Part shown: positions 1 through 43,643 of the stretch, piece by piece
How the letters are laid out: each line of letters opens with the position of its first letter
How positions within the stretch are numbered: the stretch's first letter is position 1
Assembly (NCBI RefSeq): GCF_001270965.1
Contig: NZ_LGIA01000027.1
Location: 1-43,643, forward strand
Reading direction: 5' to 3'
Length of the DNA stretch: 43,643 bases
Source of the DNA: Sunxiuqinia dokdonensis
GTDB lineage: Bacteria; Bacteroidota; Bacteroidia; Bacteroidales; Prolixibacteraceae
Position numbers and translations under genes: made by a program
The notes under the pieces: generated by a model
What the model was told of the DNA's origin: nothing
Databases searched by the model: none
The model's input: only the letters and a program-made list of their open reading frames with translations

Positions 1-58
1 AATTTGGCTTGCCCGCTGATTTGAAATTGAGTGTTCACTCAGGAAACGATAAATTATC
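1..58. other. Fold-back junction inside uxaE
   Basis: Plus-strand bases 3-53 translate as FGLPADLKLSVHSGNDK, typical UxaE core sequence, while bases 53-775 encode the UxaE N-terminal half on the minus strand. The switch lies in the quasi-palindrome GATAAATTATC (48-58). AATTT at 1-5 and AAATT at 51-55 are also inverted copies. Either a real small inversion or foldback, or a chimeric contig end. Confidence 0.6.
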
Positions 59-775
59 AATCACCAGCACATCTTCTTCAAACTCTTTGGCAAATTGTTT
101 CAAATCACCAACGTAGTCCACTCCTTTATTAAAGCGTCCGGTAAATTTTGGGGCAATGGTTTGTGCAGGCACGCCTTTGTCGGCCAACATTTTCAGAATA
201 AAAAACAGGTCAACCGGTGTTTGCGGGCTTTCCACTTCATCCATCGATACTTCGGTAATAAAATTACCTTTCCCTTTTTTCTCAACCAGGTATTGATAGA
301 TGTTGGCTGCTTGCTCGGTTGCTGCTAAAAACTTAACGGCAATCTCAATCAGTAATTTGTCATCGACCGGGATTGGCTCCGCAATTCCTGGAATCTGAAG
401 GGCGCCTTTGTATTTTTCGCACGATGCCAAAAAGCTTTCGATGGCTTCTTTGGAGCTCTCGTCTCCGATGAACGCTGCAACATCCAAAGTGAAAAAATCA
501 GAAGACTCCACAAAAGGTGCTACCGTGGTCAGATTAATATGATCGGCATCAACAAAATACAGTTTGTCCCAACCCAATGCTTTTACTGCTGCATCGGCTT
601 CGGTCCGGACATGCTCCGGCTTTGTTTTCACGATCCCATGTTCCCGATTCGACTTATTCCAGACTGGGCTGACATCGACTCCTGCTTTGTTCGCTTTAAT
701 AATTGCACGCAACTGGGCCTCCCCCTGATGGGAGAAACGGTCGCCTACTCCAAAACTATATTTGCTTAATTCCAT
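35..775 (-). CDS. uxaE: Tagaturonate epimerase (UxaE), N-terminal part only, broken at the window edge
   Basis: UxaE interconverts D-tagaturonate and D-fructuronate, linking the galacturonate and glucuronate branches of hexuronate catabolism. I start at the ATG at 775 (MELSKYSFGVGDRF); upstream in-frame codons run through the operator region and look non-coding. About 240 residues of the family's N-terminal half are present, with SFGVGDRFSHQGEAQL near the start and FVDADHINL around residue 75. The family is, from memory, roughly twice this length. The frame stops at 35-37 just after DVLVIDN. The final residues LSFPE are probably not native, because the plus strand at 3-53 encodes FGLPADLKLSVHSGNDK, which looks like the missing continuation of the same protein in the opposite orientation. 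The gene is therefore broken by a fold-back or local inversion (see findings). It is divergent from the LacI gene, with two operators between them. Family call fairly sure; native 3' end unknown. Confidence 0.75.
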   Translation of the reverse strand: MELSKYSFGVGDRFSHQGEAQLRAIIKANKAGVDVSPVWNKSNREHGIVKTKPEHVRTEADAAVKALGWDKLYFVDADHINLTTVAPFVESSDFFTLDVAAFIGDESSKEAIESFLASCEKYKGALQIPGIAEPIPVDDKLLIEIAVKFLAATEQAANIYQYLVEKKGKGNFITEVSMDEVESPQTPVDLFFILKMLADKGVPAQTIAPKFTGRFNKGVDYVGDLKQFAKEFEEDVLVIDNLSFPE

Positions 776-834
776 GATAGATATTTTTTTAATTTTATGA
801 ATACATTTCAAATTAAGTTTGGACACGGCTGTTT

Positions 835-850
835 CCGTGTTCGCACACGA
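835..850. promoter_or_regulatory. LacI-type operator, site 1 (uxaE promoter region)
   Basis: CCGTGTTCGCACACGA. The palindromic core CGTGTnCGnACACG has the central CG step usual for LacI-family operators. It lies about 60 bp upstream of the uxaE ATG. An identical 16-mer lies exactly 90 bp away (site 2), and near copies precede uxaB. Confidence 0.7.
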
Positions 851-924
851 AAGTAGAACATTTCTCATTCAAATCCATAGAAAAAATCAAATTTCGATCG
901 AAAAATGTTATAGAATAGTTTTTT

Positions 925-940
925 CCGTGTTCGCACACGA
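925..940. promoter_or_regulatory. LacI-type operator, site 2 (lacI promoter region)
   Basis: CCGTGTTCGCACACGA, identical to site 1 over 16 bases, about 70 bp before the start of the regulator's helix-turn-helix coding sequence. The 90-bp spacing between sites 1 and 2 would suit repression by looping or double occupancy of the divergent uxaE/lacI promoters (inference). Confidence 0.7.
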
Positions 941-1001
941 GTCTAAAAAAAATTCCATAGCTTTGTTGACCTGAGATTTGTTGAACTAAAATTAAGAAGC
1001 T

Positions 1002-2096
1002 ATCAAACCCATAAGAAGAATACGAATTAAGGACATTGCTGAGAAAGCAAATGTCTCAATCGGCACCGTTGACCGGGTGATTCATAAACGTGGTGAGGTT
1101 TCGCCTGCCACGCGTGACAAGATCATGCAAATCATCGAGGAGCTCGATTATCAGCCCAATATTCTGGCCAGCACCTTGGCTTCAAAAAAAGTTTACTCGC
1201 TAGGCGTACTGATTCCCGAGCCTCAATCGGAAGAAGCCTACTGGAGCAAACCCTTGATCGGAATCAGACAGGCATTTGATGAGATTCAGCAATATGGCGT
1301 AGAAATAACAATCTACCAATTCAAACAAACGGATGCTTCTTTTTTCAAAGATAAAGCCACGGAACTGTTAGACCAACAGCACGATGGTGTTGTATTAGCA
1401 CCCTTCTTTTCACGCGAATCCAAAGCCTTTATCAAGAAACTGGAAGAGCGCGAAATTCCGTTTGTGTTCATTGATTCGAACATCAATGATTGCAGCAGCA
1501 AAATCAGCTACATTGGTCAGAACTCATTTCAGAGCGGCAGGCTGGCTGCCAAGCTGCTTGACTTTTCGGTGCCCGCTGATGCTTCCGTTTTGGTCATTCA
1601 TTTTGCCAAGGAGATGGACAACCAGAACCACTTGGTGCAGCGTGAGATGGGCTTTTACGATTATTTTAAACAAAAGGCAAACCCTTCAAAAAGAAACATT
1701 ACGACCATCGAAATCAATGACCCCACCAGCGATGATTACTTTGCTCCGATTGAAGCCGGGATCAAGAAAGCCGGAAATGTCAAAGGAATTTTTGTAACCA
1801 ATTCGCAAGTCTACAAAGTGGCCGAATATCTGGAAAAGCATAATATTCAAAACATTCGGCTCATTGGGCACGACCTGATTCCAACCAACCGGAATTATCT
1901 ACGTAAAGATATTGTTGACTTTCTGATTTGTCAGCGTCCCGAAGAACAAGGGCACCAGTCCATTATTACCCTGTTTCAACATCTCATTCTGAAGAAAACA
2001 GTAGCTTTAGAAAACTACACATCAATTGATATTGTAACCAAAGAAAACCTGGATTTCTACCAGGAATTTAATACGAATAATTATGGAACCAATTAG
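1002..2096 (+). CDS. LacI-family transcriptional regulator, probable hexuronate regulator; start codon unclear
   Basis: A LacI/GalR-type repressor: N-terminal helix-turn-helix (RIKDIAEKANVSIGTVDRVI), a hinge region (YQPNILASTLASKK) and a periplasmic-binding-protein-like sensor domain (from about YSLGVLIPEP). The sensor presumably binds a hexuronate intermediate. The only standard start in frame, GTG at 1077, falls inside the DNA-binding domain and would delete the recognition helix. Reading upstream in the same frame continues a perfect HTH back to about 1023, and the frame is open to a stop at 993-995, with no ATG, GTG or TTG between. I therefore draw the gene from the in-frame ATC at 1002; ATA at 1011 or 1020 are equally possible. 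Possible reasons are a non-standard initiation codon, a mutated start or a sequence error. The 3' end overlaps the next gene by 14 bp, so the two are co-transcribed. Operators at 835-850 and 925-940 suggest autoregulation. Confidence 0.85.
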   Translation: MKPIRRIRIKDIAEKANVSIGTVDRVIHKRGEVSPATRDKIMQIIEELDYQPNILASTLASKKVYSLGVLIPEPQSEEAYWSKPLIGIRQAFDEIQQYGVEITIYQFKQTDASFFKDKATELLDQQHDGVVLAPFFSRESKAFIKKLEEREIPFVFIDSNINDCSSKISYIGQNSFQSGRLAAKLLDFSVPADASVLVIHFAKEMDNQNHLVQREMGFYDYFKQKANPSKRNITTIEINDPTSDDYFAPIEAGIKKAGNVKGIFVTNSQVYKVAEYLEKHNIQNIRLIGHDLIPTNRNYLRKDIVDFLICQRPEEQGHQSIITLFQHLILKKTVALENYTSIDIVTKENLDFYQEFNTNNYGTN

Positions 2097-2934
2097 TTTT
2101 AAAGATTTAAGCGGTAAAGTTTGTGTCATTACAGGCGGTGCCGGTGTTATCGGGCTGGAAATGGTGAAAGCCATGGCATCAGTCGGGGTTAAAATTGCGA
2201 TTGCCGATATTCAGAAAGATCGGGCAGAACAAGTTGCAGCCGAAATCGCAGCCGAGTTTAACGCACAGGTGATCGGGGTTGAAGGGAATGTTCTGGACCG
2301 GGAATCGCTGGAAAAAGCCAATGAAGAAATTAAGGAAAAACTTGGTCCCGTTGAAATCCTAATCAATGGAGCCGGAGGCAACCATCCATCTGCTACAACC
2401 AAAGTAGAACAAATACTGGAAGAAAATCTCGACAATTTGGAAGATACCTTCTATGGACTTGAAATGGACGGATTCGACAAAGTTTTCGCCTTGAATTTCA
2501 CCGGAACCCTACTTCCATCAATGGTGTTCACCAAAGACATGTTGAAAGCAAAAAAAGGCGTGGTCTTGAATATTTCGTCCATGAATTCGTACAAGCCCCT
2601 CACCAAGATTCCGGCCTATTCGGCTGCCAAAGCATCGGTTAATAATTTTACTGAGTGGCTTTCGGTGCATCTTGCAAAAACCGGAATTCGTGTTAACGCC
2701 ATTGCTCCGGGCTTTTTCATTACCAACCAAAACCGCTTTTTGGTAACCGACGAAAAAACGGGAAACTTCTCCCCTCGCGGGCAAAAAATTGTGGATAACA
2801 CACCCATGGGAAAATTTGGTGAACCCGAAGACTTGCAAGGAGCAACCTTGTTCCTGATCTCTGACATCTCCAGTTTCATCACGGGAATCGTACTTCCTGT
2901 TGATGGAGGATACAGCGCATTTGGAGGGGTGTAA
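2083..2934 (+). CDS. SDR-family D-mannonate oxidoreductase / fructuronate reductase
   Basis: Short-chain dehydrogenase of 283 residues, the usual size for classical SDRs. Visible are the nucleotide-binding motif TGGAGVIG (about residues 17-24), the NNAG-equivalent NGAGG, the catalytic Ser in LNISSMNSYKP, the YSAAK catalytic Tyr-Lys pair, and NAIAPGFF after it. The C-terminus ends PVDGGYSAFGGV. SDRs of this kind beside uxaE and KDG kinase in Bacteroidota are annotated as D-mannonate oxidoreductases (fructuronate + NAD(P)H to/from mannonate), replacing the unrelated UxuB of enterobacteria. The start overlaps the regulator by 14 bp, which supports an operon. Substrate is assigned from context; SDR membership is certain. 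Confidence 0.83.
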   Translation: MEPISFKDLSGKVCVITGGAGVIGLEMVKAMASVGVKIAIADIQKDRAEQVAAEIAAEFNAQVIGVEGNVLDRESLEKANEEIKEKLGPVEILINGAGGNHPSATTKVEQILEENLDNLEDTFYGLEMDGFDKVFALNFTGTLLPSMVFTKDMLKAKKGVVLNISSMNSYKPLTKIPAYSAAKASVNNFTEWLSVHLAKTGIRVNAIAPGFFITNQNRFLVTDEKTGNFSPRGQKIVDNTPMGKFGEPEDLQGATLFLISDISSFITGIVLPVDGGYSAFGGV

Positions 2935-3041
2935 TTTAGTAATTGGTCACTAGTCATTGGTTATTTGTCGGCTCTAATCTTCCAATGACCAATCATCTAA
3001 TGACTAATCATCTAACATCTAGTAATCTAATTATCAAAAAT
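2935..3041. repeat. Phrase-like intergenic repeat (TAATTGGTCA/AATGACCAAT vocabulary)
   Basis: The 107 bp between the SDR and kinase genes are built from variants of one short phrase: AATTGGTCACTAGTCATTGG, then AATGACCAATCATCTAATGA, then TGACTAATCATCTAACATCT. The two halves carry the same words in opposite orientation, so a weak hairpin is possible. The same vocabulary recurs near 4129-4161, 4554-4578, 9676-9750, 36828-36868 and 42905-42940. Confidence 0.6.
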
Positions 3042-4124
3042 ATGAGCTTCGAATTAAAGAAAAATTGCAAGTATTCCTTGTTGGTACCAACAAGCATGGG
3101 GGTACGTATTACCCCAATTAACGGACAACCAGTACACAGCAGCGACACATTTAAAATGCAGGCAACCAGTGCAGAAACCAATGTAGCCAGTATTTCGTCG
3201 TACCTTGGCCTTCCCGTAAAAGTGCTGACCACTTTTGTTAAAGGAAGCCCCATTGCACAATTCATAAAAAGCAACCTGAAAAGCCGCCACATGGATTACG
3301 AAGGTCCTGAAGTGGCTCAAGGCGATCCGTGGGGATACCGCCACCAGTTTAACATTGCCGACAGTGGCTACGGATCGCGTGGTCCCCGGGTACAAAACGA
3401 CCGGGCTGGCGAAGTGGGCCGCACCTTGAATGTCAAGGATTTTGATCTGGAGCGTATTTTCGGAGAAGAAGGCGTACAGATCGTGCACCTCTCAGGACTG
3501 ATTGCGGCTCTTTCGCCCGAAACCAGTACCTTCTGTCTCGAAATTGCCCGGGCAGCGAAAAAGCACGGCACACGGATTTCCTTCGATTTAAATTACCGGG
3601 CTTCCTTCTGGAAAGGCCGGGAGCAGGAGCTGCGTGACAACTTTACCGAGATTGCGTCCGTATCAGATATATTGATTGGTAACGAAGAAGATTTCCAACT
3701 TTGTCTGGGAATTAAAGGGCCCGAAGCCGGAGGCAAAGGCATTGAAGCCGAGATTGATGGCTTTAAAGGTATGATTGGCCGTGTGAAGGAAACCTTCCCC
3801 AACGCCTCTGTGTTTGCCACCACCTTGCGTGAGGTTGTCAGCGTGAATGAGCACCTGTGGGGCGCCATCATGCTTGAAGGCGAAAATAACTGGCAGGTCA
3901 TTGAACCACGAACCATTAATGTTCTCGACCGCATCGGTGGCGGTGATGGTTTTGTTGGCGGATTATTATATGGAATATTGATAGGCTGGCCGCCTGAAAA
4001 ATGGCCAAAATTTGGCTGGGCAACCGGCGCTATGGCAACAACTTTCCTGACTGACTATGCCCAACCAGCCGATGAAGACATGGTTTGGAGCATCTGGGAA
4101 GGAAATGCGAGGGTAAAACGATAA
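3042..4124 (+). CDS. kdgK: 2-keto-3-deoxygluconate kinase (PfkB family)
   Basis: Phosphorylates 2-keto-3-deoxygluconate, the product shared by altronate and mannonate dehydration, to KDPG for cleavage by an aldolase not in this window. The 360-residue protein shows PfkB hallmarks: a substrate-binding N-terminal half, ISFDLNYRASFW, ILIGNEEDF, and the C-terminal signature DRIGGGDGFVGGLLYG, whose Asp is the catalytic base. The GGGD form is typical of KDG kinases, whereas ribokinases have GAGD. I chose the ATG at 3042 (MSFELKKN); an earlier in-frame start at 2943 would translate the intergenic repeat into a meaningless leader. It lies between hexuronate enzymes in the same orientation. Confident in the family and fairly confident in the substrate. 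Confidence 0.85.
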   Translation: MSFELKKNCKYSLLVPTSMGVRITPINGQPVHSSDTFKMQATSAETNVASISSYLGLPVKVLTTFVKGSPIAQFIKSNLKSRHMDYEGPEVAQGDPWGYRHQFNIADSGYGSRGPRVQNDRAGEVGRTLNVKDFDLERIFGEEGVQIVHLSGLIAALSPETSTFCLEIARAAKKHGTRISFDLNYRASFWKGREQELRDNFTEIASVSDILIGNEEDFQLCLGIKGPEAGGKGIEAEIDGFKGMIGRVKETFPNASVFATTLREVVSVNEHLWGAIMLEGENNWQVIEPRTINVLDRIGGGDGFVGGLLYGILIGWPPEKWPKFGWATGAMATTFLTDYAQPADEDMVWSIWEGNARVKR

Positions 4125-4128
4125 ATTC

Positions 4129-4161
4129 ATTGACCATTTTTCTATTTACCATTTACAATTT
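4129..4161. repeat. Left flank repeat of the four-helix-bundle gene
   Basis: Contains ATTGACCATT (4129-4138) and ATTTACAATTT (4151-4161). Reverse-complement copies of both words lie right after the gene (4554-4563 and 4568-4578), but their order is permuted, so this is shared vocabulary and not a clean terminal inverted repeat. Confidence 0.5.
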
Positions 4162-4170
4162 GTTCCAGTT

Positions 4171-4551
4171 ATGAACGCTGATGATCTAAAAAAACGTTTG
4201 AAGGTTTTTGCCTTGCGAATCATTAAGCTGGCCGAGAGCTTGCCAAACGGCTTGACAGGTAAAACCCTTGCCAATCAAATTATCCGTTCAGGCACGTCTC
4301 CGGGCGCAAACTATCGGGCCGCCTGCTTAGGTAAGTCAGACAAAGATTTCCTGAACAAACTAAAAATGGTTGAAGAAGAACTCGATGAAACGCTTTACTG
4401 GCTGGAACTTATTGTTGAATCAGGTTTGGTTAAAGCAGAATTATTAAATGATTTGATGACTGAAAACCAGGAGTTATTTAAAATCATTGTGAGTTCAATT
4501 AATACGATGAAAAAGAAACTCGCTTCGAATAAGAATAATTCCACTAAATAG
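4171..4551 (+). CDS. S23-like four-helix bundle protein
   Basis: A 126-residue all-helical protein of the four-helix-bundle (S23/bAvd-like) family, known from intervening sequences in 23S rRNA genes and from stand-alone copies in Bacteroidota. Family features seen: LKVFALRIIKLAESLPNGLTG near the N-terminus, NQIIRSGTSPGANYRAA in the middle and KMVEEELDETLYWLELI towards the end. The molecular role is unknown. It sits between the KDG kinase and the LarA-like gene but has nothing obvious to do with hexuronates. Short phrase-like AT-rich repeats flank it on both sides in inverted sense (ATTGACCATT at 4129, AATGGTCAAT at 4554), suggesting it entered the operon as a unit. Confidence 0.85.
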   Translation: MNADDLKKRLKVFALRIIKLAESLPNGLTGKTLANQIIRSGTSPGANYRAACLGKSDKDFLNKLKMVEEELDETLYWLELIVESGLVKAELLNDLMTENQELFKIIVSSINTMKKKLASNKNNSTK

Positions 4552-4553
4552 TA

Positions 4554-4578
4554 AATGGTCAATTTTAAAATTGTAAAT
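4554..4578. repeat. Right flank repeat of the four-helix-bundle gene
   Basis: Contains AATGGTCAAT (4554-4563) and AAATTGTAAAT (4568-4578), reverse complements of words in the left flank. It fills almost the whole gap before the next start codon at 4581. Confidence 0.5.
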
Positions 4579-4580
4579 CT

Positions 4581-5870
4581 ATGTTATATTACGAAATAGG
4601 ATCACCAGATATGGAATTAACAGCTGAAGACCTCAAAAAAGGCTTATATGCTGCTTTTGATCAGCTGAAAGGTATCAACAAGGTGCTGGCCATTCCGCCG
4701 GATTATACACGACTACCCAGCCGTTCGGGTGAGTTGACCGAATTCACCTGGCAGTACTATGGCGACAAGCTGACGGATGTGCTGCCCGCCTTGGGCACAC
4801 ACACGCCCATGACCGAAGAGCAAATTGCCCACATGTTTGGGACTTTGCCCAAATCACTGATCCGCGAGCACGACTGGCGGAACGATGTGGTCAACGTAGG
4901 CGAAGTCCCGGCCGAGTTTGTTAAGGAAGTATCTGAAGGTGCTGTAGAATTTCCCTGGCCGGCGCAAGTCAACAAGCTGTTGCTGTCGGGCAATTTCGAC
5001 CTGATTTTATCCATTGGGCAGGTCGTTCCACACGAAGTGGTGGGTATGGCCAATTATAACAAAAACGTGTTTGTGGGAACAGGTGGCGTGGAAGGAATCA
5101 ATAAAAGTCATTTTATTGGAGCAGCTTATGGCATGGAGCGAATGATGGGTCATGCCGACACCCCGGTTCGTAAGATTTTCAATTACGCATCGGATAATTT
5201 CACCAATCACATGCCTATTCTATATGTGCAAACCGTCGTTGGGCTCGACAAAACCGATGGCAAAGTAAAAGCCCGCGGACTATTTATCGGCGATGATTAT
5301 GAAGTCTTTGACAAAGCCGCTAGACTTTCGCTCCAAGTTAATTTTGAAATGTTGGACAAACCGCTGAAGAAGGTTGTGGTTTGGCTCGACCCAACGGAAT
5401 TTAAGTCAACCTGGCTGGGAAATAAATCGGTTTACCGCACCCGAATGGCTATTGACGACGGTGGTGAACTCATTGTCTTGGCACCAGCGCTAAAAGAATT
5501 TGGCGAGGACAAAGAGATTGACCGACTCATTCGGAAATACGGCTACTTTGGGACGCCAGCCACGCTGAAAGCCTGCGATGAAAACGAGGAACTGAGGCAT
5601 AATTTAAGTGCTGCAGCTCACCTGATTCATGGTTCTTCCGAAGGCCGGTTCAGTATTACCTACTGTCCCGGGAAAAAACCTGGTAATCTGACTAAAGAAG
5701 AAATCGAAAGCGTTGGTTTTCACTATGCCGATATCGATGAAATCACAGCACGATACAATCCGAAAAAACTAAAAGATGGCTACAACACGCTGCCTAATGG
5801 TGAAGAAATTTTCTACATCTCGAACCCGGCGATTGGCTTGTGGGCTTTTAAAGAACGGTTTAAGTATTGA
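4581..5870 (+). CDS. LarA-family (nickel-dependent racemase/epimerase superfamily) protein
   Basis: 429 residues, the size of LarA, the lactate racemase that uses a nickel-pincer nucleotide. Family-like elements: PPDYTRLPSR (about residues 37-46), ALGTHTPMTEEQ (the conserved His-containing loop), SIGQVVPHEVVGMANY in the middle, and the GTGGVEGINKSHFIG stretch. Members of the wider LarA superfamily racemise or epimerise various 2-hydroxy acids, including sugar acids. Within a hexuronate operon the likeliest substrate is an aldonate or uronate-derived acid, not lactate (inference). Cofactor maturation genes (larB, larC, larE) are not in the window. The gene follows the four-helix-bundle insert and precedes a Gfo/Idh/MocA dehydrogenase on the same strand. 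Family call firm; substrate unknown. Confidence 0.8.
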   Translation: MLYYEIGSPDMELTAEDLKKGLYAAFDQLKGINKVLAIPPDYTRLPSRSGELTEFTWQYYGDKLTDVLPALGTHTPMTEEQIAHMFGTLPKSLIREHDWRNDVVNVGEVPAEFVKEVSEGAVEFPWPAQVNKLLLSGNFDLILSIGQVVPHEVVGMANYNKNVFVGTGGVEGINKSHFIGAAYGMERMMGHADTPVRKIFNYASDNFTNHMPILYVQTVVGLDKTDGKVKARGLFIGDDYEVFDKAARLSLQVNFEMLDKPLKKVVVWLDPTEFKSTWLGNKSVYRTRMAIDDGGELIVLAPALKEFGEDKEIDRLIRKYGYFGTPATLKACDENEELRHNLSAAAHLIHGSSEGRFSITYCPGKKPGNLTKEEIESVGFHYADIDEITARYNPKKLKDGYNTLPNGEEIFYISNPAIGLWAFKERFKY

Positions 5871-6027
5871 CGCCCTTCAAAAAGCGCCCCAATCCCTCTG
5901 AAGGAGGGAAGAAAGAGGGCTGCAAGCCATGTGTCTGATATAAAAAAACAAGATGAAACTGCACGATCCTGCCCCCTCCCTTTTGAGAACCTGTCCCGGT
6001 TTATCGGGAGGCCGGTGGTGAGAACGT

Positions 6028-6060
6028 TTGGAATTTTGAACTTGAAACTTGGAATTTTCA
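6028..6060. repeat. Phrase-like intergenic repeat (GGAATTT/TGAAACTT vocabulary)
   Basis: Variants of TTGGAATTTTGAACTTGAAA run up to the start codon of the next gene. The same vocabulary appears at 30174-30203, downstream of tkt. Confidence 0.5.
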
Positions 6061-7098
6061 ATGAAACTTACAGAAGTTAATTGGGGCATCATTGGTTGTG
6101 GAGATGTAACCGAAGTGAAAAGCGGACCAGCTTTTCAAAAAACGGAACACTCCAGGCTGGTGGCGGTTATGCGTCGCAACAAAGAAAAAGCGGCCGACTA
6201 TGCCAGACGGCACGGCGTGCCAAGGTGTTATCACGTGGCAGACGACCTGATCAACGATCCGGAAATCAACGCCATTTACATTGCCACGCCACCCGACACG
6301 CATGCCAAATACGCTATTCAGGCTATGCGGGCCGGAAAGCCAGCCTATGTGGAAAAACCCATGGCGCTGAACTATGCGGAATGCCGCGAAATGATTAAAG
6401 TGTCGAAAGAAACCGGGATGCCGCTTTTTGTAGCCTACTACCGGCGTACATTGCCAGCCTTCTTAAAAATGAAGGAACTTATTGACTCGGGCATTATTGG
6501 ACAGCCGCTAAGTGTGGCAGTTACGCTCATCAAAAACGCCACTGAGCAAAAGCAAGATCCGGAAACAAATAACTGGCGGGTTGATCCGAAAGTTGCCGGA
6601 GGTGGTCACTTTTTCGATCTGGCCTCCCACCAGTTTGATTTCCTCGACTTCCTTTTTGGCCCGGTTACCGAAGTTCACGGCATTGCGGTCAACCAAGCTG
6701 GTTTGTACGAAGCTGAAGATACTGTAACCGGGACCTTCGCATTCGAAAACGGAGTGACTGGAACAGGCCATTGGTGTTTTGTTGCCGACGAATCGGCGAC
6801 CAAAGACGATCTGGAAATCATTGGGACTAAGGGAAAACTGAATCTTCCGAGTTTTAGACATGAAGACTTGCTTTTAACGACCGATAAAGGAACCATCAGT
6901 TTTAGCTTTCAGAATCCTGAAAACATTTCGCATAACCTTGTCGAACAGGTTGTTCAAACCTTACGCGGAGAAGGAGAATGTGTTAGCACCGGCGAATCAG
7001 CCGCACGAACAAATGCAGTACTCGATGAAATGGTAAAGAACTATTACAAAGGCAGAAGTTCTGAAAACAAAAGGGAAAAAGGCAGCTGTCGATTCTAA
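6061..7098 (+). CDS. Gfo/Idh/MocA-family oxidoreductase
   Basis: NAD(P)-dependent dehydrogenase of about 345 residues. N-terminal Rossmann fold with WGIIGCGDVTE, the YIATPPDTHAKYA strand and the family signature YVEKPMALN (the EKP lysine is catalytic). In the C-terminal alpha/beta domain, GGGHFFDLASHQFDFLDFLFG contains the His expected at the active site. I chose ATG at 6061; the earlier TTG at 6049 lies in repeat DNA. The family oxidises or reduces sugars, inositols and sugar acids; here it closes the first hexuronate cluster, so a uronate- or aldonate-related substrate is plausible but unproven. The last residues (GRSSENKREKGSCRF) look like a non-conserved tail. Confidence 0.85.
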   Translation: MKLTEVNWGIIGCGDVTEVKSGPAFQKTEHSRLVAVMRRNKEKAADYARRHGVPRCYHVADDLINDPEINAIYIATPPDTHAKYAIQAMRAGKPAYVEKPMALNYAECREMIKVSKETGMPLFVAYYRRTLPAFLKMKELIDSGIIGQPLSVAVTLIKNATEQKQDPETNNWRVDPKVAGGGHFFDLASHQFDFLDFLFGPVTEVHGIAVNQAGLYEAEDTVTGTFAFENGVTGTGHWCFVADESATKDDLEIIGTKGKLNLPSFRHEDLLLTTDKGTISFSFQNPENISHNLVEQVVQTLRGEGECVSTGESAARTNAVLDEMVKNYYKGRSSENKREKGSCRF

Positions 7099-7678
7099 TA
7101 AATTTTGTATTCACAAGTCCAGCAAAGACTATTTTGTTTTAACAAGTTAAAATTCAATAAAAAACCACAATAGGCACATAGAACACAGAGAAAAAATGAA
7201 AAATCTATCATTGCGGGGCTACGTGGAGTTTTAAAAAAAATGAATAAATAAGTTCTTTAGAAAGTTGAAAATTGATGAATACCAAAGGAAAATACTCAGA
7301 ACTGAAACAATCATCTATGTGACCTATGTGACTATGTGGTTGCTAAAAAGATTTGTGAAACAAACTCTTTTAACAAGTTAAAATTCAATGAAAACCACAG
7401 TAGGCACATAGAACACATAGGAAAAAGAAGAATGAGAAATAAGTTTCTTTAATAAGTAGAAATGGATGGAAAAACACGGTAGAAAAGTAGAACTGACACG
7501 ACACAAAAATCTATGTGTACTATGTGACTATGTGGTTAAAAAAAAAGATTTGTGAAACAAATTCTTTTAACAAGTTAAAATTCAAGAAAACCACAGTAGA
7601 CACATAGGACACATAAAAGCTGGAGCGTTGTAGTTTGAAAAAAGTTATGAAATAAGTTCATTTTTAAATTAAAATTCA
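7099..7678. repeat. Inverted-arm repeat array, left block (arms L1, R1, L2, R2, L3)
   Basis: No gene in this 580-bp gap. It holds left arms of the form AACCACAGTAGGCACATAGA at 7163-7190, 7393-7420 and 7589-7615, and right arms of the form CTATGTGACTATGTGGTT at 7315-7341 and 7511-7537. Left and right arms are imperfect reverse complements about 120-150 bp apart, so each L-R pair could fold. Each left arm follows the leader AACAAGTTAAAATTCAA, and each right arm is followed by GATTTGTGAAACAAA. The array resumes beyond the GxxExxY gene. Confidence 0.85.
7342..7537 (+). repeat. 196-bp direct repeat, copy 1
   Basis: Bases 7342-7537 match 8294-8489 at a constant offset of 952 with only scattered substitutions and no visible indels. 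The unit runs from GCTAAAAAGATTTGTGAAAC through a left arm to the end of a right arm. The two copies bracket the GxxExxY gene. Confidence 0.85.
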
Positions 7679-8122
7679 ATGAGGAGCCAAGGTAGACACA
7701 TAGAACACAGAGATAGTCAAAATTATATCAATGATCTGACTTATCAAATATTGGGATGTGCCATCGAGGTTCATAAGGAGCTCGGCCCGGGATTACTGGA
7801 AAGTATCTATGAAAAATGTCTTACTCATTTGCTTATTGAAAATGGTTTTAGAGTAGAAAGACAAAAAACGATTCCTCTTAATTTTCGGGGACTTCATCTT
7901 GATTGTGAATTGCGTTTCGATTTGCTGGTAAATGATTTGATTATCGTCGAATTGAAAACCGTCGAGTTCTTTTCTGCTATCCATGAAGCTCAATTATTGA
8001 CCTACTTGAAACTGTTAAAAAAACCAAAAGGACTTTTGATTAATTTCAATTGCACGAATATTTTTCAGGAAGGACAGCGGACGTTTGTGACTGAATATTA
8101 CAGGAAGTTACCGAAGGAATAG
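7679..8122 (+). CDS. GxxExxY-family protein (PD-(D/E)XK-like)
   Basis: A 147-residue protein of the GxxExxY family: ILGCAIEVHKELGPGLLESIYEKCL carries the name-giving motif (split here: GPGLLESIY), and the second half shows the nuclease-like core LRFDLLVNDLIIVELK, a D...ExK arrangement as in PD-(D/E)XK nucleases, followed by HEAQLLTYLKLLKKPKGLLINF. Cellular role unknown. The ATG at 7679 lies inside the fourth copy of the surrounding repeat (leader AAAATTCAATG), so the first 15 or so residues (MRSQGRHIEHRDSQ) are repeat-encoded, and conserved homology begins near NDLTYQILG. No other good start exists downstream before the conserved part. The gene is surrounded on both sides by the inverted-arm repeats. 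Confidence 0.88.
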   Translation: MRSQGRHIEHRDSQNYINDLTYQILGCAIEVHKELGPGLLESIYEKCLTHLLIENGFRVERQKTIPLNFRGLHLDCELRFDLLVNDLIIVELKTVEFFSAIHEAQLLTYLKLLKKPKGLLINFNCTNIFQEGQRTFVTEYYRKLPKE

Positions 8123-8551
8123 ATTCGTTTAACAAGTTAAAATTCAATGAAAAACCACAATAGGCACATAGAACACATAAAAAAATAAAACGATGCCAAT
8201 TCAAAATAGAAAATGAGCCCTTTAAGGAAATGAAACCAGTAAAAAGAAAATAGAAGTGACAGAAAAACAAAAACCTATGAGACCTATGTGGTTGCTAAAA
8301 AGATTTGTGAAACAAACTCTTTTAACAAGTTAAAATTCAATGAAAACCACAGTAGGCACATAGAACACAGAGGAAAAAGATGAATGAGGAATAAGTTCCT
8401 TTAATAAGTAGAAATGGATGGAAAAACACGGTAGAAAAGTAGAACTGACACGACACAAAAATCTATGTGTACTATGTGACTATGTGGTTTCAAAAAAAGA
8501 TTTGTGAAACAAACTCTTTTAACGAGTTAAAATTATGACAAAACAAAAACA
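8123..8551. repeat. Inverted-arm repeat array, right block (arms L5, R3, L6, R4)
   Basis: Continuation of the array after the GxxExxY stop. Left arms at 8153-8179 and 8345-8372; right arms at 8275-8293 (shortened) and 8463-8489. A last partial leader (AACGAGTTAAAATTATGA) runs up to the pdxB start. No other gene is seen in this 429-bp gap. Confidence 0.85.
8294..8489 (+). repeat. 196-bp direct repeat, copy 2
   Basis: Near-identical to 7342-7537 (constant offset of 952). Differences visible by eye include AGAAGAATGAGAAATAAGTT versus AGATGAATGAGGAATAAGTT. Confidence 0.85.
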
Positions 8552-9703
8552 ATGAAGTTTATAATTGACGATAAAATACCATACATCAAGGGAGCGCTCG
8601 AACCTTTTGGTGAAGTAGTCTATTTGCCGGGATCGAAAACCACCCCGGAAGTGGTGAAAGACGCTGATGCCATTGTAACCCGCACCCGAACCATTTGCAA
8701 CGAAGACCTGCTGAAAGATTCTTCTGTGAAGTTTATTGCTACAGCCACCATTGGCTACGACCACATCGACACCGACTACTGCAAACAAGCCGGAATTGAA
8801 TGGACCAACGCCCCCGGCTGCAACAGCAAGTCGGTAGAGCAATATGTGCTTTCAGCGCTGTTTGTTCTGGCTGAAAAAAAAGGATTTGGATTAAAAGGAA
8901 AAACGATCGGCATTGTTGGCGTCGGACAGGTGGGTTCAAAAGTGGCCAAGGTTTGTGAATTGCTGGGCATGAATGTCTTGCTAAATGACCCGCCACGAGA
9001 ACGGGCGGAAGGACCGGAACAGTTTGTCAGTTTTCAGCAAATTATTTCCAAGTCCGATATCATCACCTTTCATGTACCACTAACCATGCATGGCGAAGAT
9101 GCAACCTTCCACATGGCCGACACCCTGTTTTTCAATGCGCTCGAGCGGCAACCAATCGTTCTCAACAGCTGCCGTGGCGAAGTCGTCGACACCTTTGCCG
9201 CAGAAACCGCGATTCAGCGAGGACAAATCTCGGGCTTGGTGCTGGATTGCTGGGAACGCGAACCGAATATTGACCGTAACCTGCTTCAGCTGGTTGATCT
9301 AGCGACACCACACATTGCAGGCTATTCGAAAGATGGTAAAGCCAACGGAACCACGATGAGCGTGCAGGCCATCAGCCGGTTTTTCAAACTGGGCATTGAT
9401 GATTGGCAACCGCAAGGAATTGACCTGCCGAAGCAAACTATTCTGCATTTAAACGGTTTAAACCGCACAGAAGAAGAGATCATCCGTGAAGCCATTTTGT
9501 TCACTTACGACATTCGCCAAGATGATAAACGATTGCGGCAAAGTCCGGATCAATTCGAAAAATTGAGGGGTGATTATCCGGTAAGAAGAGAGTTTCCGGT
9601 TTTCACGATTCAATATGAAAATATTGCAAAAGAAACATTGGAGAAATTAAAGAAGTTAGGATTTAGAATAAAACAGTCAATCATGGTCATTGATAGTCAT
9701 TGA
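8552..9703 (+). CDS. pdxB: Erythronate-4-phosphate dehydrogenase
   Basis: Second step of the DXP-independent pyridoxal phosphate route: oxidises 4-phosphoerythronate, derived from erythrose-4-phosphate. 383 residues, the normal length. A D-2-hydroxyacid dehydrogenase fold: N-terminal substrate domain with ATIGYDHIDTDYC, Rossmann core IGIVGVGQVGSKVAKVCE, the catalytic Arg region LNSCRGEVVD, then ATPHIAGYSKDGK with the catalytic His. The C-terminal extension (about residues 290-380) matches the PdxB dimerisation domain and separates it from SerA-type enzymes. It directly follows the repeat array, with little room for a separate promoter, so the last repeat may supply transcription signals (inference). 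Confidence 0.92.
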   Translation: MKFIIDDKIPYIKGALEPFGEVVYLPGSKTTPEVVKDADAIVTRTRTICNEDLLKDSSVKFIATATIGYDHIDTDYCKQAGIEWTNAPGCNSKSVEQYVLSALFVLAEKKGFGLKGKTIGIVGVGQVGSKVAKVCELLGMNVLLNDPPRERAEGPEQFVSFQQIISKSDIITFHVPLTMHGEDATFHMADTLFFNALERQPIVLNSCRGEVVDTFAAETAIQRGQISGLVLDCWEREPNIDRNLLQLVDLATPHIAGYSKDGKANGTTMSVQAISRFFKLGIDDWQPQGIDLPKQTILHLNGLNRTEEEIIREAILFTYDIRQDDKRLRQSPDQFEKLRGDYPVRREFPVFTIQYENIAKETLEKLKKLGFRIKQSIMVIDSH

Positions 9704-9752
9704 TGGCCATTCATTGTTAGTGACCCCTAGGACTAAATGACTATTGAATAAA
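9676..9752. repeat. Phrase-like intergenic repeat (GTCATTGA vocabulary)
   Basis: Tandem variants of ATGGTCATTGATAGTCATTG and ATGGCCATTCATTG, continuing to AATGACTATTGAAT. The first part overlaps the last codons of pdxB, whose C-terminus IMVIDSH is encoded by the repeat. Confidence 0.55.
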
Positions 9753-9800
9753 AACAAAATAAGCAACAACAAATAACAACTATTTAAAAGAATAAAAAAA

Positions 9801-11255
9801 ATGAAAAAATTAGCAGACATTGGTTTAATTGGGTTGGCCGTGATGGGCGAAAACCTGGTTTTAAACATGGAGAGCAAAGGCTACACAGTAGCCGTATTCA
9901 ACCGTACCGTTGATAAAGTCGACAAGTTTGTAAACGGACGTGGAGCTGGTAAAAATTTCATCGGCGCACATTCAATCGAAGAACTTTGCGCCTCGCTTGA
10001 GAAGCCACGCAAAGTCATGATGCTCGTTAAAGCCGGTAAACCGGTCGATGATTTTATCGAATTAATTATTCCTCATTTGGAAAAAGGCGATATCATTATT
10101 GATGGCGGAAACTCACATTTTCCTGACACCATTCGCCGTACGAAATACGTGGAAAGCAAAGGCCTGCTTTACATTGGAACCGGTGTTTCGGGTGGTGAAG
10201 AAGGTGCGCTGAAAGGCCCTTCGATGATGCCAGGTGGATCGCCTGCTGCATGGCCGGCCGTGAAAGAGATTTTCCAAGCCGTTGCAGCCAAGGTGGAAGA
10301 CGGCGAACCTTGTTGCGACTGGGTTGGCGAAGATGGCGCCGGGCATTTTGTAAAAATGGTTCACAATGGAATTGAGTACGGCGACATGCAAATTATTTGC
10401 GAAGCCTACCAACTGATGAAAGAAATGCTGGGCATGAGTGCAGACGAGATGCACGAAGTTTTCAAAGCATGGAACAACGATGTACTGGACTCCTACCTGA
10501 TTGAGATTACCCGCGATATTCTTGGATTTAAGGACGAAGATGGCGAACCGCTGGTTGAAAAAATTCTGGACACTGCCGGACAAAAAGGCACCGGAAAATG
10601 GACGGGTGTTTCAGCCCTCGACCTTGGAATTCCATTGACCCTGATTGGCGAATCTGTTTTTGCCCGTTGCCTTTCGGCACAAAAAGACCTGCGCGTGGAA
10701 GCATCAAAAGTAATCAACGGGCCGGCTGCCCAATTTGAAGGCGACAAGGCTCAAATGATTGACGACTTGAAAAACGCTTTATTCGGAGCAAAAATCATTT
10801 CCTATGCCCAAGGTTATAACCTGATGATGGAAGCCGCTAAAGAATATGGATGGAACCTGAATTATGGCGGTATTGCCCTGATGTGGCGCGGCGGTTGTAT
10901 TATCCGTTCCGTTTTCTTAGCCGATATCAAAACCGCATTCGACAAGAATCCAGACTTGGCAAACTTACTGCTTGATCCTTATTTTAAGGAAAAAGTAGAG
11001 GCAGCTCAAGTAGGCTGGCGACGTGTTTGTGCTACAGCCCTTTCCAATGGAATTCCGGTGCCCGCACTCACATCAGCCCTTTGCTATTTCGATGGGTTCC
11101 GCAGCGAACGTTTGCCAGCCAACTTGTTGCAGGCCCAGCGCGACTATTTCGGAGCACACACTTACGAACGCCTTGACAAACCACGCGGCCAGTTTTTCCA
11201 CACCAACTGGACCGGCCGCGGCGGCGATACGGCTTCGTCAACTTACGAAGTATAA
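9801..11255 (+). CDS. gnd: 6-phosphogluconate dehydrogenase, decarboxylating
   Basis: Oxidative pentose phosphate pathway: 6-phosphogluconate + NADP to ribulose-5-phosphate + CO2. 484 residues, the long homodimeric type. Rossmann motif LIGLAVMGENLVLNMESKGY at the N-terminus, NRT after beta-2, GGNSHFPDTIRR, the substrate loop GTGVSGGEEGALKGPSMMPGG, catalytic Lys/Asn in HFVKMVHNGIEYGDMQ, and a C-terminal tail RDYFGAHTYERLD that reaches the partner subunit. It is preceded by an A-rich leader and followed by a strong terminator at 11284-11320. zwf and the lactonase are not nearby. Confidence 0.95.
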   Translation: MKKLADIGLIGLAVMGENLVLNMESKGYTVAVFNRTVDKVDKFVNGRGAGKNFIGAHSIEELCASLEKPRKVMMLVKAGKPVDDFIELIIPHLEKGDIIIDGGNSHFPDTIRRTKYVESKGLLYIGTGVSGGEEGALKGPSMMPGGSPAAWPAVKEIFQAVAAKVEDGEPCCDWVGEDGAGHFVKMVHNGIEYGDMQIICEAYQLMKEMLGMSADEMHEVFKAWNNDVLDSYLIEITRDILGFKDEDGEPLVEKILDTAGQKGTGKWTGVSALDLGIPLTLIGESVFARCLSAQKDLRVEASKVINGPAAQFEGDKAQMIDDLKNALFGAKIISYAQGYNLMMEAAKEYGWNLNYGGIALMWRGGCIIRSVFLADIKTAFDKNPDLANLLLDPYFKEKVEAAQVGWRRVCATALSNGIPVPALTSALCYFDGFRSERLPANLLQAQRDYFGAHTYERLDKPRGQFFHTNWTGRGGDTASSTYEV

Positions 11256-11283
11256 AAGCCTTTCGATCACGAAAGAGAAACAA

Positions 11284-11320
11284 AAAGAGCCAGCTTCTGC
11301 ATTCCAGGAGCTGGCTCTTT
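11284..11320 (+). terminator. Rho-independent terminator after gnd
   Basis: Perfect 12-bp stem AAAGAGCCAGCT (11284-11295) / AGCTGGCTCTTT (11309-11320), 13-nt loop, followed by GCTTTT, 28 bp after the gnd stop. Confidence 0.85.
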
Positions 11321-11399
11321 GCTTTTCACCTGATCGGTCACCAGGAGCCCATACAAACGTTAAAATCCTCACTTGGAAATTCCCGACAACCCTTTAAAA

Positions 11400-11651
11400 G
11401 GTTTTTTGGGGTACATCCGAAAGCCCATGCAGGCCCACAAAGGTTTTTTTGGGTACATGGGAATTCCCATTCATGCAAAAAAAGATTTTTTTGGGTATCT
11501 GGGAAAACCCATGAAGGCGAAAAAACTTTTTTTTGGGTACCTGAGTGTTCCAATCTAGTCAAAAAACGCTTCTTGGGGGCTCATGCGAATTCCCGGCTGG
11601 TGCAAAAAACGTTTTTTTGGGCAGGTGGGAATTCCCAGGTCACGATTTTAA
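11400..11651. repeat. Imperfect tandem array, about 42-bp period, six copies
   Basis: Units start at about 11400, 11442, 11484, 11526, 11567 and 11610 (lengths 42, 42, 42, 41, 43 and about 42). Each unit is a T-run plus GGGTAC, a palindrome like TGGGAATTCCCA, then GCAAAAAA joining the next T-run, so AAAAAACGTTTTTT-type palindromes form at the unit borders. Read on the plus strand it gives a 14-residue repeat (KGFFGYMGIPIHAK type) open for about four units after a TTG, then a TAG. The minus strand gives another 14-residue repeat. It lies between two converging terminators. I do not call a gene. Confidence 0.8.
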
Positions 11652-11740
11652 GCGTTGATACGGCTCATGGGGCTTTTCCAGCGGTTTTCTTTCTCTTCCG
11701 CGCTCCATTCAGTGATTTGGGGTTTGTATCTCGTGGCAAA

Positions 11741-11795
11741 AAAAATCCACCTGGTCCTTCAACTGCCCGTTCAGGATCACAACAGGTGGATTTTT
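11741..11795. terminator. Bidirectional terminator downstream of the hypothetical gene
   Basis: Perfect 13-bp stem AAAAATCCACCTG (11741-11753) / CAGGTGGATTTTT (11783-11795) with a 29-nt loop; A- and T-runs allow termination in both directions. It serves the minus-strand gene ending at 11827. Confidence 0.75.
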
Positions 11796-11826
11796 CTTAA
11801 GATATTAAGATATCAAAAAGAACAAG

Positions 11827-12480
11827 CTAAGGTTTTGGTTCGTCAGCTTGCGGCTTGGAAGCCGACAGCTTTGGATACAGGCGTTCGGCATACTCTTTAT
11901 CGAAATCGACAGCGGCCAAATGAAAATTATCGTTGTACTGCTTCACCAAAGCTGTCTTAGCAATATACAAGGCCGTTTTGGCATTGCCGTCGGCAATGGC
12001 AGCTTCGTCTTGTGAGACCAGTTTTTCGTTGTACCGGTCAACCGCAGCGTCTATTTCGGCTGCCAGCGGATAAAGCGTATGTTCGGCTCCCAGGGAAACG
12101 AGCTTAACCGACACTTCATGTGCTTTAGCGGGCGATTCGGCCATAGGCGCGGCAACCAGCGATGTAATATTTCCGTTGGGAAACAGAAATACCTGCGTGT
12201 TGCTTCCCAGGTGCTCATTGTCGTATTCTTTCGACCGCCCGTGTACTTTACGGATCACATCATCCAGAAAACGATCAGCCAGTCGGGTTGCATCCAATGC
12301 CGTATTTACCGCGCTCCGGGCCGCTTTCTTCACCTGCTTTTTAAGCAGAAATTCATCAAAAAAAGGAAGGATGAGTTGCTTGTACTTATCGCCTCCGGGG
12401 AGTTGATCACAAAGGCGCATGTGCCGTTCGGCAGCATCCTCTACTCTTGGATTAGAGTCATCATCAGTTAATCTAAACAT
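11827..12480 (-). CDS. Hypothetical protein, predicted mostly helical
   Basis: I do not recognise this 217-residue protein. No signal peptide or membrane segment. It is rich in Ala, Asp and Lys with long amphipathic stretches: ERHMRLCDQL, FDEFLLKKQVKKAARSAVNTALDATRLADRFLDDVIRKVHG split over residues 35-85, then a central TQVFLFPNGNITSLVAAP that looks like a beta-hairpin, and a helical C-terminal half ending KPQADEPKP. The repeated four-residue spacing of charged and small residues suggests helical bundles. I chose ATG at 12480 (MFRLTDDDSN) over the TTG at 12507. It stands alone on the minus strand, divergent from guaB, and ends at its own terminator. Confidence 0.7.
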   Translation of the reverse strand: MFRLTDDDSNPRVEDAAERHMRLCDQLPGGDKYKQLILPFFDEFLLKKQVKKAARSAVNTALDATRLADRFLDDVIRKVHGRSKEYDNEHLGSNTQVFLFPNGNITSLVAAPMAESPAKAHEVSVKLVSLGAEHTLYPLAAEIDAAVDRYNEKLVSQDEAAIADGNAKTALYIAKTALVKQYNDNFHLAAVDFDKEYAERLYPKLSASKPQADEPKP

Positions 12481-12608
12481 GAGGTTAGTTTTTTTTTCGT
12501 TTAACAATTTTGGTTCAAGGTAAAAAATATTTTTTTTGAATTTATTGTATATCGGTCATTTTCTTTTTGTTTTTAAAATAAAAGCTCCGGTTCTTTGTAA
12601 AAATATCG

Positions 12609-12616
12609 TAGTTTTG
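12609..12616 (+). promoter_or_regulatory. Bacteroidota -7 box before guaB
   Basis: TAGTTTTG fits TAnnTTTG, 31 bp before the guaB ATG. The nearest TTTG upstream (12594-12597) is too close for a canonical -33 element, so only the -7 box is supported. Confidence 0.45.
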
Positions 12617-12647
12617 CGCAATTTTTTAATCCAAAAGCTGATAGATT

Positions 12648-14144
12648 ATGGCCAAGTACTCAAACGAAGTTTCCAGAACCTTTAGTGAATATCTGCTGAT
12701 CCCCGGACTAACCGACAAAACATGTTTACCTGACAACGTCTCATTAAGAGCGCCTTTGGTAAGTTTTAAGAAGGGTGAAAAACCAAGTATGGAGCTGAAT
12801 GTTCCGTTTGTTTCGGCCATCATGCAGTCTGTATCCGACGATAGCATGGCTATTGCCCTGGCACGCAACGGCGGACTTTCCTTTATTTTTGGTTCGCAAC
12901 CGATCGACACCCAAGCCGAGATGGTTCGGAAAGTTAAAAAATTCAAGGCTGGATTTGTTGTCAGCGACTCGAACCTGACGCCTGAACATGCGCTGGCCGA
13001 TGTGATTGAACTGATTGAAAAAACAGGACACTCCACCTTGGGAGTTACCGAAGATGGCTCGCCCAACGGAAAACTATTGGGCATTGTTACCGGACGCGAT
13101 TTCCGCGTAAGCAGAGATCCATTGGATAAGAAGGTGAAAGATTTCATGACTCCCTTTGATAAGATGATTACCGGCCAGCTTGGAATGACACTCAACGAGG
13201 CCAACGATGTCATTTGGGATCATAAACTGAACAGCCTGCCGATCATTGATCAACATCAAAACCTGCAATATTTCGTTTTTCGAAAAGACTACGAAAGCCA
13301 CAAAGAATACCCGAACGAATTGTCGGATGCCAACAAAAAGCTGATGGTTGGCGCCGGAATCAACAGTCGCGACTATAAAGAACGTGTGCCTGCTTTGGTG
13401 GCCGCTGGCGCCGATGTGCTTTGCGTAGATTCGTCTGACGGCTTTTCGGCCTGGCAACGCGAAACCATTGAGTATGTCAAAAAGGAATTCAATGGCGAGG
13501 TAAAAATTGGCGGCGGAAACGTCGTTGACAAAGACGGCTTTTTATACCTGGCCGAAGCCGGGGCTGATTTTATTAAAGTTGGAATCGGCGGCGGATCGAT
13601 TTGCATTACCCGCGAGCAAAAAGGCATTGGCCGCGGACAGGCTACCTCCATCATCGAAGTGGCCCAAGCACGCGACGAGTACTTTGAGAAAACAGGAACG
13701 TACATCCCAATCTGCTCCGATGGTGGCATTGTGCAGGACTACCACATGGTGCTGGCCCTGGCCATGGGCGCCGACTTTTTGATGATGGGCCGCTATTTTG
13801 CCCGCTTTGACGAAAGCCCAACGCGCAAGCTGATGGTCAACAACCGCTACGTGAAAGAGTACTGGGGCGAAGGGTCGAACCGGGCACGCAACTGGCAACG
13901 TTACGACATGGGCGGAAGCACCGGGCTGAAGTTTGAAGAAGGCGTAGACAGCTATGTTCCGTACGCCGGAAAGCTGAAAGACAACCTCGACATTACCATC
14001 GGCAAAATGAAATCGACCATGTGCAGTTGTGGTTCCACTTCGATTCAGCAATTGAAAGAGGAAGCCAAAATCACATTGGTGTCAGCAACCAGCATTGTCG
14101 AAGGCGGTGCACACGACGTGATTTTGAAAGATGCCAACATGTAG
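12648..14144 (+). CDS. guaB: IMP dehydrogenase (divergent clade)
   Basis: Oxidises IMP to XMP, the committed step of guanine nucleotide synthesis. 498 residues. TIM barrel with ASVPIVSA-equivalent [19 protein letters not shown], a CBS-pair insertion (about residues 95-215, with [11 protein letters not shown]), then [18 protein letters not shown] and the catalytic loop [20 protein letters not shown]. The Cys of SIC is the nucleophile, but the usual GPGSICTTR...GVGxPQ is altered. The flap Arg-Tyr appears as NWQRYDMGG. The C-terminus ([18 protein letters not shown]) has a clustered Cys pair. This variant resembles IMP dehydrogenases of Clostridia and some Bacteroidota, not the common GuaB. It ends at a strong terminator. 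Confidence 0.88.
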
Positions 14145-14165
14145 GTCATACTAAAAAACGACATT

Positions 14166-14200
14166 AAAAATCCCGGCTCTCGAAGAGCTGGGATTTTTTT
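14166..14200. terminator. Bidirectional terminator between guaB and the flavin reductase gene
   Basis: Stem AAAAATCCCGGCTCT / AGAGCTGGGATTTTT around a CGA loop (14166-14200, one G-T pair) with a T-run on the plus side and an A-run on the minus side. It separates two convergent genes. Confidence 0.85.
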
Positions 14201-14236
14201 GTACTTTGAAACCCTAAAACGCGAAAACAGTTTGAG

Positions 14237-14977
14237 TTATACTTTCTTAAAGTATTCTTTTGCCGCGTTACAAATCGGACATTTATAATCGTCAGGCAAA
14301 TCTTCGAACGGGGTTCCCGGAGGAATCCCCATACTTGGATCACCCACTTCGGGATCATAAGTATAGCCACAAATCAGGCAAACATGCGGTTCAGCCTCGG
14401 ATTTGCTCTCTGCTTCGGCTGTATGCACTGATTCTGCTTTTTTTATTTCGGCTTCTTCCTTGTCTAAAGTGTCGCGTTCAATATAAGTTGGCGAATTTTT
14501 GGGTGAAAACATTTTATACTTCTCCCGATAAACCTTGTAAGTCAACGGCTCTTCGTCCAAAACCACATCGCTGTCCACCACCTCACCAATAATCAGCCAA
14601 TGCGAGCCGACATCAACCATTTGACGAACTTCGCAATCCAGCCAGGCCACACATTCATCCAATACGATGGGCATGCCGGTTTTGGCTGCCTGCGTTTTTA
14701 CATCCTGAAACTTATCCAGATCGGTGCCCGACATAAAGCCAAAGTTTCCGATCAATTTCACGTCTAAGTCCTGCTTCAGAATGGAAACCGAAAATGCACC
14801 GGCCTCACGAATCACATTGGTCGTCTGGTTATCTTTATGGCACGAAATGGCCACCTGTTCGGGAGAATTGGTCACCTGAAAAGCGGTATTGGCAATGTAA
14901 CCCGATTTTTCCCCATTCAACTCGGTGGCTACAAGATACATACCGTATGACATCTTATGAAAAGCTTTGTACTTCAT
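14237..14977 (-). CDS. Flavin reductase domain fused to C-terminal rubredoxin
   Basis: 246 residues. The first 150 or so form a flavin-reductase-like FMN-binding split barrel ([75 protein letters not shown]). A charged linker rich in Glu, Ala and Lys follows (about 160-195), then a complete rubredoxin: [17 protein letters not shown], then [13 protein letters not shown], with both CxxC iron-binding pairs. Such fusions pass electrons from NAD(P)H/FMN to the iron centre and on to oxygen- or NO-reducing flavodiiron proteins, one of which (FprA type) is at 36872-38062. A cytoplasmic oxidative or nitrosative stress role is inferred. It is convergent with guaB. Confidence 0.88.
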
Positions 14978-15296
14978 CCTGCTAAAATTTTATTCTCATA
15001 CATTTATTATCAACAAAAACCGTTGCGATCGAAAGCGCAATTTCTGTTTAATTCATTTTGAGTGTCTAAATTTGGGGAATTTTGAAAGACTTTCACAAAA
15101 AATAACCCGTTAAATGAAACAGAAAGAGGTGAGAATGACCGAAACTCGGGCTGATATTCGAATATGCAGTCTTCCAACGCGCATGAAAAATTCACAAATC
15201 GGTTCGTTTCTGAGTTTGTTCATTTTTAATTCAGCCTTTTTTTCGCTTTTTTAGGAGCCTTGATTTTAAATCCCAAAAAGACAATTTTAAAACAAC
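14978..15296. other. 319-bp gap with no supported gene
   Basis: AT-rich intergenic DNA between the divergent flavin reductase and C69 peptidase genes, so promoters for both must lie here, but I see no convincing TTTG/TAnnTTTG pair. A 46-codon plus-strand frame at 15114-15254 has no family features and is not called. Confidence 0.5.
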
Positions 15297-16985
15297 ATGA
15301 TAATGAGAAAAAGACTAAGTGCCATTGCCTTTTTTATTTTAATTGGCTCAGTTTACAGCTGGGCTTGTACCAATTTTCTGGTTACCAAAGGGGCGTCAGT
15401 TGACGGATCGACAATGATTACCTATGCCGCCGACTCACACAACCTATACGGCGAACTGTATTTTCAACCCGCTGCCGACCACCCCGACGGAGCGACCCGG
15501 GAAATTCATGAGTGGGACACCGGTAAGTTTCTGGGCGTGATCCCCGAAGTGGCACACACCTACAGTGTTGTTGGAAACATGAATGAATTTCAGTTGGCCA
15601 TAGGCGAAACAACCTTTGGCGGACGCGAGGAACTTGGTAGCCAATCGGGTGCCATCATGGACTACGGAAGCTTAATGTACGTGGCACTTCAGCGTGCAAA
15701 AACGGCCCGCGAAGCCATCGAAGTCATGACCGATCTGGTTGAAAAATACGGCTACTACAGCTCTGGCGAATCGTTTTCAATTGCAGATCCAAATGAAGTT
15801 TGGATTCTGGAAATGATTGGCAAAGGCGAAGGAGAGAAAGGCGCGGTGTGGGTTGCTGTCCGCGTTCCCGACGGTTACATCAGCGGTCACGCCAACCAGG
15901 CCCGGATTACCACCTTCCCACTCAACGACTCACAAAATTGCATGTACTCGAAAGATGTCATTTCTTTTGCCCGCGAAAAAGGTTGGTATGAAGGAATCAA
16001 CAAGGACTTTAGTTTTTCCGATGTCTATGCACCGGTTGATTTTGGAGGTGCCCGTTTTTGCGAAGCGCGCGTGTGGGCCGGATTTAACAAAGTTGCCGAT
16101 GGCATGGATCAATATATCAACTATGCCAAAGGCCTGGTTGAATACGACACAACAAACAATTTTGCCACCAACCGTATGCCGCTGTGGATTAAGCCCGACA
16201 AAAAGCTTTCGGTTAAAGATGTGATGGAAATGATGCGCGACCACTTTGAAGGTACCGAACTGGATATGACCCAAGATCTTGGAGCAGGTCCACACAGATT
16301 GCCTTACCGTTGGAGAGGATTGACTTGGGAAGTTGATTCGGTTGAATACTGTAACGAACGGGCTATTTCAACTCAGCAAACCGGCTTTTCATTCGTTTCG
16401 CAAAGCCGCTCGTGGCTACCCGATGTCATTGGCGGGATTCTTTGGTTTGGTGTTGATGATACTTACAGCACCTGCTATGCACCCATGTATTGCGGGATTA
16501 CCGAAATTCCTGAATGCTTTGCCGTTGGCAATGGCGACCTGCTGAATTATTCCGAAACCTCAGCTTTTTGGATTTTCAATACCGTGACCAATTTTGCCTA
16601 CCTACGTTACGATGCCATGATTGAACACATCCGCGAGCGTCAGGCCGAAATTGAAGGCAAGTTTATTGCTTTCACACCGGCCATTGATCAGGCAGCCAAA
16701 CTACTGCACGAAAAGCAAGGCCCGGCCAAAGCCCGCGAGTTTCTAACCCAATACTCCGTGAATGAAGCCAATAATATGACGGATGACTGGAAAGAATTGT
16801 CGCACTACCTCATTGTCAAATACATGGACGGCAATGTGAAAAAAGAAGAAAACGGCCAATTTCTGAGAAACGAATATGGGCTGCCAGCGTCACCGGATTT
16901 TCCGGGCTACCCTGAATGGTGGTACGAGGCCATCATCAAAAGCACCGGCGATCACTTCAAAGTAATTGAAGGTGCTACACACTAA
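15297..16985 (+). CDS. Exported C69-family dipeptidase
   Basis: 562 residues. A signal peptide (MIMRKRLSAIAFFILIGSVYSWA) ends directly before CTNFLVTKGASVDGSTM. In the Ntn-hydrolase family C69 the Cys exposed after processing is the catalytic nucleophile, and this Cys-Thr-Asn start with GSTMITYAADSH is the family signature. Further family stretches: GETTFGGREEL, YGYYSSGESFSIADPNEVWILEMIGKG, AVWVAVRVPDGYISGHANQARI. Likely cleaves short peptides in the periplasm. A nearby alternative start is ATG at 15303. The gene stands alone, followed by the rplS promoter region. Confidence 0.92.
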   Translation: MIMRKRLSAIAFFILIGSVYSWACTNFLVTKGASVDGSTMITYAADSHNLYGELYFQPAADHPDGATREIHEWDTGKFLGVIPEVAHTYSVVGNMNEFQLAIGETTFGGREELGSQSGAIMDYGSLMYVALQRAKTAREAIEVMTDLVEKYGYYSSGESFSIADPNEVWILEMIGKGEGEKGAVWVAVRVPDGYISGHANQARITTFPLNDSQNCMYSKDVISFAREKGWYEGINKDFSFSDVYAPVDFGGARFCEARVWAGFNKVADGMDQYINYAKGLVEYDTTNNFATNRMPLWIKPDKKLSVKDVMEMMRDHFEGTELDMTQDLGAGPHRLPYRWRGLTWEVDSVEYCNERAISTQQTGFSFVSQSRSWLPDVIGGILWFGVDDTYSTCYAPMYCGITEIPECFAVGNGDLLNYSETSAFWIFNTVTNFAYLRYDAMIEHIRERQAEIEGKFIAFTPAIDQAAKLLHEKQGPAKAREFLTQYSVNEANNMTDDWKELSHYLIVKYMDGNVKKEENGQFLRNEYGLPASPDFPGYPEWWYEAIIKSTGDHFKVIEGATH

Positions 16986-17002
16986 AAATAAAACATAAAT
17001 GT

Positions 17003-17032
17003 TTTGTAAGACCGCAAATATTGCTAATTTTG
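17003..17032 (+). promoter_or_regulatory. Bacteroidota-type promoter of rplS
   Basis: TTTG (17003-17006) and TAATTTTG (17025-17032, fits TAnnTTTG) are separated by 18 bp, near the usual spacing for the Bacteroidota primary sigma factor. A transcript would start near 17038, leaving a leader of roughly 55 nt. Confidence 0.65.
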
Positions 17033-17093
17033 CGCCAAATTATGCAATCTCTTACACTGAAGCTGTGTAACATTGCCCTAAAAATTTATAACG

Positions 17094-17441
17094 ATGGATT
17101 TAATTAAAGTAGCCGAAAAAGCTTTTGAGGTTGAAAACAACCTACCAAAATTTAGCGCAGGTGATACCATCACGGTACACTACAAAATTAAGGAAGGAAA
17201 CAAAGAACGGATTCAGGACTTCCGCGGTGTAGTGATCCAGGTGAAAGGTGCCGGAACAAACAAGACTTTTACTGTTCGCAAAATGTCTGGAAATATTGGA
17301 GTAGAGCGTATTTTCCCAATGACTTCGCCTTTTATTGACGGAATTGACATTAACAAAACAGGTAGTGTGCGTCGTGCACGTATTTTTTACCAACGTCAGC
17401 GTACTGGTAAAAAAGCAAGAATCAAAGAAAAAAGATTCTAA
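17094..17441 (+). CDS. rplS: 50S ribosomal protein L19
   Basis: 115 residues, normal length. FSAGDTITVHYKIKEGNKERIQDFRGVVIQVKGAG, TFTVRKMSGNIGVERIFPMTSPFI and RRARIFYQRQRTGKKARIKEKRF are standard L19 sequence. L19 sits at the 30S-50S interface. Here it is monocistronic, with its own promoter (17003-17032) and a terminator (17461-17486); the common rpsP-rimM-trmD neighbours are absent, as is usual in Bacteroidota. Confidence 0.97.
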   Translation: MDLIKVAEKAFEVENNLPKFSAGDTITVHYKIKEGNKERIQDFRGVVIQVKGAGTNKTFTVRKMSGNIGVERIFPMTSPFIDGIDINKTGSVRRARIFYQRQRTGKKARIKEKRF

Positions 17442-17460
17442 GATTAGAACTCACGATATT

Positions 17461-17486
17461 AAAAGGCCTTCAAACGAGGGCCTTTT
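17461..17486 (+). terminator. Terminator after rplS
   Basis: Stem AAAAGGCC (17461-17468) / GGCCTTTT (17479-17486) with a short loop and two more T residues, 19 bp past the stop. Confidence 0.8.
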
Positions 17487-17601
17487 TTCATTTCCCCTCC
17501 AGATATCTCTCCTATACAAACCGCTTTAAAATTGTTTTTTACATAAGGTATTTCCTGGGAAAGCCCATCTACAGTTGTTGCCATTACTCCACGCCGATCC
17601 A

Positions 17602-18024
17602 TCATGAAGGTTGGCTGTCGAGCCAGCTGAAAGCTTTCTCGCGGCTCATGAAATATTGCACAACCGAGTGCGGATTCTCCATCGACATACGAGCAGCTTC
17701 AATCGTAGCATGCACAAAAAGATTGTGTGGAACCACCAATCCGATTTTTTTCACAGGCAAGTTTTTGAACCGCTGAAATAGCGTATTTTCATACCACCGG
17801 ATGTGATCACCCGAGGTGTAGTAAGTACAAGCCGACAAATCGGCCAGCAGATAAGAAGGCTTGTGCTCCGCTACTGCCCGTTCAATTTGCTTCCGTTCTT
17901 CCTTCAAATCTACCTCCATCAAATTACCACATGATTCGGAAAACCAAACGGCCAGCACCGAATTCTCCGGGTAAAAAACGACCAATAAGTTTGGGGTGCT
18001 GAATTGTTTTTCCATTGCTGTCAT
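17602..18024 (-). CDS. Hypothetical protein, STAS/SpoIIAA-like size and pattern
   Basis: 140 residues, cytoplasmic, no signal. The alternation of beta strands and helices (LLVVFYPENSVLAVWF, then KEERKQIERAVAEHKPSYLLADLSACTYYTS split, then KIGLVVPHNLFVHATIEAARMSM, YFMSREKAFSWLDS) resembles the STAS/SpoIIAA-like fold of small Bacteroidota proteins, with an Asp-Leu-Ser at the end of the second core strand. No catalytic motif visible. It is convergent with rplS and divergent from the YitT-type gene. Fold assignment is tentative; that it is a real gene is likely from its codon pattern and length. Confidence 0.65.
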   Translation of the reverse strand: MTAMEKQFSTPNLLVVFYPENSVLAVWFSESCGNLMEVDLKEERKQIERAVAEHKPSYLLADLSACTYYTSGDHIRWYENTLFQRFKNLPVKKIGLVVPHNLFVHATIEAARMSMENPHSVVQYFMSREKAFSWLDSQPS

Positions 18025-18198
18025 TGTTTGTCAATTTTAAGTGTTATCATCTTTACAAATACTATAAAGCACCAAACATCGGGCCGATTCACCCAAAAAA
18101 CCGCATCAATTCATCCGCGATAGAAATGATGCTTTTACTGATAAAAATCACAGCATATCAGCCCGCACTCCGCTTAATTTGTGAAAAAAAAGAAAGCG

Positions 18199-19122
18199 AT
18201 GGCATTCCTTCAAAAAGAAAAATTGTTTACCCTTCGGTGGTTCAAAGAGTATAGCTTCATCACCATTGGCGCGTTCATTTTGGCCATGGGTTTCGTTTAT
18301 TTTATTTCGCCTCACAAAATTGTTCCTGGCGGTGTTTATGGAATTGCCATTGTCGTGCACTACCTGACGGAAGGAGTTTTCGAGTTTTGGCCCGATGGAA
18401 TCCCAATTGGCTTGTTTGGTTTGGTGCTAAACATTCCGCTAACCATTGCCGGCATAAAAATTCTGGGACCGCGCTTTGGTGTAAAAACGGTTGTCGGCTT
18501 CGTCCTTTCCTCGGTTTTTATGGATTTGATAACCTATCTGCGGGTAGATGGAAGTGCACCTTTGGTTGAAGACGTGTTGCTTTCATGCGTATTTGGAGGC
18601 GTGCTGATTGGCTTCGGACTCGGACTAATTTTCAAATCGCGCGCGACCTCTGGCGGCTCCGATATTATCGCCATGATTATTGCCAAATACACTGGCTTGC
18701 AGTTGGGGCAACTGCTGATCTATGTTGATTCGGTCATCGTATTACTCGGGCTGGCGGCCTTTGGCGATTGGCAAATCCCCCTTTATTCCTGGCTGGTTAT
18801 CTACATTACCGGTCGTGCCATCGACATCACCATTGAAGGATCAAACTACAACAAAGCGCTGCTGATCATTTCAAACAAACACGAAGAAATCAAACATAAA
18901 ATCTTGGTTGATCTGGAGCGCGGAGGCACTTATTTTAAAGGAACCGGCATGTACAGTGGTGAGGAAAAAGAAATCATTTACACCGTTGTAAGCCGGCGCG
19001 AAGTGGCCATCTTGGAGCAATACATCAGTCAAATCGACCCCGATGCTTTCATTACCGTCATGGATACCAGTGAAATACTCGGCGAAGGATTTCAAAACCT
19101 GAAAATGAAAATCGACTCCTAA
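18199..19122 (+). CDS. YitT-family membrane protein with C-terminal DUF2179 domain
   Basis: About 307 residues. Five or six transmembrane segments in the first 200 (FITIGAFILAMGFVYFIS, PGGVYGIAIVVHYL, IGLFGLVLNIPLTIAG, VVGFVLSSVFMDLITYL, LLSCVFGGVLIGFGLGLIF, LLIYVDSVIVLLGLAAFG), with the family motif SRATSGGSDIIAMI. The DUF2179 domain follows (HKILVDLERGGTYFKGTGMYSGEEKEIIYTVVSRREVAILEQYI). Transport substrate unknown; DUF2179 domains are regulatory ligand binders by inference. I prefer ATG at 18199; a GTG at 18181 would add six residues. Confidence 0.9.
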   Translation: MAFLQKEKLFTLRWFKEYSFITIGAFILAMGFVYFISPHKIVPGGVYGIAIVVHYLTEGVFEFWPDGIPIGLFGLVLNIPLTIAGIKILGPRFGVKTVVGFVLSSVFMDLITYLRVDGSAPLVEDVLLSCVFGGVLIGFGLGLIFKSRATSGGSDIIAMIIAKYTGLQLGQLLIYVDSVIVLLGLAAFGDWQIPLYSWLVIYITGRAIDITIEGSNYNKALLIISNKHEEIKHKILVDLERGGTYFKGTGMYSGEEKEIIYTVVSRREVAILEQYISQIDPDAFITVMDTSEILGEGFQNLKMKIDS

Positions 19123-19206
19123 CGATCATTTATTTCTTCAGGACTCAGGAATTTAGCGGCAATTTCGTAATTTAGAAGGCCAAAAATCATTCGAATTATT
19201 ACTGCC

Positions 19207-21495
19207 ATGAAAGCTTTTTTCCTGATCTTTTCGATGTCGCTTTTTGCAACTTTTTCCAATGCGCAATCGGTGGGACTCGTTCTGAGCGGCGGCGGAGCTA
19301 AAGGATTGGCACACATTGGCATCATCCGTGCCCTCGAAGAGCATAACATCCCAATCGACTACATTTCCGGCACCTCAATGGGAGCCATTGTCGGGGGTCT
19401 TTACGCTGCCGGCTACACGCCCGACCAAATGGAAGAACTATTCTTGTCAGACCAATTTAAGTTTTGGGCTACCGGCAAGATACAGGAAGAATATCGCTAC
19501 TATTTCAGAAAGCTGGAGCAAACGCCAGCATGGCTAAACCTTGACCTGCGAAAAACTGAAGATCGGTTGCGGATCATGTTGCCAACCAACATCATTCCCG
19601 AAGAACAAATCGACTTCGCCTTTATGGAATTGTTTTCATCAACCAATGCCGTATGTGGTAATAATTTCGACAATTTGATGGTTCCTTTTCTATGTATTGC
19701 CACCGATGTTTACGAAAACAAGGAAGTGGAACTTCGAAGTGGCGATTTAGGCGAAGCCATTCGTGCGTCCATGACTTTCCCCTTGTATTTTAAGCCAATT
19801 TCAATTGATGGTGCCTTGGTCTTTGATGGTGGCATCGTCAATAATTTTCCGGTGAAAAATACGATTGAAGCCTTCAAACCCGACATCGTGATCGGACACA
19901 AGGTTGCCAACAACTCCAAGCGTGCAGACGAAGATGACGTGATGGCCCAATTGGAAAACATGATCATGCAAAAAACCGATTATGAGGTTCCATCGGATAA
20001 AGGAATTTTGTTGGAAACCTCGTTTTTCAATGTCAGCTTGCTCGATTTCAACAAAGTACTGTCGCTCGAGGATGCAGGCTATCAAACGGGTCTGGAACAA
20101 ATGGACAGCATTAAAATGCTGATTAGCCGGCGGGTAAGCCAGCAGGAAATGGATGCAAAAAGGCATGGGTTTAATATCCGGAAACCAGAACTCTTGTTTC
20201 AAAATATTCAGGTTGAAGGTGTTACCGATGCCATGCAGCGCAAGTACATTATTCAAAGTGTAAAGCACAAAACGGATGTCATTGACTTGAGTCAACTACG
20301 CAAAGAATACTTCAAGCTGGTGGCCGATCCGCAACTCCGATCCGTACGTCCGGTATCTTACTACAACAGGGAAACCGGCTATTTCGACCTTCACTTGAAG
20401 GTACGAAAAGATAAAGCCATGGAAATAAAGTTTGGTGGCAATGTTTCAACCAAGCCCATCAACCAGGGTTTTTTAAGCCTCGACTACCTGTTTTTTGACA
20501 ACCGGGCCTACACGCTCAGCACCAACATCTATTTCGGGCGTTTTTACAGCTCAATCAATGCAGGCGGGCGAATTGATTTTCCAACCAATCTGCCGTTTTA
20601 TGTTTCGGGCTATCTCACCCTGAATCGTTGGGACTTTTTCACCTCCAGCAACGAGTTTTTCTTCGAAGATGTTAGCTCGCCTTTTATCATTCAAGATGAG
20701 TCGAATGTCCGTTTTGAGCTAGGCTTCCCCGTAAAAACCCACGGAAAAATTACCCTTGGAACAAGCTTTTCGTCGGCCATGGATTCTTACTACTTCAACG
20801 AATCAATCAAACGCGATGATAATGCGGAAGAAACCCGCTTTGATGCCTTTTCAAGCAAAATAAGCATTGAACGCAACTCGCAAAATTTTAAGCAGTATGC
20901 AACTGAGGGTGTTTCATCTGAACTCAGTTTCATTTATACTTATGGGGATGAAAAACACCAGCCCGGATCAAACTCACCGCTTAACAGGCCTTTTTCCGGC
21001 TCTCATAAGTTTTTCACTTTGAAAGGAAAATACGACAACCACTTCCCCATCACCCGGCACTCGACCCTTGGTTTGACGCTGGAAGGCGTTTACAGCAATA
21101 AAAAACTACTGAACAACTATACGGCCACCTTGCTGCGCGCCAACACCTTTGCGCCAACACCTTTCAGTCAAACCATGTTTCTTGAAAATTACCGGGCCAA
21201 CAAGTACCTCGCTTCAGGCTTAAAATCCATTGTCGAGCTCAGCGATCAGTTTCATTTAAGAATGGAGGGCTACGCTTTTGTCCCGGTTACAAGTATTAAC
21301 CGAGGCGATAACTACCAGGCAGTGAACCATCCGGACAACTATTCCGACTTAAAATTGATGGGACTGGGCGGATTGGTTTACCATACCGGACTCGGGCCGT
21401 TGAGTTTTACGGTCAATTATTTTGAAAAGGAAAACACCAAATTTTACGTGGTACTAAGCTTTGGCTATGTTTTGTTTAACAAACGTGGTTATTAA
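19207..21495 (+). CDS. Patatin-like phospholipase with C-terminal outer-membrane beta-barrel
   Basis: 762 residues. Signal peptide (MKAFFLIFSMSLFATFSNA), then a patatin domain: GLVLSGGGAKGLAHIGIIRAL (oxyanion hole), ISGTSMGAIVGGLYAAGY (GxSxG with the nucleophile Ser) and FDGGIVNNFPV (catalytic Asp of the Ser-Asp dyad). A POTRA-like segment follows (about 325-400, PELLFQNIQVEGVTDAMQRKYIIQSV), then a BamA/TamA-type beta-barrel to the C-terminus, ending in alternating aromatic strands (FYVVLSFGYVLFNKRGY). This is the PlpD/type Vd-like architecture common in Bacteroidota, where the lipase may stay on the cell surface or in the periplasm. Monocistronic; convergent with the GH16-like gene 14 bp away. 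Confidence 0.92.
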   Translation: MKAFFLIFSMSLFATFSNAQSVGLVLSGGGAKGLAHIGIIRALEEHNIPIDYISGTSMGAIVGGLYAAGYTPDQMEELFLSDQFKFWATGKIQEEYRYYFRKLEQTPAWLNLDLRKTEDRLRIMLPTNIIPEEQIDFAFMELFSSTNAVCGNNFDNLMVPFLCIATDVYENKEVELRSGDLGEAIRASMTFPLYFKPISIDGALVFDGGIVNNFPVKNTIEAFKPDIVIGHKVANNSKRADEDDVMAQLENMIMQKTDYEVPSDKGILLETSFFNVSLLDFNKVLSLEDAGYQTGLEQMDSIKMLISRRVSQQEMDAKRHGFNIRKPELLFQNIQVEGVTDAMQRKYIIQSVKHKTDVIDLSQLRKEYFKLVADPQLRSVRPVSYYNRETGYFDLHLKVRKDKAMEIKFGGNVSTKPINQGFLSLDYLFFDNRAYTLSTNIYFGRFYSSINAGGRIDFPTNLPFYVSGYLTLNRWDFFTSSNEFFFEDVSSPFIIQDESNVRFELGFPVKTHGKITLGTSFSSAMDSYYFNESIKRDDNAEETRFDAFSSKISIERNSQNFKQYATEGVSSELSFIYTYGDEKHQPGSNSPLNRPFSGSHKFFTLKGKYDNHFPITRHSTLGLTLEGVYSNKKLLNNYTATLLRANTFAPTPFSQTMFLENYRANKYLASGLKSIVELSDQFHLRMEGYAFVPVTSINRGDNYQAVNHPDNYSDLKLMGLGGLVYHTGLGPLSFTVNYFEKENTKFYVVLSFGYVLFNKRGY

Positions 21496-21508
21496 CTTCG
21501 AACATCAA

Positions 21509-22924
21509 CTAAGACACGCGTTTCTGATAAAACCGAATCCAATCAACTTCAAAGTGATGTGGTAAGGCGTTGCTTTCGTGAATGACGAGTGACGCCAGGT
21601 TGATAAACATGGGATAATCGGGCACCTTGTTGTTCGTCGAAAAAAGCTCCTTATCGTTTACTTTCCAGCTAATCTTGCCTTTGTCCCATTCCAGGCTGAA
21701 AATATAAAGCTTACCAGCCGACAAACCAGCTAAAGAAAAAGCGTCTTGATGTACTTTTCCGCTTTCGGTTTTACTAAGTCCGAACTGCGTTTTTGCACCG
21801 CCTTCAAACAAGTTAACACGCAAGGAGTTATCTTCTCCTGCCAGATAAAACACATCCTGAAAACTCTTGTCCGGGTTGTATTTTATTTTTGCTTCCAAAA
21901 TGCCGTACTGCGATTCGAACAGCCCGCCCGTTGTCAGCGTATCGGAAGAATACTGCATTTCATTCTCAACAAATCCAAAAACCGGATTCCAAACCAGCGT
22001 GGTTTGCTTTTCCTTTTTCACTTCAATCTGCAATCGCGATCCTTTCAGATGTGTGTTTTTTCCTTCGCTAAAAGCCTGCAAATCACCCGCCGGCGAAAAA
22101 TTCTTTCCAACAGTTTTATCTGCCCAGTAGTTTATTGGTCTCCATTTCGAACTGTCCAACATGCCCGCTTCAAACCGATCTTCAAATACGATTTTCCATT
22201 GCTTTTGAAAATCCAGCGCATTGGAGTTCTGATATTTCAGATAAAGCGAAATTTCAGCAGTATTTTTTAGTTCAAGGTATCTTTTTTCGGCTTCAAACTC
22301 GGGCGTTTTCTCCCACTTCTTCGGATCTTCCAGATAAGACTTTTTGTCTTTAAATCCTTCTGATTCAACGGCTTCCTTCAATTCTTCAAAACTTCGCTTT
22401 TCTTCGGAGTTTTGCATTTTTAGGTAATTTTTAAAAGCTGCCGATTTGGGATACTGGTGATAAAAACGAACGGATTCAGATGCCTTTAGCCGTTTGAATT
22501 CGGCTTGCGTCTCCTTGGCCTTTTCATCGGATTTATTCAATCCCTCCTGAATCAATTTTTCCAACTCAAAATATCGATCCAGCTCATTTCCTTCCTTGAG
22601 GGTTTCGTAACGTTTCAAATCTGCCGAGCTGGCCGTTTGATAATATTTTTGCAGCTTTTTATTTCGTTTGAGCTTTTCAAACTGCTTCAGTTGGCGCTCT
22701 TCTGCGCTTCCTTTAAACTTCAAAGCGGCCAGTTCGGCCTTGTGCTTTTTAAACGATTCGGAAGTCACCTGCTGTTCCAAATTCAAAAATTCCTTCAGTT
22801 CAGCCGACTGCTCAACTTTTGAAAATACTTGATAATCATTCCAAAGGGATTCTTTCTCAGACTCGATTTTTGACGTGGCTTTAATACCACCAAAGGCATT
22901 TAGCAGAAACAGTTTTAGAGACAT
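21509..22924 (-). CDS. Helical-repeat protein with degenerate GH16 (laminarinase-like) domain
   Basis: 471 residues. Residues 1 to about 240 are very Lys/Glu-rich and helical, with repeated segments of about 30-35 residues carrying a hydrophobic/aromatic pattern: ELKEFLNLEQQ, KLQKYYQTASSADLKRYETL, ELDRYFELEKLI, AFKNYLKMQNSEEKRSFEEL, EKRYLELKNTAEISLYLKYQ. Residues from about 243 (WKIVFEDRFEAGMLDSSKW) to the end are a GH16 jelly roll: YGILEAKIKY, then FQDVFYLAGEDNSLRVNLFEGG, and FEVDWIRFYQ at the end. In active GH16 enzymes the strand after the Trp-rich segment reads ExDxxE; here it is LRVNLFE, so the nucleophile and Asp are missing. No signal peptide. Possibly an intracellular binding or structural protein. 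Confidence 0.75.
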   Translation of the reverse strand: MSLKLFLLNAFGGIKATSKIESEKESLWNDYQVFSKVEQSAELKEFLNLEQQVTSESFKKHKAELAALKFKGSAEERQLKQFEKLKRNKKLQKYYQTASSADLKRYETLKEGNELDRYFELEKLIQEGLNKSDEKAKETQAEFKRLKASESVRFYHQYPKSAAFKNYLKMQNSEEKRSFEELKEAVESEGFKDKKSYLEDPKKWEKTPEFEAEKRYLELKNTAEISLYLKYQNSNALDFQKQWKIVFEDRFEAGMLDSSKWRPINYWADKTVGKNFSPAGDLQAFSEGKNTHLKGSRLQIEVKKEKQTTLVWNPVFGFVENEMQYSSDTLTTGGLFESQYGILEAKIKYNPDKSFQDVFYLAGEDNSLRVNLFEGGAKTQFGLSKTESGKVHQDAFSLAGLSAGKLYIFSLEWDKGKISWKVNDKELFSTNNKVPDYPMFINLASLVIHESNALPHHFEVDWIRFYQKRVS

Positions 22925-23049
22925 GTTAAGCGTTTTTCTTCGGGTTTATGCGATTTAAAAATAACAATAAAAAAGTTAGTTGATAACATTTTTTAGCTTC
23001 TGTCAGAAAAATATTAATTTCATCACGTCAAACCTACAATTCTGTCCTT

Positions 23050-24153
23050 ATGAAAAGGAATACATTCGTTACGTTTTTCTTATTATTCTTATGTTTTCTT
23101 GCTCATTTGCCAGCAGCGGCTCAAGACTATTTCAAGAATGGTGGTGAACCCGGAAAAACCTACATACTCATAACCCACCCTACCGTTGAAAACATCAAAA
23201 CCATGAAATACCTCATCGACAACAATATTTTTTTTGTTGGTGAGACCGAAATTGTTGGCATTTATTACAGTTTTGAGAGTTACAACTACAATCAATCCAT
23301 CGACTATATTCGTGACAATGAGCTCAGCCGCTTTCACCTGCAACACCTGACAGGCATGCTGCGGCCCGACAATATTTTCACTGAAAATGATTTTTCGGCC
23401 AATTTCGAAATTCTTTTCCAGCAAACCCTGGGGATCTTCTTTTTTGGAGGGCCTGATATTCAGCCGGAACTATATGGCGAGGAAAATCAATACGCCGTGG
23501 TGACCGATCCATACCGGCACTTGTTCGAAATTTCGCTGCTATTTCATCTGCTGGGCGGCCCGCAAAACCCTGATTTTGTCCCTTTGCTCGAAAGCAACCC
23601 CAAATATTTTATTGCCGGATTTTGCCTGGGCATGCAAAGTATGAATGTAGCCACCGGAGGAAGCCTGGTACAGGACATCCCCTCGGAAATTTATGGTATC
23701 GATGATCCGGCGGAAATTGTGCAACTCGACAAAGACCAAATTCACCGCAATTACTGGCAGGAAATTTTTGAAAGCGATCAATTGATGACCTCAAACTTTC
23801 ATCAGTTAGAGCTGGTTGAAAACGGCTTTTTCAGAAATGATGTAAAATGGCGTCCAGCGATTTCGCCGCCAGTGCTAAGCTCACATCACCAGGCTATCGA
23901 GAATTTGAACGATTGCTGGGAGATCACAGCCTGGTCAATGGACAAGAAAGTCATTGAAGGTATTCGCCATAAAAAGTATCCCAATGTTTTTGCGGTTCAG
24001 TTTCATCCGGAAGCCCCGGCATTGTACGAAGCTGGCGACTTGTTGATCTTCTCGCCTTCGGATCAGCCAAAAACCTATTTCGACCGGATTGGCGAAGATG
24101 GCCAGAAATTTCACAGGCGATTGTGGCGCTACATATCGCGATCCATTCAATAA
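23050..24153 (+). CDS. Exported gamma-glutamyl-hydrolase-like protein (class I glutamine amidotransferase fold)
   Basis: 367 residues with a clear signal peptide (FVTFFLLFLCFLAHLPAAAQ). The rest fits peptidase family C26: FFFGGPDIQPELYGEEN at the oxyanion strand, IAGFCLGMQSMNVATGGSLVQDIP with the nucleophile Cys in GFCLGMQ, and VQFHPEAP with the catalytic His and Glu. A long insertion precedes the first motif (residues 30-130) and holds no known domain. Cytoplasmic members hydrolyse gamma-glutamyl bonds (PuuD, GGH); an exported one would act on periplasmic gamma-glutamyl compounds (inference). The 3' end is 56 bp before prfC, but prfC has its own -7 box. Confidence 0.82.
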   Translation: MKRNTFVTFFLLFLCFLAHLPAAAQDYFKNGGEPGKTYILITHPTVENIKTMKYLIDNNIFFVGETEIVGIYYSFESYNYNQSIDYIRDNELSRFHLQHLTGMLRPDNIFTENDFSANFEILFQQTLGIFFFGGPDIQPELYGEENQYAVVTDPYRHLFEISLLFHLLGGPQNPDFVPLLESNPKYFIAGFCLGMQSMNVATGGSLVQDIPSEIYGIDDPAEIVQLDKDQIHRNYWQEIFESDQLMTSNFHQLELVENGFFRNDVKWRPAISPPVLSSHHQAIENLNDCWEITAWSMDKKVIEGIRHKKYPNVFAVQFHPEAPALYEAGDLLIFSPSDQPKTYFDRIGEDGQKFHRRLWRYISRSIQ

Positions 24154-24184
24154 GTGCGAATCCGGTTTATTCTCTAAAAAATTC

Positions 24185-24192
24185 TATTTTTG
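24185..24192 (+). promoter_or_regulatory. Bacteroidota -7 box before prfC
   Basis: TATTTTTG fits TAnnTTTG, 18 bp before the prfC ATG. No clean TTTG at the expected -33 distance. Confidence 0.4.
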
Positions 24193-24209
24193 CAGCTCAA
24201 ATAAACTGT

Positions 24210-25784
24210 ATGGGCTTTTTAGACGAGATTAAACGAAGAAGAACTTTTGGTATTGTAAGTCACCCCGACGCGGGAAAAACCACTTTAACGGAAAAACTCC
24301 TGCTTTTTGGTGGCGCCATCCGGGTTGCAGGCGCCGTAAAAAGCAATAAAATTAAGAAGGGAGCCACATCCGACTTCATGGAGATTGAGCGTCAACGGGG
24401 AATCTCGGTCGCCACCTCAGTCATGGGATTTGAATACCGCGACTACAAAGTCAACATTTTGGATACGCCCGGACACCAGGATTTTCAGGAAGACACGTTT
24501 CGTACATTAACGGCAGTAGACAGCGTAATCATCGTCATTGATGCCGCCAAAGGAGTGGAGGCCCAAACCGAAAAATTGATGAATGTTTGCCGGATGCGAA
24601 AAACGCCGGTCATTGTTTTTATCAACAAAATGGACCGCCCAACGCAAGATTCGTTTGAACTGCTGGACGAAATTGAAAACCAACTGCAAATTAAAACCCG
24701 CCCGCTAAGCTGGCCAATCAACAATGGTCCCGATTTTAAGGGCGTTTACAACATCTACAACAAAAGCTTACGCTTGTTTGAGGCAAACGTTCAAGAGATC
24801 AATCCAGGCATTGACTTTGAAGATGTGAACAGTCCGGAACTGGAACAGTACATTGGCGACGATGCCGATGTTTTGCGTGAAGAATTGGAGTTGGTAGAAG
24901 GCGTTTATCCAGAATTTGACCACCAGGAATACCTGAAAGGGAATTTGGCTCCTGTGTTTTTTGGCAGTGCCTTATACAGCTTTGGCGTGCAGGAATTGTT
25001 GGACGCTTTTGTGGAGATCGCTCCTTCGCCCAGACCCAGCATGACAGAAGAACGCGAAGTTAAGCCCGAAGAAAATGAGTTTAGCGGTTTCATTTTTAAG
25101 ATTCATGCCAACATCGATCCCAACCACCGCAGCCGGATTGCCTTTGTAAAAATTTGCTCAGGAAAGTTTGAACGCAACAAACCATACAAGCACATTCGCA
25201 GTGGTAAAGCGATTCGGATTTCGAGTCCAACGGCATTCATGGCCTCGCAGCGCGAAATTGTTGATGAAGCCTATCCTGGCGATATCATTGGTGTGCCCGA
25301 CTCAGGAAACCTGGTCATTGGCGATTCCATCACGTCGGGCGAAGATATTCATTTCAAGGGCCTGCCAAGTTTCTCGCCCGAAATGTTCCGCTACATTGAA
25401 AATGCCGATCCCATGAAATCGAAACAGCTAGCTAAAGGAGTGGACCAACTGATGGACGAAGGCGTAGCGCAGCTGTTTACCAACCAGTTTAATGGTCGCA
25501 AAATTATCGGAACGGTTGGCCAGCTTCAATTTGAAGTCATTGAATATCGCTTGTTGCACGAATATGGCGCCAAATGCCGATTCGAGAACTTACCAATGCA
25601 CAAAGCCTGCTGGATTGAATGCAATAATCCAAAGACCCTGAGCGAATTTAAGAAACGAAAACACCAGAAGATGGCCGTTGATAAACGTGGGCGCGATGTT
25701 TTCATGGCCGATTCCAGCTTTATTTTGCAAATGGCTCAAGATGAGTTTAAGGATATTAAGTTTCATTTCACCAGTGAGTTTTAA
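24210..25784 (+). CDS. prfC: Peptide chain release factor 3
   Basis: GTPase that recycles RF1/RF2 from the ribosome. 524 residues, normal length. G1 VSHPDAGKTTLTEKLL, switch region EIERQRGISVATSVM, G3 DTPGHQDFQEDT, G4 INKMDR. The C-terminal domains carry FKIHANIDPNHRSRIAFVKI and KFERNKPYKHIRSGK, as in RF3 and unlike EF-G. ATG at 24210 chosen (MGFLDEIKRRRTFGIVSHPDAGKT); an in-frame TTG at 24123 lies inside the previous gene. Confidence 0.96.
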   Translation: MGFLDEIKRRRTFGIVSHPDAGKTTLTEKLLLFGGAIRVAGAVKSNKIKKGATSDFMEIERQRGISVATSVMGFEYRDYKVNILDTPGHQDFQEDTFRTLTAVDSVIIVIDAAKGVEAQTEKLMNVCRMRKTPVIVFINKMDRPTQDSFELLDEIENQLQIKTRPLSWPINNGPDFKGVYNIYNKSLRLFEANVQEINPGIDFEDVNSPELEQYIGDDADVLREELELVEGVYPEFDHQEYLKGNLAPVFFGSALYSFGVQELLDAFVEIAPSPRPSMTEEREVKPEENEFSGFIFKIHANIDPNHRSRIAFVKICSGKFERNKPYKHIRSGKAIRISSPTAFMASQREIVDEAYPGDIIGVPDSGNLVIGDSITSGEDIHFKGLPSFSPEMFRYIENADPMKSKQLAKGVDQLMDEGVAQLFTNQFNGRKIIGTVGQLQFEVIEYRLLHEYGAKCRFENLPMHKACWIECNNPKTLSEFKKRKHQKMAVDKRGRDVFMADSSFILQMAQDEFKDIKFHFTSEF

Positions 25785-25861
25785 TCGCCAAATCGGTTTG
25801 TGGCGGATGTTTGCTTTGAATTGTACTTTTTCTGATTTTGGAAAAACCTGATACGCTGACT

Positions 25862-26443
25862 ATGGAAATTCTAAGCACTGATTTTTTTGAAGGCAATTTG
25901 TTTTCGTATCTCATTTTGCCGCTTTTAATTTTCTTTGCCCGAATAAGCGATGTGACCATCGGCACTTTGCGCATTGTGATGGTTTCAAAAGGGCAGAAAC
26001 TGATTGCTCCCCTACTCGGTTTTTTTGAAGTCATCATCTGGCTGATTACCATGAGCAAAATCATCCAAAATATTGACAACTGGGTGGCTTACGTGGCTTA
26101 TGGAGCCGGATTTGCCACGGGCAATTACATCGGTTTAATTATTGAAGAAAAACTGGCGGTTGGCATTGTTCAGCTCCAGATCATCACCCGCCAAAACGCC
26201 CAAAACCTGATTGCTAAGCTCAAAGCCGGTGGTTATGGCATTACCCACCACGAAGCGCAGGGTGCCAACGAAAAAGTGGCCGTCATTTACACCATCATCA
26301 AACGCAACGAAGTCAACCGGGTGCTCGAAATCATGCGCACCTACAATCCCAACGCTTTTTACTCCATCGAAGAAGTGAAATCCATCAGCCGGGCAGCATC
26401 CGGATATTTCAAGCCAAACCTGCGTTGGCGAAAAGGTAAGTGA
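25862..26443 (+). CDS. UPF0316/DUF2179-type membrane protein
   Basis: 193 residues. Two or three transmembrane helices at the N-terminus (LFSYLILPLLIFFARI, LIAPLLGFFEVIIWLITMS, WVAYVAYGAGFATGNYIGLII), with the family motif FARISDVTIGTLRIVMVSKG. A soluble DUF2179-like C-terminal domain follows (LIAKLKAGGYGITHHEAQG, EKVAVIYTIIKRNEVNRVLEIM). Homologues are called UPF0316 or YebE; function unknown. It is short next to the YitT-type protein at 18199, with which it shares the C-terminal domain type. ATG at 25862 is preferred to the TTG at 25838. Confidence 0.88.
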   Translation: MEILSTDFFEGNLFSYLILPLLIFFARISDVTIGTLRIVMVSKGQKLIAPLLGFFEVIIWLITMSKIIQNIDNWVAYVAYGAGFATGNYIGLIIEEKLAVGIVQLQIITRQNAQNLIAKLKAGGYGITHHEAQGANEKVAVIYTIIKRNEVNRVLEIMRTYNPNAFYSIEEVKSISRAASGYFKPNLRWRKGK

Positions 26444-26623
26444 ATTGTTTTCAGCCCACAAATGGCTATCACAAACTAATTCATACAAATAATGGTTCCG
26501 CAATTCGAAATCATAAAAAAAGCAAACCTAAAAATATCAATTCTTAAATAAAATTCTGATCTTTGTCAGACTTTTTTATCTTCTCATTAAAGGCGAAAAT
26601 CAATTCACCAAAAATAAATACAT

Positions 26624-27793
26624 ATGTTTAAGATTCAGACCTTAAATAAGATTGATCCCGAGGGTTTAAAAAACTTTCCCTTGGATCGATACGAAATTGC
26701 CAGTGAGTTTTCAAATCCCGATGGAATTATTGTTCGAAGCATGAAAATGCACGACATGAAGTTGCCAGGGAACCTGAAAGCTATTGCCCGTGCGGGAGCT
26801 GGTGTTAATAATATTCCAATTGACAAGTGTACCAACCAAGGCGTTGTGGTTTTCAATACGCCCGGAGCCAATGCTCACGCAGTGAAAGAACTAACGATTG
26901 CCGGTTTGTTGCTGGCCTCGCGCGATGTGGCCGGAGGAATTGAGTGGGCCAAAACCTTAATCGGCCAGGGAGACCAGGTTCCGGCATTAATTGAAGCTGG
27001 AAAAAACAATTTTGCCGGTCAGGAAATTCGTGGTAAAACACTGGCTGTGATTGGGCTGGGCGCTATCGGCGTTTTGGTAGCCAACGCAGCCCAGGCACTC
27101 GGAATGAAAGTGTTGGGTTACGACCCGTTTATTTCGGTAAAACACGCCTGGAAACTGAGCCGAAATGTTGGCCGCGCCGAAGGAATGGAGTCATTGCTGG
27201 CCAATGCCGACTATGTGACCTTGCAAATTCCACTGAGCGACGAAACTAAAAATTTCATCAACAAAGATAAGTTCAAGATGATGAAAGATGGCGTTCGTCT
27301 GCTGAACTTTGCCCGCGGAGGGCTGGTGAACAATACCGATCTGGCCGCAGCCATTGAGTCAGGTAAGGTAGCCCGCTACGTCACGGACTTTCCGGATGAA
27401 GGAACCTTAAAGATGGACAAAGTCATTTCCATTCCCCACCTCGGAGCATCAACTGCTGAATCTGAAACCAATTGCGCCATTATGGCCGTTGACCAAATGA
27501 GGGAGTTTCTGGAGAACGGAAACATCATCAACTCGGTCAATTTCCCGGCGGCTGAAATGGAACACACCGGAGGTGCACGGATTATTGTAGCCAACAAAAA
27601 TATTCCGAACATGGTAAGTCAGATTTCGACCTTACTGGCAACCGAAGGCTACAACATTGCCAACATGCTTAACCGCAACAAAGCTGAAATTGCCTACAAC
27701 ATTATTGATGTTGACCGCAAACAAGCCGACCCCGCGCTTGCCGATAAAATTGCGGCAATTAGCGGCGTTATTATGGTGCGAATCATTCAATAA
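26624..27793 (+). CDS. serA: D-3-phosphoglycerate dehydrogenase
   Basis: First step of serine synthesis. 389 residues. Substrate domain with KAIARAGAGVNNIPIDKC, Rossmann core TLAVIGLGAIGVLVANAAQALGMKVLGYDP, catalytic Arg in LLNFARGGLVNN, Asp/Glu in YVTDFPDEGTL, and the His in IPHLGASTAESE. A C-terminal ACT domain (about 320-389, RIIVANKNIPNMVSQISTLLA) suggests serine feedback regulation. The usual partner serC is not adjacent. Confidence 0.93.
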   Translation: MFKIQTLNKIDPEGLKNFPLDRYEIASEFSNPDGIIVRSMKMHDMKLPGNLKAIARAGAGVNNIPIDKCTNQGVVVFNTPGANAHAVKELTIAGLLLASRDVAGGIEWAKTLIGQGDQVPALIEAGKNNFAGQEIRGKTLAVIGLGAIGVLVANAAQALGMKVLGYDPFISVKHAWKLSRNVGRAEGMESLLANADYVTLQIPLSDETKNFINKDKFKMMKDGVRLLNFARGGLVNNTDLAAAIESGKVARYVTDFPDEGTLKMDKVISIPHLGASTAESETNCAIMAVDQMREFLENGNIINSVNFPAAEMEHTGGARIIVANKNIPNMVSQISTLLATEGYNIANMLNRNKAEIAYNIIDVDRKQADPALADKIAAISGVIMVRIIQ

Positions 27794-27852
27794 AACATCA
27801 TCTCATTGCTAAGGTACCGGTCCGTGTTAAGCTTTTTGCTTTCCCCGTCCGG

Positions 27853-27898
27853 TATCTTTGTTTTTGTTCTTGCTGCGTCGCAAATAGTTTTATTTTTG
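27853..27898 (+). promoter_or_regulatory. Candidate -7 boxes before tkt
   Basis: TATCTTTG (27853-27860) and TATTTTTG (27891-27898) both match TAnnTTTG, about 100 and 60 bp before the ATG. Their -33 spacing is not canonical, so which one is used is open. Confidence 0.4.
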
Positions 27899-27957
27899 CA
27901 GACGTTTGAAAAAACACAATAAAACTTGATAATTAAATTCTGGCAAAAAACTAAATC

Positions 27958-29982
27958 ATGAGTAACAAGTTAATTGAAAAAGCTGCGGATAATGTCCGCA
28001 TTCTTTCTGCCGCAATGGTTGAAAAAGCAAAATCCGGCCATCCTGGTGGTGCCATGGGCGGTGCCGATTTTGTAAGTGTCCTTTATTCTGAATTTCTAAA
28101 TTACGACCCTACCGACATGAGCTGGCCCAACCGCGACCGCTTCTTTTTGGATCCGGGACACATGTCGCCTATGTTGTATTCGATTTTATCGCTGACCGGA
28201 AAATACAACATGGAAGATTTGAAAAACTTCCGTCAGTGGGAAAGCGTGACCCCCGGACATCCGGAACTGGATGTAGAACGGGGCGTCGAAAACACTTCGG
28301 GCCCACTGGGACAAGGACATACCATGGCTGTTGGTGCCGCCATCGTAGAGCGTTTCCTGGTCGCTCGCTTTGGCGAATGGATGGCTCATAAAACGTACGC
28401 CTTCATTTCGGATGGAGGTATTCAGGAAGAAATTTCGCAGGGAGCAGGCCGTATTGCCGGCTTCCTTGGATTGAATAACCTGATCATGTTCTATGATTCG
28501 AACGACATCCAGCTTTCGACTGAGACAGATAAAGTTTCGACTGAAGACACAGCGAAAAAATACGAAGCCTGGGGATGGAAAGTCATTACCATTGAAGGAA
28601 ACAACCAAGATGCCATCCGCGAAGCCTTAAAAGCCGCCAATCTGGAAACAGAAAAGCCAACCCTGATCATTGGTAAAACAATCATGGGTAAAGGTGCATT
28701 GAACGATGCTGGTGAAAGTTTTGAGCGTAAAGTTTCAACCCACGGCATGCCGCTGGGAGAAGCTGGTGGTAATTTGGCCAAAACTGTGGCCAACCTGGGC
28801 GGTGATCCGGAAAATCCATTTCAAATTTTTCCTGAAGTAGAAGATTTCTTCACCAAAAGAAATAAAGAACTCGCAGCTGCTGCTGCCGTAAAAAAAGCGG
28901 AACAAGCCGAATGGGAAAAAGCCAATCCTGAATTGGCCAAGAAACTAAAGCAGTTCTTCTCGAAAGACGTTCCTGATTTCGACTTTGGAAAAATTGAGCA
29001 AAAAGCTGGTGTAGCTTCTCGTGCAGCATCATCAACCGTATTGGCAGCTTTTGCCGATGAGGTTGAAAATATGGTTGTGGCCTCGGCCGACCTTTCCAAC
29101 TCAGACAAAACGGACGGATTCCTGAAGAAAACAACCGCTTTTTCAAAAGGCGATTTTTCTGGCGCTTTCCTTCAAGCCGGCGTTTGCGAGCTGACCATGG
29201 CAGCCATCATGAATGGCATGGCCCTGCACGGCGGTGTAATTCCGGTTTGCGGAACATTCTTCGTATTTAGCGATTACCAAAAACCAGCCGTTCGCTTGGC
29301 TGCCCTGATGGAGTTGCCGGTGAAATTTGTATGGACTCACGATGCCTTCCGTGTTGGCGAAGATGGACCCACGCATCAGCCTGTTGAGCAGGAAGCACAA
29401 ATCCGCTTGCTCGAGAAGTTGAAAAACCACAAAGGCGAAAATTCAACCCTGGTTTTACGTCCGGCTGATTCGGAAGAAACAACCGTAGCATGGAAACTGG
29501 CTTTGGAAAACATCAAAACACCAACCGCTTTGATCTTATCGCGCCAAAACATTCCGAACCTTCCCGGAGAAGACCGGTACGCTGAAGCCCTGAAATCAGA
29601 AAAAGGAGCCTACATTGTTACCGATACCAAAGGAACACCCGATGTGATTCTGCTGGCCAGTGGCTCGGAAGTGGCTACGCTGGTTGCGGGAGGGGAATTG
29701 CTGGCTAAAGACAACATCAAATGCCGCATCGTTTCGGTGCCTTCCGAAGGATTATTCCGCTCACAAAGTGCCGAATACCAAGCGGAAGTTTTACCCGCAG
29801 GTGTGAAAAAATTCGGTTTAACTGCTGGTTTGCCCGTGACCCTCGAAGGGTTGGTTGGAGCCGATGGAACGGTTTTCGGAATGGAATCGTTTGGATTTTC
29901 GGCACCTTACACCGTGCTGGATGACAAACTGGGTTTCAACGGACAAAATGTTTACAACCAGGTGAAAAAGCTATTGGCTTAA
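27958..29982 (+). CDS. tkt: Transketolase
   Basis: Thiamine-diphosphate enzyme of the non-oxidative pentose phosphate pathway. 674 residues in one chain. GHPGGAMGGADF at the N-terminus, the substrate loop DPGHMSPMLYS, GPLGQGHTMAVGAAIVERFL, the ThDP motif from SDGGIQEE to LIMFYDSNDIQLS; Pyr domain with ASADLSNSDKT, FVWTHDAFRVGEDGPTHQPVEQ; C-terminal domain LLASGSEVATLV. Ends at a strong terminator. With gnd it supplies pentose and erythrose phosphates, the latter feeding PdxB. Confidence 0.96.
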   Translation: MSNKLIEKAADNVRILSAAMVEKAKSGHPGGAMGGADFVSVLYSEFLNYDPTDMSWPNRDRFFLDPGHMSPMLYSILSLTGKYNMEDLKNFRQWESVTPGHPELDVERGVENTSGPLGQGHTMAVGAAIVERFLVARFGEWMAHKTYAFISDGGIQEEISQGAGRIAGFLGLNNLIMFYDSNDIQLSTETDKVSTEDTAKKYEAWGWKVITIEGNNQDAIREALKAANLETEKPTLIIGKTIMGKGALNDAGESFERKVSTHGMPLGEAGGNLAKTVANLGGDPENPFQIFPEVEDFFTKRNKELAAAAAVKKAEQAEWEKANPELAKKLKQFFSKDVPDFDFGKIEQKAGVASRAASSTVLAAFADEVENMVVASADLSNSDKTDGFLKKTTAFSKGDFSGAFLQAGVCELTMAAIMNGMALHGGVIPVCGTFFVFSDYQKPAVRLAALMELPVKFVWTHDAFRVGEDGPTHQPVEQEAQIRLLEKLKNHKGENSTLVLRPADSEETTVAWKLALENIKTPTALILSRQNIPNLPGEDRYAEALKSEKGAYIVTDTKGTPDVILLASGSEVATLVAGGELLAKDNIKCRIVSVPSEGLFRSQSAEYQAEVLPAGVKKFGLTAGLPVTLEGLVGADGTVFGMESFGFSAPYTVLDDKLGFNGQNVYNQVKKLLA

Positions 29983-30003
29983 TCACACTTCATAATTTCA
30001 TAA

Positions 30004-30031
30004 AAAAAGGCCGGTCGATCCGGCCTTTTTT
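30004..30031 (+). terminator. Terminator after tkt
   Basis: Perfect stem AAAAAGGCCGG / CCGGCCTTTTT around TCGAT, starting about 20 bp after the stop. Confidence 0.88.
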
Positions 30032-30173
30032 ATGCGACTAAGTCTTCAAAATCCTTATCACTTTGCAACCAGACATATGCAGCAAGCCGCTGTATTCTTT
30101 GGAATTTCGATCAAGCAAAGGCTCAATTTTTGATTGATCAACAATCAGATTTCCAGGATACCTCTGCCGATTT

Positions 30174-30203
30174 TGGAATTTGAAACTTGGAATTTAGAAT
30201 TTT
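30174..30203. repeat. Phrase-like intergenic repeat (GGAATTT vocabulary)
   Basis: TTTGGAATTTGAAACTTGGA followed by ATTTAGAATTTT: the same vocabulary as 6028-6060, here at the 3' side of a minus-strand gene. Confidence 0.5.
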
Positions 30204-30212
30204 AAACTCCGT

Positions 30213-30980
30213 TTACTTCACCACCTTCAGCCAGGCATTGGCCATCAATTGCGCTCCGGCCATGGATGGATGTACCCCATCGGGACACCAATAGGCTGCA
30301 GGAGCGTGTTTCAAGGCTTCTTCGAAAATTTGCTGATAAGGCACGTAAAACGTGTCAAACTGGTCTGCAATATTTTTGGCCGCCTTCTGATAAGGAGCAA
30401 ACTCATCCATCCAGCCGTCGCCAATGGCTGTTCCGCCAGGCACCGAAAAAGGCTCACAAATCACCAGTTTCACGTTTGGCAAAACTTCCCTGGTGTGTTG
30501 AATCAGCGCCCTAAAATCCGACTCATACACTTCTGGAGTTCCATCGTAGTTCCCATTTCGTTTATGCCAATAATCGTTGACACCAATCAAAATACTCAGC
30601 ACATCCGGTTGTAAATCCAGGCAATCTGCATGCCAGCGATCGCGCAATTGGTACACCTTATTTCCGCTGATTCCTCGATTGTAGATCGTCAATGTCTTGT
30701 CGGCGAGTTTCTCCAGCAAGCTGGCTCCGGCCATCAAGGCATAGCCATTTCCAAACGAACGGGCATCATTGGGCAACTGCTTTTCCTTCTCCCGCCCGGC
30801 ATCAGTAATCGAATCACCTTGAAAAAGTACTGTTCCACCATTCGGAAAAATTGAGGACTGATCTTTTTTCTTCTCTTTTTTTTGGGGTAAAGTAGCCGAT
30901 AAAATCATCGGAATACTGGCGATGCCGGCAGCATGAACAGCAGAACGCCTAAAAAATTTTCTTCTTGATAAACTCATCAT
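30213..30980 (-). CDS. Exported SGNH/GDSL-type esterase with Tat-like signal
   Basis: About 255 residues from the twin start MMSLSRRKFFRRSAVHAAG, a twin-arginine-like signal followed by a hydrophobic stretch (IASIPMILSAT). The hydrolase shows the SGNH blocks: GTVLFQGDSITDAGR (block I, nucleophile Ser), YNRGISGNK (block II, Gly), LIGVNDYWH (block III, Asn), and WCPDGVHPSMAG (block V, Asp-x-x-His). Such exported esterases in Bacteroidota usually deacetylate polysaccharides. The open frame extends 5' to 31223, but that part belongs to another family (see the AAA_28 remnant), so I cut the gene at the Tat signal. Confidence 0.88.
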   Translation of the reverse strand: MMSLSRRKFFRRSAVHAAGIASIPMILSATLPQKKEKKKDQSSIFPNGGTVLFQGDSITDAGREKEKQLPNDARSFGNGYALMAGASLLEKLADKTLTIYNRGISGNKVYQLRDRWHADCLDLQPDVLSILIGVNDYWHKRNGNYDGTPEVYESDFRALIQHTREVLPNVKLVICEPFSVPGGTAIGDGWMDEFAPYQKAAKNIADQFDTFYVPYQQIFEEALKHAPAAYWCPDGVHPSMAGAQLMANAWLKVVK

Positions 30981-31223
30981 TAGCTTTGTTAGATATTGTT
31001 GAATAAATTCGACACGCTCTGAAACAGTCGCCAGCGGCAATTCAACCAACTGATTTTCCAGCTCGTGGTATGTGTGAATGATCATATTGTGTATTTGGCA
31101 CGCTTCGTCAAAGGGCTCCGTTCTGATTTGATCCTGCTGGTAAATTTCTTTCCAGGCTGGCGCGACAAATACCACCCGAAAGTAACGATAATTTTTAGCA
31201 ATCTCGAGCAATTCTACGGCAAC
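30981..31223 (-). pseudogene. Remnant of an AAA_28-family ATPase, read into the esterase gene
   Basis: The 81 codons upstream of the esterase start, in the same frame, translate to LLEIAKNYRYFRVVFVAPAW, then EIYQQDQIRTEPFDEACQI and ELVELPLATVSERVEFI-like text (here QLVELPLATVSERVEFI). This is the C-terminal third of small AAA_28 P-loop proteins (pattern VFxxPxWxEIYxxDxxR...LPxxSVxERVxFI). The P-loop half is missing and an in-frame stop lies at 31224-31226. The native stop before the esterase is also gone, so the frame fuses to the Tat signal. Most likely a decayed gene. Confidence 0.65.
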
Positions 31224-31312
31224 TCATAAAAACTAGTGGAAATAATTCATTGTTGATCAATTCTCAAATTACCTATTTCATGAACTTGCCCCAATTGGTT
31301 TGACACAGAAAA

Positions 31313-31391
31313 GTCATCCGATGAATCATCCCATAAAACACGATGTCGTTTCTAACGAACCAATCGTCTGATTGAGGATTCATCGGATGAC
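31313..31391. repeat. 15-bp perfect inverted repeat
   Basis: GTCATCCGATGAATC (31313-31327) and GATTCATCGGATGAC (31377-31391) are exact reverse complements with a 49-nt spacer. No T-run follows, so not an ordinary terminator. It lies between the AAA_28 remnant and the lipoprotein gene. Confidence 0.7.
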
Positions 31392-31463
31392 CACAGCCTG
31401 CTATTCTGACCTACCGACGCTAGCGTAAAAACACAGATCAGGCATTTAAATTAAACTAAGAGG

Positions 31464-32747
31464 TCATTCGCAAATTGAATTGGCAGCTCCAGGCGTCCCA
31501 AGGTCTCCCGTTGAGTATTCCACCGTTGCCCGGCACCAGTTCGATCCAATCTGGGCATCCGAAACATTGTTTACCGCAGGATCAAGCTGGATGGATTTTC
31601 CAGCCGGGATGGATGGAAACCCATCAGCTCCAAAGTCAACCGAACAAATAACAGTGCCGTCCGTGCCATCTGTCCCATAGGTGCTAATGAGCAGTTCAAA
31701 ATCCCCCGTATTTGTAAATTCAAGAGTACCGTATACATAGTCAACCTGTTCGGTTGCTAATGCCGTTTTGCCCAAAACAGCGTAGGCTCCGGGAGCGAGC
31801 ATCACATCAGTTGCTATTTGATGAAAAGTACTGCTTGAACCTCGCCGGAGTGTGAGACCTTTTAGATTAATCAAGAAGCCAGAATTATTAAACACTTCAA
31901 CCCACTCCCCTTGCGAATCAAGTAAGTTATCTGGATCACACATGATCTCTGTAAGCAACAGATCACCAACACCTAATTCATGAACATCATCATCCAGGCC
32001 ATCAGTAATCGTAATAACCTCTTTTTCGATAGTCTCATTCAAGGAAATATCAAAAACGCCACGACCTTCAATTACCGAAGCGTCCACATGAATTTCGTAA
32101 TGCTTTCCTACTTGTGGACTGGCAATTGTACCGTTTATCGTCTTCATTTGCGGGGTTTCTCCATCGCCGTATGTAAGCACTGACTCAATGTTTAAAGGTC
32201 CCGCATTGAAATAACCGGCCCGTTCCTCCCCTTTGCCAAACACAAGGTTTGCTTCAGCATTACCCACTGTGGTGTTGTAATCGGTAAAAAAGCTGATTAC
32301 CTCCTCGGAGTACACCACAGTTACCATGATATTGGCCATCGAACAAACCATGCCAACCTGGGTTGTCTCTCCTTCCGTTATGGTGAAGGGCTCTGATTCG
32401 CCATAATAATATGGGCTTTCGAATGCAGCAGGCGGACTATTCTCCGAAAACGCAGTGGCATAATAAACGCCCGCTGACAATTCAAGCGCATCTGGAATTT
32501 CGGAGACACTGCCGAAAGAAACAACAGCCTCAGTACTTCCGACACTAAAGACTTCAACTTTGAGATCTTCTACCGTAGCAGATTTCAATGCATTGCCAAC
32601 ATCGTTTACAACGATTGACAAGCCCACCTTGAGTTTTAACTTCCCAGTAGACTTCTCGGGGATCGGCTCATGGGTATTACAAGCACTTGATAAAAAGAAC
32701 ACGGCGATAATAGTTATCGCGAATACAAACTTTTGATTATTATTCAT
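31464..32747 (-). CDS. Surface lipoprotein: DUF4493-like N-terminal part plus lamin-tail domain
   Basis: About 427 residues. ATG at 32747 opens a lipoprotein signal (KFVFAITIIAVFFLSSACNT; lipobox LSSAC), so it is anchored in a membrane. Residues about 35-265 resemble the Bacteroidota DUF4493 type (GKLKLKVGLSIVVND, DALELSAGVYYATAFSEN, TTQVGMVCSMANIMVTVVYSEE split). From about 268 a lamin-tail domain follows: DLLLTEIMCDPDN, GEWVEVFNNSGFLINLKGLTL, MLAPGAYAVLG, and the end GDLGTPGAANSICE. Likely a surface adhesin or structural protein. The longer frame back to 32834 has no function. Confidence 0.8.
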   Translation of the reverse strand: MNNNQKFVFAITIIAVFFLSSACNTHEPIPEKSTGKLKLKVGLSIVVNDVGNALKSATVEDLKVEVFSVGSTEAVVSFGSVSEIPDALELSAGVYYATAFSENSPPAAFESPYYYGESEPFTITEGETTQVGMVCSMANIMVTVVYSEEVISFFTDYNTTVGNAEANLVFGKGEERAGYFNAGPLNIESVLTYGDGETPQMKTINGTIASPQVGKHYEIHVDASVIEGRGVFDISLNETIEKEVITITDGLDDDVHELGVGDLLLTEIMCDPDNLLDSQGEWVEVFNNSGFLINLKGLTLRRGSSSTFHQIATDVMLAPGAYAVLGKTALATEQVDYVYGTLEFTNTGDFELLISTYGTDGTDGTVICSVDFGADGFPSIPAGKSIQLDPAVNNVSDAQIGSNWCRATVEYSTGDLGTPGAANSICE

Positions 32748-32918
32748 GGGATTAAAATTTATTTTACAAAACAAATTATCACTCTTATTAAAGCAAGTCA
32801 AGAGGGAACTAAAATTTAGATTCATTCTAAACAAGTGTTTGCTTAATAGTTATTTAATGTTGAAAAAGAAGTTTCATTAGGCCGATTTCAAAATTAATTA
32901 TACTTTCGCCGATCGAAA

Positions 32919-32934
32919 TCGTGTACGAACACGG
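32919..32934. promoter_or_regulatory. LacI-type operator, site 3 (uxaB promoter)
   Basis: TCGTGTACGAACACGG; its reverse complement CCGTGTTCGTACACGA differs from sites 1 and 2 at a single base. Core CGTGT-A-CG-A-ACACG is fully palindromic around a central CG. About 60 bp upstream of uxaB. Confidence 0.7.
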
Positions 32935-32952
32935 TTTTTTAAAACAGGAATA

Positions 32953-32968
32953 CCGTGTACGACAACGG
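32953..32968. promoter_or_regulatory. LacI-type operator, site 4 (uxaB promoter)
   Basis: CCGTGTACGACAACGG: left half matches the consensus, right half is degenerate (CAACG for ACACG). Centre-to-centre distance from site 3 is 34 bp. It ends 26 bp before the uxaB ATG. Confidence 0.55.
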
Positions 32969-32994
32969 AAACGTCAAACTGGAAAAGATTAGAT

Positions 32995-34512
32995 ATGAAA
33001 CTGAACAGATCAAACGTAAAAAATGCAGCGCAGTATCCTACGCGGATCCTGCAATTTGGTGAAGGAAATTTCTTAAGAGCCTTTGCCGACTGGATGATTC
33101 AAAAGATGAACAATGAAATTGGTTTTAACACTGGAATTGATGTCGTTCAACCGCTTCCGGGAGGAATGATCGACCTGATCAACCAACAAGATGGCCTATA
33201 CCATGTTTACCTGAAAGGGATTAAAAACGGTGCCCCTATCAAAGAATACGAATTCATTCAATGTCTGAATAAAGGAATCAACCCTTACACGGAATTCGAT
33301 TCTTACAAGAAATCGATTCTCAACCCGGATTTACGGTTTGTGATTTCGAATACGACCGAAGCCGGCATCACCTTCGATCCGGCCGATACGCTGGATATGC
33401 AACCACAAAACTCCTTCCCGGGCAAAGTAACGGCGCTGCTTTATGAGCGCTTCAAGGCTTTTGAAGGCGCTGACGACAAAGGCTTGATCTTTTTCACCTG
33501 CGAGCTAATTGATCGCAATGGCGATATGCTGAAAAAATACGTGTTGCAGCACGCCAAAAACTGGAATCTTGGCGACGAATTCGTGCAATGGACCGAAACA
33601 GCCTGCGCTTTCTGCAATACCCTGGTCGACCGGATTGTACCAGGATTTCCAAAAGACGACATTCAAGAAATTCAAGCCGAACTGGGCTACGAAGATCATT
33701 TGGTGGTTGTAGGCGAATATTTTCACCTGTGGGTAATTGAGGCGCCCGAGTGGGTGGCCGATGAATTTCCCGCCACCAAAGCCGGACTGGACGTAAAATT
33801 TGTGAAAGACATGACCCGTTTCCGCGAGCAAAAAGTGCAGGTGCTCAACGGATGCCACACCGGCAGCTACGCCGTTTCGTATCTGAGCGGCATTGAAACC
33901 GTTCGCGAAGCCTATGAAAACCTGGAAACCGGTAACTTCATGAAAGAATTGGTATACGACGAAGTGTTGTCCGTACTGGATGGCTCGGAGAAAGAATTGA
34001 AAAATTTTGCCGGAAAAATCCTCGAGCGTTTTTCAAATCCTTACATTCGTCACCAATGGCAAAGCATCGCCCTCAATGCGATGTCGAAATGGGAAACACG
34101 CAACCTCCCCTCGCTGCTCAACTTTGTAAAAACACACAACATGCTTCCGCAAAAGCTCGTTTTCTCGCTGGCCGCCATGATTGCGTATTTCAAAGGCGAA
34201 ACGCAAGGCAAAAGCTACAACATTGAGGATGACGAATGGATCCTTGAATTTTATAAGGAAGCTTGGGCAGCCTGTGATGGGCGCCCGATTTCAATTTACC
34301 AATTGGTTGAAAAAGTGTTGAGCCTGGACAAAGTGTGGAAGCAAAATCTGAATGACATTCCAAACCTGACCATTACCGTTAGCCACTACCTGTTCCTGAT
34401 TCAGCAGGTTGGCATGAAAAAAGCGGTGAAAGCCGTGCTGAGCGACACGAACCCACTGATGGAAATGACGATTGAGGGAAAAGCCAAACAAGCGATGGCC
34501 GCAACAGAATAA
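32995..34512 (+). CDS. uxaB: Tagaturonate reductase (altronate oxidoreductase)
   Basis: Reduces D-tagaturonate to D-altronate with NADH. 505 residues, a polyol-specific long-chain dehydrogenase: N-terminal ILQFGEGNFLRAFADWMIQKM, RFVISNTTEAGITFDP (the NTTEAG motif typical of UxaB), LGYEDHLVVVGEYFHLWVIE in the middle, and the catalytic-lysine region EQKVQVLNGCHTGSYAVSYL. First gene of a two-gene operon; uxaA starts 17 bp after its stop. Two LacI-type operators lie directly upstream. Confidence 0.94.
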   Translation: MKLNRSNVKNAAQYPTRILQFGEGNFLRAFADWMIQKMNNEIGFNTGIDVVQPLPGGMIDLINQQDGLYHVYLKGIKNGAPIKEYEFIQCLNKGINPYTEFDSYKKSILNPDLRFVISNTTEAGITFDPADTLDMQPQNSFPGKVTALLYERFKAFEGADDKGLIFFTCELIDRNGDMLKKYVLQHAKNWNLGDEFVQWTETACAFCNTLVDRIVPGFPKDDIQEIQAELGYEDHLVVVGEYFHLWVIEAPEWVADEFPATKAGLDVKFVKDMTRFREQKVQVLNGCHTGSYAVSYLSGIETVREAYENLETGNFMKELVYDEVLSVLDGSEKELKNFAGKILERFSNPYIRHQWQSIALNAMSKWETRNLPSLLNFVKTHNMLPQKLVFSLAAMIAYFKGETQGKSYNIEDDEWILEFYKEAWAACDGRPISIYQLVEKVLSLDKVWKQNLNDIPNLTITVSHYLFLIQQVGMKKAVKAVLSDTNPLMEMTIEGKAKQAMAATE

Positions 34513-34529
34513 CAGCAAACAAAAAAAGT

Positions 34530-36017
34530 ATGACCAATTATATTCAAATTCATGTATTGGACAATGTGGTGATTGCCCTCAAAGATTTTTTGGGTGGAGA
34601 AATTCTGGAAGTGGGCGATCAACAACTGACGATTTTAGCTGAGGTTCCGCGCGGGCATAAAATAGCCATTCGACCAATTGCCCAAGGCGAAGATGTAATT
34701 AAGTACGGTGTCCCAATCGGACATGCCACACAAGACATTCAGCCGGGCGAACAGGTACATGTGCACAACGCAAAGACCAACCTCTCGGGAACCATGAAAT
34801 ACTCCTTCAACCAAAAGTTGAATGCCCTTCAACATGAAAAGCAGGCGCTGACATTCCAGGGATTCCGAAGAGAAAACGGAAAAGTTGGCGTTCGGAATGA
34901 ATTGTGGATTGTGCCAACCGTTGGCTGTGTGAACGGACAGGCTGATTTGATTATTAGTCAGTTTAAGGCAGCCAACCCCGCTACCGACATTGACAATGTG
35001 CAGGTTTTCAGGCACAGCTACGGTTGTTCACAGTTGGGCGATGACCATGAGAACACGCAAAAAGCCCTGGCCAACCTGATCAATCATCCGAACGCGGGTG
35101 GCGTATTGGTGATGGGACTGGGCTGCGAAAATAACCAGATCAGCCAGTTGAAAAAATTCATTGGCGACTACGATGACAAGCGGATCAAGTTTCTGGTGGC
35201 GCAAGAAGTAGAAGATGAAGTGGAAGCCGGACTGAAACTGCTGGAGGAGCTTTACGAAACCATGCGCTACGACCAACGCTCAGCCTGCCCGGTTTCGGAA
35301 CTGAAAATTGGGCTAAAGTGTGGCGGCTCCGATGGGCTGTCAGGCATTACAGCCAACCCGCTGGTGGGCTCATTTTCCGACTTTTTAGTAGCGCAGGGCG
35401 GAACCACGATATTAACGGAAGTGCCTGAAATGTTTGGTGCTGAACATTTATTGATGGAACGTGCCGAAAACCAGGAGGTGTTTGAGAAAACCGTCAGCCT
35501 GATTAACAATTTCAAAGAGTATTACATCAAACACGATTTGCCGGTGTACGAAAATCCTTCGCCAGGCAACAAGCAGGGCGGCATTACCACGCTCGAAGAT
35601 AAATCGCTGGGCTGCACCCAAAAAGGAGGAACGGCCACCATTGTTGATGTTTTGAATTATGCCGAGCCGCTGAAAAAAAACGGACTCAACCTGCTCTCAT
35701 CGCCCGGCAACGACCTGGTAGCCGCATCGGCCCTTGGTTTTAGCGGATGTCAAATCGTGTTGTTCACCACCGGACGTGGAACCCCCTTTGGCAGCTTTGT
35801 GCCCACCATGAAAATTGCCACCAATACGGCGCTTTACGAAAAGAAAAGAAACTGGATCGATTTCAATGCCGGCAAACTGCTTGAAGGTTGCACCATGGAA
35901 CAACTTACAAGCGAATTATTTAACGAAATTGTCAACATTGCCGAGGGCAAAAAGTTGAAACATGAGCTTAGCGGGTTCAAAGAAATTGCTATCTTTAAAA
36001 CCGGAATAACCTTATAA
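34530..36017 (+). CDS. uxaA: Altronate dehydratase
   Basis: Dehydrates D-altronate to 2-keto-3-deoxygluconate, the substrate of the kinase at 3042. 495 residues in one chain, with both halves present: N-terminal SAF-type domain (IAIRPIAQGEDVIKYGVPIGHATQDIQPGEQVHVHN split) and C-terminal catalytic domain starting at GFRRENGKVGVRNELWIVPT. Cys-containing motifs FRHSYGCSQLGDD, VMGLGCENNQ, GLKCGGSDGLSG and SLGCTQKGG fit a metal-dependent (iron) enzyme. Translationally close to uxaB. Confidence 0.94.
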   Translation: MTNYIQIHVLDNVVIALKDFLGGEILEVGDQQLTILAEVPRGHKIAIRPIAQGEDVIKYGVPIGHATQDIQPGEQVHVHNAKTNLSGTMKYSFNQKLNALQHEKQALTFQGFRRENGKVGVRNELWIVPTVGCVNGQADLIISQFKAANPATDIDNVQVFRHSYGCSQLGDDHENTQKALANLINHPNAGGVLVMGLGCENNQISQLKKFIGDYDDKRIKFLVAQEVEDEVEAGLKLLEELYETMRYDQRSACPVSELKIGLKCGGSDGLSGITANPLVGSFSDFLVAQGGTTILTEVPEMFGAEHLLMERAENQEVFEKTVSLINNFKEYYIKHDLPVYENPSPGNKQGGITTLEDKSLGCTQKGGTATIVDVLNYAEPLKKNGLNLLSSPGNDLVAASALGFSGCQIVLFTTGRGTPFGSFVPTMKIATNTALYEKKRNWIDFNAGKLLEGCTMEQLTSELFNEIVNIAEGKKLKHELSGFKEIAIFKTGITL

Positions 36018-36069
36018 TTAAGATATCCCCTCGTGAAGGGGTCGTTAGTAGTAATTGAGTAGTAGTAGT

Positions 36070-36105
36070 AAAAAAACCCTTCGGCATGCCGGAGGGTTTT
36101 TGTTT
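36070..36105 (+). terminator. Terminator after uxaA
   Basis: A-run, stem ACCCTTCGGC / GCCGGAGGGT (one mismatch) and TTTTTGTTTTT at 36070-36105, about 55 bp after the stop. Confidence 0.75.
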
Positions 36106-36259
36106 TTAAGGCTCGCGTATTCAGAAAGCTCCAAAAGAGCGCAATAGCAGGAATCAGTTCGAGTTTTTGTGCAAAAACAACAGAAATTCTTCGGTTTTTG
36201 TCTCGTCGAAACCCTTTTTAGCTTGGTTGTGCCTGAAATATGCTTATCTGAGATGAAAA

Positions 36260-36556
36260 ATGCCACGCACAGATCAAAAATTGATCGATAGAACCCGCTT
36301 TTTATCCTTTTTTAGGGGAAATGGCTCTCCAGGACAAAAATTTCAGGTAAATGCGATAACGGAGGCGGCAAATGTGATTACCAGAGCGGTAAATGCCATT
36401 ACCAGAGCGGTAGATGTGTTAACCAGAGAGGTAAATGCCATCACCAGAGTGGTAAACGTGTTAACCAGAGAGGTAAATGCCGTAACGGAAGTGGTAGATG
36501 AGCCTACCAGAGCCGTAAATGCCATAACGGAAGCAATAAATGAGATGAACAGCTAA
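36260..36556 (+). CDS. Heptad-repeat ORF, possible coiled-coil protein
   Basis: 98 codons from ATG. After about 29 non-repetitive residues the rest is ten heptads, VNAITRA type (VNAITEA, ANVITRA, VNAITRA, VDVLTRE, VNAITRV, VNVLTRE, VNAVTEV, VDEPTRA, VNAITEA, INEMNS). Position 1 is nearly always Val and position 4 Ile/Leu/Val, a classical a/d coiled-coil pattern; position 2 is Asn/Asp and 5 Thr. The ORF stops exactly where the repeat ends. Third codon positions vary (GCG/GCC, ATA/ATT/ATC, ACG/ACC) while the heptad is kept, which favours coding, but the minus strand is also open. Type A (NAITRA) and type B (DVLTRE) heptads alternate in the middle, giving a 42-bp superperiod. Real gene status uncertain. 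Confidence 0.4.
   Translation: MPRTDQKLIDRTRFLSFFRGNGSPGQKFQVNAITEAANVITRAVNAITRAVDVLTREVNAITRVVNVLTREVNAVTEVVDEPTRAVNAITEAINEMNS
36346..36555. repeat. Tandem array of ten 21-bp units
   Basis: Ten units of exactly 21 bp starting at 36346, model unit GGTAAATGCCATTACCAGAG plus C. No spacers, so not CRISPR. The array fills the gap between the uxaA terminator and the 3' end of the flavodiiron gene. Confidence 0.9.
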
Positions 36557-36871
36557 ATTTTTGCTATCAAATCGAGCGTGTTGACAGTTCGGTTGGGCGG
36601 GAAATATTAAGTTGATAGCTTGTAAGAACAATGCTTTCGTACGAACTAAAAACCATCACCAATCGATCGGGATACCCGAGGCATCGCATGTTTATAGCAT
36701 ATCGGATGGTTGAAAGAAATTCGACCCCGGATGATAGGGGTCGAACCTTCTGTATGCTACGGCATTTCAATTTCAAATCGTTTATTCACTCCTGCTCCAC
36801 CCGCTTAGGGATCCCGAAACAAGTTCGGGATGACCACTGAAAACTGATCACTGAGACTGAACACTGGACCT
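36557..36871. other. 315-bp gap: two hairpins and phrase-like repeat, no gene
   Basis: Contains hairpin TTCGACCCC (36720-36728) / GGGGTCGAA (36737-36745), hairpin ATCCCGAA (36811-36818) / TTCGGGAT (36824-36831) with a 5-nt loop, then GACCACTGAAAACTGATCAC phrase-like text up to the next gene. A 69-codon frame at 36631-36840 ends in LGIPKQVRDDH, which is a translation of the second hairpin element, so I do not call it. Confidence 0.6.
36811..36831. repeat. Short palindromic element ATCCCGAA-N5-TTCGGGAT
   Basis: Perfect 8-bp arms with loop ACAAG. From memory this word is a widespread dispersed repeat in many bacterial genomes, often mistranslated as IPKQVRDD. It may also help end minus-strand transcription of the flavodiiron gene. 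Confidence 0.6.
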
Positions 36872-38062
36872 TCACTCCGCCAGCAACTTATCAGCCATGG
36901 CATTGGCCAGCTCAATGCATTGTTGGTATTTATCCGTTTTCAGCGCGCCTTTTTCTTCTACCGGATCATACACCAAATCCCACTTGATGCTTTCGGCAAA
37001 CTTCATCAGGTTTTTCACACCACCCCCGTTCCAGGCAAAGTTTCCGAACACGCCCAGGTAATGATCTTTGATGCCCATGTGCTCAATGGTGGTCAGCAAA
37101 GTCTGCACGTTGGGGAACATGGCATTGTTGTAGGCACAACTACCAACGATAAAACCTTTGTATTTGAAAATATCATTGATAATATAGGAAGCGTGCGTTT
37201 TTGACGAGTCGTACACGCGAATGTCTTTAATGCCGCGTTCACTTAGCTGACGGGCAATCACCTCGGCCATTTTCTGCGTGTTGCCATACATCGAACCATA
37301 GACAATAATCACCCCATTATCCGTATCGTAAGTGCTCCACTTGTTATAGCGGCTCAACACCCAGTCCAAATCAGTTCGCCAGATCGGCCCGTGAGTCGCA
37401 GCAATCATCTGGATATCGAGCGGTGCCAGCTTTTTAATGGCACGTTGCGTATGCGGACAATATTTCCCCACAATGTTAGTGAAGTAGCGCATGATTTCCA
37501 CTTCGTAAAAATCGAGGTTAATCTCGTCGTCAAACACACCGCCGTCCAGCGTTCCGTAGCTTCCAAAAGCATCGCCCGAAAACAGAATTTTGTGCGTTTC
37601 ATCGTAAGTGACCATGGTTTCGGGCCAGTGCACCATCGGAATCATCTGAAACTGCAACTTCACCTTTCCAAGATCAAGGGTGTCGTTATCGTAAACCTCC
37701 AGCGTGTTGTCTGGTTTGAAATAAAAACTCTCCACAAAACCAAAGGTCTTTTTATTTCCAACCAAGGTGATGTTCGGATATTTGGTTTTCACGGCTTTGA
37801 TTGCTCCCGAATGGTCGGGTTCCATGTGATTGATGATCAAATAATCAACTTGCCGGTCGCCAATAATTTCCTCAATCTGGTCGAGATAATCGTCAATAAA
37901 CTGGCGTTCCACGGTATCAACCAAAGCAATTTTTTCATCCACAATCAAATAGGAATTATAAGAAACGCCATGTGGTATGGGCCAGATATTCTCAAACAAA
38001 TTGGTTCTGCGGTCGTTATAACCCAGGTAGTAAATATTTTCAGCAAGTTTAACCTGATGCAT
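36872..38062 (-). CDS. FprA-type flavodiiron protein (O2/NO reductase)
   Basis: 396 residues, the standard two-domain A-type flavoprotein. The metallo-beta-lactamase-like diiron domain (1-250) has the ligand motif NHMEPDHSGA (HxExDH), later PMVHWPETMVTYD and FSGDAFGSYG. The C-terminal flavodoxin domain begins VIIVYGSMYGNTQKMAEVIA (FMN phosphate loop). It reduces oxygen to water or NO to N2O in anaerobes, taking electrons from rubredoxin; the rubredoxin fusion at 14237-14977 is a candidate donor. Monocistronic on the minus strand, divergent from mltG. Confidence 0.95.
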   Translation of the reverse strand: MHQVKLAENIYYLGYNDRRTNLFENIWPIPHGVSYNSYLIVDEKIALVDTVERQFIDDYLDQIEEIIGDRQVDYLIINHMEPDHSGAIKAVKTKYPNITLVGNKKTFGFVESFYFKPDNTLEVYDNDTLDLGKVKLQFQMIPMVHWPETMVTYDETHKILFSGDAFGSYGTLDGGVFDDEINLDFYEVEIMRYFTNIVGKYCPHTQRAIKKLAPLDIQMIAATHGPIWRTDLDWVLSRYNKWSTYDTDNGVIIVYGSMYGNTQKMAEVIARQLSERGIKDIRVYDSSKTHASYIINDIFKYKGFIVGSCAYNNAMFPNVQTLLTTIEHMGIKDHYLGVFGNFAWNGGGVKNLMKFAESIKWDLVYDPVEEKGALKTDKYQQCIELANAMADKLLAE

Positions 38063-38192
38063 AATTTTCGATTTTTTTTGAATGAATTCCGGTCACGAAA
38101 ATACGGTTTTTCGTTTAGATCGATGCCGTCCCGATTTCAATTCTTCAAAAATTAAGGTAAAACTCACACAGCTTTAAAACCGCAGAAAAGTT

Positions 38193-38200
38193 TATTTTTG
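38193..38200 (+). promoter_or_regulatory. Bacteroidota -7 box upstream of mltG
   Basis: TATTTTTG fits TAnnTTTG, but 155 bp upstream of the mltG ATG, implying a long leader or a tiny upstream ORF. TTTA near 38173 is a weak -33 candidate. Confidence 0.4.
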
Positions 38201-38354
38201 TAGCTCAAATTGAAAAAACATGAAACGACCGTGATCAAGACTTTGCTCACACAGGCCTATGATTATTGGGAGTCTCATCCGCTACTAAAGTAAATGCAAT
38301 GAGATTCAGCAACATACAAGAATTTCAGAAACTTAAATCGAAAAAAATAAACAG

Positions 38355-39416
38355 ATGAATTTAAACGCCAATAACCGCCTGCACCTTTTTCCAAAGCTCA
38401 ACAAATGGCTGATCATTTTTTTTGCCATTGCCTTCATTATTGCCGGATTACGCGGCTACCAGCTTTTTCAATATATTTTCGACGAAAATATTGACCACCC
38501 TGGAAGTATTATCATTGCCAAGGACGCCACTTACCAGGATGTGCTGGATTCGCTGAATGCACGCGACATTATTGAGAATGAAAAGGCGTTTCGCTGGGTG
38601 GCGAAAAAGAAAAAGTACCCGGCCAGCATTAAAGCCGGAAAGTATATTTTTGAAAAGGGGATGAACACCAACCAGATTGTGAACCGCTTGCGGGCCGGCG
38701 ATCAAGAGCCCGTAACAGTCACCTTTAACAACCTGCGTTTTATCGATGAACTGGCCGGATCGGTTGCCCAACGAATTGAGCCCGACTCGCTGGAGCTGCT
38801 TCAGTATCTGAATGACAGTACTGTCATCAGCCAACACGGTTTCGACCAACATTCGTTTCACGCCATGTTCATCCCAAACACCTACGAATTTTACTGGACC
38901 ACCACACCGGAACAATTTGTAGAACGTATGGCATCGGAGTACCGTCGCTTTTGGAATGACGAACGACTGGCCAAAGCCGAATCGCTGGGCTTAACACCAA
39001 TTGAAGTGTCAACGGTGGCCTCTATCGTTCAGGAAGAAACCATAAAAGCGGACGAAAAAGCCCGCGTAGCCGGTCTTTATCTGAACCGAATCAAACGGGG
39101 CATGCTGCTGCAAGCCGACCCGACGGTGAAATTTGCCTTGGGCGATTTCGGAATCAAGCGGGTGCTTAACGTGCATTTGAAGATTGATTCGCCTTACAAC
39201 ACCTACATCTACGCCGGATTGCCTCCGGGGCCAATCAACTTCCCCGAAATTTCGAGTATTGAAGCGGTGTTAAACGCCGAAGAGCATGCCTACCTGTACA
39301 TGTGCGCCAGCGACGAATTCAATGGTTACCACAATTTTGCCAAAACCCTGCGCGAACACAACATCAATGCCCGGCGCTACCAGGAAGCACTGAATGCAAA
39401 TAAAATATGGAAATAA
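38355..39416 (+). CDS. mltG: Endolytic murein transglycosylase (YceG family)
   Basis: Cuts nascent glycan strands and so sets peptidoglycan chain length. 353 residues: one N-terminal transmembrane helix (LIIFFAIAFIIAGLRGYQLF), a LysM-like region (IIAKDATYQDVLDSL), and the YceG catalytic domain with VSTVASIVQEETIKADEKARVAGLYLNR (catalytic Glu in the QEE segment), LQADPTVKFALG, DSPYNTYIYAGLPPGPINFP and LYMCASDEFNGYHNFAKTL. Complete. It converges with the esterase gene, 24 bp apart. Confidence 0.95.
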   Translation: MNLNANNRLHLFPKLNKWLIIFFAIAFIIAGLRGYQLFQYIFDENIDHPGSIIIAKDATYQDVLDSLNARDIIENEKAFRWVAKKKKYPASIKAGKYIFEKGMNTNQIVNRLRAGDQEPVTVTFNNLRFIDELAGSVAQRIEPDSLELLQYLNDSTVISQHGFDQHSFHAMFIPNTYEFYWTTTPEQFVERMASEYRRFWNDERLAKAESLGLTPIEVSTVASIVQEETIKADEKARVAGLYLNRIKRGMLLQADPTVKFALGDFGIKRVLNVHLKIDSPYNTYIYAGLPPGPINFPEISSIEAVLNAEEHAYLYMCASDEFNGYHNFAKTLREHNINARRYQEALNANKIWK

Positions 39417-39440
39417 ATGAAACTATTATTGGTCTCCTGG

Positions 39441-40304
39441 CTAATGCTGATGAAAAGCGTCGGAAACGAACGAAAGTACCGTGGGTAACGACTCACGCCA
39501 GTACGTCCAGGTATGGCCGCCCTGCCGGACGCGAAACTCGTGGGGAATCTCTTTTTTCCGCATCGCAATGTGAAGCAACGAATTGCCTTCATACAGAAAA
39601 TCATCATCGCCGCAATCGATAAACCAACGCACGGCTTTTTTCTGCTCATCCGGCATATTTTCAATCAAAGCCAGCGCACTATGTTGCGCGTAATGCGCTT
39701 CCACTTCGGCGTCTGAAGCGCCGGTGTCGCCCCAACGCTCAAAATACCGTCGGGCGTCCGCTTTCGAGAGCGGGCCGGTTGCGGCGCTCAACGGACAGGC
39801 CGACGAGAACAACTCTGGGTGATGCAATGCATACATCAAGGTGCCGCCGCCACCCATCGATAAGCCGGCAATCGCCCGATAGCGCTTCTCGCTTTTTATG
39901 CGGTATTTCTTTTCAACATGCGGCATGAGTTCATCAAAAAAGAAATCTTCGTAGCGCCACTCCCCTTTCATGTCATTGAAATATCCCCGCCGACCGGTAT
40001 TGGCATCGGGCATGACGATGATCATTGCTGTGGCCGAACCATTTCGAATCGCTTCGTCGGTGATGCGCAGCACCTCGCCAAACTGTACCCAGCCGGTTTG
40101 GTCGTCGCCCGCACCATGCAGCAGGTACAACACCGGATAACTGCGCTCCGAACTTTCATAATCAGGCGGCAGATAAATGGCAAAATGGCGATCCATATTC
40201 AGGATTTCGCTTTTCATCGTAAGCTTGTCGAAGACTTTTCCGGTTTGGGAAAACACTGAAGCGGAGAGAATACTTAGAGTCAGGATGGTGAACAGTTTCT
40301 TCAT
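39441..40304 (-). CDS. Exported alpha/beta-hydrolase, CE1/esterase D type
   Basis: 287 residues. Signal peptide MKKLFTILTLSILSASVFSQ. Fold and motifs of CE1-type esterases: DRHFAIYLPPDYESSERSYP, VLYLLHGAGDDQTGWVQFG (oxyanion strand), YRAIAGLSMGGGGTLMYAL (nucleophile elbow GLSMGG), DCGDDDFLYEGN (acid) and RQGGHTWTYWRESL (catalytic His). Related Bacteroidota enzymes release feruloyl or acetyl groups from plant polysaccharides, which would suit an organism feeding on pectin-derived uronates (inference). Confidence 0.9.
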   Translation of the reverse strand: MKKLFTILTLSILSASVFSQTGKVFDKLTMKSEILNMDRHFAIYLPPDYESSERSYPVLYLLHGAGDDQTGWVQFGEVLRITDEAIRNGSATAMIIVMPDANTGRRGYFNDMKGEWRYEDFFFDELMPHVEKKYRIKSEKRYRAIAGLSMGGGGTLMYALHHPELFSSACPLSAATGPLSKADARRYFERWGDTGASDAEVEAHYAQHSALALIENMPDEQKKAVRWFIDCGDDDFLYEGNSLLHIAMRKKEIPHEFRVRQGGHTWTYWRESLPTVLSFVSDAFHQH

Positions 40305-40331
40305 AATAACTTATTTAGTTGGTTCGAGGAA

Positions 40332-40655
40332 CTAAAGATACAACTTCGGCACAGAATAAACCATTTTCGAAACACGAAACAACCGCGAAACCCGAGCTAA
40401 AACTTTTTCCGCCTGACTGTTGAAGGTTTCCGTCTTCGAGGAGAAGCTTTCCGGGTGCGTGGGGAAGGTTTCCACCTTCGTGGTGGACCTTTCCGCCTTC
40501 GGGGGGGAGGTTTCCGCCTGAATGGAGAAGGTTTTTACCTCAGTATTGGAGGCTTCGGCGTGAGTTGCGAAGCTTTCCGTCCGAGTGGTGGAGCTGTCCG
40601 CCTGAGTGGTGGACTTTTCCGCCAGTGTGTTGCAGCATTCCGTGAGAGTGTTCAA
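40332..40655 (-). CDS. Ser/Thr-rich heptad-repeat ORF, doubtful gene
   Basis: 107 codons, minus strand, starting MNTLTECCNTLAEK. Eleven heptads such as ADSSTTR, TESFATH, AEASNTE, VKTFSIQ, AETSPPK, AERSTTK, VETFPTH and TETFNSQ follow; position 1 is Ala/Val/Thr, 2 is mostly Glu, 4 is Ser/Phe. The end (LFRVSKMVYSVPKLYL) is not repetitive. The plus strand is open too, with a Gly/Phe-rich heptad (GGFRLNG type). No signal peptide or known domain. It lies in the gap between murB and the esterase gene, on the same strand as both. Could be non-coding repeat DNA that happens to be open. Confidence 0.3.
   Translation of the reverse strand: MNTLTECCNTLAEKSTTQADSSTTRTESFATHAEASNTEVKTFSIQAETSPPKAERSTTKVETFPTHPESFSSKTETFNSQAEKVLARVSRLFRVSKMVYSVPKLYL
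40411..40641. repeat. Tandem array of eleven 21-bp units
   Basis: Eleven abutting 21-bp units from 40411 to 40641, plus-strand form GCCTGAGTGGTGGACTTTTC plus C, with considerable divergence between units. GC-rich compared with the 36346 array and different in sequence, but identical in period. Confidence 0.88.
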
Positions 40656-40692
40656 TTAACTGTGTCGCTCTCCGGAGCCTTCAAGCTAGCTT

Positions 40693-41709
40693 CTACAGGA
40701 TATTCGCTTCCGGCTCCAGTTCGACACCAAATTTTTCGGCCACCGACGCCTTGATCTTTTCTGAAAGAAGAAAGAGCTCCTTCCCGGTTGTCTGCCCATA
40801 GTTGACCAAAACCAAAGCCTGGTGTTTGTGCACTCCGGCGTCGCCTTCGCGAAATCCCTTCCATCCGCATTGCTCGATCAACCAACCGGCGGCGAGCTTG
40901 GTTTTCCCTTCTTCAGCCGGATAACTTGGCATGGTAGGAAACTCCGCTTTCAGGCCTTCAGCCAGCTCACTGTCAACAACCGGATTTTTAAAGAAACTTC
41001 CGGCATTGCCCAGCTCGGCCGGATCGGGCAACTTTGCCTGGCGAATAGCCACAACGGCTTCGCGCACATGCATGGGATGCAGCTCGCCACGCGCCTCCAC
41101 TTCGGCTTTCAATGTGCCGTAATCAAGCTTGAACTCCGGAAACTTTTCCAGCCGAAAAACAACTGAAGTCACAATAAAGCGGTTCTTCAATTCTTGTTTA
41201 AAAATACTGTTCCGGTAGGCAAAGCGGCACTGTTCGGCAGGAATGGAGTACGTGCTCATGGTTTCCAGGTCGAAGCCATTGACGGTATCCACAAAATCTT
41301 TCACTTCTACGCCATAGGCGCCAATATTCTGCACAGGCGCGGCACCAACTGTTCCGGGAATCAGCGATAGGTTCTCGAGTCCGTAGTACTCCGACTTCAC
41401 ACAGTAATCCACAAAGCGGTCCCAATCTTCACCAGCACCCACTTCGAGCCAAACCTGGTTCCGTGTTTCGCGAACCACCTGCACTCCCGGCACATTCGGA
41501 TGAATGATCAAACCATCAAAATTGTTCACAAAAAGCAGGTTGCTTCCCCCTCCCAGCAAAAAGATGCTCTCCTCTTTCCACGAACGATTCCCTTGCAGAA
41601 ATTCACTTAAATCGTCCATTTCAGTAAACTCAAAAAAATAGCGGGACTTGGCTTCAACGCCAAAGGTATTGTAGGTTTTAAGGGAGAAATCTTCGAAAAA
41701 ACGGATCAT
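40693..41709 (-). CDS. murB: UDP-N-acetylenolpyruvoylglucosamine reductase
   Basis: Second committed step of UDP-MurNAc synthesis, FAD- and NADPH-dependent. 338 residues, long (type I, E. coli-like) form. FSLKTYNTFGVEAKSRYFFEF, FLLGGGSNLLF (FAD phosphates), SLIPGTVGAAPVQNIGAYGVEV, CRFAYRNSIFK, GNAGSFFKNPVV with the catalytic Ser, and GWLIEQCGWKGFREGDAGVHKHQALVLVN. Starts at ATG 41709, with a -7-like TATCTTTG on the minus strand at 41723-41730. Confidence 0.95.
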   Translation of the reverse strand: MIRFFEDFSLKTYNTFGVEAKSRYFFEFTEMDDLSEFLQGNRSWKEESIFLLGGGSNLLFVNNFDGLIIHPNVPGVQVVRETRNQVWLEVGAGEDWDRFVDYCVKSEYYGLENLSLIPGTVGAAPVQNIGAYGVEVKDFVDTVNGFDLETMSTYSIPAEQCRFAYRNSIFKQELKNRFIVTSVVFRLEKFPEFKLDYGTLKAEVEARGELHPMHVREAVVAIRQAKLPDPAELGNAGSFFKNPVVDSELAEGLKAEFPTMPSYPAEEGKTKLAAGWLIEQCGWKGFREGDAGVHKHQALVLVNYGQTTGKELFLLSEKIKASVAEKFGVELEPEANIL

Positions 41710-41722
41710 AGAATTTTTTTGG

Positions 41723-41730
41723 CAAAGATA
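41723..41730 (-). promoter_or_regulatory. -7 box of murB
   Basis: Minus-strand TATCTTTG, 14-21 bp before the murB ATG, fits TAnnTTTG. No clear -33 TTTG. Confidence 0.45.
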
Positions 41731-41780
41731 ATAGAAGCTGTTTCAATTTCGTTTATTTTGTACAAAAGTAAAAATCCGCC

Positions 41781-42902
41781 TTGAAAAAAGTTATTCTATC
41801 TGTTACGAATGATCTGGTGACCGACAGCCGGGTGCATAAGGTGGCCCTGAGCTTACAGAAAATGGATTTCAAAGTGTTGCTGGTTGGTCGCAAGCTTCCG
41901 AAAAGCAAAAAGCTGGGTCATCGTCCGTACAGAACTCACCGGATGAAGCTTTTTTTCAAGAAAGGCCCCCTGTTTTATGCCGAATATAATTTTCGGCTTT
42001 TTTTGTTTCTCAGGATACGGAAAGCCGACATTCTTGTGGCAAATGACCTGGACAGTCTGCTGGCCAATTATCTGGCTTCGAAATTGAAAGGCAAACCCTT
42101 GGTTTACGACAGTCATGAGTTTTTTACGGAAGTTCCCGAGCTCATGGACCGGCCTTTTAAACGAGCGATTTGGCAACGCCTTGAGCGGGCTATTTTGCCC
42201 AAATTGAAATATGCCTATACGGTTTCCGAATCGATTGCGGCCAGCTACCAGAAAAAGTACGGGATCCCATTCCGGGTGGTGCGCAACCTGCCACACCGCG
42301 AAGAACTGATGATTGTGCCACACGAAAAAAGTCTGGCCACCGACGACCGAAAAACCATCTTATACCAAGGTGCTTTGAACATCGGCCGGGGCCTGGAATT
42401 CGCCATCAAAGCCATGCAGTATATTGATGACACACGGCTCCTGATTGCCGGCGATGGTGACATTGCCCTGGCTTTAAAACAATTGGTCGCCGATTTGGAC
42501 TTGGCGGACCGGATCACTTTTCTGGGGAAAATTCCGATGGAAGACATGAAATATATCACCGCCCAGGCTGATTTAGGACTATCGATTGAAGAAGACCTGG
42601 GTTTGAACTACCGCTTTGCACTGCCCAATAAATTGTTCGATTACATCCAGCAGCAGGTTCCGGTTTTGGTAAGCAACTTACCCGAAATGAAAAAGATTGT
42701 TGACCAATACCAAATTGGGATGATTTTGGAAAGCCATGAACCACAGCAAATGACCGGGCAACTCCATGAAGCTCTATTCAATCGGGAGCTTCGTGAGAAA
42801 TGGTACGAAAACCTGCGCCTGGCTGCGCACGAGCTGTGCTGGGAAAACGAAGAACAGGTGCTGTTTGATGTTTTTGAGGCGTTGAAAAGTAATTCGCGAT
42901 GA
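41781..42902 (+). CDS. Glycosyltransferase, GT4/GT-B type
   Basis: 373 residues from a TTG start (KKVILSVTNDLVTDSRVHKVA, the expected N-terminal strand; no ATG fits). GT-B fold: an N-terminal acceptor domain with LVYDSHEFFTEVPEL, then a C-terminal GT4 donor domain from TILYQGALNIGRGLEFAIKAM, with LLIAGDGDIALALKQL, RITFLGKIPMEDMKYI, and the donor-site Glu region around LGLNYRFALPNKLFDYIQQQVPVLVSNLPEMK. Likely adds a sugar to a lipid or surface glycan; sugar unknown. Divergent from murB. Confidence 0.87.
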   Translation: MKKVILSVTNDLVTDSRVHKVALSLQKMDFKVLLVGRKLPKSKKLGHRPYRTHRMKLFFKKGPLFYAEYNFRLFLFLRIRKADILVANDLDSLLANYLASKLKGKPLVYDSHEFFTEVPELMDRPFKRAIWQRLERAILPKLKYAYTVSESIAASYQKKYGIPFRVVRNLPHREELMIVPHEKSLATDDRKTILYQGALNIGRGLEFAIKAMQYIDDTRLLIAGDGDIALALKQLVADLDLADRITFLGKIPMEDMKYITAQADLGLSIEEDLGLNYRFALPNKLFDYIQQQVPVLVSNLPEMKKIVDQYQIGMILESHEPQQMTGQLHEALFNRELREKWYENLRLAAHELCWENEEQVLFDVFEALKSNSR

Positions 42903-42942
42903 GCATTGGGGATTGGACAATCATCCAATGACCAATTATCCA
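42903..42942. repeat. Phrase-like intergenic repeat (CAATGACCAAT vocabulary)
   Basis: GGGGATTGGACAATCATCCA and CCAATGACCAATTATCC between the two convergent stops; same vocabulary as 2935-3041. Confidence 0.5.
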
Positions 42943-43544
42943 CCGCACTCTTCAGCGGTAAACAAGTCCGGGTATTTCCCCTTCACTTCTCGCGTCCGGT
43001 AGTAGGCTTTCATCCGATTGATATCTTGCTGCGGATCATCGCTAAGCGGCAGGGTTTCGAGCCAACCAATTTCCTTTCTTCCAAAATCAAAAAAGCCCAA
43101 ATAAACGGTGGCGCCGGTTGCTTTGGCAATCGTGTGAAATCCGGCTTTCCAGCGCGGATTCAACTGCCGGGTTCCTTCGGGCGTGATGGCCAGGTGCATC
43201 TCCTCTCTGCTATTCATTTCATTAATGACCTGCTTAACCACAGTTGCGCCTTTAGACCGATCAATGGGCAGCGCGCCCATTTTCCGCAGAAAAAAACCCG
43301 CCGGCCAAAAGAAAAACTCTTTCTTGATCATCACATGAGCCACGCCGCCCACCGATGTATAATACAAATACGAAATCACAAAATCCCACGCGCTGGTATG
43401 GGGCACCCCAATAATGATGGCTTTCTTGTGGGGCATTACGCCATTGATCGTTTTCCAGCCCCAGAGTTTGAGAATAATCCGGCAAATATGTTTCACTTTC
43501 TGTTCGTATGATGAATTATGCAATAAAACCACAATTGTTGACAA
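42936..43544 (-). CDS. PlsC-like 1-acylglycerol-3-phosphate acyltransferase
   Basis: 202 residues, short form. GVPHTSAWDFVISYLY carries the acyltransferase block I HxxxxD, FFLRKMGALPIDRS is block II/III, and LAITPEGTRQLNPRWKAGFHTIA contains the EGTR block III motif. Probably membrane-associated through the N-terminal hydrophobic segment, making phosphatidic acid or acylating a related lipid. The 5' end is complete (ATG at 43544, MSTIVVLLHNSSYEQK). Convergent with the glycosyltransferase. Confidence 0.85.
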   Translation of the reverse strand: MSTIVVLLHNSSYEQKVKHICRIILKLWGWKTINGVMPHKKAIIIGVPHTSAWDFVISYLYYTSVGGVAHVMIKKEFFFWPAGFFLRKMGALPIDRSKGATVVKQVINEMNSREEMHLAITPEGTRQLNPRWKAGFHTIAKATGATVYLGFFDFGRKEIGWLETLPLSDDPQQDINRMKAYYRTREVKGKYPDLFTAEECGG

Positions 43545-43571
43545 CTATCCAAGCTACAGCTTATTTTCCCA

Positions 43572-43579
43572 CAAAGGTA
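43572..43579 (-). promoter_or_regulatory. -7 box of the acyltransferase gene
   Basis: Minus-strand TACCTTTG, a very common Bacteroidota -7 box, 28-35 bp before the ATG. A second match TAACTTTG lies just upstream on the same strand. Confidence 0.5.
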
Positions 43580-43643
43580 CAAGAAGCACAAAGTTAGTTG
43601 ACTCATCGTTGGCTCATCTTTATCCCGGATTATGCATTTGAGT

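Follow-up and report, generated by a model that had tools for sequence, protein, structure and literature searches.

Several described systems set a small gene among repeats. In REP/REPIN-RAYT (TnpA-REP) systems, one nuclease-type gene, encoding an HUH Y1 transposase, lies in or beside its own inverted repeats, each of which is by itself a short palindrome, and gene-less pairs, singles and clusters of such repeats are dispersed through intergenic DNA, with several word systems in a genome. Insertion sequences and MITEs have terminal inverted arms and internal repeats, occur in gene-bearing and gene-less forms, and are recognised by empty orthologous sites, by target-site duplications and by a known transposase in the element. 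The intervening sequences (IVS) of 23S rRNA, with their S23/IVP protein, are selfish inserts in which a small gene stands in inverted arms; that of Coxiella is reported to be a selfish element of 428 nt that RNase III excises (PMC4990558).

The locus described here lies in a 43,643-nt stretch of Sunxiuqinia dokdonensis DNA (contig NZ_LGIA01000027.1; "the window") and shares features with each of these systems. An earlier note on the window had described an array of inverted arms built around a PD-(D/E)XK-like GxxExxY gene and had proposed it as a candidate for an undescribed system. We give a probability of roughly 0.6 to the reading that the array in the window is a copy of a mobile repeat element, composed of terminal inverted arms and one gene for a small Cas4/RecB-like PD-(D/E)XK nuclease (GxxExxY), which is REP/RAYT-like but uses another enzyme.

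The array of arms at the window site

The six left and four right arms reported earlier are present, flanking or enclosing the GxxExxY gene over 7164-8489. The left arms form repeat family D3 (starts 7161, 7391, 7587, 7683, 8151 and 8343) and the right arms repeat family D5 (starts 7305, 7501, 8265 and 8453). The features of the site are as follows.

7050..8551, insertion, approximate extent, flanked by genes for an oxidoreductase (6061-7098) and a 2-hydroxyacid dehydrogenase (8552-9703)
7164..7190, plus strand, left arm 1, ACCACAATAG GCACATAG AACACAGAG
7315..7341, minus strand, right arm 1, reverse complement AACCACATAG T CACATAG GT CACATAG
7350..7393, spacer from a right arm to the next left arm, containing both outer words
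7394..7420, plus strand, left arm 2
7511..7537, minus strand, right arm 2
7590..7616, plus strand, left arm 3
7679..8122, plus strand, GxxExxY gene of the PD-(D/E)XK nuclease superfamily (TIGR04256/PF13366), predicted fold nearest Cas4
7686..7712 (about 7683-7714), plus strand, left arm 4, degenerate, within the first codons of the GxxExxY ORF
8154..8179, plus strand, left arm 5
8275..8293, minus strand, right arm 3, short
8346..8372, plus strand, left arm 6
8463..8489, minus strand, right arm 4

Each type of arm had been credited with a fixed outer word. This is so for all four right arms, which are followed by GATTTGTGAAACAAA, and for five of the six left arms, which are preceded by AACAAGTTAAAATTCAA; ahead of the left arm at 7683 the word is degenerate. 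The second half of the spacer at 7350..7393 is the companion of dispersed left arms elsewhere in the genome, and no right arm lies directly 3' of the gene. Two stretches of 251 nt each, one on either side of the gene (7332-7582 and 8284-8534), are 97% identical, which suggests that part of the array is a recent local duplication. Folding of three window units as single-stranded DNA, two of the L..R and one of the R-spacer-L type, gave z-scores of -5.4, -4.5 and -6.3, and 0 of 200 shuffles were equally stable. A search of 6900-8700 against Rfam returned three matches, all under their gathering scores (best E 2).

The GxxExxY protein

The sole domain-matched ORF of the insert encodes the stand-alone, 147-aa GxxExxY protein, which scored 137.1 bits against TIGR04256 over residues 19-128 (curated cut-off 35) and 132.4 bits against PF13366 (cut-off 22). 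The domain search covered this ORF; the other ORFs of at least 60 aa merely overlap it on the opposite strand or lie at the edges. The protein belongs to the PD-(D/E)XK superfamily and is not a transposase. The earlier statement that no transposase is present is correct for the insert but not for the genome, which has four Y1_Tnp matches elsewhere.

The predicted structure has a mean pLDDT of 90.8, with residues 1-7 below 50, near the stretch where the left arm is read as first codons. Its top Foldseek match, and best in the PDB, is the Cas4 protein SSO0001 (4ic1; E 5e-4, with a TM-score of just 0.47 by query length), followed by archaeal Holliday-junction resolvases and lambda exonuclease (E about 0.02-0.03), with tRNA-splicing endonucleases among the weaker matches. 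The protein thus resembles Cas4/RecB-type nucleases in fold; unlike Cas4, it stands alone, and the Cas4 model TIGR00372 gave 15.6 bits, under its cut-off of 65. A sequence-profile search of the PDB found no match at E<=1, and PADLOC returned weak Cas4 matches and one other below E 0.1.

Residues invariant in 24 aligned proteins include the G, G, E and Y of the name motif together with D63, E73, K75, Q87 and Y91, the last being just nearly invariant in a wider set of 39 proteins. Over 80 loci, GxGxxExxY was found in 80, D..ExK in 78 and QxxxY in 75, and the matched frame was interrupted by a stop in 8. From knowledge of the PD-(D/E)XK superfamily we take the invariant residues to be catalytic, and the motifs E, D, ExK and QxxxY are presumably common to GxxExxY and Cas4/RecB-type nucleases. 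A viral or phage origin was considered and rejected, with three relatives in a viral_contigs scan and no matches in 50,697 phage records; among plasmid records, 6 of 72,556 carried relatives.

Arms around GxxExxY genes in general

GxxExxY genes were gathered from the host family and from public genomes of many phyla, many of them MAGs, labelled in their record titles as Bacteroidota, Ignavibacteriota, Chlorobiota, Planctomycetota, Chloroflexi, Proteobacteria, Acidobacteria, Verrucomicrobiota, Cyanobacteria and further groups. The sample is non-random: host-family loci are mostly the best match of each of 30 genomes, public relatives are the best 80 of 579, and extra copies come from genomes G007, G009 and G030 only (5/7, 13/17 in 11 stretches and 4/4, respectively). 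The flank score, the highest inverted complementarity found between the 200-bp flanks on either side of a gene, was computed for 129 of 139 genes, ten near contig ends being omitted; with three duplicates set aside, 126 are distinct.

The median flank score was 16.7 at GxxExxY genes compared with 9.1 at positions drawn at random from these loci. Against 1,032 such positions, 98/129 genes exceeded the 95th percentile and 91/129 the 99th (Mann-Whitney p=3e-54); with 190 further ORFs from these loci as the reference, defined mechanically from ATG to stop at 300-1200 bp, 96/129 and 73/129 did so. At least four CRCNNAG units accompanied 79/129 GxxExxY genes and 11/190 other ORFs, with a mean of 5.13 units per GxxExxY locus, and either this or a score above the ORF 99th percentile was found at 107/129 genes compared with 13/190 ORFs. 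At the 95th percentile 31/129 genes were without inverted flanks, several of them rich in units. In an earlier version of the test, run on 75 of 80 loci (five with short flanks omitted), pairing a left flank with its own right flank rather than with those of other loci gave a median of 18.6 vs 10.0, and 39/75 exceeded the 95th percentile of mispairs. Most sampled GxxExxY genes therefore have arms, in keeping with the earlier proposal.

An arm consists of about three to four units of 7 nt (CACATAG in the window), mostly 8-12 bp apart from start to start. The unit, CRCNNAG, is non-palindromic, arms read as runs of it, and the runs are mirrored, with 236 forward and 92 reverse units in the left flanks of the 126 elements and 98 and 221 in the right flanks. 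In these elements the step from one unit to its neighbour is mostly 8-11 bp. The genome of the window holds eight GxxExxY genes. Arms at others of these genes use CACGGAG/CACAGAG with 3-5-3 spacing, CACAAAG with 2-6-2 and CGCNNAG with 1-1, as well as an unrelated TCTGAAC..GATT arm word, and the gene at L188 10652 has an inverted score under threshold. Arm words are element-specific, and the system is not marked by any single word. A quite different arm word, of the TCTGAACCTTGATT...GATT type, was observed at some GxxExxY genes (L195, L263, L273, L277 and L278).

Arm class and the nuclease tree

The 126 proteins were placed on a tree built from few columns (118), in which 59 of 123 inner branches are open, and their arms were assigned by our own motif counts to four classes of 75, 20, 12 and 19 members, the last being a left-over class. 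Arm class changes 22 times on this tree, against a mean of 47.6 for shuffled labels (0/200 shuffles as low). When labels were shuffled within hosts, the mean was still 31.3 and the minimum 26, with 0 of 500 shuffles as low as 22, indicating that host composition is not the explanation. Arm class tracks nuclease lineage, not host; co-inheritance of gene and arms alone would be enough for arm words to track the tree. At least two CACATAG-type units were present in 7 of the 15 nearest rows (6/14 without the window), whose hosts belong to Bacteroidota and Ignavibacteriota, and in 1 of the 111 others.

Dispersed gene-less arms

Over 60 genomes of the family, the arm pattern matched 962 times compared with 87 for its reversed control. 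Genomes with a GxxExxY gene (48) averaged 18.9 matches and those without (12) averaged 4.7 (Mann-Whitney p=0.014), the reversed pattern giving 1.5 and 1.2. Arms are therefore not equally frequent with and without the gene, which favours the link drawn earlier, although genomes lacking it still lie above the control (4.7 vs 1.2). The expectation that arm number would track GxxExxY number was borne out at moderate strength (Spearman 0.44, p=4e-4; partial correlation 0.41 given Y1 transposases), and the converse partial correlation, arms with Y1 given GxxExxY, was -0.09. With four-helix genes the correlation was 0.33, falling to a partial 0.02 given GxxExxY. Most single left arms in the genome of the window bear a version of the outer word TTTTAACAAGTTAAAATTCA.

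Genome G007, with 7 GxxExxY genes, has 199 matches to the first arm pattern, and a related pattern matches 243 times (control 2). Within 41 of its loci, mostly picked for pattern matches, 22 R-loop-L and 13 L-loop-R pairs were found, mostly of 90-100 bp and with commonest unit steps of 9, 12 and 9 bp. By reading, the G007 GxxExxY gene at L261 shares with these mini-elements the kind of word and the 2-5-2 spacing. None of the 35 midpoints lay in an ORF of at least 100 aa, though such ORFs cover 83% of the loci. Three congeners of G007 gave no match to its mini-element and one to three matches each to the first arm pattern; with a G007 stretch holding two hairpins as query, no empty site could be resolved, and the mini-element was simply absent from the three congeners. 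L..R spacings of 1.5 kb in G007 enclosed ordinary genes in the three examined. Genome G043 has 138 arm-pattern matches genome-wide and just two GxxExxY genes; 20 evenly sampled 20-kb stretches of it (400 kb; L220-L239) contained four two-unit chains, about two of them convincing, and its arms perhaps lie in clustered arrays. Degenerate short-repeat runs of TTGATGCTGGATGC and ATGACCAATGACTAAT types were also seen in intergenic DNA (L183 1900-5900; L206; L214).

The array as an insertion

The window site was compared among seven genomes of the genus, its own included, by searching with the downstream gene. The spacing between the oxidoreductase and dehydrogenase genes is -4, -4, -1, 20, 46 and 103 bp in the six congeners and 1,453 bp here, and in all six the site is without arms and without the gene. 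The last codons of the upstream oxidoreductase gene are altered relative to the congeners, indicating that the insertion struck the 3' end of that gene. The array is an insertion at this site, with gene and arms forming one inserted unit. Empty orthologous sites and solitary hairpins, both of which it had been advised to look for, do exist. A gene-less version of the unit lies at C217 in the same genome (83% over 285 query bases), with shorter gene-less forms at C45, C197, C82 and C43; in the congeners, the unit gave five short matches in the closest, G060, and none in the other five. The C217 site is near-empty in G060, with 32 vs 406 bp between aligned blocks, a comparison with that congener only, just the lipB side being aligned in the other five. 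At both sites the flanks are too diverged between congeners for a target-site duplication to be read.

These sites bear on the alternative that the arms are older, host-owned repeats into whose loops the nuclease gene inserts by homing. The excess of arm matches over GxxExxY genes in G007 (243 vs 7) and the position of the gene between arms would suit such a history, but the six empty sites lack the arms as well as the gene, making homing into a hairpin less likely, and related nucleases from different phyla come with the CACATAG word. We regard homing as rather unlikely.

Pairing or a protein-read word

If base pairing were selected, rare variants shared within a pair and mismatches favouring G.U would be expected, and neither is clear. 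Folding itself was strong in all seven stretches folded, those of the window and four G007 mini-elements (z-scores -7.1 to -12.4). Among 34 of the 35 G007 arm pairs (one unparsed), unit-site likeness was 0.732 within pairs vs 0.712 shuffled (p=0.065), with p=0.88 for spacers and p=0.78 for spacer length. Mismatches in the sense direction of 93 elements comprised 172 G.T vs 165 A.C, with no G.U asymmetry in a test that had no known-RNA positive control. A cruder pair test had given p=0.027 for 17 G007 pairs, some plainly spurious, and p=0.001 for six pairs of the genome of the window, four of them from one array; pair-specific hairpin covariation was dropped as a conserved property on the result of the finer test. 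The arms look like degenerate copies of a protein-read word, spaced about once per helical turn. The earlier idea that the nuclease acts on hairpins is accordingly reworded: precise pairing is not conserved, and what the protein may recognise are the arm words.

The same data weigh on an RNA-level element like the 23S rRNA IVS, in which arms of the transcript would pair, RNase III would cut, and the protein would be encoded in an insert tolerated at the RNA level. Genes for four-helix IVP proteins (TIGR02436) also stand in inverted arms, often of 7-nt AGNNNNN-type units, at 21 of 27 loci (from 30, with three at contig edges omitted). One of them, a 23S_rRNA_IVP gene (PF05635), lies in the window at 4171-4551 with its own imperfect inverted flanks, and its ORF has the top flank score among the 190 control ORFs. 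The selfish Coxiella IVS is a precedent, and in relatives the two genes on either side of the window insert lie next to each other or overlap. The wobble test, with its lack of a positive control, nevertheless makes the IVS-like model less likely; pair-specific complementarity is barely detectable, and the predicted fold best matches DNA nucleases, with tRNA-splicing endonucleases weaker. Unlike the 23S rRNA IVS, the window insert encodes a PD-(D/E)XK protein, has other arm units, lies between two protein genes and belongs to a type of element without sign of RNA-level selection. This model is unlikely, and DNA recognition is preferred to it because the arms look like a protein-read word rather than pairing partners.

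Regulatory or structural hairpins (terminators, mRNA stabilisers or supercoiling sites), linked to GxxExxY by chance or selection and lacking mobility, would agree with the intergenic position of the mini-elements and the stability of all seven folded stretches, but would leave unexplained the insertions at the window site and C217, the G007 burst and the arm class that follows the nuclease tree; we think this very unlikely.

Y1 transposase loci

Y1_Tnp matches occur in 51/60 genomes of the family, and the four in the genome of the window lie outside the insert. Twenty Y1/RAYT-type loci, picked by us from those listed, serve as positive control of the flank test and, for a RAYT explanation, as negative control. 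Their inverted flanks exceeded the ORF 95th percentile in 13/20, with repeats of another kind, and 0/20 had at least four CRCNNAG units. Loci L363, L368, L373, L379 and others have genes between REP-like hairpins of another kind. That a Y1 (HUH) transposase encoded at another locus moves the arms as REP hairpins, with GxxExxY as a passenger, would suit the abundance of Y1_Tnp and the similar anatomy of single, paired and clustered repeats, but Y1 loci average 0.15 CRCNNAG units against 5.13 and, given GxxExxY, arm number does not follow that of Y1 (partial -0.09), so that we hold this explanation to be highly improbable. The host family has at least three coexisting gene-in-repeats systems.

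Discussion

The reading we prefer is a REP/RAYT-like element with another nuclease fold, whose cutting and movement are putative. The nuclease would recognise the word of its own arms, in duplex or in extruded DNA, and would cut there, and host repair or template switching could copy the unit to new sites. The products would be full elements with the gene between two arms, mini-elements of two arms in either orientation, lone arms, and tandem arrays like the one in the window.

The likeness to REP/REPIN-RAYT proposed in the earlier note extends to a nuclease-type gene between its own inverted repeats, to gene-less pairs, singles and clusters, to several word systems per genome and to dispersed intergenic pairs (in G007, 22 R-L and 13 L-R, with 0/35 in ORFs). 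It does not extend to the enzyme, which is PD-(D/E)XK, no HUH Y1 gene lying in the window insert, nor to the arms, which are runs of three to four short units at 8-12 bp steps, nor to the repeats at the 20 Y1 loci of the host family, which are of other kinds. As in insertion sequences and MITEs, there are terminal inverted arms, internal repeats, gene-bearing and gene-less forms, and empty orthologous sites (the window site vs six congeners, C217 vs one), but the GxxExxY ORF is a PD-(D/E)XK gene and not a known transposase. By anatomy the element is closest to these two pairs of systems; its enzyme is that of neither, and it may represent a separate class. At a little short of even odds, we suggest that GxxExxY elements form an ancient class apart, of self-propagating DNA repeats, in which a stand-alone PD-(D/E)XK nuclease would recognise its unit-built arms and multiply them, nuclease specificity and arm word co-diverging, with several independent word systems per genome, and that the gene-in-arms life style is common to at least one unrelated family, the four-helix IVP genes.

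As proposed earlier, the system appears to be undescribed: PMC literature, searched by title and start of abstract, with preprints and most subscription journals outside the search, contained no description of a gene-in-arms GxxExxY system. Within PMC, GxxExxY appeared in a gene-neighbourhood remark and a gene list, with nothing on an arms system, and six generalised arm words gave nothing relevant.

GxxExxY proteins form a little-studied family, found in many phyla and lacking a known function, and several of the genomes that carry them also have dispersed CRCNNAG-type repeats. Linking every nuclease lineage with an arm word of its own makes the two one testable system, and the nuclease-word pairs offer a natural library for DNA recognition by a minimal Cas4-like fold. 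The elements may form a new class of mobile repeats able to multiply with no known transposase, and the parallel with the four-helix IVP genes suggests a wider principle.
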